Source: Corallococcus macrosporus (lineage in GTDB: Bacteria; Myxococcota; Myxococcia; Myxococcales; Myxococcaceae). Taken from it: a stretch of 64,000 nucleotides of DNA. The notes under the pieces are model-generated. The model saw only the letters and a list, made by a program, of their open reading frames with translations. It did no database searches and was not told the DNA's origin. The stretch spans positions 124,001 through 188,000 of the forward strand of contig NZ_JAFIMU010000008.1 of NCBI RefSeq assembly GCF_017302985.1, in the 5' to 3' direction. Both the position numbers and the translations under genes were made by a program. The first letter of the stretch is position 1, and each line of letters opens with the position of its first letter. Positions 1-64,000 of this stretch are shown in pieces.

Positions 1-192
1 CCCGCGCGCGCCGCCATTCGACAGACAGCCGCTCTGAGCGACCGGTCGCGAACAGCCACCCCACCCCACGGGGAGGCAACCGCGATCCCTACATTAGCAA
101 GACGGCCCGAAAATCCAACGGGTTGACCCGGCGGGGACCAGCGTTCACCTTGCACGGCCACCCAAACGCCCAAGGGCGGAAAGGAAGCCATC

Positions 193-2316
193 ATGGCCGG
201 CCAGGAGCTGTCGCCCGAGGCGCTCGCGCTCATCGCCGAGGAAGAGGCCCTGCTGTCCCGCGTCCAGCAGGCGCTGTCCGAGGCGCGCCGTCAGGCCGCG
301 GAGCGCACGCTGGACACCCAGGGGCTCATGGCCCAGCTCCAGGTCCTGCGCGACGACGCCACCACCGCGCACGCCGCGGACCTGCCGCATGTCTTCACGC
401 AGATGAACGAGGTGCGCTCCATGCTGGAGCGGCAGGAGACCGTGCCGCTGCCGGACGCGAACGCCCCCTATTTCGCGCACCTGCGCCTGTCCAGCGCCAC
501 GGGCGCGCGCGACTACCTGCTCGGCCGCACCAGCTTCGCCAACCTCGCCGCCGGCGTGCGCGTCATCGACTGGCGCTTCGCCCCCGTCGCGCGCGTCTTC
601 TACAACTACGAGGAGGGCGACGCGTTCGAGGAGTACTTCGGCGACCGGCTCTCCGAGGGCGAGGTGGAGGCGCGCCGGCTGGTCATCATCGAGAAGGGCG
701 TCCTCACCCGCATCAGCACCGGCCCGCACCTGCTCCAGCGCGACGCCCAGGGCCGCTGGCACGCGAGAGGACGCGACGCGGCCTCCGTGCTCGCGGGCGG
801 CAGCGGCACCGCCGCGCGTCCGGGCTTGCTGGGCGTGGGCCGCGGCACCACGCGCGTCGAGGATGCCTTTGGCGTCACGGCGCTCCTGGACGCGGAGCAG
901 TACGCCGCCGTCAGCACCGGCCCGGAGCAGCCGCTGCTGGTGCTGGGCAGCGCGGGCAGCGGCAAGACGACGGTGGCGCTGCACCGGCTGGCCAAGGTCG
1001 TCTTCGACGACGCGAAGGCGTACCCGCAGGCGCGCACCAAGGTCGTCGTCCCGGAGGCGGGCCTGGCCCGGCTCACGCGCCGGCTCCTGGAGCCGCTGGG
1101 CCTGGGCAAGGTGTCCGTGGAGACGCTGGAGTCCTGGTCGCTCGCCACCGCGCGCTCCGCCTTCAGCCTGCCGGGCATCAAGCTCTCCCCGGAGACGCCC
1201 GCGCTCGTGTCGCGCTTCAAGCGCCACCCCGCCCTGCGCCGCGCGCTGGCGGACCGGGTGCCCGTGTTCAAGGGCAAGGCCCTGCCGCCCACGCTGGACC
1301 GGCTGCGCCTCAAGCTGGCGGACGCGTACCTGGACCGCGCCTTCCTGGAGGCCGTGGTGGCGGACGCGAAGGGCGAGCTGCCGCGCACCGTGGTGGCGGA
1401 GGTGATGGAGCACACGAAGCAGCAGACCGCCACGCCGCTGGCGCGCCAGTACAAGGGCTACGACGCGGACAGCCTCATCACCGTGGACGGGCGCGCCATC
1501 GAAGCGGACACACCCGACGCGCTCGCGGGCACGGTGGACCCGGACGACCTGCCCATCCTCATGTTCCTCAAGGCGCAGCGGGGCGCGCTGGGCGCGGAGC
1601 GGCTGGCCCACGTGGTGCTGGACGAGGCGGAGGACTTCTCCCTCTTCGAGCTCTTCGTCGTCAGCCAGCTGCTCGGCGACAGCCGCAGCTGCACACTGGC
1701 GGGGGACGAGGTGCAGCAGACGACGGCGGGCTTCGCCGGCTGGGACGCCGCCCTGGAGGAGCTGGGCATCCGCGACGCCGCCACCTGCCGGCTCCAGGTG
1801 TCCTACCGCTGCCCGCGCCCGGTGGTGGAGCTGGCGCAGCACGTGCTGGGCACCCAGTCCCCGGCCAACGCCGCCCGCGCCGGCCGCGAGGGCGCACCGG
1901 TGGGCTTCCACCACTTCCCCGACGAGGCCCAGGCGTGGCTGTTCCTGGGGGACGCCCTGCGCGACCTGGTGCTGCGCGAGCCGCACGCGTCGGTGGGCGT
2001 CATCGCCAGCAGCCGCGAGTCCGCCCAGTCCTTCCACCGCGTCATCCGGGAGATGCCCTGGGCGCGGCTGGTGCTGGAGGGCGACTTCTCCTTCGAGCCC
2101 GGCGTGGACGTGACGGACGTGGACAACGTGAAGGGCCTGGAGTTCGACTACGTCGTCCTGCCGGACGTCACCGCGCGCGCCTACCCCGCGGACGACGAGG
2201 CCCGCCGCAGGCTGCACGTCGCCGTCACCCGCTCCTCCCACCAGTTGTGGGTGGCCTCCTCCGCCGTACGCTCACCGCTCATCCGCACCTTCCCCGGCGT
2301 GGACGGCGGGGCCTGA
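193..2316 (+). CDS. HelD-like superfamily 1 (UvrD-type) helicase
   Basis: A 707-residue SF1 ATPase of the HelD / DNA helicase IV type, a family known to remodel or recycle RNA polymerase. Seen: an N-terminal stretch rich in Glu, Gln and Arg that could form the family's coiled coil (about residues 5-60), Walker A GSAGSGKTT near residue 253, a Walker B-like VVLDEAED near 475, and late motifs VKGLEFDYVVLPD and HVAVTRS near the C-terminus. The ATG at 193 follows a good AGGAAG ribosome site. It converges on the next gene with 24 bases between stops. The role in transcription rather than DNA repair is inferred from the family; no neighbour points to either. Confidence 0.82.
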   Translation: MAGQELSPEALALIAEEEALLSRVQQALSEARRQAAERTLDTQGLMAQLQVLRDDATTAHAADLPHVFTQMNEVRSMLERQETVPLPDANAPYFAHLRLSSATGARDYLLGRTSFANLAAGVRVIDWRFAPVARVFYNYEEGDAFEEYFGDRLSEGEVEARRLVIIEKGVLTRISTGPHLLQRDAQGRWHARGRDAASVLAGGSGTAARPGLLGVGRGTTRVEDAFGVTALLDAEQYAAVSTGPEQPLLVLGSAGSGKTTVALHRLAKVVFDDAKAYPQARTKVVVPEAGLARLTRRLLEPLGLGKVSVETLESWSLATARSAFSLPGIKLSPETPALVSRFKRHPALRRALADRVPVFKGKALPPTLDRLRLKLADAYLDRAFLEAVVADAKGELPRTVVAEVMEHTKQQTATPLARQYKGYDADSLITVDGRAIEADTPDALAGTVDPDDLPILMFLKAQRGALGAERLAHVVLDEAEDFSLFELFVVSQLLGDSRSCTLAGDEVQQTTAGFAGWDAALEELGIRDAATCRLQVSYRCPRPVVELAQHVLGTQSPANAARAGREGAPVGFHHFPDEAQAWLFLGDALRDLVLREPHASVGVIASSRESAQSFHRVIREMPWARLVLEGDFSFEPGVDVTDVDNVKGLEFDYVVLPDVTARAYPADDEARRRLHVAVTRSSHQLWVASSAVRSPLIRTFPGVDGGA

Positions 2317-2340
2317 AGCGGCGGCCAGGGCAAAGGGGCT

Positions 2341-3027
2341 TCAGGGCTGACGGCCACCGCCAGCCCGCCACTCCTTCTGCCGCTGGGCGTTGGCCTCCCG
2401 GCGCGCCAGCGCGTCCGACTCCTGGCGCGGCAGCTCCGCCAGCCGCGCGCGGTGCAGGTTCACGCTCAACTCCAACAGCCCCTTGTGCTCCGAGGGCAGC
2501 TTGTCGCCGTAGTCCTGCAGCACCGTGGTGGCGAAGGCGATGGCGTCCTCGGACAGCTGGCGGCGGTGCTCGTAGTACTGGTGCACCTCCTCCTCCGTCG
2601 CCTCGTTGGCCAGCACCTTGCCGTAGAGCGCGTTCCACTTCGCCTTCACGCCCTCGCGGCGGCGCAGCTCGTCCGGGTCCTGGGTGGGGACGTCGTTCTC
2701 CCAGTAGAGGTTGCCCGGCAGCTTCGCGCGCAGCGCGTCCAGGTCCACCGGATAGGGGCCGGCCTCCGGCTCCTCCGCCTGCACCTGCGCCGTCGCCGCG
2801 CCCACCAGGTCCAGCCCGCCGTCCTTCGCGCGGGGCACCGCCGACGAGGAAGCGAACACGGGCGGCGGCGCGGGGGCCTGCGCCATGGGCGCGGGCGGCA
2901 CGGCCGGCGTGGCGTCCTCCGGGGCCTGCCCGCCAAAGACAAGCCACGCCCCCACCGCCAGGACCAGGACTCCCGCAGTGCCCAGGGGCAGCTTCCAACG
3001 CGCGCGCGTGCTCATGCCCAAGGCCAT
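2341..3027 (-). CDS. Membrane-anchored hypothetical protein
   Basis: About 228 residues. One hydrophobic segment near residues 12-30 looks like an uncleaved anchor, followed by a Pro/Ala-rich linker (about 40-65) and a charged, probably helical C-terminal domain rich in Glu, Arg and Tyr (about 85-220). I do not recognise a family. Two in-frame ATGs, 3027 and 3015, are both possible and neither has a clear ribosome site; the open frame continues upstream but loses protein-like character. The most likely arrangement is a short cytoplasmic tail, membrane anchor and periplasmic helical domain, possibly a chaperone or adaptor-like protein, but this is only inference. Confidence 0.6.
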   Translation of the reverse strand: MALGMSTRARWKLPLGTAGVLVLAVGAWLVFGGQAPEDATPAVPPAPMAQAPAPPPVFASSSAVPRAKDGGLDLVGAATAQVQAEEPEAGPYPVDLDALRAKLPGNLYWENDVPTQDPDELRRREGVKAKWNALYGKVLANEATEEEVHQYYEHRRQLSEDAIAFATTVLQDYGDKLPSEHKGLLELSVNLHRARLAELPRQESDALARREANAQRQKEWRAGGGRQP

Positions 3028-3296
3028 ACCGCGCGCCCCGCACCCGCCGCAACCCGTGTCACCCCGCCCGCCAACGCACCGCGCAATTGATACATTTAAA
3101 ACATGGCATGCCGCGTCAATTCTTGACTCCCAGCTGACGCAAGACGGCAATCCCAGTCCTTCCAGATGGAATGCTGCACCCAACTTGGAATTCACTATTT
3201 TCACCGGTAGCGAAGTTTCCCTGCTTCCGGCTGATAAACAAAAACGTATCATTCGCGGCCGCAACCCCATTCACTCCCCCTCTTGGAGGAAGCCGC

Positions 3297-4601
3297 ATGA
3301 GAAGTTTTCTCTGGATGAGCCTTCTGGCCCTCTCCGCCCCCGTGGGCACCGCGCATGCCGAAGTGCTGGTGGAAGGCATCGTTGACGTGCTGGTGGACGG
3401 CGGCAACAACTACGCCTGGCAGAAGGTGGCGCTGCCCGGCCTGAAGTGTGGCAACGGCTCGCAGTACAAGTTCTTCGTGCACCGCACGGCGTCCCCCAAC
3501 CTGCTGTTCATGATGGAAGGTGGCGGCGCGTGCTGGGACTACGATTCCTGTAGCGGCCGCCTGGGCATCCTGGGCGCGGCGAACCCCAACGGCATCGCCG
3601 ACGACTACATGACGCAGTTCACGGCCAAGTACGTGTCCCCCATCGTCAACGGGGCGGACCCGGGCCTGCCCTTCCGTGACCGCAAGGACATCGTCACGAA
3701 GGACTGGAACATCGTCTACATGCCGTACTGCACGGGCGACGTGCACATCGGCAACAACGCCAAGACGTACGTGGACACCACCGGCGGCCAGGCCCCGCTG
3801 ACCTGGTACCACAATGGCTATAACAACACGCTTGCCGCGGCGAACTACGCCAAGCAGAACTTCCCCGGCGTCCAGAAGCTGCTGGTGACGGGCTACAGCG
3901 CGGGTGGCACGTCCACGTCCGCCGGCTACTACTTCATCCGCAAGGCCATCAACCCCGCCAAGGGGTACATGCTGAACGACTCCGGCCCCATCTTCATGGC
4001 GCCGAACTCGAACTCCCTGTCGCGCCCGCTGCACGACAAGATCCGCTCGTCGTGGAACCTGGACTCGGTGTTCAGCCAGCTGCCGGCCAGCTTCAGCATC
4101 AACGACATGGGCTCCATCAACAAGATGGTGGCCACGGAGTTCCCGAACGACCAGCTCGCGTACACGGGCTACACGATGGACTACAACTACTCGCGCTATT
4201 CGTATGAGCGCTTCAAGACGCCCAACGACGAGGCGTCCATCCACGCGTACTGGAAGCAGGACCAGGACGCGTTCGTGGCGGAGCTGAACAAGTACAACAA
4301 CTTCAGCTACTTCATCCCGCACCAGCGCGACATCAACGCCAGCCACTGCAGCACCATCATCACCTTCGTGGGCGCGCACGCCTGCCAGCGCATGGAGAAG
4401 AAGTACTGGTACGAGTACGCCTCCAGCCCCTGGCAGTCCTGGGCCTGCCACAGCGAGATGGTCCCCATGGACGTCTTCCTGTCGCGCTTCATCAACGGCA
4501 ACCAGCGCGTGCGCATCTACGAGCCGGCCAACAACTACAACAAGGAAGACGCGGGCATGAGCATCCTCGCGCCCCTCATCAACGGCGCGCTCGGCGGGTA
4601 G
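3297..4601 (+). CDS. Secreted pectinacetylesterase/NOTUM-family hydrolase
   Basis: 434 residues with an N-terminal signal peptide ending near AHA (about residue 22). Family hallmarks are visible: GGGACW near residue 75 (oxyanion region), [14 protein letters not shown] near 140, and the nucleophile elbow GYSAGG near 198, matching the Ser-Asp-His hydrolases that deacetylate pectin or, in animals, lipidated Wnt. The substrate here is unknown; a secreted polysaccharide or lipid deacylase suits a predatory soil bacterium. The ATG at 3297 is chosen because of TTGGAGGAAG just upstream and because the signal peptide starts there, although the frame is open from 3171. The 270-base upstream gap is clearly AT-richer than the rest, as expected for a promoter region. 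Confidence 0.8.
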
Positions 4602-4631
4602 TCCTTCCCACCGGCTGTCCCTGAAATGAAA

Positions 4632-4663
4632 ACGGGAGCGGGCCCCCTGGGGTCCGCTCCCGT
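4632..4663. terminator. Bidirectional intrinsic terminator
   Basis: Perfect 10-bp arms ACGGGAGCGG and CCGCTCCCGT, extended inward by further G-C/G-T pairs to about 14 bp, lie between two convergent genes (stops at 4601 and 4687). The right side is followed by TTGTCTTT, the left side (read in reverse) by TTTCATTTC, so it can serve both strands. Confidence 0.8.
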
Positions 4664-4686
4664 TGTCTTTCCAGCCGTCTACCAGC

Positions 4687-6069
4687 TCAGGTGAGGCCGG
4701 GCAGCGTGCCCGTGTAGTCCGGGTGGCCGAAGCGGTCCACGTTCACGCCGAAGGCCTGGGCAATGGAGGTGAGCAGCTTGTTGTGCTCCACCGCGCCCGG
4801 CAGCGGGGTGCCCGGGCCCGGCCATGAGCCCAGCGGGTCCTTGCCGGGGCGCAGCGACAGCATGCGGCCCATGCGGAACTTCCCGCCCGCGCCGCCCGCC
4901 AGCACCGTGGGGATGGACACGTTCATGTGGCCGGCGGCGTCGCCCAGCTCGTTCCCCCAGAGGATGAGGGTGTTGTCGAGCACCGTGCCGCTGCCCTCCG
5001 GGATGGCCTTGAGGCTGTCCATGAGGCGCGCGACCTGCTCCGAGTACCACCGCTGCACCTGCACCATGCGCAGGCGGATTTCGGTGCGCGCGGGTTCGGA
5101 CTGGGTGTCCGTGCGGTGGGCGATGTCGTTGTGGATGTCCTCGTCGATGCCAATCCACGGCATGGACGGCCCGGGGATGGTCATGGTCACCACGCGCGTC
5201 AAGTCACACGCGAACGCGCGGGCGATGAGGTCCATGTGCAGCTCGGTGAGGCCGGGCATGTTGTTGATGTCGCCCAGGTCGCTCAGCGCCTCGGACGGCG
5301 CGTCCGGCCGGGCGCAGTTGAGCGCCCCGGTGTTGGTGAGCCGCCGCTCGATGTCGCGCAGCGCCGCCAGGTGCGTGTCCAGCTTGGTGCCCTCCGTGGC
5401 CGCCAGCCGCGACTTCAGCCGGGTGGCGTCCTTGATGAGGTAGTCCAGCAGGCTCTTGCGCTTGGTGAGGATGGCCTGCGCCTCGGCCGGATTGGAGCCC
5501 AGGCCGCCGAAGAGGCGCTTGTAGACGTTGGCGGGGTTGAGCTCGAACGGGACGCGCGAGCCGTTCTCCGTGAAGGAGATGCTGTTGTAGACGTGCTGGG
5601 CGCCGAACTGCTCGAAGGCGTGCAACTGCAGCGAGCGGAACTGGGTGACGCCGCCCACCGCGTTGCCAATCACCTGGTCCAGGGACGGGCCGGAGGGCAG
5701 CTCGTCACCGCTGGACACCTCCACCTGGCTGCCGGTGAGGAAGGTGACGGGGCCGCCCTCGTGGCCGGTGCGGCCGTGCTCGTAGAGGACGCGGTAGTCC
5801 AGGCCGTCCAGCACCAGCAGCTTGTCGCGGTGGCGCTGGAGCGGCTGGAGGACGGAGTTCTCGAAGTCGATGTCGAAGTTCGTGTCGCTGCCCCGGGGCC
5901 GCCAGTACTCCGGCAGGAAGCCGTGCGGGGTGAACAGCGCGATGAAGCGCAGGGGCGCGGCGTCGGCCGCTTCGGCCACGGAGCTGGTGAGCAGGTGCGC
6001 GAAGGGCGCCGCCATGGCCGTGCCGGACAGGAGCTTCAGGATGCTGCGTCGGGAGAAGTCGCGGGACAT
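4687..6069 (-). CDS. DUF1552 family secreted protein
   Basis: 460 residues beginning with RRSILKLLSG and a hydrophobic stretch, a twin-arginine-like export signal. The body matches the DUF1552 family (residues about 40-455), found in myxobacteria and planctomycetes next to DUF1592/cytochrome proteins. Recognisable pieces are FTPHGFLPEYWRP, FLTGSQ and LWGNELGDAAGHMN. The catalytic role of the family is not established. It lies 12 bases downstream of the DUF1592 gene on the same strand, so the two are almost certainly one operon and probably form one exported complex. Confidence 0.8.
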   Translation of the reverse strand: MSRDFSRRSILKLLSGTAMAAPFAHLLTSSVAEAADAAPLRFIALFTPHGFLPEYWRPRGSDTNFDIDFENSVLQPLQRHRDKLLVLDGLDYRVLYEHGRTGHEGGPVTFLTGSQVEVSSGDELPSGPSLDQVIGNAVGGVTQFRSLQLHAFEQFGAQHVYNSISFTENGSRVPFELNPANVYKRLFGGLGSNPAEAQAILTKRKSLLDYLIKDATRLKSRLAATEGTKLDTHLAALRDIERRLTNTGALNCARPDAPSEALSDLGDINNMPGLTELHMDLIARAFACDLTRVVTMTIPGPSMPWIGIDEDIHNDIAHRTDTQSEPARTEIRLRMVQVQRWYSEQVARLMDSLKAIPEGSGTVLDNTLILWGNELGDAAGHMNVSIPTVLAGGAGGKFRMGRMLSLRPGKDPLGSWPGPGTPLPGAVEHNKLLTSIAQAFGVNVDRFGHPDYTGTLPGLT

Positions 6070-6081
6070 GGAGGTCTAAGC

Positions 6082-7704
6082 TCAACGGGTGGGCAGACGC
6101 CGCTGGGTGAAGGAAGCCGAGCGCACCAGGCTGACCAGCGCTTCGGTGATTTTCAGGTGGTCCGTGCGGTAGGGGCCCGTGCGCATGGCGGCGAGCAGCT
6201 CCGCGTCCGAGGCGTGCTCGTCACGTCCCATGGCGTAGCGCACGAACTGGAGCGGCACGCAATTGGCCAGCTCGTCGCTGGTGGTCAGCAAGCGCGCCAG
6301 CTGCGCGCCGCCGGTGAAGCTGCCCAGGTTGGTGGTGCCATCCTTGGCCATCACCGCGCCGCTGGCGTCCACCGTCTTGCCGTTCTCCTCCGTGCGGTGC
6401 TGGCCCAGGCCGTCGAAGTCCTCCATGCCGAAGCCCATGGGGTCGATGATCTTGTGGCAGCCGGCGCAGTTGGGGTTGTTGGTGTGCGCCGCGAAGCGCT
6501 CGCGGGTGGTGGCGTTCTCCGACAGCGCCGGAGGGATGGTGGACACGTTGGCCGGCGGCGCGGGCACCGTGCGGCACAGCATGCGCGTGAGCACGAACTT
6601 GCCGCGCTTGATGGGCGAGGACGAGTCGAAGTGGGCGTACGTGGACATCACGCCCGCCTGCGTGAGGATGCCCTGGCGCTCCGGGGGCAGCGTCACGCGG
6701 CCCAGGCCGGTGTCGTCGTCCACGTTGGTGCGCTCCAGGCCGCCGTAGAAGTTGGCCAGCGTCTCGTCCACGAAGGAGTACTTCGCACCGAGCAGCTCCT
6801 CCACGGAGCCCCCGTTGTTCTTCACGATGGAGTCGATGAACGCGTCGCGCTCGCGGACCATGGAGTCGCGGAAGTCCACGCTGTAGTCCGGGTACACGAG
6901 GTTGTTCTTGTTCACCTTGGCCAGGCCGCCCAGCCCCAGCCACTCGATGAAGAACTGGCGCAGCTTCAGTTGCGCGGCCTCCGTCTTGAGCAGGCGGCGC
7001 GCCTGCGCCTCGCGCTCGTCGGGGGACGACAGCGTGCCGGCCTTGGCGGCGGACAGCAGCGTGGCGTCCGGCGGACCGCCGGTGACCATGAAGGACAGCT
7101 CGGAGGCGACCTCGTAGGGGGTCAGCTCCACGACCTGGCCCTTGCGCGCGGTGTCCGGGCCCAGCTCCGTGCGGTACAGGAACGACGCGGAGGAGAAGAG
7201 CGCCTGGAGCACCAGCTCCGCGCCCGTCTCCATGGTCCCGCCCTGCTTTCCCTGGTTGAAGAGGGCCAGGAGGTCCGTCTCCTCCTCCGCCGTCACCGGC
7301 CGGCGGAAGGCGCGCTCACCCACGCGCTGGATGAAGGACCGCGCGCACTCGTCCTGCGCCTTGCCGGAGGGGCACGCGTACAGGTCGCTCAGCTGCTCCT
7401 TGCCCTGCTCCGCCAGCGTCACCGCGGCGGTGTCGATCTGATCCGCCAGGAGCGACGTCACCTGGAGCCGCTCGTGGGTGGAGAAGCCAAGGATGGTGTC
7501 CTCGGCCGCGAAGCCCTGGGCCACGTCGACGGGCGTGCCCAGCACCGCGGAGGCGGACTTGTTGTACTCGTCGCGCGTCAGCCGGCGCACGCGCGCGGGC
7601 GCCGCCGCGCTTTCAGGTGCCGCGTCCTGCCCACCGATGTTGCCGGTGCACGCAGAGGCGGAGAGCACGAGAGCGGAGGACAGGTAGAAACGACGCAATG
7701 GCAT
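6082..7704 (-). CDS. DUF1592/DUF1588/DUF1585 c-type-cytochrome-like lipoprotein
   Basis: About 540 residues. The N-terminus has a lipobox ending SASAC, so it should be lipid-anchored outside the inner membrane. The C-terminal part carries a single haem c motif CAGCH followed by IIDPMGFGMEDFD, the signature of the DUF1588/DUF1585 region; the middle is the DUF1592-type domain. These proteins are found with DUF1552 partners, as here. ATG 7704 gives the cleanest lipoprotein signal; an in-frame ATG at 7716 would add four residues. The gene leads a two-gene operon with 12 bases to the next start. A periplasmic redox or oxidative role is plausible but unproven. Confidence 0.8.
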   Translation of the reverse strand: MPLRRFYLSSALVLSASACTGNIGGQDAAPESAAAPARVRRLTRDEYNKSASAVLGTPVDVAQGFAAEDTILGFSTHERLQVTSLLADQIDTAAVTLAEQGKEQLSDLYACPSGKAQDECARSFIQRVGERAFRRPVTAEEETDLLALFNQGKQGGTMETGAELVLQALFSSASFLYRTELGPDTARKGQVVELTPYEVASELSFMVTGGPPDATLLSAAKAGTLSSPDEREAQARRLLKTEAAQLKLRQFFIEWLGLGGLAKVNKNNLVYPDYSVDFRDSMVRERDAFIDSIVKNNGGSVEELLGAKYSFVDETLANFYGGLERTNVDDDTGLGRVTLPPERQGILTQAGVMSTYAHFDSSSPIKRGKFVLTRMLCRTVPAPPANVSTIPPALSENATTRERFAAHTNNPNCAGCHKIIDPMGFGMEDFDGLGQHRTEENGKTVDASGAVMAKDGTTNLGSFTGGAQLARLLTTSDELANCVPLQFVRYAMGRDEHASDAELLAAMRTGPYRTDHLKITEALVSLVRSASFTQRRLPTR

Positions 7705-7843
7705 GATGTCTGGCATTCCTCGCACCCGCGCGGCCTGGAAGACCGGCGCACAGGCGAACTGCATTGTACTGGTTGGCCCCCACGCGGACACGGGGATTTG
7801 AAGTGCGACCACACCGTCAGGTGCGCACACGGTGCGCAGCGAC

Positions 7844-8254
7844 TCAGGGCGGGACTTCCTCACCCCGCGCCTTCCACCAGTTCTCGCCGTAGCTGATGCA
7901 GATCTGCTCGCCGGGGTGGATGTCCCGCAGTGCGTGATAACGGAACACATCGCGGTCCTCGGCACGGCTATAGGACGCGTTGGGTTCGGTGGCGTGATTG
8001 TAGATCATGCCGTAGCCCATCACGAGCGCGACCCAGTCCCCCTTGCGGGGCTCCTCGTGGCGGTGCCAGCGGATTTCGAAGACGTAGTCGTCGAGCGGCT
8101 CCCCCCGGCACTGGCGCTGCGGGACCTTGAGGTAGTGGCACTCCTCGATGAGCTCCCCGGCCGCGATGAACACGTCGGTGAAGACGCCCATCCCCCACTC
8201 GCACGGCCGCACCTTCACGCCGGGGTGGAGGAACAGCGCGGGGCCCAGGTTCAT
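7844..8254 (-). CDS. SET-domain protein (putative protein lysine methyltransferase)
   Basis: About 136 residues forming an almost minimal SET domain: an N-terminal GMGVFTDVFIAAGELIEEC strand pair, NHATEPNAS (the NHS-type S-adenosylmethionine/knot motif) near residue 92, and the closing DIHPGEQICISYGENWW. SET domains in eukaryotes methylate protein lysines; bacterial versions are rarer and their targets mostly unknown. I prefer ATG 8254, which starts just before the domain, over 8311, which lacks a ribosome site and would add 19 non-conserved residues. It stands alone, 139 bases downstream of the DUF1592 start and pointing the same way. Confidence 0.75.
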   Translation of the reverse strand: MNLGPALFLHPGVKVRPCEWGMGVFTDVFIAAGELIEECHYLKVPQRQCRGEPLDDYVFEIRWHRHEEPRKGDWVALVMGYGMIYNHATEPNASYSRAEDRDVFRYHALRDIHPGEQICISYGENWWKARGEEVPP

Positions 8255-8371
8255 GGATGCTTCGTCTTCTCCGATTCCGGTGTCGTCCACGCGGAGCGAA
8301 CCATCGCGCAAGACGGGCGGCCACGGGAAGCGGCGCGAAGGCGATACGGCCTTCCCTGACTTCCGGTGCTG

Positions 8372-9409
8372 TCAGCCTGCCTGCCCTCCGGGCGCGGGGC
8401 GGCGGCGGAAGGTGTGGCGCAGCAGGTACAGGCCGGGCAGCAGGGGCAGCCACAGGGTGAAGCCGCGCAGGAGCAGGGTGCCCGCGAGCGCGGCCTCCAC
8501 CGGGACGCCGAAGAGGTTGAGCATGCCCACGGACGCGGCCTCGTAGGTGCCCACGCCGCCGGGGATGATGGACACGGTCTCCGCCATGGAGGCCACCATG
8601 AAGCTGACGAACACGGTGCTCAGCGGGACCTCCTGCCCCAGCGCGCGCAGCATGGCGCCCAGCGTGGCCGCGTCCAGCACGTACACGCCCAGTTGCAGGA
8701 CGACGCCGCGGGCGAGCAGGCCGGGGTTGAGCAGCATGCCGGGCGGCACCTCCGCGATGGCCTTGAGCAAGGCGCCCAGCGACGGGATGCGCTTCGCGAA
8801 GCGGCCCGGCTTCCACTCGCGGTGCCGGGTGGCCCAGAGGATGGCCATGGGGATGAGCAACGCCACCACGCCGAAGCCTGTCACCAGCCATTGGATCCAG
8901 TCGTTCAGCTCGGCCCGCCGCCAGAGGAAGAAGAGGCTCACGCCCACGCCCAGCGCCTGCGCGATGTAGAAGCACAGCACCGTGAGCAGCACCGCGCCCG
9001 CGGCGGTGCCGGGGCTCGCGCCCTCGCGGCGCAGCCCGCGCCCCACGAGCAGCGACCCGCCCACGCCGCCGGTGGGGATGACCTGGTCGAACGCGAGCTT
9101 CATCAGCGACAGCCGCGCCAGCGACCAGAGCGAGGTCTTGATGCGCGCGCGGTGCAGCACCATCCACCAGATGCCGGACACGCACAGGTAGGTGCCCACC
9201 TGGCACGCGGCGGCCACCAGCAGCCACGCGGGCCGGGCCTGCCGCAGGAGCTCCAGGAACTGCTTCTCCTCCGAGTGCCGCGAGAGGATGAACGCGAGGA
9301 GCGCGACGAGCACCAGCGCCCCCGGAATCCACCAGCCCCGCCGGCGCTTCGCCGGGAGCTCCAGCGGCTCGTCCACGCTGGGGATGGGTTCCGCGCGAGT
9401 GCCCTCCAT
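8372..9409 (-). CDS. LPG-synthase-type (UPF0104) polytopic membrane protein
   Basis: 345 residues with about eight hydrophobic segments from residue 27 onward. The pattern matches the lysylphosphatidylglycerol synthase transmembrane / UPF0104 family, including a glycine-rich loop IPTGGVGG and the late IIPGGVGTYEAASV motif that is diagnostic for it. No soluble aminoacyl-transferase domain follows, so it is a flippase-like membrane part only; the substrate is unknown. The ATG at 9409 has a strong GGAAGGAGACGC ribosome site, and the ORF upstream of it is not conserved-looking. Confidence 0.78.
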   Translation of the reverse strand: MEGTRAEPIPSVDEPLELPAKRRRGWWIPGALVLVALLAFILSRHSEEKQFLELLRQARPAWLLVAAACQVGTYLCVSGIWWMVLHRARIKTSLWSLARLSLMKLAFDQVIPTGGVGGSLLVGRGLRREGASPGTAAGAVLLTVLCFYIAQALGVGVSLFFLWRRAELNDWIQWLVTGFGVVALLIPMAILWATRHREWKPGRFAKRIPSLGALLKAIAEVPPGMLLNPGLLARGVVLQLGVYVLDAATLGAMLRALGQEVPLSTVFVSFMVASMAETVSIIPGGVGTYEAASVGMLNLFGVPVEAALAGTLLLRGFTLWLPLLPGLYLLRHTFRRRPAPGGQAG

Positions 9410-9542
9410 GCGTCTCCTTCCGGGGAATGGGATGGCTCCGGAAAGGATGCGCTTCCTCACCCCTCGGGGCAGGTTCCGGTGCACGCCGGCCCGCCTGCCC
9501 TCCAGACGGACGGGCAGGGCCTCCCTACCCCGGCGGCCTTCT

Positions 9543-10883
9543 TCAGCGGGCGCAGTCGCCCGTCACCTGCGGAGCCGCCGCGCCGTTCACCGTGTTGCCG
9601 CTGAAGGTGTTGCCCGCGCCCAGCACCAGCTCGATGGCGCTGCCGCTGCCCCGGTTGCAGACGATGACGCCCCCGGCGCCTGCCTGGTTGCCGGTGAAGG
9701 TGTTGCCGCGCAGGGTGACGCCCGTGTCGGGCACGTCCTCGATGTAGATGGCCGCGCCGGGCCCGCGCACGGCGGCGTTGTTCTCGAAGACGTTGTTCTC
9801 GATGAGGTCGTGGTCGGGCTGGAAGTAGTGCAGCGCTCCGCCGCCGCCCAGGTCGTAGTGGTTGGTGCCGTTGGGCCACACCTCGTAGGTGCGCGGCTGG
9901 AGCGCGTTGGCCTGGCTGCCGCGGAAGGCGGACAGCGTGTTGTTCCGGAAGGTGTTGCCGCGCACGATGGAGTAGCGCCCGTGCGTGACGCACATCGCGC
10001 CGGCGGCGGACGTGGCCCCGTCACCGGTGGCGAAGCGGTCGATGTCGCGCGTGCGGTTGTTCTCGAAGACGGTGTCCGTCACCACCGAGCCGTCGGTGAA
10101 CATGAGGTCCAGCGCACCGCACGCGCCGGAGGACTCGTTGTCGCGGAAGAGCGAGTGCTCGATGGTGACGGGCCCCGGGTAGTAGGCCCACAGCGCGCCG
10201 CGCGTGCGGTCCCGGTCGCCGTTGTATTCGTTCTTGCGCACCTTCTCGAAGACCATGTGCCGGAAGACGGGGTCGCCGTCCCCCTTGGACTGGGCCCCGA
10301 AGAAGTTCATGCCCCACCAGCCATACGGGTTCGTGGAGGTGAGCGTCACCGGCGCGCTGGCGGTGCCCTGCACCAGGATGCGGCCGTAGACGCGCAGCTC
10401 CACGCGGCCGTTCTGGTGGTTCATCACGTCCTGCGCGCCGTCGCGCACGTCCGCGTTCGTCACCGCCGGGTCGCCCTTGAAGTCGATGACGACGCCCGGC
10501 TCCACCGTGGTCGTCTGGCCCTTGGGGATGGTGACGACGTACCGGGCATTGCCCACGACGCGGTAGGGAGAGCCGGCCAGCATCAGGCGCGCGGGCATGG
10601 TGTCCGTCACCAGCGTGCCTCCGTCCTGCGGGATGGGGACCCCCGCGTCGGTGGTGCCTGCGTCCGGGACGCCTGCATCGGAGGTCCCGGCGTCAGTCGT
10701 GCCGGCGTCAGGGGTGCCAGCGTCGCGATCCGGGGTCCCCGCGTCGTCACGGTCCCGGGGGCCGGCGTCGGGCACGATGCCCGACGGCTGCTCCGCCGAC
10801 GGTCCGGCCTCATCGGAGCACCCCAGCCCGCCCACGAATAGAAGGGCGGACAGGACGGCGTGGAACGTGGTGGAGCGGTTCAT
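9543..10883 (-). CDS. Right-handed beta-helix lipoprotein with DAG-rich linker
   Basis: 446 residues. Signal peptide with lipobox GGLGC (Cys22) predicts an anchored surface lipoprotein. Residues about 45-85 are a low-complexity linker of repeated DAGT/DAGV-PD units, typical of myxobacterial lipoproteins. The rest shows the NN-rich ladder of a parallel beta-helix (VFENNRTRD, NTFRNNTLS, VFENNAAV, NTFTGNQAG, NTFSGNTV), a fold shared by polysaccharide lyases and adhesins. No catalytic triad is obvious. Divergent from the ArsC-like gene with only 39 bases between starts, so their promoters must overlap. Confidence 0.75.
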   Translation of the reverse strand: MNRSTTFHAVLSALLFVGGLGCSDEAGPSAEQPSGIVPDAGPRDRDDAGTPDRDAGTPDAGTTDAGTSDAGVPDAGTTDAGVPIPQDGGTLVTDTMPARLMLAGSPYRVVGNARYVVTIPKGQTTTVEPGVVIDFKGDPAVTNADVRDGAQDVMNHQNGRVELRVYGRILVQGTASAPVTLTSTNPYGWWGMNFFGAQSKGDGDPVFRHMVFEKVRKNEYNGDRDRTRGALWAYYPGPVTIEHSLFRDNESSGACGALDLMFTDGSVVTDTVFENNRTRDIDRFATGDGATSAAGAMCVTHGRYSIVRGNTFRNNTLSAFRGSQANALQPRTYEVWPNGTNHYDLGGGGALHYFQPDHDLIENNVFENNAAVRGPGAAIYIEDVPDTGVTLRGNTFTGNQAGAGGVIVCNRGSGSAIELVLGAGNTFSGNTVNGAAAPQVTGDCAR

Positions 10884-10922
10884 GGTCTCTCTTCCCGGAA
10901 GCGCTCTGGTAGAAGCCCGCGC

Positions 10923-11294
10923 ATGGCCGATGACATCCTCGTGCTGGCGTACTCCGGATGCGACACCTGCAAGAAGGCGCTGAAGTGGCTGGAGGCGCGC
11001 GGCGTCTCCTACAAGACGCGACCCATCGTGGACCAGCCTCCCACCGTGGCGGAGCTGCGCCAATGGATTCCCCAAAGCGGCGTGTCCGTGCGCAAGTGGC
11101 TCAACACCAGCGGCCAGAGCTACCGCGCGCTCGGGAAGGAGAAGGTCGACGCGGCCTCCGACGCGGAGCTGGTGCAGTGGCTGGCGAAGGACGGGAAGCT
11201 GGTGAAGCGGCCCGTGCTCGTGACGAAGGACGCGGTCACCGTGGGCTTCAAGCCGGAGACCTACGAGGCGCTCTTTCCGCTTCACGCGTCTTGA
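10923..11294 (+). CDS. ArsC/Spx-family thioredoxin-fold protein
   Basis: 123 residues, full length for the ArsC/YffB/Spx family. The redox motif CDTC (Cys13, Cys16) sits right after the first strand, followed by KKALKWLEARGV. The late KRPVLVTKDAVTVGF matches the conserved RPhi loop that packs on the active site in this family. A CxxC form is more Spx/YffB-like than classical arsenate reductase, and no other ars gene is nearby, so arsenate reduction should not be assumed. The ATG at 10923 starts at the first beta strand; an upstream in-frame start at 10860 would overlap the divergent lipoprotein gene. Confidence 0.72.
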   Translation: MADDILVLAYSGCDTCKKALKWLEARGVSYKTRPIVDQPPTVAELRQWIPQSGVSVRKWLNTSGQSYRALGKEKVDAASDAELVQWLAKDGKLVKRPVLVTKDAVTVGFKPETYEALFPLHAS

Positions 11295-11364
11295 GGGCAG
11301 GCGGGCGGACGGGCCCCTGGCCGACCGTCGTCGCGTGCGGGGTGGGTTGCCACCTTGAGTGGGC

Positions 11365-12225
11365 ATGGAAATCGGATCCAGACGCCCCCTGGGGGAGATC
11401 CTCCTGGAGCTGGGAGTGCTCGACAAAGGCCAGCTCCGGTTGGGGCTCGTGCACCACCACGAGGTCCACGTCCCCCTGGGACGTGCCCTGGTGAGCGAGG
11501 GCGTGTGCACGGAGGCGGACGTGCTGCGCGGGCTGGCGGTCCAGTTCGACGTGGACGCCGTGGACCTGGACCGGCACCCGCTCGACCGCTCCCTGACCGC
11601 GCTGGTGCCCGCGCGCATCGCCCGGCAGTACGGCGTCGTGCCGCTGGGGCTGGAGACGCGCGAGGACCGGGAGGTGCTCCACCTGGCCGTGCCCGCCCCG
11701 CTGTCGCTGGACGCGGTGGATGACGTGCGCGCCGTGTCCGGCAAGGCGCGCGTGGAGCCGCACCTGGCCTCCGACGGCGCCCTGTCCCGCGCGCTCAGCG
11801 CCCTCTATGGCATCCGTGAAACGGAGGGCTCCGCCGCCCCGGAGCCGCGCCGTCCGGCCGTGCCCAGCCCGCCGCTGATGCTCTACGGGTGGCCGCCCGT
11901 CACCGCGGTGCTCATCTCCCGCACGCTGGCGCGCAACGGCATCGCGTCGCGCGTCGCCACGCCGCTGGAGGTGCTGCACACGCGCGCGAACGACGTTGTT
12001 CTCGCCCCCCTCCAGGCGATGGAGGGACTGCTCGCGGGCGAGGTCCACATCGAGGGCGCGCTCATCGTGCACGGGACGTCGGACGACGAGGGCTTCGACC
12101 GGGCACGGAAGCTGGAGGCGCGCGGCTTCCTGGCCAACCCGCGCGACGAGGAGCTGCTCCTGCGTGCCGTGCGCAGGCTGCGTCCGGACGCGGGCAGCGA
12201 GGACTCCTGGCCGCGCCACTCCTGA
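11365..12225 (+). CDS. MshEN (GspE/PilB N-terminal)-domain protein
   Basis: 286 residues. The N-terminal about 150 residues resemble the GspE/PilB N-terminal (MshEN) domain: PLGEILLELGVLDKGQLRLGL, then LGRALVSEGVCTEADVLRGLA, then ARIARQYGVVPLGLE. This domain binds c-di-GMP in some type II secretion and pilus ATPases. No ATPase domain follows; residues about 160-280 are an unrecognised domain starting after a Pro-rich linker. Such stand-alone proteins are common in myxobacteria, where they may act as c-di-GMP-dependent adaptors. ATG 11365 or GTG 11359 both possible; no strong ribosome site. Confidence 0.65.
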   Translation: MEIGSRRPLGEILLELGVLDKGQLRLGLVHHHEVHVPLGRALVSEGVCTEADVLRGLAVQFDVDAVDLDRHPLDRSLTALVPARIARQYGVVPLGLETREDREVLHLAVPAPLSLDAVDDVRAVSGKARVEPHLASDGALSRALSALYGIRETEGSAAPEPRRPAVPSPPLMLYGWPPVTAVLISRTLARNGIASRVATPLEVLHTRANDVVLAPLQAMEGLLAGEVHIEGALIVHGTSDDEGFDRARKLEARGFLANPRDEELLLRAVRRLRPDAGSEDSWPRHS

Positions 12226-12235
12226 GCGCGCGGGA

Positions 12236-13120
12236 CTACGGCGCGGCCGCGGGTGAGGCCGGCGCCGAGGCCTGAAGCGCCGTCTTCGCGGTGCTGGCGG
12301 CGGGGCGCGTGGTGTGCTGCGCGTCCGGGCCCGGGGCCTCCAGGCCCAGCGCGCCCAGCACCTCCGGGTACACCTTGTTCGCGAAGTAGCGCCCGCCGGC
12401 CACGGTGAAGTGGACGCCGTCCGTCATGCGCAGGCGCATGGGCTTGCGGAAGCCCTCCACGCGGGCCTGCTTCAGCGCCTTGCCGCGCGCGTCGGTGAAG
12501 AAGGGCCGCGTCTCCAGGTGCACGGCGTCCTCGCGTCCGGAGATGACCTCGCGCTGCAGGTCGCGGATCAGCGTGAGCTTCTGCTCGAAGCGGTGGAGGC
12601 CCGTGGCGGGCAGCTCCAGCCAGACGATCTTCCGGCCCGGCGCGGAGATGGCGGTCACGAAGTCCGTCAGCCGCTGGCGGTACTCGCCCTGCCAGTCCGG
12701 CTTGCCCCAGGCGACGGTGGCGCGCCCCTGCCGCGTGTGCAGGGCCTGTCCGTCGTTGCCGCCCAGGATGACCACCACGACGTCCGGCTGGTGCTGCTGC
12801 ACCTCCTGCTGGCCCACCTCCAGCCAGTCGAAGAAGTCCGGACGCGCCAGGCCCGTGGACGACTTCGCGCGGCGCTCGCAGCGGACCTTCGGGTGCGCGG
12901 CGAGCTGGTTCTGGAGGTACTCCCCGAAGCCCGTGGCGATGAGGCTGTCCCCCAGCAGCAGCACGGTGCGGCGGGGCGCGGGCGCCGGAGCGGCGGCCTG
13001 GGCCGGAGCGGTGGGCAGCACGGGCGAGGCATTCAGCCCGGATGCGGGTTCCGGGGCGGCCTGGGCCGCCGTGGACAGGAACGCCACGAAGAGGAGCGCG
13101 CGAAGAGGACGGGTCGACAT
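12236..13120 (-). CDS. SGNH/GDSL hydrolase (DUF459-like), exported
   Basis: 294 residues. Signal peptide ending AQA near residue 21, then a Pro/Ala-rich linker to about 48. Catalytic blocks: LLLGDSLI with Ser59, GGNDG (block III Asn), and DGVHFT (catalytic Asp and His). The overall pattern fits DUF459, SGNH proteins often linked to cell-wall polysaccharide acetylation, here soluble in the periplasm. The C-terminal 35 residues are a low-complexity Ala/Pro tail. ATG 13120 is chosen because the signal peptide begins there; its ribosome site is poor, and an in-frame ATG at 13153 is an alternative. Confidence 0.72.
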   Translation of the reverse strand: MSTRPLRALLFVAFLSTAAQAAPEPASGLNASPVLPTAPAQAAAPAPAPRRTVLLLGDSLIATGFGEYLQNQLAAHPKVRCERRAKSSTGLARPDFFDWLEVGQQEVQQHQPDVVVVILGGNDGQALHTRQGRATVAWGKPDWQGEYRQRLTDFVTAISAPGRKIVWLELPATGLHRFEQKLTLIRDLQREVISGREDAVHLETRPFFTDARGKALKQARVEGFRKPMRLRMTDGVHFTVAGGRYFANKVYPEVLGALGLEAPGPDAQHTTRPAASTAKTALQASAPASPAAAP

Positions 13121-13205
13121 CGGCGGAGGCGAAACTACTTCCCGCGCCCGCATCCGTACACCCCCCCGCCGGGCGGGCGGATCCGTCACCCGCGCGCGCG
13201 CCGTG

Positions 13206-14006
13206 TCAAGGCCGCGTGCGGCGCCACGCCGCGGCGCCCACGTCCGATGCCGCCAGCGCCGCGAGCCCCGCGGGCGCGAGCGCCTGGAGCCACGGCGTGA
13301 GCAGCCGCGCGCACTCCTCCGGATGCGAGAAATAGGGCACGTGGCCCGCGCCGCGCAGCAGGTGCCGGGGCGTGCCCTCCGGCAGCGACGCGGCCAGCCG
13401 CTCCAGCGACGACGGCGGCACCAGCACGTCGCGGTCCCCCTGGATGCACAGGCACGACACCTTCAGCGGCCGCAGGTCCGGCGGCGGAGGCTCCGTGTGG
13501 ATGGCGAACGCGCGCCGCAGCGTCGTCACGCGCTCCAGCGCCGTGGTGGGCACCACGTCCGCCACCTGTCCAGTGGGCACCGGCCGCCACGCCGCCAGCG
13601 ACGCCGCCACGCGGCCCGGACGCCCCAGCACCGCGATGGGTCCCATCATCGCGATGAGCCGTCCGCGAGGCCCCACGTGCTCGGTGCGCGTGAAGGAGCC
13701 CAGGAACGCGACGCCGCGCGTCGCCCCGCCCGCGGCCAGGTGCGCCGCCACCATGCCGCCAAAGGAGCTGGCCACCACCGCGTCCGTGGTACCCGCGACG
13801 CGCAGCACCTGCTCCGCCAGCGCACGTGCACCGCACGCCGCATGCTCGCCCTCCGGGTATTCAACCAGGACGGGACGCGCGACGTCCGTCAGCCGCAGGG
13901 CGAGCTCACGAAAGCCCGATCCACGGGCCCCCAGTCCCGGCAATAGGAGGACGCGGGGACCTTCGTCGTTCCCTCCGATGTCCGTCAGTTCGACCGTGCG
14001 GCGCAT
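13206..14006 (-). CDS. Alpha/beta hydrolase
   Basis: 266 residues with the standard fold order: LLLPGLGARGSGF (oxyanion loop) near residue 20, nucleophile elbow ASSFGG near 90, acid QGDRDVLVP near 205 and histidine GAGHVPYFSHPE near 232. The elbow starts with Ala instead of Gly, a tolerated variant. Likely an esterase or lipase-like enzyme; substrate unknown. The ATG at 14006 has GCAGGAGAC upstream. It is 85 bases upstream of the SGNH gene on the same strand, so co-transcription is possible. Confidence 0.72.
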   Translation of the reverse strand: MRRTVELTDIGGNDEGPRVLLLPGLGARGSGFRELALRLTDVARPVLVEYPEGEHAACGARALAEQVLRVAGTTDAVVASSFGGMVAAHLAAGGATRGVAFLGSFTRTEHVGPRGRLIAMMGPIAVLGRPGRVAASLAAWRPVPTGQVADVVPTTALERVTTLRRAFAIHTEPPPPDLRPLKVSCLCIQGDRDVLVPPSSLERLAASLPEGTPRHLLRGAGHVPYFSHPEECARLLTPWLQALAPAGLAALAASDVGAAAWRRTRP

Positions 14007-14248
14007 GTCTCCTGCTTTCCTCCAAACGCGCCGGACAACAACGCCGGCCCCCTGGGTCTGCCCGCGCCCACCGGGTGGCCCGCACGACCCATGGGCTTGG
14101 GGAAATGCCCCCGGTGCCTCGCCTGCCTGGACGGAGAGTGATACATGATTCATCCCACCACCCTTTTCCACCGACACGCTTTGTGGTGTCCGGAAGCCAA
14201 GGATTTTCGCGTCCAGCGTTCTGACAGCGTGGGGGCGAAGGGTTAAGA

Positions 14249-14614
14249 ATGGTCACCGTGAATCTGCATGCCTTCGGGGAGTTTGTTCGTAAGCATCGTC
14301 CGGCCCTGGAAGTCCGGGCCGCGAAGCTTTGCGCTGGGAGCGCGGTCGACTCCACGGAGCTGGTGGGCGAGACGCTGGAGCGCGCCCTGTCCGTGTTCGA
14401 GCGGCTCCAGGACCAGGACACCGCGTCCGTGACGCAGTGGCTCGATGGCGCCATGAGCCGTTGCTTCGCGCGGATGGGCGGACAGCTGCCGGACTCGCGC
14501 GCCGCGGCGCCGGATCTCCAGCAGACGTTCGACCTGCTGCGCGCGCGCTTCCGTGAGGTGTACGGGCAGCCGGCGTTCGGCAAGAGCGCGGGCGTCACCG
14601 GCTGGCGGATGTAA
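14249..14614 (+). CDS. Small hypothetical protein, sigma region-2-like
   Basis: 121 residues, no signal peptide or membrane segment. The segment VDSTELVGETLERALSVFER resembles the sigma-70 region 2 helix (normally DAEDLVQETFLRA), but nothing like region 4 is present. It could be a degenerate stand-alone sigma fragment or a convergent helical protein. A good GAAGGG ribosome site precedes ATG 14249. Its stop is 21 bases from the convergent helicase stop. No known family recognised. Confidence 0.55.
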   Translation: MVTVNLHAFGEFVRKHRPALEVRAAKLCAGSAVDSTELVGETLERALSVFERLQDQDTASVTQWLDGAMSRCFARMGGQLPDSRAAAPDLQQTFDLLRARFREVYGQPAFGKSAGVTGWRM

Positions 14615-14635
14615 CAAGTCCCCCGGTGCCCTGTT

Positions 14636-17600
14636 TCAGGGCGCCGGCGGGCGGTGGCCGGACAGCGTGTCCACGTAGGACGCGGCCACCCGCAGGAAGC
14701 GGCCCCCCCGCACGCCGGTGAGGTACTGGCGCTTCATGGCGCGGGTGGCCCCTACGTAGAACATCGCCCGGCGGATGCGTTCGTTCTCGCGGTCGTTGCG
14801 CTGGCGGGCGCCGGCCATCCACGCCTCGATGGAGTCCAGGGCCTCCAGGCCCGCGAAGAAGACGACGGGGCACTCGTGGCCCTTGCAGGAGAACACCGTG
14901 GTGGCGCGCACGTGATCCACGCCGCTCACCCGGAAGTCCGCCACGTCCCGGCCGCCCTTGCCGCCGTAGGCCTCCGCGGGCACGCCCGCCTTGCGCAGCG
15001 CGTCCGTGAACGAGGCGGGCATCACCGGCGCCACCACGAGGATGTCCCCCGGGTGGACGCCCTCCTCGCGCACGAGCCGGGCAATCTCCTTGGCCACCCA
15101 GCGCGCCTCGCTGGTGCTGGAGGCGAAGTCCTTCACCCCGGGCAGCACGCCGCCGCGCTCGGTGGACTGCACGCGGTAGAGCCCTTCCAGGGTCTCCTCC
15201 GGCAGCCACAGGAGCCGCTCGCGGGCCAGTTCCCCGGCCTTCATGTACTCGCGCATGCCGGGGTCGGTGACGCGGTGCTGGCGCAGCGGGTCCAGCACCA
15301 CGTTGAAGGCCACGTCGAGGATGTCTCGCGTGGCGCGGAAGGTCTCCTTGAGCACGCGGGTGCGGCCGCGGAAGGACAGCCCTTCGGGGAGCTGCTCCTT
15401 CAGGTGGTCGATGGGCACCTGGCCGTAGACGTTCTGCGAGTCGTCCATGAACAACTGGAAGCAGCGTGACTCGCGGCCTTCCGCGTCCACGCGGGGACGC
15501 ACCAGCGCGTGCAGGGACGCCAGGCCCCTGGCGTCCATGTCCTGCGCCTCGTCGACGAAGACGGCGTCGAAGGTGTGGGGCTCCAGGCGCCGGAGCGCGC
15601 CCACGTGCTTCACCGTCACCTGGGCCCTGAGCGGCCGCACCTGATCCGCGCCCGCGCGCACGGCGAGCGCCTCCAGCAGCAGCTTGTCCACGAGCGGCGC
15701 GAGCGAGCGGTTGTAGAAGGACACCAGCACCCGGGCGCGCGGGTTCTCCAAGAGGTAGCGCGCGGCCCAGTGCGCCAGGACGTACGTCTTCCCGCTGCCG
15801 GCCACGCCGCGCACCAGGTGGTGGCCGTCGTCGAAGCGGCGCTCGAAGAGGGACACCTGCTCCTGGGTGAAGAGGGGCCCCGTGTCCTTGCCGCCGGCGA
15901 TTTCACCGCCCAGCCCCACGGGCACCAGCGGCGGCGGGGGTGGCGGCGGCGGACGCGGCTGGGTGGCCAGCAGCTCCAGCTTCGGCGGCGTGCCGGCGTG
16001 GACGCGCACGCGGGGGAGCAGCGACAGGAAGCGCGCGGGCACGGGGGAGGCGCGGGCCTCCGCGCGCGAGGCGAGCACCAGCAGGTATTCCTTCGCGCGG
16101 CTGGCGGCGACGTTGAGGATGGGCACCAGCGTGTGCGGCGGGAACGGCCGGCCGCCGGCGACCGTGTCCACCATCACCACGTCGTACTGGGTGCCCTGCT
16201 GGCGGTGGATGGTGGAGGCGCTGAACATGTCGTGGCGCAGGCCCGCCGCGTTGCCCAGCTTGCGCAGGAGCGCCGCCTGCGCGCGGTAGGGCGTCACGCA
16301 CAGCACGGTGAGGCCCAGGCGCACGGCCTGGCGGGCCAGCGTCACGGCGAGCTCCGCGGACAGCTCGCGCTGGTAGCCGGAGCCCGTCTCGCCCCGGCCG
16401 TGCGTGAGGCGGCGGGTGTCGCGGCTCAGGCCGTCCAGCACCAGCCACATCGCGCGGGACGGGAAGGCGGGCACGGGCGGGGGCTTCTGGGCCCGGTCCT
16501 TCACGAGGTCGCCGTCCTCCAGCGCGCCGCCGTAGCAGAAGTGGCTGACCACCTTCGCGATGTCCGGGTGCATGCGGTGCTGGGTGCGCAGCAGCAGCAC
16601 GTCCGGGCGCTCCGCGTCCTTCACCGCGTCCTCCAGGTGGGACAGGGCGCTGGCGCGAAGCCACGTCTGGGTGCCCTTCCCCGCCCCTTCCGCCGCGCGG
16701 CTCACGGGACCGATCTGCTTGGGGTCGCCCGCGAGCGTCACCTGCCGGGCCAGCGGGGCGAGCAGCCCCGTCGCGGCGCGCGTCACCATGCCGGCCTCGT
16801 CCACGACGAGCCGCTGGAAGGTCTCCTCGCCTTCGAGCTCCGACACGAGCCGCAGGGCGCGGTGCACGGTGAGCACCATGAGGGGGCTGTCGCCCTTCTC
16901 CGCTTCTTTCAGCGTGGGGTCCTTCACGCGGCCGCGCAGCGTGCGCAGCTCCGCCTGCATCCGGGCGAGCTCCGGCGCGGCGCCGCCCCGGGCGCGCTCC
17001 AGGGTGAGCTCGCGCTCACGCTCCTGGATGGTGTTGAGCAGCTTGCTCGTCTTGGTCTCTTCCAGCGCCACGGTGGGCAGCTTCGCGAGGGCCTCGCTGG
17101 CGCCGGTGCCGCCCCGGAAGATGCTGCGGGCCAGGGGACGCAGCGGGATGGGGTCGCGCTCCAGCAGGGCGCTGACGCGCATGACGAGCTCGTCCGCGGC
17201 TCGGTTGGTGGGGGCCACCGCGAGGATGCGCTCGTGGGGGTAGGCGCGCAGGGCGCGGGCGATGAGGTCCGCGACGGCGGTGGTTTTACCCGTGCCGGGC
17301 GGCCCCCAGATGCTGCCCCACGGCTGGCGCCACAGCCGGTCCACGGGGATGAGCTCCGCGTCTCGGGGCGAGGGCGTGGACGGAAGCAGCTCCCCCTTCG
17401 CGCGGGACAGCGCGGTGGTGAGGTCGGAGACGCGGTCCTCGTAGGCGGAGGCCGCGGCGCACAGGGCCTCGGCGAAGTCGTAGGGCCGGTAGCACCAGCG
17501 CTCGCAGGAGAGGACGCGCCGGTCCAGGTCCTCGCCGGAGTCGGAGGAGGCGAAGACGCGGCCGGATTCGAAGTCCAGGTGGACGATGTTGCCGGCGAAC

Positions 17601-18910
17601 ACGAGCTCCTCGCCCAGGAAGCCGAGCAGCGAGCCACCGGACCAGTCCGGATCCGCGGCGGGAACGGGCACGAGCCCCAGCACACCGGGCCCGGCCAGGC
17701 CCACCTCGCGGGCCTCCTGGAGCCGCTGCGCGCGGTACTGGCTGCGCTCGGCGATGAGCGCGTCGCGCAGGTCCTCGGGGAGATAGGTGGGAGCGACCCA
17801 CTGTTCCCGGCGGCGCCCGGAGGACACGGCGGCCTGCATGGCCTCGCGCTCCGCGGGCGTGACGTCACCGGAGGCGGACACGTCGCGGGCCGGCGCCTCT
17901 TCGGGAGGACGCGCGTCGGCCGGGTCTTCCACGCGGATGAGGTTCGGAGCGGACGGCTTCGGCGTGGAGCGCGAAGGCCGCACGGGAAGGCGTGCGTCGG
18001 CTGCGTCGTCCACACGCAGGAGGTCCGGCGCGGGCTGCTTCGGTGTGGAGCGCGAAGGCTGCACGGGAGGCCGTGCGTTGGCCGCATCGTCCACACGCAG
18101 GAGGTCCGGCGTCGCAGGCGTGGGTGCGCGACCGGAAGCCTGCGCGGGAAGGCGTGCGTCGGCTGCGTCGTCCACACGCAGGAGGTCCGGCGTCGCAGGC
18201 GTGGGTGCGCGACCCGAGGCCTGAGGCCGTGCGTCGGCCGCGTCATCCTCACGGAGAAGGTCCGGCGTCGCAGGCCTGGGTACGCGACCCGAGGCCTGCG
18301 TGGGAGGCCGTGCGTCGGCTGCGTCGTCCTCACGCAGGAGGTCCGGCGTCGCAGGCTTGGGTGCGCAACCCGAGGCCTGCACGGCAGGCCGTGCGTCGGC
18401 CGTGTCGTCCTCACGGAGGAGGTCCGGCGTCGGAGGCTTGGATGCGCGACCCGAGGCCTGCACGGCAGGCCGTGCGTCGGCCGTGTCGTCCTCTCGGAGC
18501 GGATCCGTGCCTCTCGAAGGAGACAGCGGAGCAGCCTGGGCGGCGGACTCGACGGCCGTCCCCGCTTCGTCCGCGGGGACGGCGGGACGCGGGGGCACCG
18601 CGCGGTTCATGCGGTGGGAGGGCGGCGTGGACTTCAGCGCCGCGGAGTCCAGCTCGCGGAAGGTCAGCGTCTTCGGCCGGGATGTGCCCCTCGTCGCCTT
18701 GGGCGCGGGCGGTGCTTCCCCGAACTCAGACTCCGACTCCGCCGGAGGCCAGGACGAACGGACCCGGAGCACCGGCGCGGCCTGGACGTCGGTGTCGTAC
18801 TCCACGCGGAGCACGGGCATGAGGTCATCCGGAGCACGCTCGTCCCTCGGCGCCTCCCCCTGACCTGACTCCTCGTCCGTCCTGCGCATCATACGGGGTG
18901 CTCGCGGCAC
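14636..18910 (-). CDS. Double SF1 helicase: UPF1/DNA2-type plus UvrD-type modules with repeat-rich N-terminus
   Basis: 1424 residues, two helicase cores in one chain. Residues 1-350 are disordered and contain eight about 27-residue repeats. The first core (about 500-960) is UPF1/DNA2-like: WGPPGTGKTT near 537, VVDEAGMV, GDPKQIGP, TQHRMHPDI, STIHRQQGTQYD, LNVAASRAKEY. The second core (about 1015-1410) is UvrD-like: GVAGSGKTY near 1033, VFVDEAQDMD, DDSQNVYG, FRATRDI, TTVFSCKGHECPVVF and YVGATRAMK. Both have intact ATPase motifs. GTG 18910 is the likely start: GAGGAAGGGCC lies directly upstream; ATG 18892 would remove six residues. Function is unknown; nucleic-acid remodelling in repair, RNA metabolism or defence are all possible. 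Confidence 0.8.
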   Translation of the reverse strand: MPRAPRMMRRTDEESGQGEAPRDERAPDDLMPVLRVEYDTDVQAAPVLRVRSSWPPAESESEFGEAPPAPKATRGTSRPKTLTFRELDSAALKSTPPSHRMNRAVPPRPAVPADEAGTAVESAAQAAPLSPSRGTDPLREDDTADARPAVQASGRASKPPTPDLLREDDTADARPAVQASGCAPKPATPDLLREDDAADARPPTQASGRVPRPATPDLLREDDAADARPQASGRAPTPATPDLLRVDDAADARLPAQASGRAPTPATPDLLRVDDAANARPPVQPSRSTPKQPAPDLLRVDDAADARLPVRPSRSTPKPSAPNLIRVEDPADARPPEEAPARDVSASGDVTPAEREAMQAAVSSGRRREQWVAPTYLPEDLRDALIAERSQYRAQRLQEAREVGLAGPGVLGLVPVPAADPDWSGGSLLGFLGEELVFAGNIVHLDFESGRVFASSDSGEDLDRRVLSCERWCYRPYDFAEALCAAASAYEDRVSDLTTALSRAKGELLPSTPSPRDAELIPVDRLWRQPWGSIWGPPGTGKTTAVADLIARALRAYPHERILAVAPTNRAADELVMRVSALLERDPIPLRPLARSIFRGGTGASEALAKLPTVALEETKTSKLLNTIQERERELTLERARGGAAPELARMQAELRTLRGRVKDPTLKEAEKGDSPLMVLTVHRALRLVSELEGEETFQRLVVDEAGMVTRAATGLLAPLARQVTLAGDPKQIGPVSRAAEGAGKGTQTWLRASALSHLEDAVKDAERPDVLLLRTQHRMHPDIAKVVSHFCYGGALEDGDLVKDRAQKPPPVPAFPSRAMWLVLDGLSRDTRRLTHGRGETGSGYQRELSAELAVTLARQAVRLGLTVLCVTPYRAQAALLRKLGNAAGLRHDMFSASTIHRQQGTQYDVVMVDTVAGGRPFPPHTLVPILNVAASRAKEYLLVLASRAEARASPVPARFLSLLPRVRVHAGTPPKLELLATQPRPPPPPPPPLVPVGLGGEIAGGKDTGPLFTQEQVSLFERRFDDGHHLVRGVAGSGKTYVLAHWAARYLLENPRARVLVSFYNRSLAPLVDKLLLEALAVRAGADQVRPLRAQVTVKHVGALRRLEPHTFDAVFVDEAQDMDARGLASLHALVRPRVDAEGRESRCFQLFMDDSQNVYGQVPIDHLKEQLPEGLSFRGRTRVLKETFRATRDILDVAFNVVLDPLRQHRVTDPGMREYMKAGELARERLLWLPEETLEGLYRVQSTERGGVLPGVKDFASSTSEARWVAKEIARLVREEGVHPGDILVVAPVMPASFTDALRKAGVPAEAYGGKGGRDVADFRVSGVDHVRATTVFSCKGHECPVVFFAGLEALDSIEAWMAGARQRNDRENERIRRAMFYVGATRAMKRQYLTGVRGGRFLRVAASYVDTLSGHRPPAP
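17880..18508 (-). repeat. Eight in-frame 75-81-bp tandem repeats in helicase N-terminus
   Basis: The repeats encode degenerate copies of PDLLREDDTADARP followed by a Pro/Ala-rich spacer. The core L-L/I-R-E/V-D/E-D is kept in all eight while spacers vary, so purifying selection on a short motif is plausible. Two related stretches, MPVLRVEYDTD and APVLRVRSS, occur before the array near residues 31-52. Copy 4 is two residues shorter. Confidence 0.85.
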
Positions 18911-19085
18911 GGCCCTTCCTCACCTCGGAAGTGGCGGTGCCGGGAAGCCGGCCAAGCTAGGGGAGGCGTCGATCCCCGTCAACGCACGCGCAGGCTCCCT
19001 CGCACGCCTGCACCAACGGTGAAGCCCGGGCCGCGCACACTCGCGGACCCGGGCCGTCATCCACCGCGGAACGTCCCCGCGCGGC

Positions 19086-20234
19086 CTACAGCAGCGGGCA
19101 GAGCAGCCCGCCGCCCGTGCCCGCCGGACACCCCGTGCCCTGGCAGTACGCGGGACCCACGCCCACGGAGAGGATGCCCTGGAGGCTGGGCACCTTCACC
19201 TTGCAGCTGCCCAGCGTCGCGTTCCCGGACGCGTCCTCCACCGAGTACACCACCGTGTACACACGGCCGTTGCCCAGCAGGCTGGACTCCGCGCGCAGCT
19301 GCGCGGACTTGCGGTCCGCGCTCAGCACGATGTCCCGGCACTTGAAGAGGGCCAGGCTGAACAGCGCGTCCTCGGACTCGTCCGACTCCACGCGCACGAT
19401 GGTGCCCGCCTGCTGCAGGTCCAGCGTCCCGCCGCAGGTGTCCACCGCCGGCTGCGCGCAGTCCGCCAGCGTCACCGTCTTGTAGTCCGCGCCCAGCGTG
19501 CGCGGCAGCACCAGGTCCTTGCTCCCGCCCGCCACCGGCCCGGCCGCGTCCACCACCGTCACCGTCGCGGAGCACGAGGCCGAGTCCATCCCGTCCGATA
19601 CCGTGAGCGTCACCGGCGTCGTGCCCACCGGGTACACACCCGCCGGGCTGAACGAACGGCTCAGGGGCTGCGGGAAGCCGTCCGGATCATACGAACCGTT
19701 GTCGATGGACGCCGACGCCCCGCACGACGCGTCCGCCACCACCGTCACGTCCTGGCACAGCGCCACCGGCGCCTGGTTCACCAGACAGCCACCGCCGGCC
19801 GCCAGCGCCACCGACCCGGTGTTGTTCTCCTCGCTGTCCTCCGGGAAGAAGTTCGTGTGGTCCGCCACCACGAACAGCCGCTGCGTGCCCTCCGGCACCT
19901 GCACCGGCACCTGGAACGCATAGCGCTCCTTGCCCACCAGCCAGGGCACGTTCACCGTCGCCAGCAGCGTGCCGCCCTGCGCCGGGTCTCCGGCGTAGAT
20001 GCCCGCCACCGACGGGTCGATGCCCGTCGGCGCCTCGTTGACGACCGCCCCCGTCACCGTCGCCACCTGACCTTCGTCACACGTCACGCCCAGATCGGCC
20101 ACCGCCAGGTCGATGCCCGTGTGCAACGCCGAGCGGGCCTCGCCCATGGACCCGCCCTCCTCCGCGACTTCGGCACCACAGCCCCCCAGCAGCAACAGGG
20201 AGGCGAACAGGGACAACGGACGGCGCAAGGACAT
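19086..20234 (-). CDS. Lipoprotein with CARDB-like and HYR-like repeats
   Basis: 382 residues; lipobox LLLGGC puts the acylated Cys near residue 19. Residues about 40-150 look like a CARDB-type adhesion-like beta-sandwich (VADLGVTCDEGQVATVTGAVVNEA), and residues about 160-250 resemble an HYR/PKD-like domain (DGSYDPDGFP-style repeat, then PVTLTVSDGMDSASCSATVTVVD). A last Cys-rich beta domain follows with a CPAG tail. Several Cys pairs suggest disulfides outside the cell. Function unknown; a surface or matrix protein is most likely. Confidence 0.68.
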   Translation of the reverse strand: MSLRRPLSLFASLLLLGGCGAEVAEEGGSMGEARSALHTGIDLAVADLGVTCDEGQVATVTGAVVNEAPTGIDPSVAGIYAGDPAQGGTLLATVNVPWLVGKERYAFQVPVQVPEGTQRLFVVADHTNFFPEDSEENNTGSVALAAGGGCLVNQAPVALCQDVTVVADASCGASASIDNGSYDPDGFPQPLSRSFSPAGVYPVGTTPVTLTVSDGMDSASCSATVTVVDAAGPVAGGSKDLVLPRTLGADYKTVTLADCAQPAVDTCGGTLDLQQAGTIVRVESDESEDALFSLALFKCRDIVLSADRKSAQLRAESSLLGNGRVYTVVYSVEDASGNATLGSCKVKVPSLQGILSVGVGPAYCQGTGCPAGTGGGLLCPLL

Positions 20235-20583
20235 GACTGTCTCCGAGACAGGGCGGTGCCAGGTGAGCGGGAAGGCGGAACCCGACGCCAGACAATGACA
20301 GCCAGGGCCCGTGAACAGTCTTTGCCACAAACGGAATTTTCTAGCAATACCGGCAAACTTGTACCCGGGTCCAGGTGTAGACAGACACCCCTTTGGAGCC
20401 CCAATGACCCGGTGTCTGTCTTTGCAAGGAGTCGAGAAACGGTGCACGGTCCGTCTGGGTTTGGAGGACCTGGCGGGTTGCCGCCCTCCCCGGGGGGCAG
20501 GGGGGCAGGCGGCCGTCGCAGTGGACAGCGCCCTCCCTGATGGGGTTGGTTGGGCCCTCCCCCGCTGTTGAGGGGAACACGCC
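20235..20583. other. 349-base divergent intergenic region with inverted repeat
   Basis: Separates the divergent lipoprotein and YgiQ genes. The lipoprotein side is relatively AT-rich (20300-20345), as expected of a promoter. The middle holds the inverted repeat listed separately; the YgiQ side is C/G-rich and featureless. No credible small ORF seen. Confidence 0.6.
20379..20421. repeat. 11-bp perfect inverted repeat AGACAGACACC / GGTGTCTGTCT
   Basis: Arms 20379-20389 and 20411-20421 with a 21-base loop. The left arm is itself preceded by GGTGT, so a smaller GGTGT/ACACC hairpin (20374-20389) competes with the larger one. It could be an operator for a dimeric regulator, or an RNA hairpin about 160 bases before the YgiQ start. 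Confidence 0.5.
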
Positions 20584-22614
20584 ATGGCCTCCATCCCCCC
20601 GCGCTACGCCCACCCGTTCCTACCCGTGACCCGCGCCGACATGCAGGCCCGGGGGTGGGAGCAATGCGACATCATCATCGTGAGCGGCGACGCCTACGTG
20701 GACCATCCGGCCTTCGGGCCGGTGCTCATCGCGCGCTTCCTGGAGGGGCGGGGCTTCAAGGTGGGGCTCATCCCCCAGCCGGACTGGCACTCGGCGGAGC
20801 CCTTCAAGGCGCTGGGGGCGCCGCGGCTCTTCTTCGGGGTGGCGGCGGGCAACCTGGACTCGATGCTCAACCGGCTGACGGCCCAGAAGAAGAACCGCTC
20901 GGAGGACCAGTACAGCCCGGGCGGGCGCACCAACTGCCGGCCGGACCGCGCGTCCATCGTCTACGCGCAGCGCTGCCGCGAGGCCTTCCCGGAGGTGCCC
21001 GTCGTCCTGGGCGGCATCGAGGCGAGCCTCCGGCGCATCGCGCACTTCGACTACTGGAGCGAGAAGGTGCGCCGCTCCATCCTCTTCGACGCCAAGGCGG
21101 ACCTGCTGGTGTTCGGCATGGGCGAGCGGCCCATCTGGGAGATCGCCGACCGGCTCCACCGGGGCGAGCGCATCGGGGACCTGACGGACATCCGGGGCAC
21201 CGCGCGGCTCATCAACGACGCGGCGATGAAGGCCCTGGAGGCGGACCCGGCGAAGCGCGCGGCGGACCGCGACAAGGTGGTGGTGCTGCCCTCCTACGAG
21301 GAGGTGGTGGCGGACACGCGCGCCTTCGCGGTGATGAGCCGGGACTTCCAGTTGGAGACCAATCCCGGCAACGCGCGCGCCATCGCGCAGCGCCACGGCA
21401 ACCGCGCCATCCTCATGAACCCGCCCGCCCGGCCGCTGGAGGACGGCGCCGGACAGAAGCCCGGGGACACGGCCACGGTGGCCATGGATGAACTGTACGA
21501 CCTCAAGTTCAACCGCGTGCCACACCCCATGTACAAGGAGCCCATCCCCGCCTACGAGACGGTGAAGCACTCGGTGGTGCTGATGCGCGGGTGCTTTGGC
21601 GGCTGCACCTTCTGCTCCATCACGGAGCACGAGGGGCGCGTCATCCAGAGCCGCTCCGCGCAGAGCGTGCTGCGCGAGGTGCGCGAGGTGCGGCGCATGG
21701 GGGACTTCCGGGGGACGATTACCGACCTGGGGGGCCCCACGGCGAACATGTACAAGCTCAAGTGCAAGAGCGAGGACATCGAGAGCCGCTGCCGCAAGCT
21801 GTCCTGCGTGCACCCGGGCGTGTGCGAGAACCTCCAGACGGACCACGGGCCGCTCATCTCGCTGATGAAGCAGGTGCGCGAGGAGCCGGGCATCAAGCAC
21901 GTCTTCATCGCGAGCGGCGTGCGGTACGACCTGGCGGAGCGCTCGCCGGAGTACGTGAAGGAGTTGGCGGCGCACCACGTGGGCGGCCAGCTGTCCGTGG
22001 CGCCCGAGCACGTGTCGCCGCGCGTGCTGGAGAAGATGAAGAAGCCCGGCATCGAGAGCTTCGAGCGCTTCCAGCACATGTTCGCGTGCGCCAGCGAGGA
22101 CGCGGGCAAGGAGCAGTACGACATCGCGTACTTCATCAGCGGCCACCCCGGCTCCACGCTGGAGGACATGGTGCTGCTGGCGCAGTGGCTGAAGGAGAAG
22201 GGCAAGCGCCCCCGCCAGGTGCAGGACTTCATCCCCACGCCCATGTCGGTGGCGACGGCCATGTACTACACGGGCCTGGACCCGCTGAAGATGGAGCCCG
22301 TGTACACGGCGAAGGGCCTGCGCGAGAAGCGGCTGCAGAAGGCGCTCCTGCTCTACTGGAACCCGGAGCACTGGCCGCTGGCGCGTGAAGCGCTGCGGCT
22401 CGCGGGCCGGGAGGACCTCATCGGCCGGGGACCGAACGCGCTGGTGCCGCCGGAGTCCGCCGCGGAGGCCTCGCGCAACCTGCGCCGCGCGGCGGAGAGC
22501 ACGGAGCCCGAGGAGCGGCTCGCGACGAACGCGTGGCCCCGTCCGGTGCAGCCGCGTCCGTCGGGCGCTCGCAGTGGGGGGCGCACGCCGCGTCCGGGGC
22601 CTCGCGGGCGGTAG
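20584..22614 (+). CDS. YgiQ-family radical SAM protein
   Basis: 676 residues, full length for the YgiQ family. The N-terminal about 300 residues form the UPF0313-type domain ([37 protein letters not shown]). The radical SAM cluster motif CFGGCTFC is near residue 336, with all three cysteines in CxxxCxxC spacing. The C-terminal tail (about 610-676) is Pro/Arg-rich and probably disordered. Radical SAM activity is expected; the YgiQ substrate is not known. ATG 20584 follows GAGGGGAACACGCC. Confidence 0.85.
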
Positions 22615-22703
22615 GGGGACCCCGGCTTTCGTTCCGGGGCCGGGCTCGGGTATAGGGTGCGCCGCCTTTCTTCATGCGGCCACACCGCCGGAGCCACACC
22701 GCC

Positions 22704-23204
22704 ATGCCCAGGACTTCCCAGGAGCAGTCGCAGGAGCGTCACGCGTTCCTGCTCGACCTCTTCCGCACCCAGCCTGACCTGAGCCGCCAGGACGCCCTGG
22801 AGAGCTTCAAGGACCGCTTCGGCGCGACCATCAACCTGCGCACGTTCAACGAGCTGCGCGACCAGGCGAAGAAGGAGCTGGCCTCGCAGCCCGCCGCTCC
22901 GGTTTCCGCCCCCAAGGAGGAGCAGGACGTGGACGTGCAGGACGAGCGGTCCGAGGTGACGTCGGAGGACGCGGGGACGCTGCTGAAGGCCGCGGCGGCG
23001 CCGGAGCTGCACAGCGGCGCGGCGCCCGCGAAGAAGCCGAAGGCGAAGGGCCCGGGCTCGCGCAACGTGTTCGTGGACGCGTCCGCGGAGCAGCTCCAGT
23101 TCCTGGAGCGCGTGATTGGCCAGCTCCAGGAGGCCGGCGCCGCCAACGTGCGCATCGACCACGCCACCGACCGGTGGATGGTGCTGGTGGTGGACTCCAA
23201 GTAG
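22704..23204 (+). CDS. Hypothetical protein with N-terminal helical and C-terminal small domain
   Basis: 166 residues. Residues 5-60 look like a helix-turn-helix-like or dimer domain (AFLLDLFRTQPDLSRQDALESF), 65-110 is a charged low-complexity linker with a Lys-rich patch, and 115-166 a compact alpha/beta domain ending DRWMVLVVDSK. No family recognised. ATG 22704 is preferred over 22674 because homology-like sequence begins there. A terminator follows at 23231. Confidence 0.6.
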   Translation: MPRTSQEQSQERHAFLLDLFRTQPDLSRQDALESFKDRFGATINLRTFNELRDQAKKELASQPAAPVSAPKEEQDVDVQDERSEVTSEDAGTLLKAAAAPELHSGAAPAKKPKAKGPGSRNVFVDASAEQLQFLERVIGQLQEAGAANVRIDHATDRWMVLVVDSK

Positions 23205-23230
23205 TCCTTCCGGCAGCCGTTGCCTGACAC

Positions 23231-23266
23231 AGGGCCCGCCTCCCCCACCTGGGGAGCGCGGGCCTT
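23231..23266 (+). terminator. Intrinsic terminator
   Basis: AGGGCCCGC-CTCCCC pairs with GGGGAG-C-GCGGGCCTT across a CACCT loop, about 15 bp with one bulged C, 26 bases after the stop at 23204. The trailing T-run is short (TTGTCG), so it may be of the weak-tail type seen in GC-rich genomes. Confidence 0.65.
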
Positions 23267-23395
23267 GTCGCATCTGGAACAACGCAAAGGCAGCCCACAA
23301 CCAGTAATCCAGGACTAGATTGACAGGACGTAAAAAGATTATTACCCCTATGTGCCGTGGACGCGCCCCTGCGTCCCCGCACCTGGAGAAAACCG

Positions 23396-23848
23396 ATGAC
23401 CCGTTCGATTCCCGCGCTGGCGCTGGCTGGGCTGCTGTTCGGCTGTGGTGGGATGCCCGAGGAGGCGGAGTCCACGCTCGTGTCCGAGGCCCAGAGCCCG
23501 GACGTCGCGCCGCCGGAGGCGTCGGCGGGAGAGGTCTCCGCGAGCCAGATCACGACGGTGACCATCGCGGGCTCGTCGGTGCGGTACAACTCGGACACCG
23601 ACAACTTCGTGGTCTCGGACACCGCGGCGGACGGCCACTCCGCGGTGGCGCACATCTATAACTACAACACGGGCAACTACACGATGTGTTGGAACAGCCA
23701 GGGCGCGGGGACGACCCGGACGTGTGACCGCAGCTTCGCGAACGGCATCAACATCGCGTTCCGCGCCTGCACGGGTGAGGCCGGCCCCGGCACGCTCGTC
23801 GCCTGTTCGGTGTGGGTGCGCGTCGGCACCTCCGGCTTCGCGAAGTAG
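23396..23848 (+). CDS. Small secreted lipoprotein
   Basis: 150 residues. Signal peptide with lipobox GLLFGC; then an acidic/Pro linker and a beta-rich domain with four Cys (about residues 100-140: MCWNSQGAG, RTCDRSF, FRACTGEAG, VACSVW), probably two disulfides. No family recognised. The ATG at 23396 has GGAGAAAACCG upstream. Faces the convergent histidine kinase, with 14 bases between stops. Confidence 0.65.
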   Translation: MTRSIPALALAGLLFGCGGMPEEAESTLVSEAQSPDVAPPEASAGEVSASQITTVTIAGSSVRYNSDTDNFVVSDTAADGHSAVAHIYNYNTGNYTMCWNSQGAGTTRTCDRSFANGINIAFRACTGEAGPGTLVACSVWVRVGTSGFAK

Positions 23849-23862
23849 CCGCGACCGGGGCT

Positions 23863-26796
23863 TCAGTCCGGGCCTGCCAGGGGCAGTGTCACCGTGAAGG
23901 TGGCGCCGCCCCCTGGCGTCTCCGAAACGCCGACACCGCCGCCGTGGGCCTCCACCACCCTGCGGGCAATCCACAGCCCCAGGCCCAGGCCTCCGAAGTT
24001 GCGCACGGACACGGCGCGCTCGAAGCGCTCCCAGATGCGCTCGCGGTCCTCCGGGCGCACGCCCATGCCGTGGTCCACCACCGTCAGGCGCGCATGCGGG
24101 CCGTCCTGCTCCACGTGCACTTGCACCGGCTTGCCCGGCGCGTACTTCAGCGCGTTGGACAGCAGGCTGCGCACCACCTGCGCCATGCGCTCCCGGTCCA
24201 GGCGGACCGGCACCGGCCCGTCGCTCCGCAGCGTCAGGGCACACCCCGCGCGCGTCAGGTCCTCCTGCTGACGGGCCACGACGTCCTTCACCAGCGCGGC
24301 GAGGTCCGCGTCCTCCAGCGTCAGGTGCGGAGGCCCCGCGGTGAGCTGCGACACGTCCAGCAGCGTCTCCACGATGGTGACCAGCCGCTGCACCTGCCGC
24401 CGGGTATCGAGGAAGCGCTCGCGCAGTTCGGCCCGCACGCCCGCGTCCAGGCCGCGCTCCAGCCGCTCCAGCTGGAGCCGGAAGGCCGCCAGGGGCGTCT
24501 TCAATTCGTGGCTCGCGACGGACAGGAAGTCGTCCCGCGCGCGGACCGCCTCCTGCAACGCCACCTCCCGCGCCTCCAGCGCCGCCACGTCCCGGCGCAC
24601 CCGCGCCATCTCCAGTTGCGTGCGCACCCGCGCGGACAGCTCACGCGCGGAGAAGGGCTTCACCAGGTAGTCATCCGCGCCCGCCTCCAGCCCCTCCACC
24701 GACGCCTCCTCCCCGGCCCGCGCCGACAGCAGGATGAAGGGGATGGCCCGCAGCCGGGGGTCCGCGCGCAGCTCCCGCAGCAGCCCGAACCCGCCCAGGC
24801 GCGGCATCATCACGTCGCTCACGACGAGGTCGGGGGGCCGCTCGCGGATGGCCTGGAGCGCGGCCATGCCGTCCTCCGCCGTCTCCACCGTCACCACCCC
24901 GGCCAGCAGTCCGGTGATGTACGTGCGCAGGTCCGCGTTGTCGTCCACCACCAGCACCCGCGCGGAGGCATCCGGCGGCAGCGGCAGCGGCGGCGCGCCC
25001 CGCGGGACGTGCGCTCCCGACTCCGGCGCGACGGGCGTGCGCAGCCACCCGCGGATCTCCTCCACGAAGGGCGAGGCGCCCTCGCCGCTGGAGCGGAGGA
25101 CCTCCTTGCCCTCGGGGGCCAGCTGTTCGCGCGGCAGGTGCTGGTTGCCCAGCGGCACCTCGACCTGGAACGTCGTCCCCGTGCCGGGCTCGCTCGTCAC
25201 GCCCACGGAGCCACCGTGCAGCTTCGTCAGCTCCTGCACGAGGCTCAGGCCGATGCCGCTGCCCTCGTGGCTGCGCGAGCGGGCGTTCTCCACGCGGTGG
25301 AAGCGCTCGAAGATGTGCGGCAGCTCCGTGGCGGGGATGCCCGTGCCGGTGTCCCGGACCGTCAGCCTCGCGTGTCCCTCCACCTGGCGCAGCTGGACGT
25401 GGACGCCGCCCTCGAAGGTGAACTTCATCGCGTTGGAGAGCAGGTTGAAGACAACCTTCTCCCACATCTCGCGGTCCACCCAGACGGACTCCGGCAGGGG
25501 CGCCAGGTCGGCCGTGAGGACCAGCCCGGCGCGCTTCGCGATGGACTCGAAGTGGCTCACCAGCTCCGCGGTGAAGGCGGACAGGTCCGTGGGCTGGAAG
25601 ACCGCGTGCACGCGCCCGGCCTCCGTGCGGGTGAAGTCGAGCAGCGTGTTGACCAGCTTGAGCAGACGGCTGGCGTTGCGCTGGACCAGGACCAGCCGCT
25701 CCGCCTGCCGCGGCCCCAGCGGCTCCGCCGCGTCCGTCAGCGCGTCCTCCACGGGTCCAATCATCAACGTCAGCGGCGTGCGGAACTCATGGCTCACGTT
25801 GCTGAAGAAGGCCGTCTTGGCGCGGTCCAGCGCGGCGAGCCTCTCCATCCGCTCGCGCGCCTCCTGCTGCGCGCGGGCGCTGGAGGCGGCGGTGGCCAGC
25901 GCCCCCGCGACCAGCTCGATGAAGCCCAGGTATTCGCCCGCCAGCGAGAACAGGGGGCTCAGGCCCACGACCAGGAAGCCCAGGGTGCGGTCCCCTTCCG
26001 CGTGCAACAGCGGCAGCACCAGCGCCGGCCGGGGCGCGCTCCCGGGCTCCGGAGCCGCGTCGAGCCACCCGTTCACGTCGTCCACCCGGACCGGCTGCCG
26101 CGTGCGGGCCACGCGCGCGAGGAGTCCTTCCGCGCGCAGGTCCAGGTGCGCGGGCACCGCCGCGCTCCGGGCGCCCATGCCGGTGGAGCCCACCCGCGAG
26201 GCCCGCTCGCCCTCCGCGTCCGTCACGTAGAGCCAGGTGAAGGGCAGGTCCGAGCCGTTCTCCGACAGGGCGCTCAGGCCCGCGAGGCAGGCGGCCTCCA
26301 CGGAGAGGGCGCCGCTGGCGCGCTCGGACAGGCGCTGCAGCGTGCGCAGGCGGCGCTGGCCCAGCACCTGCCCCGTCGTCTCCATGGCCGGCGTGTAGAA
26401 GCCCACGACCGCGCCCCGGTCATCCAGCACCGGCGTGTAGGAGAAGGTGAAGTAGGCCTCCTCCGCGAAGCCGTTGCGCACGATGGGCAGCGGCTGGCTC
26501 TCCGCCCAGCTCGCCTGCTTCGTGCGCTCCAGCTCGTCGAACATGGGGCGCAGGTCCGGCCACAGCTCCGGGAAGACGTCGCGCAGCGGCGCCAGCGCGT
26601 GGTGCGGGTGCTTGGCGCCCATGATGGGGATGCCCGCGTCGTTGTAGAGCTGCACGCGCTCCGGGCCCCAGTAGATGAACATGGGGAAGCGCGTCGTCAG
26701 ACACATGCCCAGCACGGTGCGCAGGCTCTGCGGCCAGCCCTCCATGGGGCCCAGCGGGGTCGAGCTCCAGTCACGCTCCAGGATGATGCGCCCCAT
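23863..26796 (-). CDS. Hybrid sensor kinase: PAS-GAF-HK-REC-HK
   Basis: At least 977 residues. Order: PAS-like sensor (1-125; WSSTPLGPMEGWPQSL to the PAS core), GAF-like (130-320), first HisKA with SHEFRTPL (phospho-His near 335) and HATPase with G2-type GSGIGLSL, receiver domain with VVDDNADLR, phospho-Asp in SDVMMP near 661 and YLVKPF, then a second HisKA with SHELKTPL near 764 and second HATPase (GLGLGLWIARRV). All catalytic residues look intact. Start is uncertain: ATG 26796 has no good ribosome site and cuts into the conserved GGSEMG stretch, yet no ATG/GTG/TTG lies in frame for at least 100 bases upstream. Confidence 0.78.
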   Translation of the reverse strand: MGRIILERDWSSTPLGPMEGWPQSLRTVLGMCLTTRFPMFIYWGPERVQLYNDAGIPIMGAKHPHHALAPLRDVFPELWPDLRPMFDELERTKQASWAESQPLPIVRNGFAEEAYFTFSYTPVLDDRGAVVGFYTPAMETTGQVLGQRRLRTLQRLSERASGALSVEAACLAGLSALSENGSDLPFTWLYVTDAEGERASRVGSTGMGARSAAVPAHLDLRAEGLLARVARTRQPVRVDDVNGWLDAAPEPGSAPRPALVLPLLHAEGDRTLGFLVVGLSPLFSLAGEYLGFIELVAGALATAASSARAQQEARERMERLAALDRAKTAFFSNVSHEFRTPLTLMIGPVEDALTDAAEPLGPRQAERLVLVQRNASRLLKLVNTLLDFTRTEAGRVHAVFQPTDLSAFTAELVSHFESIAKRAGLVLTADLAPLPESVWVDREMWEKVVFNLLSNAMKFTFEGGVHVQLRQVEGHARLTVRDTGTGIPATELPHIFERFHRVENARSRSHEGSGIGLSLVQELTKLHGGSVGVTSEPGTGTTFQVEVPLGNQHLPREQLAPEGKEVLRSSGEGASPFVEEIRGWLRTPVAPESGAHVPRGAPPLPLPPDASARVLVVDDNADLRTYITGLLAGVVTVETAEDGMAALQAIRERPPDLVVSDVMMPRLGGFGLLRELRADPRLRAIPFILLSARAGEEASVEGLEAGADDYLVKPFSARELSARVRTQLEMARVRRDVAALEAREVALQEAVRARDDFLSVASHELKTPLAAFRLQLERLERGLDAGVRAELRERFLDTRRQVQRLVTIVETLLDVSQLTAGPPHLTLEDADLAALVKDVVARQQEDLTRAGCALTLRSDGPVPVRLDRERMAQVVRSLLSNALKYAPGKPVQVHVEQDGPHARLTVVDHGMGVRPEDRERIWERFERAVSVRNFGGLGLGLWIARRVVEAHGGGVGVSETPGGGATFTVTLPLAGPD

Positions 26797-27099
26797 CTCG
26801 CTGCCGCCGCGCAGCGAGGCAAGCCAGCCATCCCCGGACGGCGAAGGGGCGGCGGCGTCCACCGGCCCCGCGCTCTTCTGTTCGTTCGTCGGACGGGTCA
26901 GGGCGGGCTCGGAAGGGTGCGGGACGGGGTGACGGGAGGACCTGGAGAGGACGTATCGGGCAGGCCCCCGGGCTTCAACGCCGGAGTCAGCCGACGGGGC
27001 CCTTTCGTCGCCTACCGAGCAGGGCTTTTCAGCGGGTTTCCCACCACTCGCCCGCCGCCTCCCCTGGAAGCAGGCGGACAGGCCGGGTGAGATGCGGGG

Positions 27100-28071
27100 A
27101 TGACGCGATTCCCCCTCCTCCTCGTCCTCGCGCTGACCCCGGGCTGCGCCAGCCGGCAGCAGCCCTCCCCCACTCCCTCGCGCGAGTGGGCCACGACGCT
27201 GCACCGGGAGCACCCGCTGGTGGGCCGCGTCTGGGACGTGGCGGCGGGCCGCTTCGTGGACGAGAGCGCCCTGCGCGCGGCGGTTGTGCCCGCGCGCTTC
27301 GTGCTCATTGGCGAGCGGCATGACCACCCGGACCACCACCGGCTCCAGGCGGAGCTGGTGCGCGCGAAGACGGCCGCGGGCCAGCACCCCGCGCTCGCCT
27401 TCGAGATGCTGGACGTCACCCAGCAGCCCGCCGTGGACGCGGCGCTGAAGGCCCGGCCGGAGGACGTGGAGGGACTGGCGAAGGCGGTGGACTGGGCGAA
27501 CAGCGGCTGGCCCGCCTTCAGCCTCTACGCCCCCGTGTTCAGCGCGGGCCTCCAGGCGCACCTGCCCATCGTCGCCGCCAACCTGCCCCGCGCGCGGGTG
27601 CGGGAATTGGTGATGAAGGGCCCGGAGGCGCTGCCCTCCGATTTGCGCTCGCGGCTGGGATTGGACGCGCCCGTGCCGGAAGCGGAGGCGAAGGCGGTCC
27701 GCGAGGAATTGGACCGCTCGCACTGCGGACAGCTGCCGCAGGAGATGCTGGAGCCCATGGCGCTGGCCCAGCGCGCGCGCGACGCGATGATGGCGGACCG
27801 GCTGTTGGAGACCGTGACCGCGGACGGCGCGGTGCTCATCACCGGCAACGGCCACGTCCGCGAGGACCGCGCCGTCCCCGCGCACCTGGAGCGCCGCGTG
27901 AAGGACGCCCCCGTGCTGAGCGTGGCGCTGCTGGAGGTGTCGCCAGAGGCGCTGAAGCCCCAGGACTACGCGGACGCGGGCGCCCTGCCCTACGACTACG
28001 TCTGGTTTACGCCCGCGATGCCAGAGGACGACCCCTGCAAGGCCTTGAGGGAACGGAACAAGAAGCCCTAG
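27100..28071 (+). CDS. ChaN/DUF399-like lipoprotein
   Basis: 323 residues. Lipobox LTPGC places the acylated Cys near residue 16. Family motifs are ERFVLIGERHDHPDHH-like (FVLIGERHDHPDHHRL near 67) and FEMLDVTQQP, as in ChaN, an iron- or haem-linked outer-membrane-associated lipoprotein of pathogens. The late HVREDRAVPAHL also fits. The haem role is inference from the family. ATG 27100; an upstream in-frame start is not apparent. It diverges from the hybrid kinase. Confidence 0.75.
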   Translation: MTRFPLLLVLALTPGCASRQQPSPTPSREWATTLHREHPLVGRVWDVAAGRFVDESALRAAVVPARFVLIGERHDHPDHHRLQAELVRAKTAAGQHPALAFEMLDVTQQPAVDAALKARPEDVEGLAKAVDWANSGWPAFSLYAPVFSAGLQAHLPIVAANLPRARVRELVMKGPEALPSDLRSRLGLDAPVPEAEAKAVREELDRSHCGQLPQEMLEPMALAQRARDAMMADRLLETVTADGAVLITGNGHVREDRAVPAHLERRVKDAPVLSVALLEVSPEALKPQDYADAGALPYDYVWFTPAMPEDDPCKALRERNKKP

Positions 28072-28219
28072 CCCGCCAATGTCTTGCCTTCTCAGGCCAT
28101 GAGATGGCTTCGCAATGACAATGCAATGTCAGTCCTTGATGGTAGGTAGAACGGCAGCAGTCGCCGGAAAGGCTGTTCCCCCCGGGCAGCCTCGAACCCT
28201 ACATCTTGAGAGAATGACA

Positions 28220-29401
28220 ATGACGACTCGAAGCCTCGGGTTTCGTGCGTGGCGTTGGAGCGCCGTACTGGGCATGGCGTTGACGGGCTGTGACGTGGAG
28301 CCGCAGGAGGAGTCCGCCGGCAAGGAGGAATTGCAGGCGCTGCAGCAGCAGGCGCAAGCCCTCACCCCACCGACGGGGTGTACCGAAATCACGATGAACG
28401 AGCTGGCGAACGGCATCCAGCTGACGCCGGTGAAGTATGGCGCTCAGCCGACCTACCAGGGCACGTTCAGCCCCTTCGGGGACCCGGCGGTGGCGGACAG
28501 CGCGCTCATCCGCCTGGACGTGAACACGGCGCCGGGCCTGCATGACCTGGCGGCGGGCGGCGCGAACCTCTTCACCTGCGAGCAGTGCGTCTACGGCTAC
28601 CAGGACGCGGGGACGACGGCCCAGAAGCTGTTCGTCGCGGACTCTGGTTCGCTGCTGCTGGCCATCAAGCTGTCGCCGCAGCAGACGGTGGGCGCGCTGG
28701 CCAACGTGACGCTGCGCGAGTCGGTGACGGCGCCGCCGCTGAGCGCCCCCTACCGCGGCAGCGCGGTGGTCCCGGGCGGGGCTTGCAAGTGGATCCGCTA
28801 CGCGACCTGGAACACCGTGCGCTCGCTGGGCTGCGATCCGCGCCAGGGCTCGCTGACGGCGAACCTGCCGGGTTACACCTGCGTGGCGGACAACTACTTC
28901 GCGGATGACGGCACGCTGGAGAAGTCGCAGGGGACGAAGACGCAGGGCGCGGCGTGCACGGCCACGCCGGGCCCGGAGGCCAGCCACCCGGTGACGACGG
29001 ACTGCGCGCAGGGCTTCGCGTGCACGGACCTGCTCTCGGACAACGCGCAGTGCCTCAAGACGTGCGACCCGATGGCGGCGGTCCCCGGCTGCCCCGGCGG
29101 CACCGTCTGCGGCGTGTACGGCCTGTGCATCGAGCAGTCCGTGCTGGAGCCCCTCGGCTTCGCGTTCGACACCGCGCTGATTGGGGAGACGTGCAGCGCG
29201 GGCTTCACCGAGTTCTGCGGCGTCGAGGGTGCGCGCGGCGTCTGCGCGGACCTGACGGGTTCGGGCCAGGCCACCTGCCTGCGCTACGCGCGCGCCCGGT
29301 CGGACTGCGGCGCGGGCGAGGAGCTGGGCTACGTCAACTACCCGCTCTCCGGTGGCGGCTACGACCGCGGCAGCGGCTTCTGCTACCACGACGGTCTGTA
29401 A
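28220..29401 (+). CDS. Cys-rich secreted lipoprotein
   Basis: 393 residues. Lipobox ALTGC, then a Gln-rich helical stretch (EELQALQQQAQAL, about 30-45), a beta-rich domain (about 60-210) and a Cys-rich C-terminus (about 215-390) with repeated CxxGxxC-type spacing (DCAQGFACTD, VPGCPGGTVCGVYGLC, SDCGAGEE), resembling Cys-knot modules common in myxobacterial secreted proteins. Of two ATGs, 28220 has GAGAG at seven bases and is preferred over 28214. No function recognised. Confidence 0.65.
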   Translation: MTTRSLGFRAWRWSAVLGMALTGCDVEPQEESAGKEELQALQQQAQALTPPTGCTEITMNELANGIQLTPVKYGAQPTYQGTFSPFGDPAVADSALIRLDVNTAPGLHDLAAGGANLFTCEQCVYGYQDAGTTAQKLFVADSGSLLLAIKLSPQQTVGALANVTLRESVTAPPLSAPYRGSAVVPGGACKWIRYATWNTVRSLGCDPRQGSLTANLPGYTCVADNYFADDGTLEKSQGTKTQGAACTATPGPEASHPVTTDCAQGFACTDLLSDNAQCLKTCDPMAAVPGCPGGTVCGVYGLCIEQSVLEPLGFAFDTALIGETCSAGFTEFCGVEGARGVCADLTGSGQATCLRYARARSDCGAGEELGYVNYPLSGGGYDRGSGFCYHDGL

Positions 29402-29498
29402 GGACGTGACACGGGGCCCGGCCGTGGAAGGCCATGGCCGGGCCGCCGTGAGGTGACAGTGTCACCAGGGACCGCGTTCCGGAGGTGGGGGGCCCTGT

Positions 29499-32400
29499 AT
29501 GCTGGTGTCCATGCTCTGCCCTGCCTGTGCGGAACCGCGCGCGACCGACTCCGGGCCCCTGTGCCCGGAGTGCGGCGCGGCCCTCGTGCCCGCGACCGGG
29601 CCGCACCTGGATGACTTCGTGTTGGCGCGGATGCGGCAACGGCTGGAGCGCTGGCGCTTCGATGGGCTGCTGGACCCCACCACGGCGGACCGGCTGGAGG
29701 CCTCGCTGCTGGCGCCCGTCGGCACGGTCGTGACGGCTCCGGAGCTGCCCGAAAAGATGGCGCCGGTCGTGGTTCCGGAGACACCGCCCGTCGACCCCGC
29801 GGCTCGCGTGGAGGCCTGGGCGGATGACGTCGCGCACTCGCTCCGGCGCGCGGGCGGGTGGCGTCCGGGATGGCTTGCGTCGCTCGCGCACTCGTTGGAC
29901 GAGACGGCCCGGGCGGAGCGGGAAGAGGCGGCACGGCGGCGGGCGGCGGTCCTGGACGGGGACGGGTCCTCCAGCGAGGAGGACCTGGGCTCGGCGCTGG
30001 GCTCCGGGCAGGCGCTGTTCGCGCGCGGGCACCTGGATTCGATGGGGGGCGGCGGACTGGAGGCGGTGCTCGCGCTGGATGAGGGCGACAACCCTCCCCG
30101 CCTTCATGAGTACATCTGGTGGTTCCTGGGCGCGGTGCTGGTGCTGGGCGGCTCGCTCATGGGGGTCCGCGAGGCGTGGCGGGCGCTCGGCGGGGTGCCC
30201 CGGCAGTTGATCGTCACGGGCGCGCTGCTGGGCTACCACGCGGCCTTCATCGGGCTGGGCACGTTCCTGGCGCGGCGGTCGCGGTCGGCGGGACGCGTGC
30301 TCGCGAGCATCGGCCTGGCCCTGCTGCCCGTGGTGTTCATCGCGCTGTCGGCCCTGGTGGCGCTGGCTCCCGGGATGGGCGTTCCCACGGCGCTGGGCGT
30401 CGCCGCGGTCGCGCTGCTTCCATTGAGGGCCGCTGGACGGCTGTGGCACGGGACGTCCGCGACGACCCTGGCGGTGGCGCTGTTCCCCTCGCTCCTGGCG
30501 GGGCTTCCGCTGATGGGCTGGGACGACGCGCCGTGGTTGAGGGTGTCGTGCGCGTTCGCGGGCGTGGTGGCGCTGGGGGCTTCGGCGTGGCGGGCGCGGG
30601 CGGCGGACGCGGGCAGGGCTTCGTTCGTGGGCGTGGGCGCCGCGCTCTACGGCGCGCTGTGGCTGGCGGTCTTCTGCGTGGCGAGCGGCCCTTCCGGGTT
30701 CGATGCGCTGGAGCCGGGGAGCCCCCTGTTCGCGGGCCTCGTGCTCTGGGCGGTGGCGATGGGCGCGGTGGTGGCGGTGGCCTCGTCCTCGGAGGCCGTC
30801 CGGGCGGCGTACCCGCGCGCGTCCGCGGTGGTGGAGACGCTGGCGCACGCGGTGGTCGCCAGCGGTGCGCTCGCGGGAGCGCTGGGCGCGTTCTCGACCT
30901 TCCCGGGCGAGCAGCCCTGGGTGGACACGGCGTCCGCGTGCGCGCCCGTGCTGGCCGCGCTCGTCTTCTTCCTGCTGGAGTTCCGTCGGCGGGCGCTGGT
31001 GCATCCGGCCGTCATGGCCGCGCTGCTCGCGGGGGCTTTGGTCGCGCACGTCCAGGCGCCCGATGCGCCGGCGTGGTGGTGCTTCGGCGTCGCCGTGGTG
31101 GCGTCCGCGCTGCTGCTCCTGGCGCGGGTGACGACCTCCGGCGGCCTGCGCAACCGGATGCTCGCCTGGGGCGTCGTCGCCTCCCTGGCGACGATGCCTG
31201 CCTTCCCGGTGCTGGCATGGACGCAGGGGACGGACCTGCCCTGGCCCCGGGCCTTCACGGGCGCGGTCATCGCGGTCGCGGCCCACCTCGCGGGGCGGTG
31301 GAGGTGGCGGGGCCTGCACTACCTGGGCGGCGTCGCGCTGCTCTTCGGTGCGCTCGCGGCCGTGGACGCGACACCGTGGCTTGCGTCCAGCGCGGCGAGC
31401 CTCGCCGTCTTCGCGCTCGCGGCGGTGCTGTATGGACTGGGTGGCCTGGCGCAGTCCGCGTGGGTGGAGCGCCAGGGCCTGCGGGATGCGTTCCGGCCGC
31501 TGGAGGACCTGTCGCTGGGCATCGCCGTGCTCGGCGTGGTGAGGGCGCTGGGCGTCGCGCCTGTGCTTCCGGATGCGCTTGTGTCCTTCGCGGGAGCGCA
31601 TGCGGCGCTGCTCGCGTGCTTGCCCATGGCGGTGATGACGGGCGTGCTGCTGCTCCGCGTCCGGCGCGAGGGCAGCCGGCTCGTGAGCTTCCTGGCGGCC
31701 ACGGGGCTCGCGATGACGGTGTCCCAGGCCCTGGGCACGGTGTCCGACTTCGCCTCGGCGCGGGCCGCCCTCGTGGCCTCGGTGCTGGGCTTCGGGTTCG
31801 CGCTCCTCGCCTTGCTTCGCGGCCGTGACTTCGAACGGGTGAAGGGCCGGAAGCTGCTGGACGTCATCCCCCTGCCCTTCGGCGCGAAGGGACAACCGCT
31901 CTTCACGGATGGCTTCGCGGGCGCGGCGCTCGTGCAGGCCCTCTTCACCGTCGTCACGCTCCTCAACTGGACCACCCTGCCCACCAGCGCCGAGCGGCCC
32001 GTGGCCCTGCTCGCCGGAGCCCTGCTCACGGCCGGCGCGCTGCTGGCGTTCGTGTCGCGCGGCTTCGTGGCGTTCGACCTGCGGGGCTCGGTGGCGACGC
32101 TCGCCGCGGGCGGTGGGTTCATCGCGCTCACCGCCATCGTCAATCGCGCGGGCCGGCCGCTCCCGCCCGACGTGAGCGCATGGCGCCTGCCGCTCATTGG
32201 CATCGCGCTGTGGGCGCTGGCGTTGGTGCTGCGGCGTGAGGGGCCCTGGGTGGGCGAGCGCCTGGAGAAGCCACGGCACGGGCCGCTGTACCACGCGGTG
32301 CCGCACCTGGGCGTGGCCGTGCTGGCGGTGGTGCTGCTGCGCTCCGCCGTCGTCGTGGGCCTGCCGGATGTTTCACGCGCGCTGGGGCTGGTGCCGCCGC

Positions 32401-34559
32401 TCCTGGTGCTGGGACCCGCGCTGCTGACGGTCCTGCTCGCGGCCTCGTTCCGCTCTCGCTCCCTGGCGCACCTGGGCCTGCTGCTGGGGCTTCCTGGCGC
32501 CGCGCTCTGGGCCGCGCAGCAGTCGCTGCTCGGAGGCCCGCTGGTGGCCTTGGTGCCGCCCAACGGGCAATGGATCCGCGCCACGGCGGAGCACCTGATC
32601 AGCCCCGCGTTGAGCTGGCGGAACCCGGCCGCCTGGATGCCGCCGGACAGCACTCGCTTCCTGCTGTGGCAGCGTGCGTTCGCGGGCATCGCTGCCGCCG
32701 GGCTCGCCTACGCCGGGTTCGCGGTCGTGGTGGCCCGCGTGGAAGCGGGACGCGCGTTCTTCCGGCGGCTGCTGTCCCTGGGGACCGATGACCGTCCGGG
32801 GCCCTTCCTCCAGGCCCTGCGACGCGAAACCCTCACGGCCGTGGTGCTTGTGGTGGCGGCGGCCTTCTTCCAGCCCGGCCTGACCGCGGCGGCGCTCGTC
32901 ATCGCCACCGGTGCCGTGCTGTTCGTGGGCGGCGCTCGCGGGCCCGGGCGCGGCGTGGTGGGCATGGGCCTGATGCTGCTTGTCCATGCCCAGGCGCACC
33001 TGGCGACCAGCGTCGAAGCCTGGCCGGGGCCCACGCTCGCGCTGCTGGGGCTCGCGGTGGTGGTCGTCGCGCCTTGGCTCGCGAAGCGGCGAGGCCTGGA
33101 CGAGGGCCGGGCGCGGCTGCGTGCCCATCAGGCCGTGGTGCCCTATTTCATCGCGGCGACGGTGTATGCGCTGGCCGTGACGCGAGACACGTCATCGACG
33201 TTCGCCGTCCCCGTCCTCGTGTGGCGGATGCTGGAGGGGCTGGGCGGGTCGTGGATGGTCTCCACCGCGTTCCCGCTGACGCTCGGGCTCCTGGCGGCGG
33301 CGCTCCTCGTCGCGGCGTTCCAGTGGCGCGGGGCGCTCGCCGGGTTCATCGCGGGGCTCGGGACGATGGTGGCCGGCGGGGCCGTGGTCGCCACGGGGAT
33401 GGTGTTCCTGTCGCGCGGCATGGGCTCGCGGGCGCCGGCGTACCTGGACCTCTTCGCGGTGTCCGGAGCCATGCTGGCGCTGGCCGCCGCGGGGAGCGCG
33501 CTGGTGCTCCATGCGGGCCGCCGCGCGATGGCGCGCCGCCGCGGCGACGTCGCGGGGGGCATGGGCTGGGGCCGCGACCTGTGGCTGGTGGCGAGCGCGG
33601 TGCTGCTCGCGGCCGTCGCCGTCGGAGGCCGGGCCTCGGAGGACGTCCTGCCCGTGGCGCTCGGGGCCATCGGGCTGGCGGTGGGCGTGGCCCTGCATGC
33701 CGCGTGGCGCGAGCACACCGGCCGCCACGTCTACTTCGTGCAGGTCGCGGCGGTGGGCGTCTACGCGCTGGTGCGCGGGCTGTACGCGCAGGGCCTGCGC
33801 CCCGAGCATGACGCCCTGTTCGCGCTGTCGCTGGGCTTCGTCCTCGTGGGCGTGACGGTGCTGGCGCGCAGGGCGGGCGTGCGCCCCGTGGAGCAGGCGA
33901 CCCGGCGGTTCGCGGCGCTGCTGCCCATCGCGGTGGCGCTGGTCCTCCCGGGCGACGCGACGGGCGAGGCCGCCCTGTTCGCGGGAGGCTCCGGCCTGCT
34001 GTACGCGGCGCTGGGCGCGGTGGAGCGCAGCCGGATGTTCGGCGCGTTCGCCGCGGCCGCGTGCAACCTGGCGCTGCTGCTCGCCGCGCTCGCGTACGGC
34101 CTGGAGGGGCTGGAGGTGTACCTGGCGCCGCTGGGGCTGCTGCTCCTGATGATGGGACAGCTCTTCACGTCCAGCCTCCCGCACGCGGCGCGCAACGCGG
34201 TGCGCATCCTGGGCGGGCTGCTGCTGTACGTGCCCGCGGCGGCGAAGCTGGCGGCCCGCATGGGCGAGTCCGCGGACGGCACGTATGCGATTGTCTTCGG
34301 CGCCGTCTGTCTTCTGGGCGTGGCGGTGGGAATGGCCCTGCGGATCCGCGCCTACCTGGCGCTGGGGACGCTGTTCCTGCTCCTGGACGTGGTGGCCAAC
34401 CTGCTGGACGCGGGGCTGCGGGACCACCGCATCGGGTTCCTGGTGATGACCCTGGCGGGCCTGAGCATCGTCACCGGCCGCGTGATGGCGACCCTCAAGC
34501 GGCAGGAGTGGGAGCTGCTGCTGCGGCGGGTGCGCGTCCAACTGCGTGGGTGGGACTGA
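29499..34559 (+). CDS. Very large zinc-ribbon polytopic membrane protein
   Basis: 1686 residues. An N-terminal zinc ribbon (CPAC, residues 7-10, and CPECG, 22-26) leads into a charged cytoplasmic segment (about 30-195) and then some forty hydrophobic helices to the C-terminus, with almost no large soluble domain. The pattern resembles DUF2157/DUF2339-type membrane proteins of unknown function. Pro-rich linkers are rare, so it may be one giant channel or transporter-like body. GGAGGTGG lies 11 bases before ATG 29499. Followed within 53 bases by the ADYC gene. Confidence 0.72.
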   Translation: MLVSMLCPACAEPRATDSGPLCPECGAALVPATGPHLDDFVLARMRQRLERWRFDGLLDPTTADRLEASLLAPVGTVVTAPELPEKMAPVVVPETPPVDPAARVEAWADDVAHSLRRAGGWRPGWLASLAHSLDETARAEREEAARRRAAVLDGDGSSSEEDLGSALGSGQALFARGHLDSMGGGGLEAVLALDEGDNPPRLHEYIWWFLGAVLVLGGSLMGVREAWRALGGVPRQLIVTGALLGYHAAFIGLGTFLARRSRSAGRVLASIGLALLPVVFIALSALVALAPGMGVPTALGVAAVALLPLRAAGRLWHGTSATTLAVALFPSLLAGLPLMGWDDAPWLRVSCAFAGVVALGASAWRARAADAGRASFVGVGAALYGALWLAVFCVASGPSGFDALEPGSPLFAGLVLWAVAMGAVVAVASSSEAVRAAYPRASAVVETLAHAVVASGALAGALGAFSTFPGEQPWVDTASACAPVLAALVFFLLEFRRRALVHPAVMAALLAGALVAHVQAPDAPAWWCFGVAVVASALLLLARVTTSGGLRNRMLAWGVVASLATMPAFPVLAWTQGTDLPWPRAFTGAVIAVAAHLAGRWRWRGLHYLGGVALLFGALAAVDATPWLASSAASLAVFALAAVLYGLGGLAQSAWVERQGLRDAFRPLEDLSLGIAVLGVVRALGVAPVLPDALVSFAGAHAALLACLPMAVMTGVLLLRVRREGSRLVSFLAATGLAMTVSQALGTVSDFASARAALVASVLGFGFALLALLRGRDFERVKGRKLLDVIPLPFGAKGQPLFTDGFAGAALVQALFTVVTLLNWTTLPTSAERPVALLAGALLTAGALLAFVSRGFVAFDLRGSVATLAAGGGFIALTAIVNRAGRPLPPDVSAWRLPLIGIALWALALVLRREGPWVGERLEKPRHGPLYHAVPHLGVAVLAVVLLRSAVVVGLPDVSRALGLVPPLLVLGPALLTVLLAASFRSRSLAHLGLLLGLPGAALWAAQQSLLGGPLVALVPPNGQWIRATAEHLISPALSWRNPAAWMPPDSTRFLLWQRAFAGIAAAGLAYAGFAVVVARVEAGRAFFRRLLSLGTDDRPGPFLQALRRETLTAVVLVVAAAFFQPGLTAAALVIATGAVLFVGGARGPGRGVVGMGLMLLVHAQAHLATSVEAWPGPTLALLGLAVVVVAPWLAKRRGLDEGRARLRAHQAVVPYFIAATVYALAVTRDTSSTFAVPVLVWRMLEGLGGSWMVSTAFPLTLGLLAAALLVAAFQWRGALAGFIAGLGTMVAGGAVVATGMVFLSRGMGSRAPAYLDLFAVSGAMLALAAAGSALVLHAGRRAMARRRGDVAGGMGWGRDLWLVASAVLLAAVAVGGRASEDVLPVALGAIGLAVGVALHAAWREHTGRHVYFVQVAAVGVYALVRGLYAQGLRPEHDALFALSLGFVLVGVTVLARRAGVRPVEQATRRFAALLPIAVALVLPGDATGEAALFAGGSGLLYAALGAVERSRMFGAFAAAACNLALLLAALAYGLEGLEVYLAPLGLLLLMMGQLFTSSLPHAARNAVRILGGLLLYVPAAAKLAARMGESADGTYAIVFGAVCLLGVAVGMALRIRAYLALGTLFLLLDVVANLLDAGLRDHRIGFLVMTLAGLSIVTGRVMATLKRQEWELLLRRVRVQLRGWD

Positions 34560-34611
34560 GGGACGGGCGGATTCCGTGCATCGATTTGCGCCTCGGGGGC
34601 TCCTGGGAAAC

Positions 34612-35709
34612 GTGAACGCGTCCTTCAAAGCCCTGCCGGCGTGCCTGTTCCTGCTCCTGTCCGCGCGTGTCCAGGCCGCACCGCCCGTCGCGCCGAAGCC
34701 CGGGCCCACCCGGTCCGTGACCGGCCCGACCGACGCCGAACGCTACGAGCGCCGCTGCCAGTCCCAGACGACCCAGCGCATCGCCCGGCCCCAGGGCACG
34801 ATGCTGTGGGGCACCAAGCGCAGTTGGGACGCGGAGAAGCCGACGGACGAGCGCACCAGCGTGCTCGTCTCCGTGGCGCTGGACGCCCCCCGGCAGGCGG
34901 AGCCCGGGGTGAAGGCCCTGCGCTTCGAGGGTGGCCGCCTGTGGGCGGTCCCCGCACCCGAGACCGGAGCGACGGCCAGCGACGTGGTGGGCACGGTGCT
35001 CCAGGGCACCGCCAGCGACGGCAAGCCGGTGGAGGTGGCCATCTGCGGCGCGGAGCCCGCGGCGGATGATCCGGGCCGGGTCTTCTACCGCATCGAGGCC
35101 TGGAACGCGGTGGCGCGCGAGTGGGAGAACCCCTGCGTCGCGCTGGACCGCTCGCCCGCGCCCCGGGCGCTCGCGGTGGGCGGCGTGTGGGACGCGACGG
35201 GAGCCCACACCGACGCCCCGGACCGCGTCACCTTCGCGTGTGAGAACGGCGCCATCTCCAAGTGCATCCTCTGGGGCTACGCGCCCTGGGCCTCGCGCGA
35301 CGGACAGTCGCTGGCCGGCCTCCACCAGGCGTGCACCCGGCTGGCCCGCGCGGACTACTGCGGCAACGGCCGCAGCCACACGCGCCAGGACACCACCATC
35401 GACATCTATGACCGGATGGGCGTGCTGGAGCGCGCGACCGAGGTGACGCGCGAGTGGGACCCGGCGAAGGGGTCCTTCGAGGCGGCCTGGGCCCCCGACG
35501 GCGCCACCTGCCTCTCCCGCACGCGGGATGGCCGGGCGCTGGACCTCATCCTCCAGGAGTGCCCCGGCCGGTTCCAGGCGGACGCGGGCGACGCGCGCGG
35601 CGAGGGCGAGGTCTGCACCGTGAGCCGCGGCGACGTGAAGCCCGGGGCCGCGCTCCTGCGCAACCTGTCCTACGGGCCCCCGAAGGCCGACCCCGCGTCG
35701 GTGCGGTAG
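34612..35709 (+). CDS. ADYC-domain secreted protein
   Basis: 365 residues. Signal peptide NASFKALPACLFLLLSARVQA, then a low-complexity Pro stretch and a single domain with RADYCGNGRSHT near residue 246, the signature of the ADYC domain known from myxobacteria; ECPGRF and RRCQSQTTQ are further conserved Cys/beta elements. Function unknown. GTG 34612 starts the signal peptide; GTG 34576 is an alternative giving 12 more residues. Its stop is one base from the convergent sigma gene stop. Confidence 0.7.
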   Translation: MNASFKALPACLFLLLSARVQAAPPVAPKPGPTRSVTGPTDAERYERRCQSQTTQRIARPQGTMLWGTKRSWDAEKPTDERTSVLVSVALDAPRQAEPGVKALRFEGGRLWAVPAPETGATASDVVGTVLQGTASDGKPVEVAICGAEPAADDPGRVFYRIEAWNAVAREWENPCVALDRSPAPRALAVGGVWDATGAHTDAPDRVTFACENGAISKCILWGYAPWASRDGQSLAGLHQACTRLARADYCGNGRSHTRQDTTIDIYDRMGVLERATEVTREWDPAKGSFEAAWAPDGATCLSRTRDGRALDLILQECPGRFQADAGDARGEGEVCTVSRGDVKPGAALLRNLSYGPPKADPASVR

Positions 35710-35710
35710 T

Positions 35711-36655
35711 TCAGCCCTCGGACGGCGGCTCGCGCTTCTCGTCGAGGAGCTGGCTGAGGGTCAGGTCCAGCTGGCTGTCGACGAAGGCGATGAAGCTCTG
35801 GAAGTCCTCCGTGGAGAGGCCGAGCTGTTCCTGGAGGCGGCGCCGGGTCTCCGCGTAGACCTGCTGCTGCACCCGCTTCAACCAGCGGGAGATGGTGGAC
35901 TGGTTGACGCGGAAGAGCGGCGCCATCTCATACGTGGAGAGCCGGTCGGCGAAGTGGAGGCGGAGCAGATGGCGGTCCTCGGCCGACAACGTGGCGGCGG
36001 CTTCGCGCACGGCCTGCCGGAAGGCCGCGTGGTGGCGGCGCTTCATCACGTCCAGCTCCGGATCCAGCCCCTGCGCGGGCAGCGCCTTGAACAGCTCCTC
36101 CGCGTCGTCCTCCGTCGAGGGCTTCTCCTGGCCGCGCAGCTTGTTCGCGATGCGCCCGGCGATGACGACCACCCAGCTCAACAGGCCGCCGCGCCCCGTG
36201 TAGTCCGCGATGGCGGGCGCGTGTCCGGCGTTGGCCACCAGCAGCTTCACGCCCACCCGCTGGCGGACCTCGTCGATCATCGCGTCGGGCTGGCGCAGGC
36301 CGCGCAGCCGCTCCGGCAGCCGGGCCAGGTAGTGGCGCTCCAGGGCCTCGTGCGCGGCGGAGTGGCCCTGGAGGCAGGCGCACGCGAGGTACAGCTCCGC
36401 CAGCGACAGGCTGGAGACGAGCGGCGCGATGGGAGAGGTGGGGGCCGCCGGGGGGAGCCGCTCCGCGACGTGGGCCACGAAGCTGGCGGCGGGCAGCGCG
36501 ACCCCGGGCCAGCGGGCCTGCGCGTCCTCCCAGGCGCGCGACAACAGGGCGTCGAGCGCCGCGAGGTCCTCCGGCGAAGGGGGCACGAAACGCGTCTTCG
36601 TGTGCGAGAGGAAGGTCGCGGCCAGTGCGGGCACCTGGGACATGCGCAAGGCCAT
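35711..36655 (-). CDS. RNA polymerase sigma factor, Myxococcales-type
   Basis: 314 residues. Sigma region 2-like segment SLAELYLACACLQGHSAAHEAL to LLSWVVVIAGRIANK (about 120-200) and region 4 helix-turn-helix at about 245-290 (LRLHFADRLSTYEMAPLFRVNQSTISRWLKRVQQQV). Longer than typical ECF factors, matching a Myxococcales-specific sigma-70 family often encoded beside Ser/Thr kinases. ATG 36655 has GGCAGGTC upstream; 36643 also possible. No anti-sigma neighbour. Confidence 0.75.
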   Translation of the reverse strand: MALRMSQVPALAATFLSHTKTRFVPPSPEDLAALDALLSRAWEDAQARWPGVALPAASFVAHVAERLPPAAPTSPIAPLVSSLSLAELYLACACLQGHSAAHEALERHYLARLPERLRGLRQPDAMIDEVRQRVGVKLLVANAGHAPAIADYTGRGGLLSWVVVIAGRIANKLRGQEKPSTEDDAEELFKALPAQGLDPELDVMKRRHHAAFRQAVREAAATLSAEDRHLLRLHFADRLSTYEMAPLFRVNQSTISRWLKRVQQQVYAETRRRLQEQLGLSTEDFQSFIAFVDSQLDLTLSQLLDEKREPPSEG

Positions 36656-36762
36656 ACCATGACCTGCCCCGGCCCGCCCTCCACGCGCGACGCCCGCCCA
36701 GTGCGGAACGCCGTGTCCGCGTGTGTCATTGAACGCCGCGCGCCCCATGGCCAACCTGCTTC

Positions 36763-37152
36763 AGGGAAGCCCGGCAAGGCTCAGGCCAGCGGAATGGAAG
36801 GTCGATTTTCCCGCCCATCGCCCGGCCCACCACCTTGCGGCGCCGGGTTGAAAGTTCTTTCCCAGGCGGTTCGGTCCCCCGGGTGGCGATGGGCCGAGTC
36901 GGTGGTCCGCACGAAGCGACGCCGTGCGCGGCCACGCAAGCACACCTGGCGCATCAGGCGAGCCACTCGCATCCGGGCCACCCGCTGGCCTCTGGCTTTG
37001 AGTTCCGCATGCACCCGAGGCGCACCGCTCCAGCGTCGTCAGCGCTCCGGGCTTGCCTCGACCCACAGCTTCTGCGCCCCGGCCTTGTACTCCGCCGTGA
37101 GCTCCCGGCGCGGCCGGCGGGGCGTCCACTGCTTCTCGTCAGTCGCGGACAT
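36763..37152 (-). pseudogene. IS3-family transposase remnant (OrfA/OrfB fused by deletion)
   Basis: Reading leftward from an ATG at 37152 with AGGAGCACGGG upstream, the frame begins as an IS3 OrfA (RRELTAEYKAGAQKLWVEASPE) and then stops. In the next frame it runs straight into the middle of OrfB, VHAELKARGQRVARMRVARLMRQ, then RGRARRRFVRTTDSAHRHP; another one-base shift gives PNRLGKNFQPGA and a degenerate WAGKSTFHS stretch. Most of OrfA's end and OrfB's start are missing, as is the DDE catalytic region. Clearly dead; terminal repeats not found. Confidence 0.75.
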
Positions 37153-37238
37153 CCCGTGCTCCTTCCATCACATCGCGGATGTCCACGGAAGCGGGCTACT
37201 CCCAGCCCACCTCGTGGCCGAGGAGGTGCACTCGCCAC

Positions 37239-38120
37239 TCAGGTGCCACGCGGCCCAAGCCGCTCACGCTCCGCCTCGAAGATGGCCACCACCGCGTCGA
37301 TGAGGGCGCGCACGCGCGGTACCTCCCTCAGGTCGCGGTGCACGACCAGCCACACTTCGCGCTCGGGAAGCGGGGCGGGAGGCGGCAGACGGACGAGGCC
37401 CCGCTCCTGCTCAGCGAACCAGCACGGCAGCAGCGCCTTGCCGAAGCCCGCGCGCACCGCGGCCAACTGCACCATGAAGCCGTTGGCGCGCAGCGCCATG
37501 CGCGCTCCGGCGGCGTGCCGGGCCAACCACTGCGATTCTGGGAGGTACGCGAAAGAGTCGTCGTAGCCCACCCACGCGGACGTGTCACCGCGCGGCGCCG
37601 CGTAAACGCCGTAGCCAAGGGCTGAGAGGCGGCGGGCGAAGAGCTCTCCGGACCGAGGCCGGGCGAGGCGGATGGCGACGTCAGCCTCGCGCCTGGCAAG
37701 GCTGAGGGAGCGCGAGTCCTCAATCACCTCCAGGTCGATGCCCGGGTGCTGGCGGCGAAAGTCCGCGACGCGCGGGATGAGGAGGCGCTCAGCCATACCC
37801 TCCACGGCCGTCAACCGCACGGTGCCCGTCAAGCTGCCACCCTGGCCTGCCCGGCGCTGGATGGCCAGGGCGCGCTCCTCCATGTCCGCAGCCGACTCCA
37901 GGACGGCCGCGCCCTTGACCGTCAGCGTGTAGCCGTCCGCCCGGCGGTTGAAGAGCGTACAGCCCAGCGCTTCCTCCAACGCGGCCACACGGCGGCCGAC
38001 CGTGGCGTGACTCACCTGGAGGCTGCGCGCGGCGGACGAAAGGCTGCCGGCCCGCGCGAGCGCTACAAAGAAGCGCACGTCCTCCCAGTCGAGGGCCCCT
38101 GAACTTTTTCGCACAGCCAT
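37239..38120 (-). CDS. LysR-family transcriptional regulator
   Basis: 293 residues, standard length. N-terminal winged helix-turn-helix: LSSAARSLQVSHATVGRRVAALE near residues 28-48, then the effector-binding domain (about 95-290). ATG 38120 begins just before the conserved WEDVRFFVALARAGS, but lacks a ribosome site; the open frame upstream is not protein-like. LysR regulators usually act on a divergent gene; here the divergent frame is only a stub (see 38241). Confidence 0.78.
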   Translation of the reverse strand: MAVRKSSGALDWEDVRFFVALARAGSLSSAARSLQVSHATVGRRVAALEEALGCTLFNRRADGYTLTVKGAAVLESAADMEERALAIQRRAGQGGSLTGTVRLTAVEGMAERLLIPRVADFRRQHPGIDLEVIEDSRSLSLARREADVAIRLARPRSGELFARRLSALGYGVYAAPRGDTSAWVGYDDSFAYLPESQWLARHAAGARMALRANGFMVQLAAVRAGFGKALLPCWFAEQERGLVRLPPPAPLPEREVWLVVHRDLREVPRVRALIDAVVAIFEAERERLGPRGT

Positions 38121-38240
38121 TGAACAACGATAGCCGGACGCGAAGCGAGCGTGAGGGGGCATCCACGCGATGTGCATGGATGCTCCGACGTGGCGGCCCT
38201 CTGAGCACGCCCCCTTCCCCCTCGTCCTGCGGGTGCAGAC

Positions 38241-38285
38241 ATGCCCAACACGTTTCAGGTGACGTACTTCGACACGGCGGTGGTC
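38241..38285 (+). pseudogene. 5' stub of a metallo-hydrolase-like gene
   Basis: An ATG at 38241 opens PNTFQVTYFDTAVV, which resembles the first strand of MBL-fold hydrolases usually found divergent from LysR genes (VTYFDTATV...). After about 14 codons the similarity stops abruptly, and no histidine-rich motif follows. I read it as a gene cut by the junction of the adjacent island. Short and therefore tentative. Confidence 0.35.
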
Positions 38286-38384
38286 GGGGCGCGAAGCAGG
38301 AGCGCGTCGGGGGAGCCCGGAGTGAACGAGGGCGGTTGGGAGCTCCCTCCCGGCCACCCTTCTCCTTGTTGGCTGCGCACGCCT

Positions 38385-39203
38385 TCAGCCGGAGGTCACG
38401 GCCCGCGCGAGCGCCTGGCGCACGGCAGCCCGCACGGGGACCGGCACCTCGTCGCCCGGGATGCGCCGGCACAGGGACACCGAGCGCTTGAGGGCATCGC
38501 ACGCCCCGGCGCAGCGCGGACAGCGCGTGAGGTGCTCCTCGATGCGCACGCAGGTCGCCTGGTCGAGCTCGCTCGCGGCGAAGGCCGTCAGCTCCTCGGC
38601 GAGTTCCGGGCACCCGGCGGGTGCGGCGGCTTCGCCGCCCTCGCCCATCAACGTGACGAGGTGCTCACGCAGCTGCATGCGCGCGCGGTGCAGCCGGCTC
38701 TTGAGGGCGCGCACCTCGATGCCCACCACCTGCGCCGCCTCCTCCGCCGACAGGCCCTCCACGTCGCGCAGGATGAGCGTCTCGCGGTAGGTGTCGGGCA
38801 GCGCGAGGATGGCGGCCTGCAGCACCTCGCCCATCTGCCGCGCGTGGGCGCCCTCGTCGGGGGCCGCGACCTCGGCATGGACAGCGGCCGCCGCGGGCGC
38901 GTCCAGGGCCTCGAGCGTGTCCGGCTCACCCGCACGCTTGCGGCGCGTGCGCAGGCAGTGCGTGCGCGCCACCTGGTACAGCCAGGTGGACAGCTCCGCC
39001 TCGCCGCGGAAGGCGTGCATGCCCTTGAAGGCAGCCAGCAGCGTCTCCTGCAACACTTCCTTCGCGTCCTCCTCCGAGCCGCACATGCGCAACCCGAAGC
39101 GGTACACCTGCTTCTCATGGCGGCCCAGGAGCGCCTCGAGCGCCCGTCCATCTCCGCCTTGCGCCAGGGTCAGCAGCTCCGCGTCGGTCTTGTCATTCGC
39201 CAT
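38385..39203 (-). CDS. ECF sigma factor with C-terminal zinc-finger domain
   Basis: 272 residues. Region 2: AKEVLQETLLAAFKGMHAFRGEAELSTWL in the standard place (about 45-75); region 4: GLSAEEAAQVVGIEVRALKSRLHRARMQLREHL (about 150-180). The C-terminus (about 205-250) has EEHLTRCPRCAGAC, a HxxxCxxC motif as in zinc-binding anti-sigma (ZAS) domains, fused on the same chain, so activity may be controlled by metal or thiol oxidation. Divergent from rhodanese with 122 bases between. It opens the sulfur island and is my candidate reader of the GAAT-N16-TGGCTC sites, by inference. Confidence 0.8.
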   Translation of the reverse strand: MANDKTDAELLTLAQGGDGRALEALLGRHEKQVYRFGLRMCGSEEDAKEVLQETLLAAFKGMHAFRGEAELSTWLYQVARTHCLRTRRKRAGEPDTLEALDAPAAAAVHAEVAAPDEGAHARQMGEVLQAAILALPDTYRETLILRDVEGLSAEEAAQVVGIEVRALKSRLHRARMQLREHLVTLMGEGGEAAAPAGCPELAEELTAFAASELDQATCVRIEEHLTRCPRCAGACDALKRSVSLCRRIPGDEVPVPVRAAVRQALARAVTSG

Positions 39204-39256
39204 CCCATGCTCATAACGCCGCTCCGAGCCCGCGCAGCCCCCGTTCACCTGGGGGT

Positions 39257-39282
39257 GAATCCTCGACGGCGTCCCGTGGCTC
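39257..39282 (+). promoter_or_regulatory. Class-1 promoter-like site GAAT-N16-TGGCTC (rhodanese)
   Basis: GGGGGTGAAT then 16 bases, then TGGCTC, 43 bases before the rhodanese ATG. The same GAAT-N16-TGGCTC spacing recurs at 41284-41309 and 49263-49288. Overlaps the TTCACC/GGTGAA inverted repeat at 39244-39259. Confidence 0.55.
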
Positions 39283-39325
39283 ACACCTCGCACCGCAGCC
39301 CCACCTGTCTCCAAGGAGCCCCGCC

Positions 39326-39757
39326 ATGTCCCGCCCCTCCATCCGCTTCCTGGCCGCCGCCGGCCTCGGGTTTGCCCTGCCCCTCGCTGTCGTGGGCGCA
39401 TGTGCGACGCCGCGCGAGGAGGTGGCGCCGGCCACGCGGCCGGCCACCGCCGTGACGGCCACACGCGCACAGGAGCTCGTGGCCCATGGGGCCCTGCTGC
39501 TCGACGTGCGAACGCAGGAGGAGTACGGCGAAGGCCACCTCGTGGGCGCGCAGCACCTGTCGCTGCAGTCGCTCCAGGCCGGCGAGCGCCCCGCCATTCC
39601 CGCGGACCAGCCCGTCATCGTGTACTGCCGCACCGGGCGGCGCAGCGCCCAGGCGGCGCAGGTGCTGCGTGAGGCGGGCTTCCAGCACGTCCACGACCTG
39701 GGCGCCATGGAGAACGGCGTCGGGGCATTCGGTGCGAGCCCTGCCGTGGGGCAATAG
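39326..39757 (+). CDS. Rhodanese-domain lipoprotein
   Basis: 143 residues. Signal peptide with a likely lipobox VVGAC, then a single rhodanese domain (about 40-135): LLLDVRTQEEYGEGHLVGA and the active-site loop VIVYCRTGRRS with the persulfide-carrying Cys. Periplasmic rhodaneses take part in sulfane-sulfur transfer. AAGGAGCCCCGCC before ATG 39326 is an excellent ribosome site. First gene of a three-gene unit with thioredoxin and the CPLC protein. Confidence 0.8.
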   Translation: MSRPSIRFLAAAGLGFALPLAVVGACATPREEVAPATRPATAVTATRAQELVAHGALLLDVRTQEEYGEGHLVGAQHLSLQSLQAGERPAIPADQPVIVYCRTGRRSAQAAQVLREAGFQHVHDLGAMENGVGAFGASPAVGQ

Positions 39758-39885
39758 GTGTAGAGCCTTCCCCGATACACCTGAATCCTCCCGGGACGGC
39801 CCTGGCTCCCACGTGTCGAGGCCGGGGCGACGAGCGCCCCGCCCCGCAGCCCCGCGCGGGCGTGGAGGAAGAAGACAGGGCGACG

Positions 39886-40263
39886 GTGAACGTCACGGCA
39901 GCGAACCTCAAGCAAACAGTGGGAAGCCCCGGCATCGTGGTGCTGGACTTCCGGGCCGCGGGGTGCGCGCCGTGTCGTGCCTTCGCCCCCGTCTTCGAAG
40001 CCGCGGCGGCCGTCCACCCGGACGTCACCTGGGGGAAGGTGGACACGCAGGCGGAGTCGGCACTGGCAGGCGCGCTCGGCATCCGCTCCATCCCCACGGT
40101 GGCGGTGTTCCGCGACGGCATCCCCGTCTTCGCGCAGCCAGGCGTACGGCCCGCCTCTGCCCTTGAAGAGGTGCTCGCCCAGGTGCGTGCGCTCGACATG
40201 GACGCGGTGCGCCAGGAGGCGTCACGGCACGCCCCTGCAATGCGCGGCCAGGAGGGTGCGTGA
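39886..40263 (+). CDS. Thioredoxin-like protein (CAPC active site)
   Basis: 125 residues. Thioredoxin fold with the redox site CAPC (usual thioredoxin CGPC), Trp replaced by Gly in front (AAGCAPC), and cis-Pro IRSIPTVAVFRDG. No signal peptide, so cytoplasmic. Start chosen at GTG 39886; GTG 39862 is possible too. The stop overlaps the next gene's ATG. May reduce persulfides or protein disulfides made by the neighbours. Confidence 0.75.
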   Translation: MNVTAANLKQTVGSPGIVVLDFRAAGCAPCRAFAPVFEAAAAVHPDVTWGKVDTQAESALAGALGIRSIPTVAVFRDGIPVFAQPGVRPASALEEVLAQVRALDMDAVRQEASRHAPAMRGQEGA

Positions 40264-40493
40264 TGTCCCGCGAGACGACGGACGCGGGGAACTGCCAGGG
40301 CAGCGGCAACGAACTCCTTGCGAGCGGGCTGGGCGTGGGGGCCGTGGGAGCACTGGGCGCGCTCGTCACGGGCGCGGTCTGCCCGCTGTGCATCGTGGCC
40401 ACGCCCGCGCTGCTCGCCGTGGGACTCGTGCAGAAGTGGCGCGCACGGCGCACCGCGAGCGAGGTTTCCCCGCCCGCGGCGCCATCGGCGTAG
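40263..40493 (+). CDS. Small membrane protein with CPLC motif
   Basis: 76 residues with two hydrophobic stretches in one long patch (about 20-55): AVGALGALVTGAVCPLCIVATPALLAVGL. A CPLC motif sits inside the membrane segment, reminiscent of vitamin-K epoxide reductase-like or mercury-transport membrane cysteines, though too short for either. TGATG overlap with thioredoxin means translational coupling, so the pair probably works together, for instance moving electrons or sulfur across the membrane. Confidence 0.6.
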   Translation: MSRETTDAGNCQGSGNELLASGLGVGAVGALGALVTGAVCPLCIVATPALLAVGLVQKWRARRTASEVSPPAAPSA

Positions 40494-40528
40494 GAAGGTC
40501 GCGTTGCGGCCTTCCCCCCGCCCAGAGG

Positions 40529-41239
40529 TCAGGCCTGGGGTGAGGACGTCTGAGTGGGCGAGATGACCCCGCAGGCGAGGTTCGCCGGCACCGCCTCGTT
40601 CAGCTTCTTGGGGGGCGGCAGGTTGAGGTTGCCCATCAGTTGCACGAAGGCCTCGCGCTCGCGGTGGGCGGCGCGCGTGTTGTAGCGCTTCTCCTCCGCG
40701 ATGCTGCTCTGGGTGTGGCCGTTGTAGTCGTGGGCCGGGTACACCTCGGTGTCGTCCGGGAGTTTGAAGAGCACACCGGTGATGGAGTCGAAGAGGTGCC
40801 CGGCGTCCCCATTCTGGAAGTCCGTGCGGCCGGCGGAGCGCACCAGCAGGGCGTCCCCGGTGAAGACGCGCTTGCCTATCCGGTAGCTGACGCTGTCGTC
40901 GGTGTGGCCGGGCGTCTCGAGCACCTCCACCCGCAGGGCGCCCAGTGCCAGCACGTCACCGTGGTGCACCTTGACGTCCACGCAGGGTGCCCCCCGGTGG
41001 CTGGCCACCACGCGCGCGCCGGTGCGCTGGCGCAGCAGCCCCGCGGCCGTCACGTGGTCCGCATGCACGTGCGTGTCCAGCACGTATTCGAGCGTGAGGT
41101 CCAGTTCCTTCAGCAGGTTCAGGTCGCGCTCGACCTGCTCATGCACCGGGTCGATGAGCAGCGCCTGGCGGGTGCGCCCGTCGGCGAGGAGATAGGTGTA
41201 GGTGGAGCTTTCGGAGTCGAAGAGCTGACGGAAGAGCAT
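40529..41239 (-). CDS. ETHE1/Blh-type persulfide dioxygenase (MBL fold)
   Basis: 236 residues, metallo-beta-lactamase fold with the ETHE1 metal site: THVHADHVTA, ETPGHTDDSVSY and YPAHDYNGHT. Such enzymes oxidise glutathione persulfide to sulfite. In other bacteria (Blh) they sit with YeeE/YedE and TauE/SafE genes in H2S-detoxification operons, as here. ATG 41239 has GGAGAAGGAAACCCCC upstream. Convergent with the CPLC gene. A class-1 promoter-like site lies at 41284-41309, about 45 bases before the start. Confidence 0.85.
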   Translation of the reverse strand: MLFRQLFDSESSTYTYLLADGRTRQALLIDPVHEQVERDLNLLKELDLTLEYVLDTHVHADHVTAAGLLRQRTGARVVASHRGAPCVDVKVHHGDVLALGALRVEVLETPGHTDDSVSYRIGKRVFTGDALLVRSAGRTDFQNGDAGHLFDSITGVLFKLPDDTEVYPAHDYNGHTQSSIAEEKRYNTRAAHREREAFVQLMGNLNLPPPKKLNEAVPANLACGVISPTQTSSPQA

Positions 41240-41283
41240 GGGGGTTTCCTTCTCCGCGGGACGTGAAGACGATGTGCGGGTGG

Positions 41284-41309
41284 GAGCCAGGGGGCGGCAG
41301 AAAAGATTC
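41284..41309 (-). promoter_or_regulatory. Class-1 promoter-like site GAAT-N16-TGGCTC (persulfide dioxygenase)
   Basis: Reading leftward: GGGGGCGCGAAT, 16 bases, TGGCTC. Downstream start 41239 at 45 bases. Confidence 0.55.
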
Positions 41310-41348
41310 GCGCCCCCTGGCGCCGGGGCTGCCTGCCCTGCGGTCGGG

Positions 41349-41807
41349 CTAGTAGCGGATGACCTGGTAGCCCTCGGCCACGAGGCGGGAGAGCTCGGCG
41401 ACGCCGTTCGGCACCACCTCGGCGGCCGGCTGCAGCTTCTTCGGGTCGATGTCGTACTTCTTCAGCGCGCTGCCGCAGGCCACCAGCCGCACCCCGGCGG
41501 CCCTGGCCTTCTCGGCCGCCTGCCTCACGCTTTCCGGCACGGCCTTCACGGTGGGGTCCAGCGACACGATGGAGCGCCCGTAGCTCAACCACACCACGTC
41601 CGAGAGGTAGCCGGACTCCTTGGCCGCCACCGCGTGGCGGAAGCTGCTGGTGAGGGTGCCCACGTCCTCGAGCCCGGTGGTGGCCACGAAGACGAGCTTG
41701 CCCTTCTGCGCGGGCCGCGGCGGCCGCGCATCCGGGCTGGCGGCGAGCGCCGCGGCGGGCACGGCGAGGAGGAGTGCGGCGAGCAGGGTGAAGAGGGTGC
41801 GGTGCAT
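41349..41807 (-). CDS. Exported DsrE/DsrF-like sulfur-relay protein
   Basis: 152 residues with a Sec signal peptide (ALAA cut near residue 22) and a DsrE-like domain: GKLVFVATTGLEDVGTLTSS, then VRLVACGSALKKYDI containing the conserved sulfur-binding Cys. Periplasmic DsrE-like proteins carry sulfur or help mobilise zero-valent sulfur. AGGAGCCCC before ATG 41807 is a good ribosome site. It is 44 bases downstream of the SoxB-like gene on the same strand. Confidence 0.75.
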   Translation of the reverse strand: MHRTLFTLLAALLLAVPAAALAASPDARPPRPAQKGKLVFVATTGLEDVGTLTSSFRHAVAAKESGYLSDVVWLSYGRSIVSLDPTVKAVPESVRQAAEKARAAGVRLVACGSALKKYDIDPKKLQPAAEVVPNGVAELSRLVAEGYQVIRY

Positions 41808-41851
41808 GGGGCTCCTGTCTGCGGGTGAGGGGTGAAGGGGGAAGAGCGCGT

Positions 41852-43474
41852 TCAGGGCAGTTGCTGGGTGCGCAGCACGGGCGGCAGGTCCTCCCCGACC
41901 GCGCGCCCCTGCAATCCACCGTTCAGCTCGGGACGCGTGGCGAGGTAGCGGCGCACGGCCTCGTGCGCATCGACCTCCAGGGTGCGTGTCTCCGTCGCGC
42001 CGGGAATGCGGCAGAGCATGTCGGGCGTGTCTCCCTCGCGCTCGCAGGCGGCCACGGTGTACACACGGGCTTCGTCCAGCGGCTCGCCGTTCACCTCCGC
42101 CGAGAGGAGCCGCTGGCCCTTGGGCGCATTCGCGCGAAAGCGCAGCGTCATCCCCGAGGGCCGAGGCAGCCAGCCGCCGAAGCGCTTCTCGGCGTCCCGC
42201 GCGAAGACGTTCTCCAGCTCCTGCTCCCAGAAGTCACGCAGCTGCTTGCCGGTGAGCTTGCCTGTCTTCACCGGGTTCACCACTGGGAAGAAGTTCCACA
42301 GGTCCGCCTCGCGCACCGGCCCGGGAAGGAGCGGCGTGCCGAAGCGGAAGCCATTGGACAGGCCAATCTCGGTCCCACCGGCGGCGCGGATGGCATCCGC
42401 GAGCATGTTGTCGAGCGGGTTCTCCACCACGGCGTAGCGCGCGAGCGTCACCCCGGTGTGCCCCACCTCCTTGGACAGCCGCGGCCCCAGGGGTGCGAGC
42501 GCGGCGTCCACCAGCCTCACGACTTCGGGACGCTCCGGGAAGCGCGCGGCCGTCAGCTCGAGAAGCTCCCACTTCCTCTCCACCACCTTGCCGCCCTCGA
42601 CCCACAGGTCCAGCCGGCCGAGGAATGAGCCAAAGGCTCCGGGCTCCACCACCCAGCTGCCTCCGCGCTCGATGGGCACGTAGGTGCGCTCGTGGGTGTC
42701 GGCGGACAGGTGCGCGTCCACGCCAGGCACCTGGTCCGCGAGCGCCACCGCCTTGGAGAGGCCCACGTGCGTCATCAGCAGCACGACGTCCGCGCGCTCC
42801 TGCTCGCGCACCTCGCGCACCAGGGCGGGCAGCGCCTCGGGGCCGTCGTAGCGCAGGCCCTCGCTGTAGCCGGGGGGCTGCCGGCGCGGCACGTCCGGGT
42901 CCGTGAAGCCGACGACGGCGATCCTCACGCCGGCCACCTCCCTCAACAAATAGGGGGAGAAGAGCCGCTCGCCGCTCGCCGCATCGCGCAGGTTGGCGGC
43001 GAAGAGCGGGTAGTTGAGCTGGCGGGCACGCTCGCGCAGCACCCCGGGGCCGTAGGCCACCTCCCAGTTGCCGGGCACCGCGCCCTGCAGCCCCAGCGCG
43101 TTGAGCGGCGCGATCAGCGCCGCCCCCTCGGTGAGCGCCGCCTCGCCCGAGCCCTGCAATGTGTCGCCAGCGTCCAGCACCAACACGTCGCCACCGCGCT
43201 CACTCCTGATGCGCTCGATGGCCGCGGCCACGCGTGCGAAGCCGCCGGCCATCTCGATGCGCTCCTCGCCATCGCGCCAGAACAGCTCCGGGTGCGCGCG
43301 CAGCTGCGCGTGCAGATCCGCGACGTAGAGGATGGTCACCTGACGGCGCGAGCCCTGGGCCGAAGTGGCCCCGGTGGGGGCGGGCGGTGTAGCCGCGGGG
43401 CGGAGCACCGTGCGCGCACAGCCGGCGGCGAACCACACGGCAGCGAGTCCGAGGAGGAGGAGTCGACGGTACAT
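41852..43474 (-). CDS. SoxB-like 5'-nucleotidase-family lipoprotein
   Basis: 540 residues. Lipobox FAAGC (Cys19). Metallophosphatase domain with ADLHAQL, LDAGDTLQGSG, GNWEVAYG, THVGLS and SADTHERTY, then a 5'-nucleotidase C-terminal domain (VVNPVKTGKLTGKQLRDFW). In 5'-nucleotidases the third block is GNHE; in SoxB thiosulfohydrolases it is GHWE. Here GNWE combines the two, so the assignment leans to SoxB. No SoxYZ, SoxAX or SoxCD is near, so its usual carrier-bound substrate would be missing locally. Fits the island as a sulfate-releasing hydrolase. Confidence 0.68.
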   Translation of the reverse strand: MYRRLLLLGLAAVWFAAGCARTVLRPAATPPAPTGATSAQGSRRQVTILYVADLHAQLRAHPELFWRDGEERIEMAGGFARVAAAIERIRSERGGDVLVLDAGDTLQGSGEAALTEGAALIAPLNALGLQGAVPGNWEVAYGPGVLRERARQLNYPLFAANLRDAASGERLFSPYLLREVAGVRIAVVGFTDPDVPRRQPPGYSEGLRYDGPEALPALVREVREQERADVVLLMTHVGLSKAVALADQVPGVDAHLSADTHERTYVPIERGGSWVVEPGAFGSFLGRLDLWVEGGKVVERKWELLELTAARFPERPEVVRLVDAALAPLGPRLSKEVGHTGVTLARYAVVENPLDNMLADAIRAAGGTEIGLSNGFRFGTPLLPGPVREADLWNFFPVVNPVKTGKLTGKQLRDFWEQELENVFARDAEKRFGGWLPRPSGMTLRFRANAPKGQRLLSAEVNGEPLDEARVYTVAACEREGDTPDMLCRIPGATETRTLEVDAHEAVRRYLATRPELNGGLQGRAVGEDLPPVLRTQQLP

Positions 43475-43536
43475 TCAGGGGACCTTTCGGGGTGGAAGGA
43501 GGCTGGCGGAAGGACCCGGAGAGCTCCGCGCGTCCG

Positions 43537-44781
43537 CTAGCCGGGCCAGGCCTGCGTGCCCCAGGGCAGCGCGGGCGCCACCTGCGCGCAGGCACCCGCG
43601 CCGATGGCCGCGAGCCCCTGTGCGAGCGCCGCCTGCGACTGCTCGCCAACGCGGCGCGACACCTCGCGACCGCCGGCCTCGAGGAAGAGGAAGGTGGGCA
43701 CGCCGCGAATGCCGTGTCGGGCCGCGGCCTGGCGGCCCTCCGCGCTGCCCACGTCCACGAGCAGCACGTCCACGTCGCCGCGCGCCGCGCAGGACTGCTG
43801 CAGCCGCGCCACCACGGGCTTCATCCGCTGGCACACCGGGCAGCTCTGGCTCACGAACTCCACCATCGTCGGGCGCTGCAGGAGCGCCAGCGGTGCGCTG
43901 CCCGCGGGCAGCGTTGGAGTGAACGTGGGCTCCGGCAACGCGCATGCCGTCGTGCCCCCACTCCCGGGGGTACATGCGGCTGTCTCGGAGGCGCCGAGGT
44001 CCGCATCCCGCTCCGGCGTGCGGGAGGTGAGCGTCGCGGCGGGCGCGGCCTGCGCCGCCACCGGCGCGGGCTCCAGAGGACTGTTCGTCGGGGTGAGCAG
44101 CGCAAGCGAGTCGGTGAGGAGCAGCAACCCCAGCGCCGCGAGCAGTGCGCCCGTGGCAAGCTCCGCCTTGCGCAGGTGGCGCTTCATCCCGTCCATCCAG
44201 CGCAGCACGAGGGGCGCGGCGGCGGCCGCGGCCAACAGCGGCACGGAGAGCCCCAGCGCATAGGTGCCCAGGTAGAGCGCCCCCGTCATGGGCTCCGAGG
44301 TGGAGGCGGCCGTGTACGTGAGCACCCCGCCGAGCACCGGCCCGATGCAGGGCGTCCAGCCCAGGGCGAAGGCGCCACCGAAGAGGAAGGCGCTCAGCAC
44401 GTTGCCGCCGCGCTGCACGCGCGTGAGCCACGGACGCCCCTCGCGCTCGAGCCACGGCACCTGGATGACACCCAGCTGCTTGAGCCCGAAGAGGAAGAGC
44501 AGGAGCCCGCCCAGTTGCAGCACCCAGCCGCGGTGCTGCGCGAGCGCGCCGCCCACTGCGCTCGCCGCCATGCCCAGCGCCACGAACACCGTGGAGAGGC
44601 CCAGCGAGAAGGCCACCGCCACGCCCCAGGGCCGGCGCACGGGCCCGCCCGCCTCGCCGCGCAACTGCGGCAGCGACACGCCCGCGAGGAAGGAGAGGTA
44701 GAGCGGGATGAGCGGCAGCACGCAGGGGGAGACGAAGGTGAGCAGCCCCGCGAGGAAGATGCCTGGAAGCCCCAGACTCAT
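43537..44781 (-). CDS. CcdA-type thiol exporter fused to thioredoxin (DsbD-like)
   Basis: 414 residues. Six hydrophobic helices (about 5-235) with the CcdA/DsbD motifs FVSPCVLPLIP and LGWTPCIGPVLG, each holding one of the paired redox Cys, followed by a Pro/Ala/Thr-rich linker (235-285) and a thioredoxin domain with CPVC (about 300-405, cis-Pro GVPTFLF). It should move electrons across the inner membrane to periplasmic partners such as the TlpA-like lipoprotein. A class-2 promoter-like site lies about 60 bases upstream (44841-44868). Start ATG 44781. Confidence 0.82.
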   Translation of the reverse strand: MSLGLPGIFLAGLLTFVSPCVLPLIPLYLSFLAGVSLPQLRGEAGGPVRRPWGVAVAFSLGLSTVFVALGMAASAVGGALAQHRGWVLQLGGLLLFLFGLKQLGVIQVPWLEREGRPWLTRVQRGGNVLSAFLFGGAFALGWTPCIGPVLGGVLTYTAASTSEPMTGALYLGTYALGLSVPLLAAAAAAPLVLRWMDGMKRHLRKAELATGALLAALGLLLLTDSLALLTPTNSPLEPAPVAAQAAPAATLTSRTPERDADLGASETAACTPGSGGTTACALPEPTFTPTLPAGSAPLALLQRPTMVEFVSQSCPVCQRMKPVVARLQQSCAARGDVDVLLVDVGSAEGRQAAARHGIRGVPTFLFLEAGGREVSRRVGEQSQAALAQGLAAIGAGACAQVAPALPWGTQAWPG

Positions 44782-44840
44782 CGCGCCACTCCAGTGCTCT
44801 GACGGGTGGCCCGCACATGACGTTCACGCATGGGCAGGGA

Positions 44841-44868
44841 GACACGGACGGGGCCCACGGAAGTTCCC
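44841..44868 (-). promoter_or_regulatory. Class-2 promoter-like site GGGAAC-N16-CGTGTC (CcdA-Trx)
   Basis: Reading leftward GGGAAC at 44868-44863, 16 bases, then CGTGTC at 44846-44841. It matches the general ECF promoter plan (GGAAC-N16-CGT). Identical elements and spacing occur before the sigma gene at 47795-47822. Confidence 0.6.
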
Positions 44869-44943
44869 GCCGCCATGCGCGATGGCTCCGACCCATGAAT
44901 CGCGTGCGAAGGGCGGCGTGCGTGCGTGCGTATCTAGAGCACC

Positions 44944-45450
44944 ATGCGCCGCCACCGCCTGTCCCCTGCCCTGCTGCCCGCCCTCGCGCTCTGCATGCTG
45001 CTCAGCGCCTGCGACCGCTACGACCGGCCCAACCTCCCCGTGCCCGAGAGCTTCTCGGCGCGCACGCTGGAGGGCCGCGGCCTTGAGCGCGCGGGCCTGC
45101 TGGGCAAGCCCTGGGTGGTGAGCATCTGGGCACCAGGTTGATACGCCTGTGCTCGGAAGTTGCCCGAGCTGGACGCGGTACGCCGCGAGTACGAGCCGAA
45201 GGGGGTGGGCTTCCTCGCGCTCTCGCTCAACCCGAGCGAGGAGCGAACGGTGCGCGAGGCGGCGAGGCTCGGCCTGGGCATGACGCTCGCCATCGCGCAG
45301 GGCGAGGTGCTCGGCCCGCTGCACGTGTCCACCGTGCCCGCTACGGTCTACATCGACCGGCACGGCGTGGTGGTGGCCGCCATCAGCGGCGAGCGCGACC
45401 GGGCCTTCCACACGCGGCGCGTGAAGGCACTGCTCGCAGGGAGCCCGTAG
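44944..45450 (+). CDS. TlpA-like thioredoxin lipoprotein with in-frame TGA at active site (candidate selenoprotein)
   Basis: 168 residues if TGA at 45139-45141 (residue 66) is read through. Lipobox MLLSAC near residue 23; then VVSIWAPG-TGA-YACARKLPELD. In TlpA/ResA this loop is W-x-x-x-C-x-x-C, so TGA sits exactly at the first, nucleophilic Cys of CxxC, giving UYAC. Downstream the frame stays open and keeps VGFLALSLNP and cis-Pro STVPATVYIDRHG to a normal C-terminus. Read as a stop, the product would be a 65-residue stub. A 6-bp hairpin follows the TGA. Alternatives are a nonsense mutation or sequencing error. Full length otherwise normal for TlpA. Confidence 0.6.
45151..45169 (+). promoter_or_regulatory. 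Hairpin just after TGA, possible bacterial SECIS
   Basis: GCTCGG and CCGAGC form a perfect 6-bp stem with a seven-base loop AAGTTGC, starting 10 bases after the TGA. The loop G is 18 bases past the TGA, inside the range known for bacterial SECIS elements, although it is third in the loop rather than first or second. The stem lies in coding sequence, as bacterial SECIS elements do. Hairpins of this size are common in GC-rich DNA. Confidence 0.35.
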
Positions 45451-45533
45451 GCACGCCCCGCCAGCGCGAAGCCCGAGGCGGCACCGGGCAAGCGGCGCCG
45501 CCTCTTCGGGCTCTTCTGAACCCGCTGCGGCGC

Positions 45534-46432
45534 CTACCCGATGCGCAGCAGGCGGATGAGGCCCCACGCCATGCGCGCGAGTCCTCCAAAGCCCAGCAGG
45601 CCCGCGTAGATGACCTTCATGCCGGCCTTGCGGATCATCTGGAAGGGCGTGGCCAGGCCCATGGCCGCCATCGCAATCACCATCAGGAACACACTGGTGG
45701 TGGACAGGCCCGCACGCAGCGAGGGCGCGAGCAGCACCACGCGGGTGAGCTTCACCCGCGTGCCCAGGTCACCGGCCTCGGTGCCCCAACTGAAGGCGGC
45801 CGCCATCACCTGCGCCACCTCGTGCGGCGTGGAGCCGGAGAGCACGGCGAGCTGCAGGGTGCTGAAGCCCAGCAGGGGCCCCGCGAACACGTAGAGGAGC
45901 ACGCCCGCGGTGCCCAGGATGCCGCACAGCCCCACGGCCAGCGTGGTGTCCTCCTCGTCCGCGCGCGTCACGCTGCTGGCCGCCACCACCGCGCTCGCCC
46001 GCACACCGAGGTGCCCACGGCGAGCAGCATGGCGAGCCTCGAGGGCACGCCGAAGCGGCGCGCCAGCCACGCGATGCCCGCGATGCCCACGGCGATGACG
46101 GCCAGGTCCAGCAGCAGGATGCGCAGCCCCGCCTTGGCCACGAGACCGAAGTCCAGCCGCGCCCCCATCAGCACGATGCCCAGGCGCAGCACCGTCTTCG
46201 CCGAGAGGCGGTTGACCTCGGCGAGCACCTGCGGCAGCCCCATCACCGCGCACAAGGCACGTCCGATAAGCAGCGCCACGGTGAGGGGCCCCACCACCTT
46301 GAGCCCCGGCAGCGTGGCGAGCCAGTAGCTCACGATGGCGAGCGCCACGGCCAGCAGCATGCCGGGGGCGCGCACGCGCCAGGGAGAGGAAGCGCTCGCA
46401 GGCGCGGCGGAGACGACAGGGGTGGGCGTCAT
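45534..46432 (-). pseudogene. YeiH-type transporter with a one-base frameshift
   Basis: Nine to ten hydrophobic helices of the YeiH/UPF0324 (putative sulfate exporter) family. The N-terminal 145 residues (MTPTP... to LLAVGTSVCG) are in one frame and the rest (SAVVAASSVTRADEEDTTLAVGLC onward) in another. The family reads TSVCGASAVVA across this point, so one G is missing at about 45997-46002. Total length 899 is one base short of 300 codons. Either a recent mutation, programmed shift or assembly error. Confidence 0.7.
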
Positions 46433-46485
46433 CGGTGGTCCAGGCCGGGGTTGAAAAACGCGTCGCGGGGGCCCACCCGTGCCGC

Positions 46486-47274
46486 CTACGGCTCATCCGG
46501 AGTCGAGAGCGCGCTCAGCAGCACCGAGTCCCCCAGCTCCGACACCGCGATGGTGACGTCGTCGCCGCGCGCCACCACGCAGATGCGCTCACCCACGGGC
46601 CCCTTCGTGCAGCGCGGTCCCTTCTGCGCGAAAGCGAGGCCCTGCGCGCCGGCGCTCGAGCCCCTCGGGGGCGCGAACAGCGTGAGGGCGTGGTTGCCGT
46701 AGCGGTAGAGCAAGGAGATGGTGATGCGGCCATCGAGCCTGCAGCGCCGCGCGCCCAGCAGCCGCGCGCCAGGCACGTCCGGTACCTCGACCTCCTCGCC
46801 CGTCTGGGCGCGCGCCCACGCGCGCACGGCCGTCCGGTCCGAGGATTCGAACTCGCAGGGCTGCGCGCGGGAGAAGGCCCGCAGGTGGTGGCGCTCGAGA
46901 TCCGCCGCCAGCACCTCGTTGAAGCCGCGCGGCCATCCCGTCCACAGCAGGCCCACCGCGAGGAGCAGCGCGGCCGCGGCGGCGGCGAGGCGGCGCATGG
47001 GCGCGGAACGCGGCAGGTGGACGCGGGCGGCAGCGGAGGGCGGGCCTCCACCCTCGCCGAGTACCTCGATGCGCGTCCGCAGCCGCCGAGGCACGGTGGG
47101 CAGGGACGCGGCCCCCCGCAGCGCCATGCGCAGCCCGGCGTAGCGCTCGGCGAGTTGACGGCACGCTGCGCACGCGGCCAGGTGCGCCTCGGCGCGCGCG
47201 CTCTCCGAGGCGCTGGCCTCGCCGTCGAAGTACTCCGAGATCCTCTCGCGCCACGTCTCGCTACATCCGCTCAC
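46486..47274 (-). CDS. Membrane-anchored zinc-finger anti-sigma factor
   Basis: 262 residues. N-terminal ZAS-type zinc site: EAHLAACAACRQL (HxxxCxxC, about 25-37), then a transmembrane helix near residues 90-112 (RRLAAAAAALLLAVGLLWTGW) and a periplasmic domain with several Cys (about 120-262: QPCEFE, RRCRLDG, PRCTKG, ERICVVA). GTG 47274 overlaps the sigma gene's end by 14 bases, with GGGGAG upstream, so the pair is translationally coupled. Likely holds the sigma factor until thiol or sulfur stress outside the membrane. Confidence 0.78.
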   Translation of the reverse strand: MSGCSETWRERISEYFDGEASASESARAEAHLAACAACRQLAERYAGLRMALRGAASLPTVPRRLRTRIEVLGEGGGPPSAAARVHLPRSAPMRRLAAAAAALLLAVGLLWTGWPRGFNEVLAADLERHHLRAFSRAQPCEFESSDRTAVRAWARAQTGEEVEVPDVPGARLLGARRCRLDGRITISLLYRYGNHALTLFAPPRGSSAGAQGLAFAQKGPRCTKGPVGERICVVARGDDVTIAVSELGDSVLLSALSTPDEP

Positions 47275-47785
47275 GGCCACTCTCCCCTTGCATGAAATCC
47301 AGGAGCGCCCCCCGGGCACGCGCCAGCCGCGAGCGCACGGTGCCGACGGGGCAATCCTGCACTTGCGCAATCTCCTCGTACGACAGCTCCTCCACCTCAC
47401 GCAGCCACAATGCCTCGCGCCACTCGGGCGCAATCGCCGCGAGCCCCGCCGTCAGCGAGGGGCTCAGGGCACGCGCGTGCAGCTCTCGTTCGAGGTCCCC
47501 CGTCGGCTCGGGCAGGGGCGCCTCGGAGCCTGAGCCCCCCTGCAGCACCTCCAGCCGAGGCCGCAACCCACGCGCGCCGTTGAGGTGAACCGTGCGCTGC
47601 ACCGCGAGCAGCCAGCCGCGAAGCTGCTCGGGACTGCGCAGCTCGCCACGCCGCTCCAGCGCGCGCACGACCGTGTCCTGCACCAGGTCCTCGGCGTGGG
47701 CCGGGTTCCGGGTGAGGCGGAGGCCCGTTCGCAAGAGCGTAGGCAGGTGGGGCAGCACGAGCGAGATGAAGCCGCGGGGGGTCAC
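47261..47785 (-). CDS. ECF sigma factor, apparently leaderless
   Basis: 174 residues. Region 2: NPAHAEDLVQDTVVRALER; region 4: LREVEELSYEEIAQVQDCPVGTVRSRLARARGALL. GTG 47785 opens TPRGFISLVLPHLP. There is no Shine-Dalgarno, and the class-2 -10 element ends only nine bases upstream, so the transcript may start at or near the start codon. Overlaps the anti-sigma gene. Autoregulation through the class-2 site is the simplest reading. Confidence 0.75.
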   Translation of the reverse strand: MTPRGFISLVLPHLPTLLRTGLRLTRNPAHAEDLVQDTVVRALERRGELRSPEQLRGWLLAVQRTVHLNGARGLRPRLEVLQGGSGSEAPLPEPTGDLERELHARALSPSLTAGLAAIAPEWREALWLREVEELSYEEIAQVQDCPVGTVRSRLARARGALLDFMQGESGRERM

Positions 47786-47794
47786 GGGAGCGAG

Positions 47795-47822
47795 GACACG
47801 CGCAGGGGTGGAAAAGGTTCCC
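47795..47822 (-). promoter_or_regulatory. Class-2 promoter-like site GGGAAC-N16-CGTGTC (sigma gene)
   Basis: GGGAAC at 47822-47817 and CGTGTC at 47800-47795, read leftward, spacing 16. Identical to the site upstream of CcdA-Trx. Confidence 0.6.
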
Positions 47823-47885
47823 GGCCGCCCACACACTCCGGTGGGAGGGGCGCAAGCGGCTGGGGAGGGGCGGAGGGAGGGATGC

Positions 47886-48341
47886 TCAGCGCTGGGGGAC
47901 GGGCGCCTGGACACGGGCGGGCACGGGGCGCTTCTCCCAGAGCTGGAAGAGCAGCATGCCGCCCACCATTGCCGCGACGAAGAGCAGCGCCGGGTTCGCG
48001 CCGGAGCCCACGGAGGTGAAGGCGGGACCCGGGCAATAGCCGGCGAGCCCCCAGCCCGCGCCGAAGAGCGCAGCGCCGGCGACCAGCCGCGCGTCCGGGC
48101 GTGCGTTGCCGAGCGCCGGGAAGGTGGGCGCGAGCACGGGCGCGCGGCGCTGGCGCAGGATGAGCCGGCGCAGCAGTGCGTAGGTCCCCATCGCGCCGGC
48201 CATGACGAAGGCGAGGCCGGGCTGCCAGTCACCCGCCACATCGAGGAAGCCCACCACCTTGGCGGGGTCGGTCATGCCGCCCAGCCCCAGGCCGAGCGAG
48301 AAGAGGATGCCGGCGAGCCCGGCCATCAGTGCGGCCTTCAT
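47886..48341 (-). CDS. YeeE/YedE half-transporter (DUF6691-like)
   Basis: 151 residues, about four hydrophobic helices. GLGLGGMTDPAKVVGFLD and GLAGYCPGPAFTSVG with a conserved Cys are hallmarks of the second YeeE/YedE half, a family that takes up thiosulfate or other sulfur compounds through Cys relay. One base separates it from the first half at 48343, so both halves are one operon and likely one transporter. Confidence 0.82.
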   Translation of the reverse strand: MKAALMAGLAGILFSLGLGLGGMTDPAKVVGFLDVAGDWQPGLAFVMAGAMGTYALLRRLILRQRRAPVLAPTFPALGNARPDARLVAGAALFGAGWGLAGYCPGPAFTSVGSGANPALLFVAAMVGGMLLFQLWEKRPVPARVQAPVPQR

Positions 48342-48342
48342 C

Positions 48343-48765
48343 TCAGAGACCTCCGAGAACGTGGTGGACGAGGAACACGGTGAGCGCGCCCGTCACCATG
48401 AAGGTGCCGGTCGCGACGAAAGAGCGCAGCGAGCCGCGGGCCAGACCGCACACGCCATGGCCGCTGGTGCAGCCATTGCCCAGGCGCGTGCCGAAGCCCA
48501 CCAGCAGCCCCGCGAGCACCGTGAGGCCGGCGCCCGTCACCACCGGGGCGCCGAACACCTGTGGAAACAGCGCGCGCAGCAGCAGTCCGCCGCCCACGAG
48601 CCCGCCGACGAATGCGGCGCGCCAGGCGAGTTCGCCGCGCGGGGGCAGCAGCAGTCCGCCTGCGATGCCGCTGATGCCGGCAATGCGACCATTGAAGAGG
48701 AGGAGCAGGCTCGAGGCGAGCCCGATGAGAATGCCGCCGAGCAGGGGTGGGAGGAACTGTGTCAC
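48343..48765 (-). CDS. YeeE/YedE half-transporter
   Basis: 140 residues, about four hydrophobic helices with the signature [13 protein letters not shown], where the two Cys carry sulfur during transport. Partners with the following half. Upstream by 52 bases lies the shortened TauE/SafE gene on the same strand, so this is a TauE-YeeE-YedE order as in Blh operons. ATG 48765. Confidence 0.85.
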
Positions 48766-48817
48766 GTAGGAAGACCTCGCGAGAGCGGTGAAGGGGAAAC
48801 GGCGGAGCGAGAGAACC

Positions 48818-49177
48818 TCAGCGCTGCACGGCCGCGGCGGCAGCCGGCGCGGCGTGCGCGGTCGAGTCGAGCAACACGCCGCGGTTCTTGAAGAGGATGA
48901 AGGCGCCCATCAGCACGAGGACGAGGGAGAAGGCGCGCTTGAGGGCCGCCTGGGAGACGAAGCGCACGAGGGTGGTTCCCAAGAGGATGCCCGCGGCCGC
49001 GAGGGCGGTGAACTCGCCCAGCAGCCCCCAGGGCACCCGCACCTGACCGAGGTAGCCCGCGGCGGGCAGCCCCAGCACGTACACGAAGATGGGAACGGTG
49101 AGGATGGAGCCGCCGCCGCCGAGCAAGCCGAGGGCGAGGCCGACGAGGGCAGCGAGCGAGAGGCCGAGGACCAGCAC
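48818..49177 (-). CDS. Shortened TauE/SafE-type exporter
   Basis: 119 residues from GTG 49177 (GGAG eight bases upstream). The N-terminal [23 protein letters not shown] is typical of the first TauE/SafE repeat, then the sequence jumps to [33 protein letters not shown] and a C-terminal helix. Usual length is about 250, so roughly the middle half is missing in frame. It may be nonfunctional, or work as a dimer of halves. Class-1 site upstream at 49263-49288. Confidence 0.65.
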
Positions 49178-49262
49178 GGCAGGACTCCAGGAGCAGAGGA
49201 GGGGCGCTGCCCCCCCCCGCGGCGAACGGGTGTGCGGCACCCACGGGCCGCTTCGCCCATGA

Positions 49263-49288
49263 GAGCCAGGACAGGCGAAAAGGGATTC
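49263..49288 (-). promoter_or_regulatory. Class-1 promoter-like site GAAT-N16-TGGCTC (TauE/YeeE unit)
   Basis: Leftward: GGGGGTGAAT, 16 bases, TGGCTC. About 85 bases before GTG 49177. Confidence 0.55.
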
Positions 49289-49339
49289 ACCCCCGCGGTC
49301 CGGAGACGCGAAGGCAGCCCGCGCCGACGCACACAGCCA

Positions 49340-49698
49340 CTACAGGCGCCGGCCAAAGCGGCGCAGGCGCAGGCTGTTGAGCAGGACGGAGACGCTGGAC
49401 AGCGACATGGCGGCCGAGGCGACGACCGGCGACAGCTGCCAGCCCGTCCGCGAGCCGGGAGGTCCGCCACGGCGACGAGACCCGCGAGCCCGCCGTCCAC
49501 GGCCACGAAGAAGGGCGTGCGGCCCAGCGCGCAGGGGCAGGCCAGCACCAGCACCGCGACGAAGCGCTCCACGGCCGTGGCGAGGCCCGTGGCGCTCGGG
49601 TCCACCCCCAGCCACGCCGCGAGCGTGACGAGCGCGATGCCCAGCACCACGGGGACGAAGATGCCGGCCACCGTGTCCGCCAGGCGCGCGATGGGCGC
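49340..49698 (-). pseudogene. Heavy-metal P1B-type ATPase remnant
   Basis: APIARLADTVAGIFVPVVLG and VAVLVLACPCALG (the ion-binding CPC helix, near 49530) are in one frame, then the sequence skips to TPFFVAVDGGLAGLVAVADLP from the P-domain end, then shifts frame to LSPVVASAAMSLSSVSVLLNSLRLRRFGR, the last helix. DKTGT and GDGIND are both absent, so about 350 residues are lost in two deletions. Dead copper/zinc ATPase, CopA-like. Confidence 0.78.
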
Positions 49699-49819
49699 GC
49701 GGCTGCACCGCGCGCGAAAGGCGCTCAAGACGGGACTGGAGCAGGTGTGCGGCGGGTGCGCTGCCGCGGGCTGCCTGGACTGCGGCTGCGCGAAGAAGGC
49801 CGCGGCGCTGGCGCGGTAG
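49696..49819 (+). pseudogene. 3' end of an ECF sigma gene
   Basis: The frame ARLHRARKALKTGLEQVCGG then CAAAGCLDCGC and stop at 49817-49819 resembles the end of ECF sigma region 4 with a Cys-rich tail. It begins abruptly where the opposite-strand ATPase remnant ends, so it was cut by the same rearrangement. No region 2 remains. Confidence 0.5.
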
Positions 49820-49842
49820 GGCGCCCCTCGGGCTGGCGGTCG

Positions 49843-50733
49843 CTAGTGATGCGACCCGTGAGCCCCATGGCCAGGCACGCCCACCGGACCGGAAGTGTCC
49901 GCCGGCTGCACGCGCAGCACGAAGGGCACCGTCACCACCCGGCCCTGGCGCTGCACCTGGACCCAGAGCTTGTAGAGGCCCGCGCGAGGGAAGACGGCGT
50001 GGGCCGCGACGCCCTGCCCAGGCTTGGAGTCAAGCGGGTGCACGTGGAGGAAGTCCTTTCCGTCCGCGCTGAGCACGGCGAAGTGGGCCATGGCCTCGAG
50101 GTAGGGCTCGAGGTCGTCCACGGGGCGGCCCGTCGCAGCGTCGGCAATGGCGAAGTGCAGGTGGGCACCACCGGCGCCCGCACGCGCCGCGTCGCCTCCG
50201 TGCAGGGTGAAGACGAGGCCGTCACTGCGCTGCGTCGTGGGCGTCACGGTGAGCGCGGGCGATGGACGGGACGGGCCCTCCACCCGAAGCGGATGCCGGT
50301 CCACCGGGGCGCCGCCGCCCGGTCGCGCGTAGTCCACGAGCACCATGTACTCGCCGCCCGACTCGAAGGTGTGCTCCAGCGCGAACTCACCCTCCCGGGC
50401 CTCCGGGTGCACGTGCGCGAAGCTCCGCAGGTCCTTGGAGATGAGGAACAGGTGCATGGGCTTGCCGTGCGACAGGTCCAGTGTCGACACGGGCTGGCCC
50501 TGCGCATCCCTCACCCGCAGCGCGAGCGTCGCGGGCCTGCCCGCCTGCACAGGCGAGGGGTTGGTGCGCAATTGCGTGCTGAACATGGCGGACTCCTGCT
50601 TGGGCTGAGCGTGGGGATGGCCGCGGACCTGCGATGCGGCCTGTCCGGGCGCGGGTCCCGCCAGGGCGAGCGGCGCGGCCAACAGCGCGACGTGCGCAAG
50701 GGCGGTGGTGAGGGCAGGTTTCAGGCGTGCCAT
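49843..50733 (-). CDS. Secreted His-rich protein (YtkA/FixH-like repeats)
   Basis: 296 residues with a signal peptide ending near ALAGPAPG. Two beta-sandwich-like segments contain LSHGKPMHLFLISKDLRSFA then HVHPEA (about 85-115) and FLHVHPLD (about 225-245), and the tail ends HGAHGSHH. The His-rich motifs suggest metal, perhaps copper, binding in the periplasm; similar proteins occur near copper-resistance genes. ATG 50733 with CGGAGCTGCTCC upstream. Promoter-like site TGTAAGG-N15-CGTC at 50781-50806. Confidence 0.65.
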   Translation of the reverse strand: MARLKPALTTALAHVALLAAPLALAGPAPGQAASQVRGHPHAQPKQESAMFSTQLRTNPSPVQAGRPATLALRVRDAQGQPVSTLDLSHGKPMHLFLISKDLRSFAHVHPEAREGEFALEHTFESGGEYMVLVDYARPGGGAPVDRHPLRVEGPSRPSPALTVTPTTQRSDGLVFTLHGGDAARAGAGGAHLHFAIADAATGRPVDDLEPYLEAMAHFAVLSADGKDFLHVHPLDSKPGQGVAAHAVFPRAGLYKLWVQVQRQGRVVTVPFVLRVQPADTSGPVGVPGHGAHGSHH

Positions 50734-50780
50734 GGAGCAGCTCCGGGGGAAGACGTGGATGGAGTGACCTCCTCCAGGAA

Positions 50781-50806
50781 GACGCACGCGGGCGCAGGGC
50801 CTTACA
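50781..50806 (-). promoter_or_regulatory. Divergent promoter-like site TGTAAGG-N15-CGTC, left arm
   Basis: Read leftward: TGTAAGG at 50806-50800, 15 bases, CGTC at 50784-50781. Forms a 13-bp perfect inverted repeat (GGGTGTAAGGCCC) with the right arm. Faces the gene starting at 50733. Confidence 0.5.
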
Positions 50807-50841
50807 CCCCTCCAGTGCGGCCACGGGACGACCCACCAGGG

Positions 50842-50867
50842 TGTAAGGCCCCAGAGCGGCCTTCGTC
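50842..50867 (+). promoter_or_regulatory. Divergent promoter-like site TGTAAGG-N15-CGTC, right arm
   Basis: TGTAAGG at 50842-50848, 15 bases, CGTC at 50864-50867, facing the MFS gene at 50930. Confidence 0.5.
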
Positions 50868-50929
50868 CCTCTTCAGAGCACGGGAGTTCTTCATCTGCCC
50901 GCCTCGCCACTCGCTCGAAGGGGTCTTCC

Positions 50930-51543
50930 ATGTCCGCCACGCTTCTACCCAGACCGCCCCGTCCGCGGCGTTCCTCAAGGAGCGCGCGCTTGGCCTGTCG
51001 CTGCTCGTCATCGCGACGGCGCAGTTGATGCGCGTCCTGGACGATGCCATCGCGAACATCGCGCTGCCGAGCATCCAGCGTGACCTTGGCGTCTCCGCGG
51101 CGGCCCTCCCGTGGGTCGTCAATGCATACGTCCTCGCCTTCGGCAGCCTGCTCCCATCCGGCGGCCGGCTCGGCGACCTCTTCGGACGCCGCCGGGTGTT
51201 CCAGGTCGGCCTGGGTGTGTTCGCCCTCGCCTCGCTGCTCGGCGGCCTCGGCGTCAACGTCGAGATGCTCATCGTGTCGCGCGGCCTCCGGGGGCTTGGT
51301 GCCGCGCTGGTCGCCCCCAATGCGCTGGCCCTCATCGCCACCACCTTCCCGGTGGGCCCGCCGCGCAACCGCGCGATGGCCGTCTACGGCGCGATGTCCG
51401 CGCTCGGCATCAGCATCGGCGTGCTGCTGGGTGGGTTGCTGAGCTGGCGATGGGTGTTCTTCATCAACGTCCCCATTGGCCTCGCGGTGCTCCTCGGCAC
51501 CCGGACGCTCGTCGAGGGGCAGCGCAACCGCGGCCGGCTCGAC
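50930..51543 (+). pseudogene. DHA2-type MFS transporter, 5' part only
   Basis: From ATG 50930 (GAAGGGG upstream) a frame opens, shifts by one base near 50960, then reads as the first five or so helices of a DHA2 drug/solute transporter: AQLMRVLDDAIANIALPSIQ, GRLGDLFGRRRVFQVGL, RGLRGLGAALVAPNALA, GALLSWRWVFFINVP-like end. Similarity stops at GQRNRGRLD near 51543, where it meets the truncated gene on the other strand. About half of the usual 14 helices are missing. Nonfunctional. Confidence 0.7.
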
Positions 51544-52147
51544 CCGAATAGTCGGACGACCCCAGCAGCCACACCGGCGGACGCGCGAACGAGCGCGGGA
51601 TGCCATTCTCCTGGTCCTGGACGGGGCCGGGCACGGCATGGACGCCACCGTCTTTGTAGGGATGGCCGTCGGGGAAGTGGCCCTCCAGGAAGTGAAGCAG
51701 TTCTCCGAGCTGAGCCGGGAAGTCCTCCGGGCTGACCTGTCCGCGCCGCAACGCGGCCGCGGTGGCCATGTCCGTGCCCGGCGCACGGCCAACGCCCAAG
51801 TCGATGCGCCCCGGCGCGAACGAGGCCAGGAGCCCGAACTGCTCGGCGACGACCAGCGGCGGGAAGTTGGGCAGCATCATGCCGCCCGCGCCGAGCCGAA
51901 TCCGATGGGTCTCGCCGACGAGCCGGGCCAGCAGCATCGCGGGCGACGACGTCGTGACGCCCGGCATGGCGTGGTGCTCGGCGACCCAGTAGCGGGTGAA
52001 GCCCCGGCGATCCACCAAACGGGCCAGCTCGATGCTGCCTGCCAGGGCCTCGCGCGCCGTCACGCCTCTTCCCGCCATTGCGAAGTCGAGGATGGGAATG
52101 GCAGCCGGCGCCGTGCCGCGGCGCGTACCGAGAATTGCATCGTTCAC
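51544..52147 (-). pseudogene. Luciferase-like monooxygenase, 5' part only
   Basis: GTG 52147 (GAGAGAAGACC upstream) starts NDAILGTRRGTAPAAIPILDF, then a bacterial-luciferase-like (flavin-dependent, LLM) N-terminal half: WVAEHHAMPG, RIRLGAGGMMLPN, RIDLGVGRAPGTD, and ends near PPVWLLGSSDYSG at the junction with the MFS fragment. The full enzyme is usually about 330 residues; the C-terminal third is gone. Confidence 0.7.
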
Positions 52148-52342
52148 GAGGTCTTCTCTCGAATGAAGGGGGTCTTCAGGAGATGCCTGGGGAGCGGCTC
52201 CTCTCGGATTCGAAGTCCGGGGAGGCTTCGAGTTGGTGGCCACCTGCGGCCCGAGGGCCTCCCCGGTGGAGGACCGGGTGGCGTGAGCGCGGAGCAGCGC
52301 GCGTCGGGCCGCCTGGCGCGCCGCGCCCCGCGCTCGGAAGCC

Positions 52343-52948
52343 TTACGCCCAGGCCCCCGCGTCCTTCACCACCAGCGCGAACAGATCGCCGAGCGCCGCG
52401 AGTTCGTTGCGCTGCAGCTCCGCCGCCGGCACCACGCCTCCGGTGGGGCCGGGCAGGTCGCGCGTCGCGGTGGCCGCGGCCACCACCGTGTTGCTGTAGC
52501 CAAGGTCCAGGGCCGCCCGCGTCGTGGCCGAGACGCACATATGCGTCATGAAGCCCGCGATGATGAGCTCCTTGCGGCCCGTCGCCTGAATGCGCGCGTG
52601 CAGGTCGGTGCCGGCGAAGGAGTTCGGCAGGGCCTTGGTCACGACCGCCTCGCCTTCCTTCGGAGCCACGGCCGGGATGATGGCGCTGCCAGGCCCCCGC
52701 GGGTCGAAGATGGTGCTGCCGGCGGGGCCGTGGTGCACGACATGGAAGACCGGCGTGCCATGGCGGCGGGCCAGCTCGAGCAGGCGCGCCGTCTCCGCCA
52801 CCGCGGCGTCAATGCCGGCGAGCGGCAGGTTGCCGGAGGGCAGGTACTCCGCCTGGGCGTCGACGATGACGAGCACCGCGCGGTCGAGCGGGGAGGGATG
52901 GGCCGGCGGGGCACCGAGCATGGATAGAAGCGTACGGGGGGCAGTCAT
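52343..52948 (-). CDS. Isochorismatase-like cysteine hydrolase
   Basis: 201 residues, complete. Isochorismatase-fold motifs: VLVIVDAQAEY with the catalytic Asp, the Lys in AVVTKALPNSFAGTDL, and FMTHMCVSATTRAALDLGY with the nucleophile Cys. Substrate unknown (nicotinamidase, ureido or similar). ATG 52948 has GAGGAGACCTCC upstream. It is 195 bases upstream of the LLM fragment start on the same strand, so both may come from one old operon. Confidence 0.8.
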   Translation of the reverse strand: MTAPRTLLSMLGAPPAHPSPLDRAVLVIVDAQAEYLPSGNLPLAGIDAAVAETARLLELARRHGTPVFHVVHHGPAGSTIFDPRGPGSAIIPAVAPKEGEAVVTKALPNSFAGTDLHARIQATGRKELIIAGFMTHMCVSATTRAALDLGYSNTVVAAATATRDLPGPTGGVVPAAELQRNELAALGDLFALVVKDAGAWA

Positions 52949-53226
52949 GGAGGTCTCCTCGAGGGGCTGGCAGCCCGGGTTGGTCCCCATGGAGTAGTCC
53001 GTGCGCATCCGCTCCGTCATTCGCTGTCTTCGTGCAATGCCTGTGCAGAAATGGTCAGGGTCGGAGCTCGAAGCCGTGCTGCGAGCCGGCGGGAGCGGCG
53101 CGGGGCGTTGGCTTTCGAGCGCGGCAGGGGGAACGCAGCGTCCAGCGGACCGAGAACTTCCGTTTCCCGGGCGGACGCTGGGGACCATCCTTAGGCTCCT
53201 GCACCGACCTCGCCCTGGAGCCCCCT

Positions 53227-53991
53227 GTGACGCCTCGCCCGCCTCGCGCCGTGCTCTTCCAACACGACCTGCCCGTCGGCTCCGGTGGGCTCGCCGCCGC
53301 GCTCGCGGGGGCGGGATTCGCCCTCGAGCCTCGCTACCGGGAGGTCCGCCCGGGGGACGCCGACGCGGAGCTCGCGGTCGTGCTCGGCGGCTTCATGGGC
53401 GCGTACGAGGCGCAGCGCTACCCCATTCTTCGTGACGAGCTGTCGCTGCTGGAGCGGCGGCTCGCGCGGGGCCTGCCCACCCTGGGCGTGTGCCTTGGCG
53501 CGCAGCTGCTCGCGCAGGTGGCCGGCGCGCGCGTATATCCGGACCCCCAAGGAATGGTCGTCGGCGTGCACCCGCTCGTGCCCACGCCCGCCGGCCGGGC
53601 CCATCCCGTCTTCGCGCCGGACGCCCCCGTCTTCGACGTTGCCCACTGGCACGCCGACACGTTCGACCCCGTTCCCGGGGCCATCCGGCTTGCGGGCTCG
53701 GAGCGCACGCCCCAGGAACTCTTCGCGCTGGGCAGTGCGCTCGGCATCCTCGTCCATCCCGAAGTCGACGCGTCCACCTTCGAGGGCTGGGCCCGAGCGA
53801 GCCCGGACTCGCTCGCCCGGGCCGGCCGCACGCTCGAAGCGCTCGCCGGGGACGAACTCCCGCGGCTTCGGAGCAACGCGCCCCGCATCGAAGCGTTTCG
53901 CGTCCGGCTCGCCCATTTCCTCATGGGCCAGGTCGCCTCGCTCGCGGGCCGGGTAGGAGGCCCGGGCGCCCCGGCGCGCGTCTCGGAGTGA
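53227..53991 (+). CDS. Class I glutamine amidotransferase (GMP-synthase-like)
   Basis: 254 residues. Nucleophile elbow GVCLGAQLLA (Cys near 92), then the usual His-Glu pair in ILVHPEVDAST-type context, plus HWHADTFD. Stand-alone class I amidotransferases of this kind often act on glutamine or glutamyl conjugates rather than GMP. GTG 53227 with CTGGAG upstream; the longer frame to 53032 lacks a signal. Confidence 0.78.
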   Translation: MTPRPPRAVLFQHDLPVGSGGLAAALAGAGFALEPRYREVRPGDADAELAVVLGGFMGAYEAQRYPILRDELSLLERRLARGLPTLGVCLGAQLLAQVAGARVYPDPQGMVVGVHPLVPTPAGRAHPVFAPDAPVFDVAHWHADTFDPVPGAIRLAGSERTPQELFALGSALGILVHPEVDASTFEGWARASPDSLARAGRTLEALAGDELPRLRSNAPRIEAFRVRLAHFLMGQVASLAGRVGGPGAPARVSE

Positions 53992-54297
53992 GCCCGGACC
54001 GCCGAGCGCAGTGCGGCTGAACAGCGGCTTGTGTCAGCCGAGCAGGGCGAGGTTCGCCCGCGACAGTCCGGCGTCGCCGTGGCAACGGATTGCCCAAGGT
54101 GACGTTCTTCCAAGCACGGCCTCGCCTTCCCCCCGCGTGGACTGCCCCAACGGCTCACGGAGTCCTCGCTGACGCCCAGCTGGCGCGCGACCTCCGCCGC
54201 TCCGCCAGTTGCCGCGCCGTCCAGCGCTTCGGCGACGTAACACGTCAGGCCCTTACCCAACTTGCCTGAAGGGGGTTAGCGTGAAGGCCCTGCCCCC
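53992..54297. other. 306-base gap with a possible HTH remnant
   Basis: On the minus strand at about 54110-54260 a frame reads LTCYVAEALDGAATGG then AAEVARQLGVSEDSVSRW, a helix-turn-helix-like stretch, without a clear start or end. It may be a regulator or transposase fragment. The right end has the ribosome site and leader of the kinase gene. Nothing else seen. Confidence 0.35.
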
Positions 54298-54301
54298 GTG
54301 A
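54281..54301 (+). promoter_or_regulatory. Six-codon upstream ORF overlapping kinase start
   Basis: GAAGGGGGTTAGC then GTG AAG GCC CTG CCC CCG TGA. The TGA overlaps the kinase GTG (54298) as GTGA. The ribosome site fits this mini-ORF better than the kinase, so the kinase may be translated by coupling. Confidence 0.35.
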
Positions 54302-57300
54302 TCGCGACCCCTTCCAGCTGCCTGACCGACGAGGTCCTGGTCGAGCTCCTCGAGGACCAGTTGACGGACGAGGCGCTGGCGCAGGTGCACCGCCACGCGG
54401 CCGGGTGTGTCGAGTGCCGGGGCCTGCTGGCCACGCTCACGCCCGGCATCCAGCGCTCGCAGGTGGACGACCCGCAGGAGCGGGAGACGGACAGCCTGCC
54501 GCCGGATCCGGTGCCCTGGACGCCGCCACCGTCCTTCGATGCGTTCCGCCTGGAGCGCCCGCTGGGCCGGGGAGGCATGGGCATCGTCTACCTCGCGCAC
54601 GACACCTCGCTGGACCGGCGCGTGGCGGTGAAGTTCATGGCGTCGGCGCAGCCGGATGAGCGCTTCCGAGACCTGTTCACCACGGAGGCCCGGGCGCTCG
54701 CGCGGCTTCAGCACGCGAACATCGTCAGCGTGTTCAGCGTGGGCACGGTGGACGGCCATCCGTACATCGTCTCCGAGTACGTCGTCGGAGAGACGCTCGC
54801 GGAGCTGCCCCTGCCGGTGCCGTGGCGGCGGGTGCTGTCGTTGGGCGTGGGCCTGGCGCGGGGGCTCGCGGCGGCGCACCGCCAGGGCGTCCTCCACCGC
54901 GACCTCAAGCCCTCCAACGCGCTCGTCACGCGCGAGGGCGAGGTGAAGCTGCTCGACTTCGGCCTCGCCGAGCGCTTCGAAGTGGGCGCGGAGCTGGCGT
55001 CCGGCTCGCCGCTGCTCGTGGGCACGCTGCCGTACATGGCGCCGGAGGTGCTGGCCGGAGGCCCCTCGAGCGCCCGCAGCGACCTGTACGCGCTGGGCCT
55101 CATCCTCCACGAGCTGTGCACGGGCCAGGTGCCCCGCCGCGCCTCACGCCGTCCCGAGGACACGCCGCCCCGCGCCGCGCTGGGCCCGGAGGTGGATCCG
55201 GACTTCGCCGCCATCATCCTGCGCTGCCTCGCGGTGGATCCGCACGAGCGCTTCGCCTCGGCGGAGGCGCTGTGCGAAGCGCTGGAGCAGTTGGAGCGCT
55301 CCATCTCGCCCGCGCCGCTGGCGGCCGGCAATCCCTATCGCGGCCTGGCGCCGTTCGCGGCCGAGCACCGCGCCCTCTTCTTCGGACGCGAGGGCGACAT
55401 CCGCGCCGTGCTGGAGCGCCTGCGCACGCGCCCGTTGGTCCTGGTCGCGGGCGACTCCGGAACGGGCAAGTCCTCGCTGTGCCGCGCGGGAGTGCTGCCC
55501 CGCGTGGCGGCCGGAGACCTGGGCGACGGACGAGAGCCGCACGTCCTCACGCTGTGGCCCGGCCACCGCCCGATTGAAGCGCTGGCCGCCGCGCTCGCGC
55601 CGGTGCTGGGGCGCAGGGAGGCCGACCTCGTCACCGCCCTCACGGACACGCCGGCCTGGCTGGGGCAGGCGCTGCGCGAGACGCACGGGCGCGGGCGGGG
55701 ACTGCTGCTCTTCATTGATCAGCTGGAGGAGCTGCTCACCCTCTCCGACCCGGGACAAGCGGCGCACTTCGCGCGGCTGCTGGGAGAGCTGGCCCTGCCC
55801 TCCCCCGGCGTGCGCGTGCTGCTGGCGGTGCGCGGCGACTTCCTCACGCGCCTGTGCGCGCTCCCGGGTCTGGGGGACGAGGCGGAGCGCGCGCTCTACA
55901 TCCTCCGGCCCCTGTCCCCGGAGGGCGTGCGCGAGGCCATCATCGGTCCGGCCCGCGCGCGGGGCGTGGCCTTCGAGTCACCGGAGCTGGTGCAGACGCT
56001 CGTCGCCTCCACGGCGCATGGCGTGGGCAGCCTGCCGCTCCTCCAGTTCGCGCTCGCGGAGCTGTGGGAGCGCCGCGACTCCGCCGGGGGCCGCATCACG
56101 CGCTCGGCGCTGGAGGCGATGGGCGGCGTGGCCGGAGCGCTGTCCCGGCACGCGGACGGCGTGCTCGCGCGCATGAGCCCGGCGGAGCACGCGGCGGCGC
56201 GGCGGCTGCTGCTCCAGCTGGTGACGGCGGAGGGCACGCGCATCGAGCGTGGCGCGGAGGACCTGGCGGACGCCTCGGATGACACGTCCCGCGCGGCGCT
56301 GCGCGTGCTCGTGGAGGGGCGGCTGCTGCACACGCGCACCGTGAACGGCCTGCCGCGCTGGGAGATCGCCCACGAGTCGCTGATCCGCAGCTGGGGCACG
56401 CTGCGCGACTGGCTGGACGACGACATCGGGCACCGCGTGCTGCGCAAGCGCGTGGAGGCGGCCAGCGCGGAGTGGGACCGGCTGCGCCGCGCCAGCGAGG
56501 CCCTCTGGGGTCAGCGCCAGCTGGATGAAGTGCGGCTGCTGGAGCCCGCCACCCTGGGCTCCCGGGAGCAGGCCTTCCTGAGCGCGTCCCACCGCGCCGT
56601 GCGCCGCGCACGCTGGGGACGGGGGCTCACCGCGCTCGTGCTCGCGCTCGCGGTCCTCGCGTCCTACGGCGGGCTCAAGCTCCAGGCGTACCTGGAGGAC
56701 TCGCGCTTCATCGACGCGGAGCTGGGCACCGCGAAGGAGGCGCTGGCCTCGGGCCGCACCCTCGCCGCCCGGGCGCTCGCGAGCCGCGAGGAGTCACTGG
56801 CGATGTTCGACGGCCGGGCGCCCTCCTCGCTGGGCCCGGAGACGGCCACGGATGCCACGGGGCTTCGCAGCGCCGCGGAGAAGCGGTGGACGGAGACGCT
56901 CGCGCTGCGTGACCAGGCGGAAGCCGCCTTCACCCGCGCCAGCCGCAGCCTGGAGCGCGGCCTGGACCGGGACCGCCACCACGCCGACACGCGACGGCTC
57001 ATCGCGGCGGTCCTGTCCGAGCGCGTGCTGCTGGCGGAGTCCTTCCACCAGCGACACGAGCGCGACGCGTGGCTGCAACGCCTGGAGCAGGAGGTGGACG
57101 CATCGAAGGAAGGCGCGGCCTGGCTGCGGCGCTTCCACGAGCCCGCGGAGCTGTCCTTCGAGAACCTGCCCTCCGGCGCCCACGTCTCCCTCTCGCGCGT
57201 CGTCCGGACGGACGGTCCGTTCCGCCAAGAGCCCCTGCCGGACACGGGCAGCTCGCGCTTCGTCCTCCCGGAGGGCTCCTACGTGGCCCACGTCACGCAG

Positions 57301-58215
57301 CCGGGACGTGTGCCCGTGGACGTCCCGGTGTTCCTCACGCACGGCACCCGGGAAGCGCTGCGCCTGACGCTCCCCACGCAGGTGCCCGAAGGCTACGTCT
57401 ACATCCCGCCGGGCTGCTTCCTCCTGGGCAGCGCCGAGCCGGAGGTGGTGCGCCGCTTCACCTTCAGCCCGCCCATGCATCGCTACTGCCTCACCGGCGG
57501 ATACCTGGTGGGCCGCGACGAGGTGACGTTTGGCGACTGGCTGCGCTACCTGGAGGACCTGCCTCCGGACGCGCCCGCGAGGCGGGTCCTGGAGCAGCCG
57601 CACTTCGGCGACGGAGGCGCCATCACGCTGCGGTGGAAGCAGGGCACGGGCTGGGTCTTCACCTTCCACCGCACCCGCGAGGAGTTCCGCACCGCGAAGG
57701 AGGGCGAGCCCCTGCTCTACGCGGAGCGCACGCGTCACGCGAGCGTGGACTGGAAGCAGCTCCCGCTGTCCGGTGTGTCCGCGCAGGACCTGGAGGGCTA
57801 CTTCTACTGGCTCCACCGGACGAGGCGGCTGCCGGGAGCGCGCCTGTGCGGCCAGCATGAATGGGAGTACGCGGCGCGGGGCGCGGACGGCCGGCGCTAC
57901 CCCCACGGCGACCAGCTCCAGCCGGACGACGCCAACATCGACGCGACGTATGACCGGCGGCCGCTGGCCTTTGGCCCGGACGCGGTGGGGACGCACCCCG
58001 CGTCGGTGAGCCCGTTCGGACTCCAGGACATGGCGGGCAACGCCTACGAGCTGACGCGCTCCGTGACGCCGGAATTCGGCAGCGTCGTGCTCCGGGGAGG
58101 CTCCTGGTATTACGACTCGTTCGTCGCGGCGAGCGCCGACCTCTCCCCCGGTGACGCGACCGCGCGGGACGTGCGCAGCGGCGTGCGCGTCTGCGCTTCG
58201 TTCGACCCGCGCTGA
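54298..58215 (+). CDS. Ser/Thr kinase-STAND ATPase-FGE-like fusion, zinc-finger N-terminus
   Basis: 1305 residues. Zinc-binding HRHAAGCVEC near residues 31-42, kinase domain (about 83-345) with LGRGGMGIVYLAH, VAVKFM, HRDLKPSN (catalytic Asp near 203), DFGLAE and APEVL; nSTAND1-type ATPase (about 345-690) with GDSGTGKSS near 384 and LLLFIDQLEELL; a transmembrane helix near 775-800; and an FGE/sulfatase-modifying-factor-like domain (about 1040-1305) ending LRGGSWYYDSF. That domain lacks the catalytic Cys pair of true FGE, so it is likely a binding module. Start GTG 54298; a mini-ORF overlaps it. Likely a signalling hub with extracytoplasmic sensing. Confidence 0.8.
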   Translation: MIATPSSCLTDEVLVELLEDQLTDEALAQVHRHAAGCVECRGLLATLTPGIQRSQVDDPQERETDSLPPDPVPWTPPPSFDAFRLERPLGRGGMGIVYLAHDTSLDRRVAVKFMASAQPDERFRDLFTTEARALARLQHANIVSVFSVGTVDGHPYIVSEYVVGETLAELPLPVPWRRVLSLGVGLARGLAAAHRQGVLHRDLKPSNALVTREGEVKLLDFGLAERFEVGAELASGSPLLVGTLPYMAPEVLAGGPSSARSDLYALGLILHELCTGQVPRRASRRPEDTPPRAALGPEVDPDFAAIILRCLAVDPHERFASAEALCEALEQLERSISPAPLAAGNPYRGLAPFAAEHRALFFGREGDIRAVLERLRTRPLVLVAGDSGTGKSSLCRAGVLPRVAAGDLGDGREPHVLTLWPGHRPIEALAAALAPVLGRREADLVTALTDTPAWLGQALRETHGRGRGLLLFIDQLEELLTLSDPGQAAHFARLLGELALPSPGVRVLLAVRGDFLTRLCALPGLGDEAERALYILRPLSPEGVREAIIGPARARGVAFESPELVQTLVASTAHGVGSLPLLQFALAELWERRDSAGGRITRSALEAMGGVAGALSRHADGVLARMSPAEHAAARRLLLQLVTAEGTRIERGAEDLADASDDTSRAALRVLVEGRLLHTRTVNGLPRWEIAHESLIRSWGTLRDWLDDDIGHRVLRKRVEAASAEWDRLRRASEALWGQRQLDEVRLLEPATLGSREQAFLSASHRAVRRARWGRGLTALVLALAVLASYGGLKLQAYLEDSRFIDAELGTAKEALASGRTLAARALASREESLAMFDGRAPSSLGPETATDATGLRSAAEKRWTETLALRDQAEAAFTRASRSLERGLDRDRHHADTRRLIAAVLSERVLLAESFHQRHERDAWLQRLEQEVDASKEGAAWLRRFHEPAELSFENLPSGAHVSLSRVVRTDGPFRQEPLPDTGSSRFVLPEGSYVAHVTQPGRVPVDVPVFLTHGTREALRLTLPTQVPEGYVYIPPGCFLLGSAEPEVVRRFTFSPPMHRYCLTGGYLVGRDEVTFGDWLRYLEDLPPDAPARRVLEQPHFGDGGAITLRWKQGTGWVFTFHRTREEFRTAKEGEPLLYAERTRHASVDWKQLPLSGVSAQDLEGYFYWLHRTRRLPGARLCGQHEWEYAARGADGRRYPHGDQLQPDDANIDATYDRRPLAFGPDAVGTHPASVSPFGLQDMAGNAYELTRSVTPEFGSVVLRGGSWYYDSFVAASADLSPGDATARDVRSGVRVCASFDPR

Positions 58216-58224
58216 CGCGGAAGC

Positions 58225-58743
58225 TCAGCCAATCACATACACGCGGTTGGCGATGCCATCCTCGGTGACGTGGCGGTCCAGGCGCATCCCCAGCCGCTCC
58301 GCCACGCGGATGGACGCGACGTTGTTCGGGTGGATGATGGCCACCAGCGGGACGTGTGGCAGGTGCCGGGCCGCGAGCGCCAGCGCGACCCGGGACACCT
58401 CCGTCGCGTAGCCGGAGCCCCAGGTTTCCGGCGTGAAGCGGTAGGCCAGGTTCAGCACGCGCTGGCCTTCCAGCTCCTTGTGGCGCACGCCGCCCAGGCC
58501 CACGACGACGCCGGGCGCGTCCAGCCGCTCCACCAGCCAGTAACCCACGCCGTCGCGCGCCCAGTCCTCCAGCCAGACGTCCAGGATGCGCCGCGCGGCC
58601 TCGCGCGTCTCCATGTAGCCGCGGCGGCTGAACTGGTTCGTGGCCGGATCCGAGTGGAGGGCATAGACGGCCTCCAGGTCGGGCTCGCTGACGGCGCGCA
58701 GCAGCAGCCGCTCGGTGGTCGTGCGTTCGAAGTCCTGCTTCAT
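58225..58743 (-). CDS. GNAT-family N-acetyltransferase (RimJ/RimL type)
   Basis: 172 residues. TERLLLRAVSEPDLEAVYALHSDP at the start, acetyl-CoA loop near TPETWGSGYATEVSR and the ALAARHLPHVPLVAIIHPNNVASIRVAERLGM end are typical of the RimJ/RimL subfamily, which acetylates protein N-termini or small amines. Convergent with the kinase, nine bases between stops. Start ATG 58743. Confidence 0.8.
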   Translation of the reverse strand: MKQDFERTTTERLLLRAVSEPDLEAVYALHSDPATNQFSRRGYMETREAARRILDVWLEDWARDGVGYWLVERLDAPGVVVGLGGVRHKELEGQRVLNLAYRFTPETWGSGYATEVSRVALALAARHLPHVPLVAIIHPNNVASIRVAERLGMRLDRHVTEDGIANRVYVIG

Positions 58744-58753
58744 GCCGGGCAGT

Positions 58754-59803
58754 CTACGTGAGCCAGGTCCACTCCAGGTCGTCCAGCGCGGGGGCCTTGC
58801 CGGCCCTCACGCGCCGTGCGGCGAGCTCCTCGCGCCACGTCTCCCGTCCTCCCGGGATGGGCCAGGCGCGCGACACGGTCCCCTTGGGGCCGGGGGTGAA
58901 GCTGCGCACCAGCATGCGGTTGACGCGGTCGACGGTCTCCGGCGTCGCGCCGGCGCGCAGCTGGAAGTCCGCGCTGAACAGGGCGCCCTCCTCGCGGACG
59001 GAGTTCCCGGGGCGCGGCGGGTCGATGAACGGCCACAGGCCCAGCAGCGGGGGCTCCACGCCTTCGAGCAGCGCCGCGTGAAGCCGGTTGTGGCCATCCA
59101 GCACCAGCCACTTCGCCAGGATGTCCACGTACATCAGCAGCACGGGCGGCAACGTCCCGGCCCTCGCGTGCTTGCGCCAGCTCTTCACGCGCCCGGAATC
59201 AGGGGGCATGGGCGGGCGCAGCCAGAGCACGGCGCCGGGCCGTTGTGCGGGCGTGTTCTCCCACCAGTCCTCCCTCCACGCGAAGGGGTACGTCGGCTCC
59301 GTCACGGAGGCCAGCGAGTGCGGCGGCATGGGCGGCTGACCGAAGCCCCACTCCATGGGGGAGACGGGGTGCCGCTCCGCCTTCTCCGCGGGGATGGCGC
59401 GCACGGGGCGCAGACACCAGTGCCCGGCGTGGAGCACCGGCAGCGGAGCCTCCACGAGCGCCCGCGCCAGCCGCCAGTTCCACTGCTCCCACCAGGCCTC
59501 GGTGCCGGAGGCGGCCTCCACGGACCGGACCTCGGGCGCGGACAGCGGCGGCAGGACCTCCGGAGGGGGCCACGTTCCCCTCAGGAAGATGGCGCGGTCC
59601 CAGTACGCGTCGATGCGGGTCCACAGCAGCGTCACGCCCACGCCGCGCACGCGGAGGCGGTAGTCCGCGGTGGCATCCAGGTGCAGCGCGGGCCGTCGTG
59701 CCCAGCGGCCCACCGCGGGCACGTGCAGCAGCAGTCCAGGGCCGGGGGTCTCCAGTCCCCAGCTCCGGTTGTCATCCGCGACGATGGAGACTCCCAGGTG
59801 CAT
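58754..59803 (-). CDS. Hypothetical protein with DGHNRLHAA motif
   Basis: 349 residues, soluble, rich in Trp and Pro. The only recognisable motif is VLDGHNRLHAALLEG near residue 240, similar to the DGHHR-type motif of ParB/sulfiredoxin-fold proteins, preceded by LLMYVDILAKW. The N-terminal 150 residues (WSLETPGPGLLLHVPAVG-like start, TRIDAYWDRA) match no family I know. ATG 59803 has GGAGCGCGGAGC upstream. The GNAT gene follows after 10 bases, so both probably share an operon. Confidence 0.6.
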   Translation of the reverse strand: MHLGVSIVADDNRSWGLETPGPGLLLHVPAVGRWARRPALHLDATADYRLRVRGVGVTLLWTRIDAYWDRAIFLRGTWPPPEVLPPLSAPEVRSVEAASGTEAWWEQWNWRLARALVEAPLPVLHAGHWCLRPVRAIPAEKAERHPVSPMEWGFGQPPMPPHSLASVTEPTYPFAWREDWWENTPAQRPGAVLWLRPPMPPDSGRVKSWRKHARAGTLPPVLLMYVDILAKWLVLDGHNRLHAALLEGVEPPLLGLWPFIDPPRPGNSVREEGALFSADFQLRAGATPETVDRVNRMLVRSFTPGPKGTVSRAWPIPGGRETWREELAARRVRAGKAPALDDLEWTWLT

Positions 59804-59951
59804 GCTCCGCGCTCCTCGCAGTGCCCGGGCAGCATGGGCTTCCGGAGCGTAGCCGACCGCACGCCTGCCTTGCGGCCATGCGGGGACTGCCCGCTCCCCC
59901 CTGCCATCCCGGGACGGCCGCCCCCACCTTGAGGGCAGGAGGTGATGGGAC

Positions 59952-60245
59952 ATGGCGGACAGGATTCTGGAGAAGCAGCACGAGCACGAGCGCGAACAGG
60001 AGCGCGAGCGGCTGCGCGAGCTGGAGCAGAAGGACCTGGAGGTGGAGTCGAAGCGAGGCGCCCGTCCCCTGGAGGGCTTCGCGGGAGGCCACACCACGTG
60101 GACGGGGGATCAGGACGACCAGGCCGCGGCCCGCGTGCACGCCGGTGACGCCGACGCCGCCTGGGAGGCCAGTGAGCGGCAGGCCCGGCTGGAGCCCGCC
60201 GAGCCCTCGTCCGAGGACGACGACTCGGGGCTCCGCCGGGAGTAG
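59952..60245 (+). CDS. Small charged coiled-coil protein
   Basis: 97 residues. Residues 5-38 are a highly charged helix (EHEREQERERLRELEQKD), the rest acidic and probably disordered, ending SSEDDDSGLRRE. AGGAGGTGATGGGAC before ATG 59952 is one of the strongest ribosome sites here. No family recognised. Divergent from the DGHNRLHAA gene. Confidence 0.62.
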   Translation: MADRILEKQHEHEREQERERLRELEQKDLEVESKRGARPLEGFAGGHTTWTGDQDDQAAARVHAGDADAAWEASERQARLEPAEPSSEDDDSGLRRE

Positions 60246-60251
60246 CCGGCT

Positions 60252-61715
60252 TCAGGGCGCGCAGTAACGCACGGACTGGAGCGTGAAGGCCTGGGGGTCT
60301 TCGGTGGCGGTCATCAGGAGCGCCCCCATCCAGTTTCCGGGCAGCTCATGCACCCGCACCCACTGCGAATGGCGGTGCAGGGGCATGGGCTGGGGCCCCG
60401 GGCTCTGGTCCTTCGCGCTGCCATCGGGCCCCCGGGTCCAGAACCGGCCCTCCCAGTCGAAGGACGTGTCGCCCGTCCCCTGGGGGGAAACGGCGCGCAC
60501 GGAGAGCCAGGCCATCTGGAGGCCCCGGGAGGTCATCGTGGCGCCAAACCACGGCACCTCGCCCTCCGTCGTGGACGCGAGCGTTTCCGGCGCGGGGCTC
60601 TTGAAGACGGACCGCAGCTGCTTGAGCGGTGACGGCCGGACCGACGTGTCGCGATAGAGCAGCGACGGCTCGTCGCCCAGCAACATGGCCGTGGGCGAAT
60701 CCCCCACGTCGAGCACGCGCGAGTCGGTCGAGGAGGACAAGCTGCCGTCGTAGCGCGCCAACTGGATGCGCGACGGCTGGCCGACGCCGTGGTCTTCCAC
60801 CACCATCAGCAGGAACCCTCCACCCTCGAGCGCCATTACGGTCGGAGTGGACAGACGGACCTGCTCCTCCTTCGTCAGGAACACGACCCAGGGACCGCTC
60901 ACCACGCGTCCGTCCAGGTCCACGACCCGCCCCAGCACCTCCTTGGCATCGCTCGTGGCGCTCCAGACCACCGCGACCTGCTGTCCGTCCCGGCTCACGG
61001 CCGCCCGCGCGGCGACCGAGACATGGAAGTGCTCGTAGATGAGGATTCCTCCCGGGGGCCCCAAGGGGTTGCCCTGCTCATCCAGGTGAACGAGGAGCAA
61101 TCGCGAGCTGACCTCCGAGGTCACGTACCGCCCGACGTAGACCAGCGCCGGTCCACGCGCGGTCCGCACCAGGCTGACCGAGGTGATCGGTTCAGGGCCG
61201 GGCGCGACGGGCACCTGGATGACGGCCTGCAGCTTCAGCGACGCATCCAGACGGCGAACCTGGAGCGTGTCCGAGCCCGCGACGGAGGCCATCAGGAAGC
61301 CCCCCGGCACGGGCAGGCTGTCCACGAGGCCTCCGTGCGGCGGCGTCCCCAGGGAATCCACCTGCGCCCAGGTGGCTGGATCCGTCACCCCGTCACAGTC
61401 GTTGTCCAGCCCGTCGCAGCTCAGCTCCGTCGCTTCGTACTTCTCGCCATAGGAGCGCGCGGTGCACACGGCCTCATAGGCGCCGTCCACCAGGGCCCGA
61501 CTGGCTCCGGCGCAGACGCCCTGGGTCTTCTCGCAGGGCAGGGCCTGCGCCACGCCACTGTCGGGCGTCCCGGCGTCGTCCGTGACGCCGGCATCCCCCT
61601 GCGTGCCCGCATCCACCTGCGTGCCGGCATCCTGCTCCGGGCCCGACGGGCTCGTGTTGGAACCACAGCCTGCGAGCAGCAGGGCCACCACCAGGGACTT
61701 CATCCGTGAATGCAT
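60252..61715 (-). CDS. DAG-linker lipoprotein with MopE-like Cys motif (copy 2)
   Basis: 487 residues. Lipobox LLLAGC, then repeated DAGT/DAGV linker (about 30-55) and a short Cys-rich segment: LPCEKTQGVCAGA, VCTARSYG, and CDGLDNDCDGVTDP, the MopE-like putative metal-binding repeat. The remaining about 370 residues look like a beta-propeller-like or WD-like fold. ATG 61715 has GAGGAAAGGACAC upstream. Paralogous to the next gene, 11 bases downstream of it in the same operon. Confidence 0.72.
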   Translation of the reverse strand: MHSRMKSLVVALLLAGCGSNTSPSGPEQDAGTQVDAGTQGDAGVTDDAGTPDSGVAQALPCEKTQGVCAGASRALVDGAYEAVCTARSYGEKYEATELSCDGLDNDCDGVTDPATWAQVDSLGTPPHGGLVDSLPVPGGFLMASVAGSDTLQVRRLDASLKLQAVIQVPVAPGPEPITSVSLVRTARGPALVYVGRYVTSEVSSRLLLVHLDEQGNPLGPPGGILIYEHFHVSVAARAAVSRDGQQVAVVWSATSDAKEVLGRVVDLDGRVVSGPWVVFLTKEEQVRLSTPTVMALEGGGFLLMVVEDHGVGQPSRIQLARYDGSLSSSTDSRVLDVGDSPTAMLLGDEPSLLYRDTSVRPSPLKQLRSVFKSPAPETLASTTEGEVPWFGATMTSRGLQMAWLSVRAVSPQGTGDTSFDWEGRFWTRGPDGSAKDQSPGPQPMPLHRHSQWVRVHELPGNWMGALLMTATEDPQAFTLQSVRYCAP

Positions 61716-61726
61716 GTGTCCTTTCC

Positions 61727-63220
61727 TCACTGCGCGCAGTACCGCAGTGAGCGAAGCGTGTAGGTCCTGGGGGTGTCCGTGGCGGTCATCATGAGCGCGC
61801 CCATCTGGCCCCCCGGCAGCTCATGCAGCCGCACCCAGGAGGCGGTGACATGAAGGGGGATGGGCGCGGCGCCGGGCGTCCAATCCGTCACGCTCCCCGT
61901 CGGGCTCCGGCCCCAGAGCCGGCCTTCGACGGCGAACGAACCGTCCCCTCCGGGCGGCGGGTCGGAGACGAAGAGCATGGAGAGCCACGCCAGCTGCAGC
62001 CCCCGGGAGGTCATCGTCGCGCCGAACAGGCTGGTCTGGCTGCGTGTCGTGGCGACCAGGGGCTCGGCCGTGCCCTGGTTGAAGAGGGACCGCACCTGGA
62101 GGAAGCGGGGATTGAACCCGTTCGGCTCACGGTAGATCAGCGTCGGCTCTCCCGTGCCGCCCTCTTCCAACGGAGCTGTCAGCAGCATCCGGGGAAGGGC
62201 CCCATACTTCACGGTGAGGATGCGCTCGTCCCCCACGGGCAGGAGGTCGCGGTCGAAACGCCGCAGCCAGACCCGCGTGTCATCGAACGAGCCCTGCTTG
62301 TTCTCATTCGCCTTCACCAGGAAGCCGCCATCGCCCAGGGCCAGCACCTCCGCCTCGGAGAGGGTCAGCGGGTCCGACGTGTGCAGCACGCGCGCGGCGG
62401 CCAGGACCTGGCCGGCGGGGTCCACGGTCATGCCGTGCACTTCGCGGGCCCCTCCGAGCTCCCACGCCCAGAGCACCGCGAGCCGCTCTCCATCCAGGGA
62501 CGGGGCCACGTGCACGGTCACCCAGCTATAGGGCCCCTCGATGACGACGAGGCCCTCGGGCGGGCCGATGGGAGCGCCCTGCTCGTCGAGCGGCACGAAG
62601 TGCACCTGCGAGTGGTAGGCCGGCTCCGGGTACACGGTGGCGTAGAAGAGCGCGACGCCTCGCGAGGTGCGCACCAGCTGGGCCCCCGTCACGCGAATGG
62701 GCGCGGGCGACAGCGGCAGGGCCACCGAGCCCTGGAGGCGCAGGGACGCATCGAGCCGGAGCACCTGGATGGAGCCCAGGCCGTCGGAGGAGACGAACAG
62801 GAAGCCCCCCTCCACGGGCAGGCTGTCCGCCCATTTTTCATTCGGAGCCCACTGCATCGGCGCGGCATCCGTCCACGTCGTCGGATCCGCGACGCCGTCG
62901 CAGTCGTTGTCCAGGTTGTCGCAGCGCGTCTCCGCGGCCTCATAGTCCGCGCCGTACGAGCGCGCGGTGCACACGGCCTCATAGGCCCCGTCCACCCACG
63001 CCCGCTTCGCGCCGGCACAGACGCCCTGGGTCTTCTCGCAGGGCAGGCCTTCCGCGATACCACTGTCCGGCGTCCCCGCGTCGTCCGTGACGCCCGCGTC
63101 GACAGAAGTCCCCGCATCCACCTGCGTGCCCGCGTCCCGCTCCGGCTCCGACGGGCTCGTGGAGGATCCACAGCCCACGAGCACCAGGGCCAGCACCAAC
63201 GACTTCACGACCGATTGCAT
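61727..63220 (-). CDS. DAG-linker lipoprotein with MopE-like Cys motif (copy 1)
   Basis: 497 residues, same plan as its neighbour: lipobox LVGC, DAG linker, LPCEKTQGVCAGAKR, CDNLDNDCDGVADP and a long beta-rich domain. The pair arose by tandem duplication and has since diverged, while the linker and Cys region stay nearly identical. GAAGAGGGGAAC before ATG 63220. Surface lipoproteins of unknown role; copper binding by the MopE-like part is only suggested by the motif. Confidence 0.72.
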   Translation of the reverse strand: MQSVVKSLVLALVLVGCGSSTSPSEPERDAGTQVDAGTSVDAGVTDDAGTPDSGIAEGLPCEKTQGVCAGAKRAWVDGAYEAVCTARSYGADYEAAETRCDNLDNDCDGVADPTTWTDAAPMQWAPNEKWADSLPVEGGFLFVSSDGLGSIQVLRLDASLRLQGSVALPLSPAPIRVTGAQLVRTSRGVALFYATVYPEPAYHSQVHFVPLDEQGAPIGPPEGLVVIEGPYSWVTVHVAPSLDGERLAVLWAWELGGAREVHGMTVDPAGQVLAAARVLHTSDPLTLSEAEVLALGDGGFLVKANENKQGSFDDTRVWLRRFDRDLLPVGDERILTVKYGALPRMLLTAPLEEGGTGEPTLIYREPNGFNPRFLQVRSLFNQGTAEPLVATTRSQTSLFGATMTSRGLQLAWLSMLFVSDPPPGGDGSFAVEGRLWGRSPTGSVTDWTPGAAPIPLHVTASWVRLHELPGGQMGALMMTATDTPRTYTLRSLRYCAQ

Positions 63221-63250
63221 GTTCCCCTCTTCCCCAATGCTCAAAACGTA

Positions 63251-63949
63251 TCACGCGGTCTGACGTAGCACCGTGAGCCCCCGCATGAAGTCCTCCGGCA
63301 GCGGGGACTCCACCTGGATGATCCGCCCCGTCGCGGAGGACGGTACCTCCAGCCGCCACGCGTGCAGGGCCTGACGCCCCACCGCGAGCGCCGCCGGGTG
63401 CTTGCGCGCGTCTTCCGTGCCGTAGAGCGAATCCCCCAGCACCGGATACCCGGCCTCCGACAGCTGCACGCGGATCTGATGCGTGCGCCCCGTGTCCAGG
63501 TCGATGTCCAGCAGCGCCCCCTCCCGGAACCGCTCGCGCACCGTGAACGTCAGCGCCGCGCGCCGGGCGGAGGGCACGCGCGTGGTGAAGCGGCGCGGAT
63601 CCTTCGGGTCCCTCGCGTAGGGCCCCTCCAGCCTTCCGGTGTCCGGAGGCCGCCCCAGCACCAGCGTCTGGTAGCGCTTGTCCACGCGCTTCTCCTGGAA
63701 CGCCTTCAAGAGCGCCGCCACCGCGTCGTCCGTCCGGGCCAACGCCAGACAGCCGCTCGTCTCGCGGTCCAGCCGGTGCACCACGCCCGGCTGTGCCACG
63801 CCCTCCACGTCGAACGGCGGGCACCGCGCCGCGAGCAGCCCCACCACCGACGCCGCCCGCCCCTCCGGCTCCACCACCAGGTCCGGCGGCTTGGCCACGA
63901 TGACGAGCGCCGCGTCGTCGTACAGCACCGGCAGCTCCGGGCCTTCCAT
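63251..63949 (-). CDS. RluA-family pseudouridine synthase, 5' end uncertain
   Basis: At least 232 residues. VVHRLDRETSG is the catalytic loop with the Asp nucleophile; GRTHQIRVQL and the GDSLYG turn complete the RluA signature. The ATG at 63949 has no good ribosome site and the frame stays open for 17 more codons (reading EELTLETPEP...) to the window edge, so the real start may lie outside. It modifies rRNA or tRNA uridines; target not deducible. Confidence 0.8.
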   Translation of the reverse strand: MEGPELPVLYDDAALVIVAKPPDLVVEPEGRAASVVGLLAARCPPFDVEGVAQPGVVHRLDRETSGCLALARTDDAVAALLKAFQEKRVDKRYQTLVLGRPPDTGRLEGPYARDPKDPRRFTTRVPSARRAALTFTVRERFREGALLDIDLDTGRTHQIRVQLSEAGYPVLGDSLYGTEDARKHPAALAVGRQALHAWRLEVPSSATGRIIQVESPLPEDFMRGLTVLRQTA

Positions 63950-64000
63950 GGACGCATGCGGCGACGGCCGGGGCTCCGGCGTCTCCAGCGTGAGTTCCTC

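Follow-up and report, generated by a model that had tools for sequence, protein, structure and literature searches.

A predicted UxxC selenoprotein lipoprotein of the ResA/TlpA type in myxobacteria, with an in-frame UGA and a conserved SECIS-like stem-loop

A gene for a thioredoxin-like lipoprotein in the window (the whole 64,000-nucleotide stretch of Corallococcus macrosporus DNA analyzed here) carries an in-frame TGA at the position of the first, nucleophilic Cys of a CxxC motif, which raises the question of whether this codon specifies selenocysteine (Sec), ends a decaying gene, or results from a sequencing error. The TGA is the sole interruption of a frame that is open on both sides and, as claimed in the original prediction of a UxxC selenoprotein at this locus, reading through it yields a full-length lipoprotein which harbors the motif WAPG-U-YACARKLPEL (Table 1).

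The window protein scored above the Pfam cut-off for AhpC-TSA (PF00578; 32.3 bits against a cut-off of 26) and for Redoxin (PF08534; 29.9 bits), and its best sequence relative of solved structure is a ResA protein (85 bits). The structure predicted from an input of 13 family rows (mean pLDDT of 92.4) displays a thioredoxin fold in which the redox pair sits where the first long helix begins, residue 66 being located immediately before helix 67-86, and the closest solved folds of this model are likewise ResA proteins (PDB 4nmu and 1st9; TM score of 0.73 by query length). An export signal or membrane anchor is indicated by a predicted N-terminal helix (residues 10 to 24) and by the near-invariant Cys23 of the sequence LSAC, which we take, following the general lipobox rule, to be the lipobox and its lipidation site. 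Among NCBIfam models, ResA again gave the window protein its highest score (45.9 bits; cut-off of 170).

Table 1. Features of the putative selenoprotein locus and its surroundings in the window (positions are those of the window)
Feature	Position	Strand	Basis
Predicted selenoprotein lipoprotein gene, 168 aa with TGA read through, ResA/TlpA-like	44944..45450	+	Frame, PF00578, structure model, fold search
Lipobox Cys23 codon (LSAC), predicted lipidation site	45010..45012	+	Nearly invariant column, family alignment
Predicted Sec66 codon TGA, first position of UxxC	45139..45141	+	Reading frame and family alignment
Predicted resolving Cys69 codon of UxxC	45148..45150	+	Invariant column, family alignment
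SECIS-like stem-loop, apical GUU; stem of 6 bp here, 7 bp in most relatives	45151..45169	+	
Lys72 codon AAG, no seventh stem pair; Glu in the other 27 Sec members	45157..45159	+	Hairpin and alignment comparison
CcdA/DsbD-type membrane domain and thioredoxin fusion, divergent neighbor	43537..44781	-	DsbD_TM 74.8 bits, Thioredoxin 46.4 bits
SoxB/UshA-like metallophosphoesterase, sulfur cluster	41852..43474	-	Best NCBIfam model SoxB, 264.6 bits, below cut-off of 550
DsrE-like protein, sulfur cluster	41349..41807	-	Domain search
Metallo-beta-lactamase-fold (MBL) protein, persulfide-dioxygenase-like	40529..41239	-	NCBIfam bifunctional sulfur transferase/dioxygenase, 125.5 bits, cut-off of 625
YedE-type half (DUF6691)	47886..48341	-	Domain search; also in G104, G113
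YeeE-type half (Sulf_transp), Cys form	48343..48765	-	27 bits at cut-off of 27; also in G104, G113

A first contig scan with the window protein as the query found no relative. With the same protein as the query, matches (E value of 1e-8) were obtained in 31 of 59 genomes, the window genome included, and a single internal TGA was present in a match in 10 genomes besides that of the window among the 59 searched. A profile of 13 rows, applied to 195 Myxococcota genomes (again with the window genome) with up to 19 first-look candidates scored per genome, delineated a sharp family, members of which (at 137.7 bits or more) were found in 33 of the 195 genomes, a count to be read as at least 33; the next match scored 96.4 bits. 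One of the genomes with the family gene is labelled Myxococcus xanthus. The original prediction had called for an alignment of homologues, and these mostly carry TGA rather than TGC: the codon at the site is TGA in 28 of the 33 members, whose genomes belong to four families (labels f1, f2, f3, and f9), and Cys in five. A scan of named genomes recovered 18 loci, among which all 11 myxobacterial loci possessed the TGA and six of the seven non-myxobacterial loci possessed CxxC, the seventh being unaligned at the motif. The possibility of a lone sequencing error at 45139-45141 is rejected, as the same TGA is present in 27 other genomes, and its likelihood is negligible.

It might be supposed instead that an ordinary nonsense mutation turned a CxxC thioredoxin-like lipoprotein gene into a pseudogene, particularly as TGA is one base away from the Cys codons and as the gene next door is decayed. 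The decay described in the original prediction was indeed found: the YeiH gene (Cons_hypoth698; 45534-46496, minus strand) is broken by an internal frame change and the loss of an internal stretch, its frames being uninterrupted, at 307 amino acids or more, in three relatives (G104, G113, and G134). A nonsense mutation is, however, difficult to reconcile with a TGA common to 28 genomes of four families, or with the state of the sequence behind it, which, judged from sequence comparison, is under purifying selection: dN/dS downstream of the TGA was 0.12 to 0.20 in five of six pairs of relatives of the window copy, and 0.35 in the sixth pair, which has six differences. The values before the TGA (0 to 0.98) derive from 99 bases with few differences and say little. 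On the basis of the shared TGA, together with the loop codons and the covarying hairpin detailed below, the nonsense mutation is rejected as highly improbable.

The machinery for Sec incorporation, which the original prediction had proposed as a check, is present in the window genome (9.81 Mb in 17 contigs), where a tRNA-Sec (70.5 bits; identified by ARAGORN as tRNA-SeC, anticodon tca), SelA (557.5 bits), SelB (321.8 bits), and SelD (389.8 bits) were all detected above their cut-offs. The formate dehydrogenase alpha gene of this genome (G000:C7:2384531-2387563) harbors an in-frame TGA followed by a hairpin with a GGUCU loop, and there is therefore probably at least one other Sec-decoding client. 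In this hairpin, the distance from the UGA to the GU exceeds that in the lipoprotein gene by two bases.

While selB and selD were searched for in the window genome, the search for selA and tRNA-Sec covered all 195 Myxococcota genomes, among which selA was found in 150 (E value of 1e-60) and tRNA-Sec in 138 (E value of 1e-9, with stricter filters by which weak matches are lost). Set against the codon at the TGA site, as raw counts uncorrected for relatedness, selA was found in all 28 TGA genomes and two of the five Cys genomes, and tRNA-Sec in 27 and three of these, respectively; the single TGA genome in which tRNA-Sec was not found, G055, is 86% complete. Both genes are retained in the Cys genomes G020 and G051, and neither was found in the Cys genomes G124 and G153 (the latter 87% complete), such that the Cys forms of these two (loci L102 and L104, respectively) are as expected if loss of the machinery led to the replacement of Sec by Cys. 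A comparison of selA with Sec through independent pairs on the tree yielded three pairs (median p of 0.25) and has no power.

The 6-bp hairpin behind the TGA, also part of the original prediction, proved to be real. It has a loop of AAGUUGC and an energy of -9.1 kcal/mol, and it surpasses synonymous recodings of the same peptide in pairs (P = 0.007) and in energy (P = 0.006; 1,000 shuffles). All 28 TGA genes were found to possess a stem-loop at offsets 12 to 30 from the U of the UGA. In a covariation analysis of the 19 distinct sequences among these 28, 97.0% of the stem cells were paired, seven cells were changed on both sides, and covariation was 0.201, each of these values being reached by 0 of 500 shuffles; two other measures of the five were not unusual, being reached by 149 and 132 of 500 shuffles. 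Slid registers attained at most 58.6% pairing and a covariation of at most 0.069, and one slid register ties the true register on pairs changed on both sides (count of 2). Because the peptide could force part of the pairing, codon choice was also tested: recoding of the same peptide resulted in fewer pairs at a P value of 0.02 or lower in 24 of the 28 TGA rows, the exceptions being G149 and G137 (0.15 to 0.16) and G042 and G047 (0.057).

The loop itself is marked by rare codons. Where it encodes Leu, the codon is TTG in 23 of 23 TGA rows, as opposed to 6 of the 273 Leu codons that follow the hairpin in these genes, and where it encodes Phe, the codon is TTT in 5 of 5 rows, as opposed to 1 of 95 Phe codons in the same regions. 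The corresponding codons of the five Cys genes are TTC, CTC, GCC, CTG, and GTG, with no TTG or TTT among them. The fixation of these rare codons in the loop, coupled with their absence from the Cys genes, therefore argues that the loop GUU is kept as RNA. A chance hairpin is accordingly rejected, given the conserved TGA, the TTG/TTT loop codons, and the covarying stem.

The bacterial SECIS (bSECIS) model (PMC13188914) specifies a loop of 3 to 9 bases, a stem of 4 to 16 bp, a G within the first two loop bases, a spacing of 16 to 37 bases, and an energy of -7.5 kcal/mol or lower; it fits most elements, and some bacterial SECIS lie outside it. Among the 28 TGA hairpins, 27 match this model, that of the window being the lone failure, with its G in third position of the loop and a spacing of 15 instead of 16, each one base off. 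The reservation expressed in the original prediction, that the loop G is misplaced, thus holds for the window copy but not for the family. A search of positions 45100-45250 against Rfam at an E value of 10 matched no SECIS model and returned four weak, unrelated matches. The hairpins also bear upon the notion that a near-cognate tRNA reads through the UGA by inserting Trp or Cys in place of Sec; a match of 27 of the 28 hairpins to the bSECIS model, the occurrence of selA in every TGA genome, and the coincidence of the UGA with the redox nucleophile render such read-through very unlikely.

Because the relatives keep the UGA together with a matching RNA hairpin, we consider it very probable, from sequence comparison, that this UGA is read as Sec rather than as a stop and represents the Sec codon of this gene, a reading which includes weak decoding. 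The UxxC selenoprotein reading of the original prediction is supported by the 28 TGA homologues against five with Cys, by the Sec machinery, and by the conserved hairpin.

The decoding efficiency of the window copy is less sure than the nature of the family, as its hairpin narrowly fails the bSECIS model. The failure arises from a single base change in this copy, which has removed the seventh stem pair and replaced Glu with Lys72; this Glu, located three residues downstream of the second Cys and common, although not universal, in ResA/TlpA-like proteins, is present in the other 27 Sec members. Replacement of this Glu alters active-site properties of ResA and StoA (PMC3914529). It is conceivable, although rather improbable, that within a family of true selenoproteins the window copy is losing Sec decoding and perhaps yields mostly a 65-amino-acid product, a reading which in part overlaps with that of a weakly decoded Sec codon. 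It would be in line with the failure of this copy, alone among the 28, to match the model and to carry the Glu, with its dN/dS behind the TGA (0.43 to 0.50 against three relatives, above the values of the relatives' own pairs), and with the decay of the adjoining YeiH gene. Yet the frame is intact to its end, neither the TGA nor the GUU loop has been lost, the energy of the stem is within the -7.5 kcal/mol limit, some bacterial SECIS fall outside the model (PMC13188914), and the window branch of the tree (0.29) is approximately as long as the sister branch from the same node (0.25 + 0.02). We read the window copy as active but divergent, with a real chance of weak decoding.

Within the genus of the window strain, the gene was present in 2 of the 16 genomes searched, and in the tree the copy of Corallococcus sicarius groups with ten Myxococcus copies (support of 100/98), the window copy being sister to this group. 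This sparse occurrence, coupled with the position of the C. sicarius copy, suggests a transfer of the selenoprotein gene between genera. The tree, in which 14 of 36 inner branches are open, requires at least five changes between Sec and Cys over all 33 rows, or three over the 32 rows that remain without G051; a single Cys clade was not rejected (p-AU of 0.064), as assessed on four of the five Cys rows, excluding G051 with its long branch.

The predicted selenoprotein gene of the window is flanked by genes with links to sulfur and thiol chemistry (Table 1), a thioredoxin and a rhodanese-like protein being also encoded in the surroundings. None of eight neighbor proteins reached an NCBIfam cut-off, and their finer names are therefore given by resemblance. 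Across the 32 other neighborhoods searched, several of which were short and ended by contig ends, relatives of the CcdA-thioredoxin fusion with 66 to 67% identity were located near the selenoprotein gene in G104 (179 amino acids of match), G113, and G147, and with the window a neighbor of at least 66% identity was present in 4 of 33 neighborhoods; a weak relative (25% identity) was present in G020. SoxB-like and rhodanese-like genes were found in G104, G113, and G134, DsrE in G104 and G134, the MBL-fold gene in G113, and YeeE, YedE, and an anti-sigma gene in G104 and G113. As the 12 members of genus g41 (Myxococcus) displayed such genes in G134 and G147 only, apart from a 45-amino-acid match in G137, the sulfur cluster represents one setting and not the rule.

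Three further observations concern these neighborhoods. A gene that recurs close to the selenoprotein gene in seven genomes resembles, by eye, an acyltransferase gene. The YeeE half in the window possesses Cys (GCTSG) where a listed YeeE/YedE selenoprotein has GUxSG (motif in PMC13188914, Table 1). At 48910-49728 (minus strand), beside a TauE-like gene, pieces resembling a broken P-type ATPase are visible by eye, in agreement with the dead ATPase of the original prediction.

In the mechanism proposed here, the intragenic stem-loop at 45151-45169 would direct SelB and tRNA-Sec to read the UGA at 45139-45141 as Sec. The product is predicted to be an extracytoplasmic, lipid-anchored oxidoreductase of the thioredoxin fold, in which Sec66 would occupy the position at which ResA/TlpA proteins have their nucleophilic Cys, with Cys69 as the resolving thiol. 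A CcdA-type membrane carrier, represented here by the CcdA-thioredoxin fusion, may act as the donor that keeps the Sec lipoprotein reduced, and the latter may in turn pass electrons to an oxidized thiol or sulfur substrate outside the cytoplasm, with a possible tie to the neighboring sulfur genes. Such an extracytoplasmic reducing relay, from a CcdA-type carrier via the Sec lipoprotein to a target, is put forward tentatively, as a possibility suggested by analogy.

Selenoproteins of the UxxC type with related domains are listed among predictions in PMC13188914 (Table 1), namely a Prx-like thiol:disulfide oxidoreductase (PF00578), also reported in PMC1794560, a thiol-disulfide isomerase-like protein (cd02966), and a Redoxin family protein (PF08534). 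The predicted selenoprotein of the window resembles the first of these in its PF00578 domain above the curated cut-off and in its UxxC motif, a likeness which rests on domain and motif (the listed representative being WP_010940744.1 of Geobacter); it differs in being a myxobacterial lipoprotein, whereas the Deltaproteobacterial holders named in these sources are anaerobes. It is likened to the other two by description, through UxxC, its match to PF08534, and the ResA/TlpA-like fold class. The early cases came from a metagenome and from anaerobic Deltaproteobacteria (PMC1088965, PMC1794560), the isomerase-like selenoprotein being first listed from the Sargasso Sea metagenome (PMC1088965), and the 11 selenoproteins given for Anaeromyxobacter in PMC1794560 include none under this name. 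The string "Myxococc-" is absent from the main texts of PMC13188914, PMC9312934, and PMC12013277, and a search of the literature on myxobacterial selenoproteins and selenocysteine found no report of the family in myxobacteria among the papers listed, which is no proof of absence.

Among proteins of related function, ResA of Bacillus, an extracytoplasmic thiol-disulfide oxidoreductase, shares the fold but has CxxC in place of UxxC, and the window protein has Lys at the usual Glu position after the motif. The pneumococcal Etrx1 and Etrx2, with CcdA1 and CcdA2, offer the parallel of a surface thioredoxin-fold lipoprotein fed by a CcdA carrier, and they too are without Glu three places after the second Cys, although they are Cys enzymes of a Gram-positive organism with MsrAB2 as partner (PMC3914529). 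NF041054 (WAxxUGC_long) is ResA-like with Sec but is distinguished by its UGC motif and its model of 354 positions, and membership of the window protein was rejected (24.4 bits against a cut-off of 300). As UxxC thiol:disulfide selenoproteins have already been listed, the lipoprotein family adds to a known class.

Myxobacteria are, as a group, aerobic. Aerobic bacteria rarely retain selenoproteins (PMC13188914), and one Corallococcus strain has been described as aerobic (PMC9323933). These aerobic predators may operate a selenium-dependent relay at the outer face of the cytoplasmic membrane, running from CcdA-thioredoxin to the Sec lipoprotein and linked, in certain species, with a sulfur cluster (YeeE/YedE, SoxB-like, DsrE, and persulfide-dioxygenase-like), with several later replacements of Sec by Cys, including in lineages in which no Sec machinery was detected; we regard this wider scenario as speculative and, as it stands, rather unlikely to hold in full. 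None of the NCBIfam selenoprotein models reached its cut-off for the window protein, and annotation may therefore well cut the gene at the UGA, such that a selenoprotein found in Myxococcus, Corallococcus, and further myxobacteria will probably be overlooked. If the relay and the repeated replacement of Sec by Cys were true, the family would provide a natural series for what Sec buys over Cys in an oxidizing compartment. The Sec and Cys forms of the family, together with the overlapping hairpin, make the exchange of Sec for Cys directly testable.
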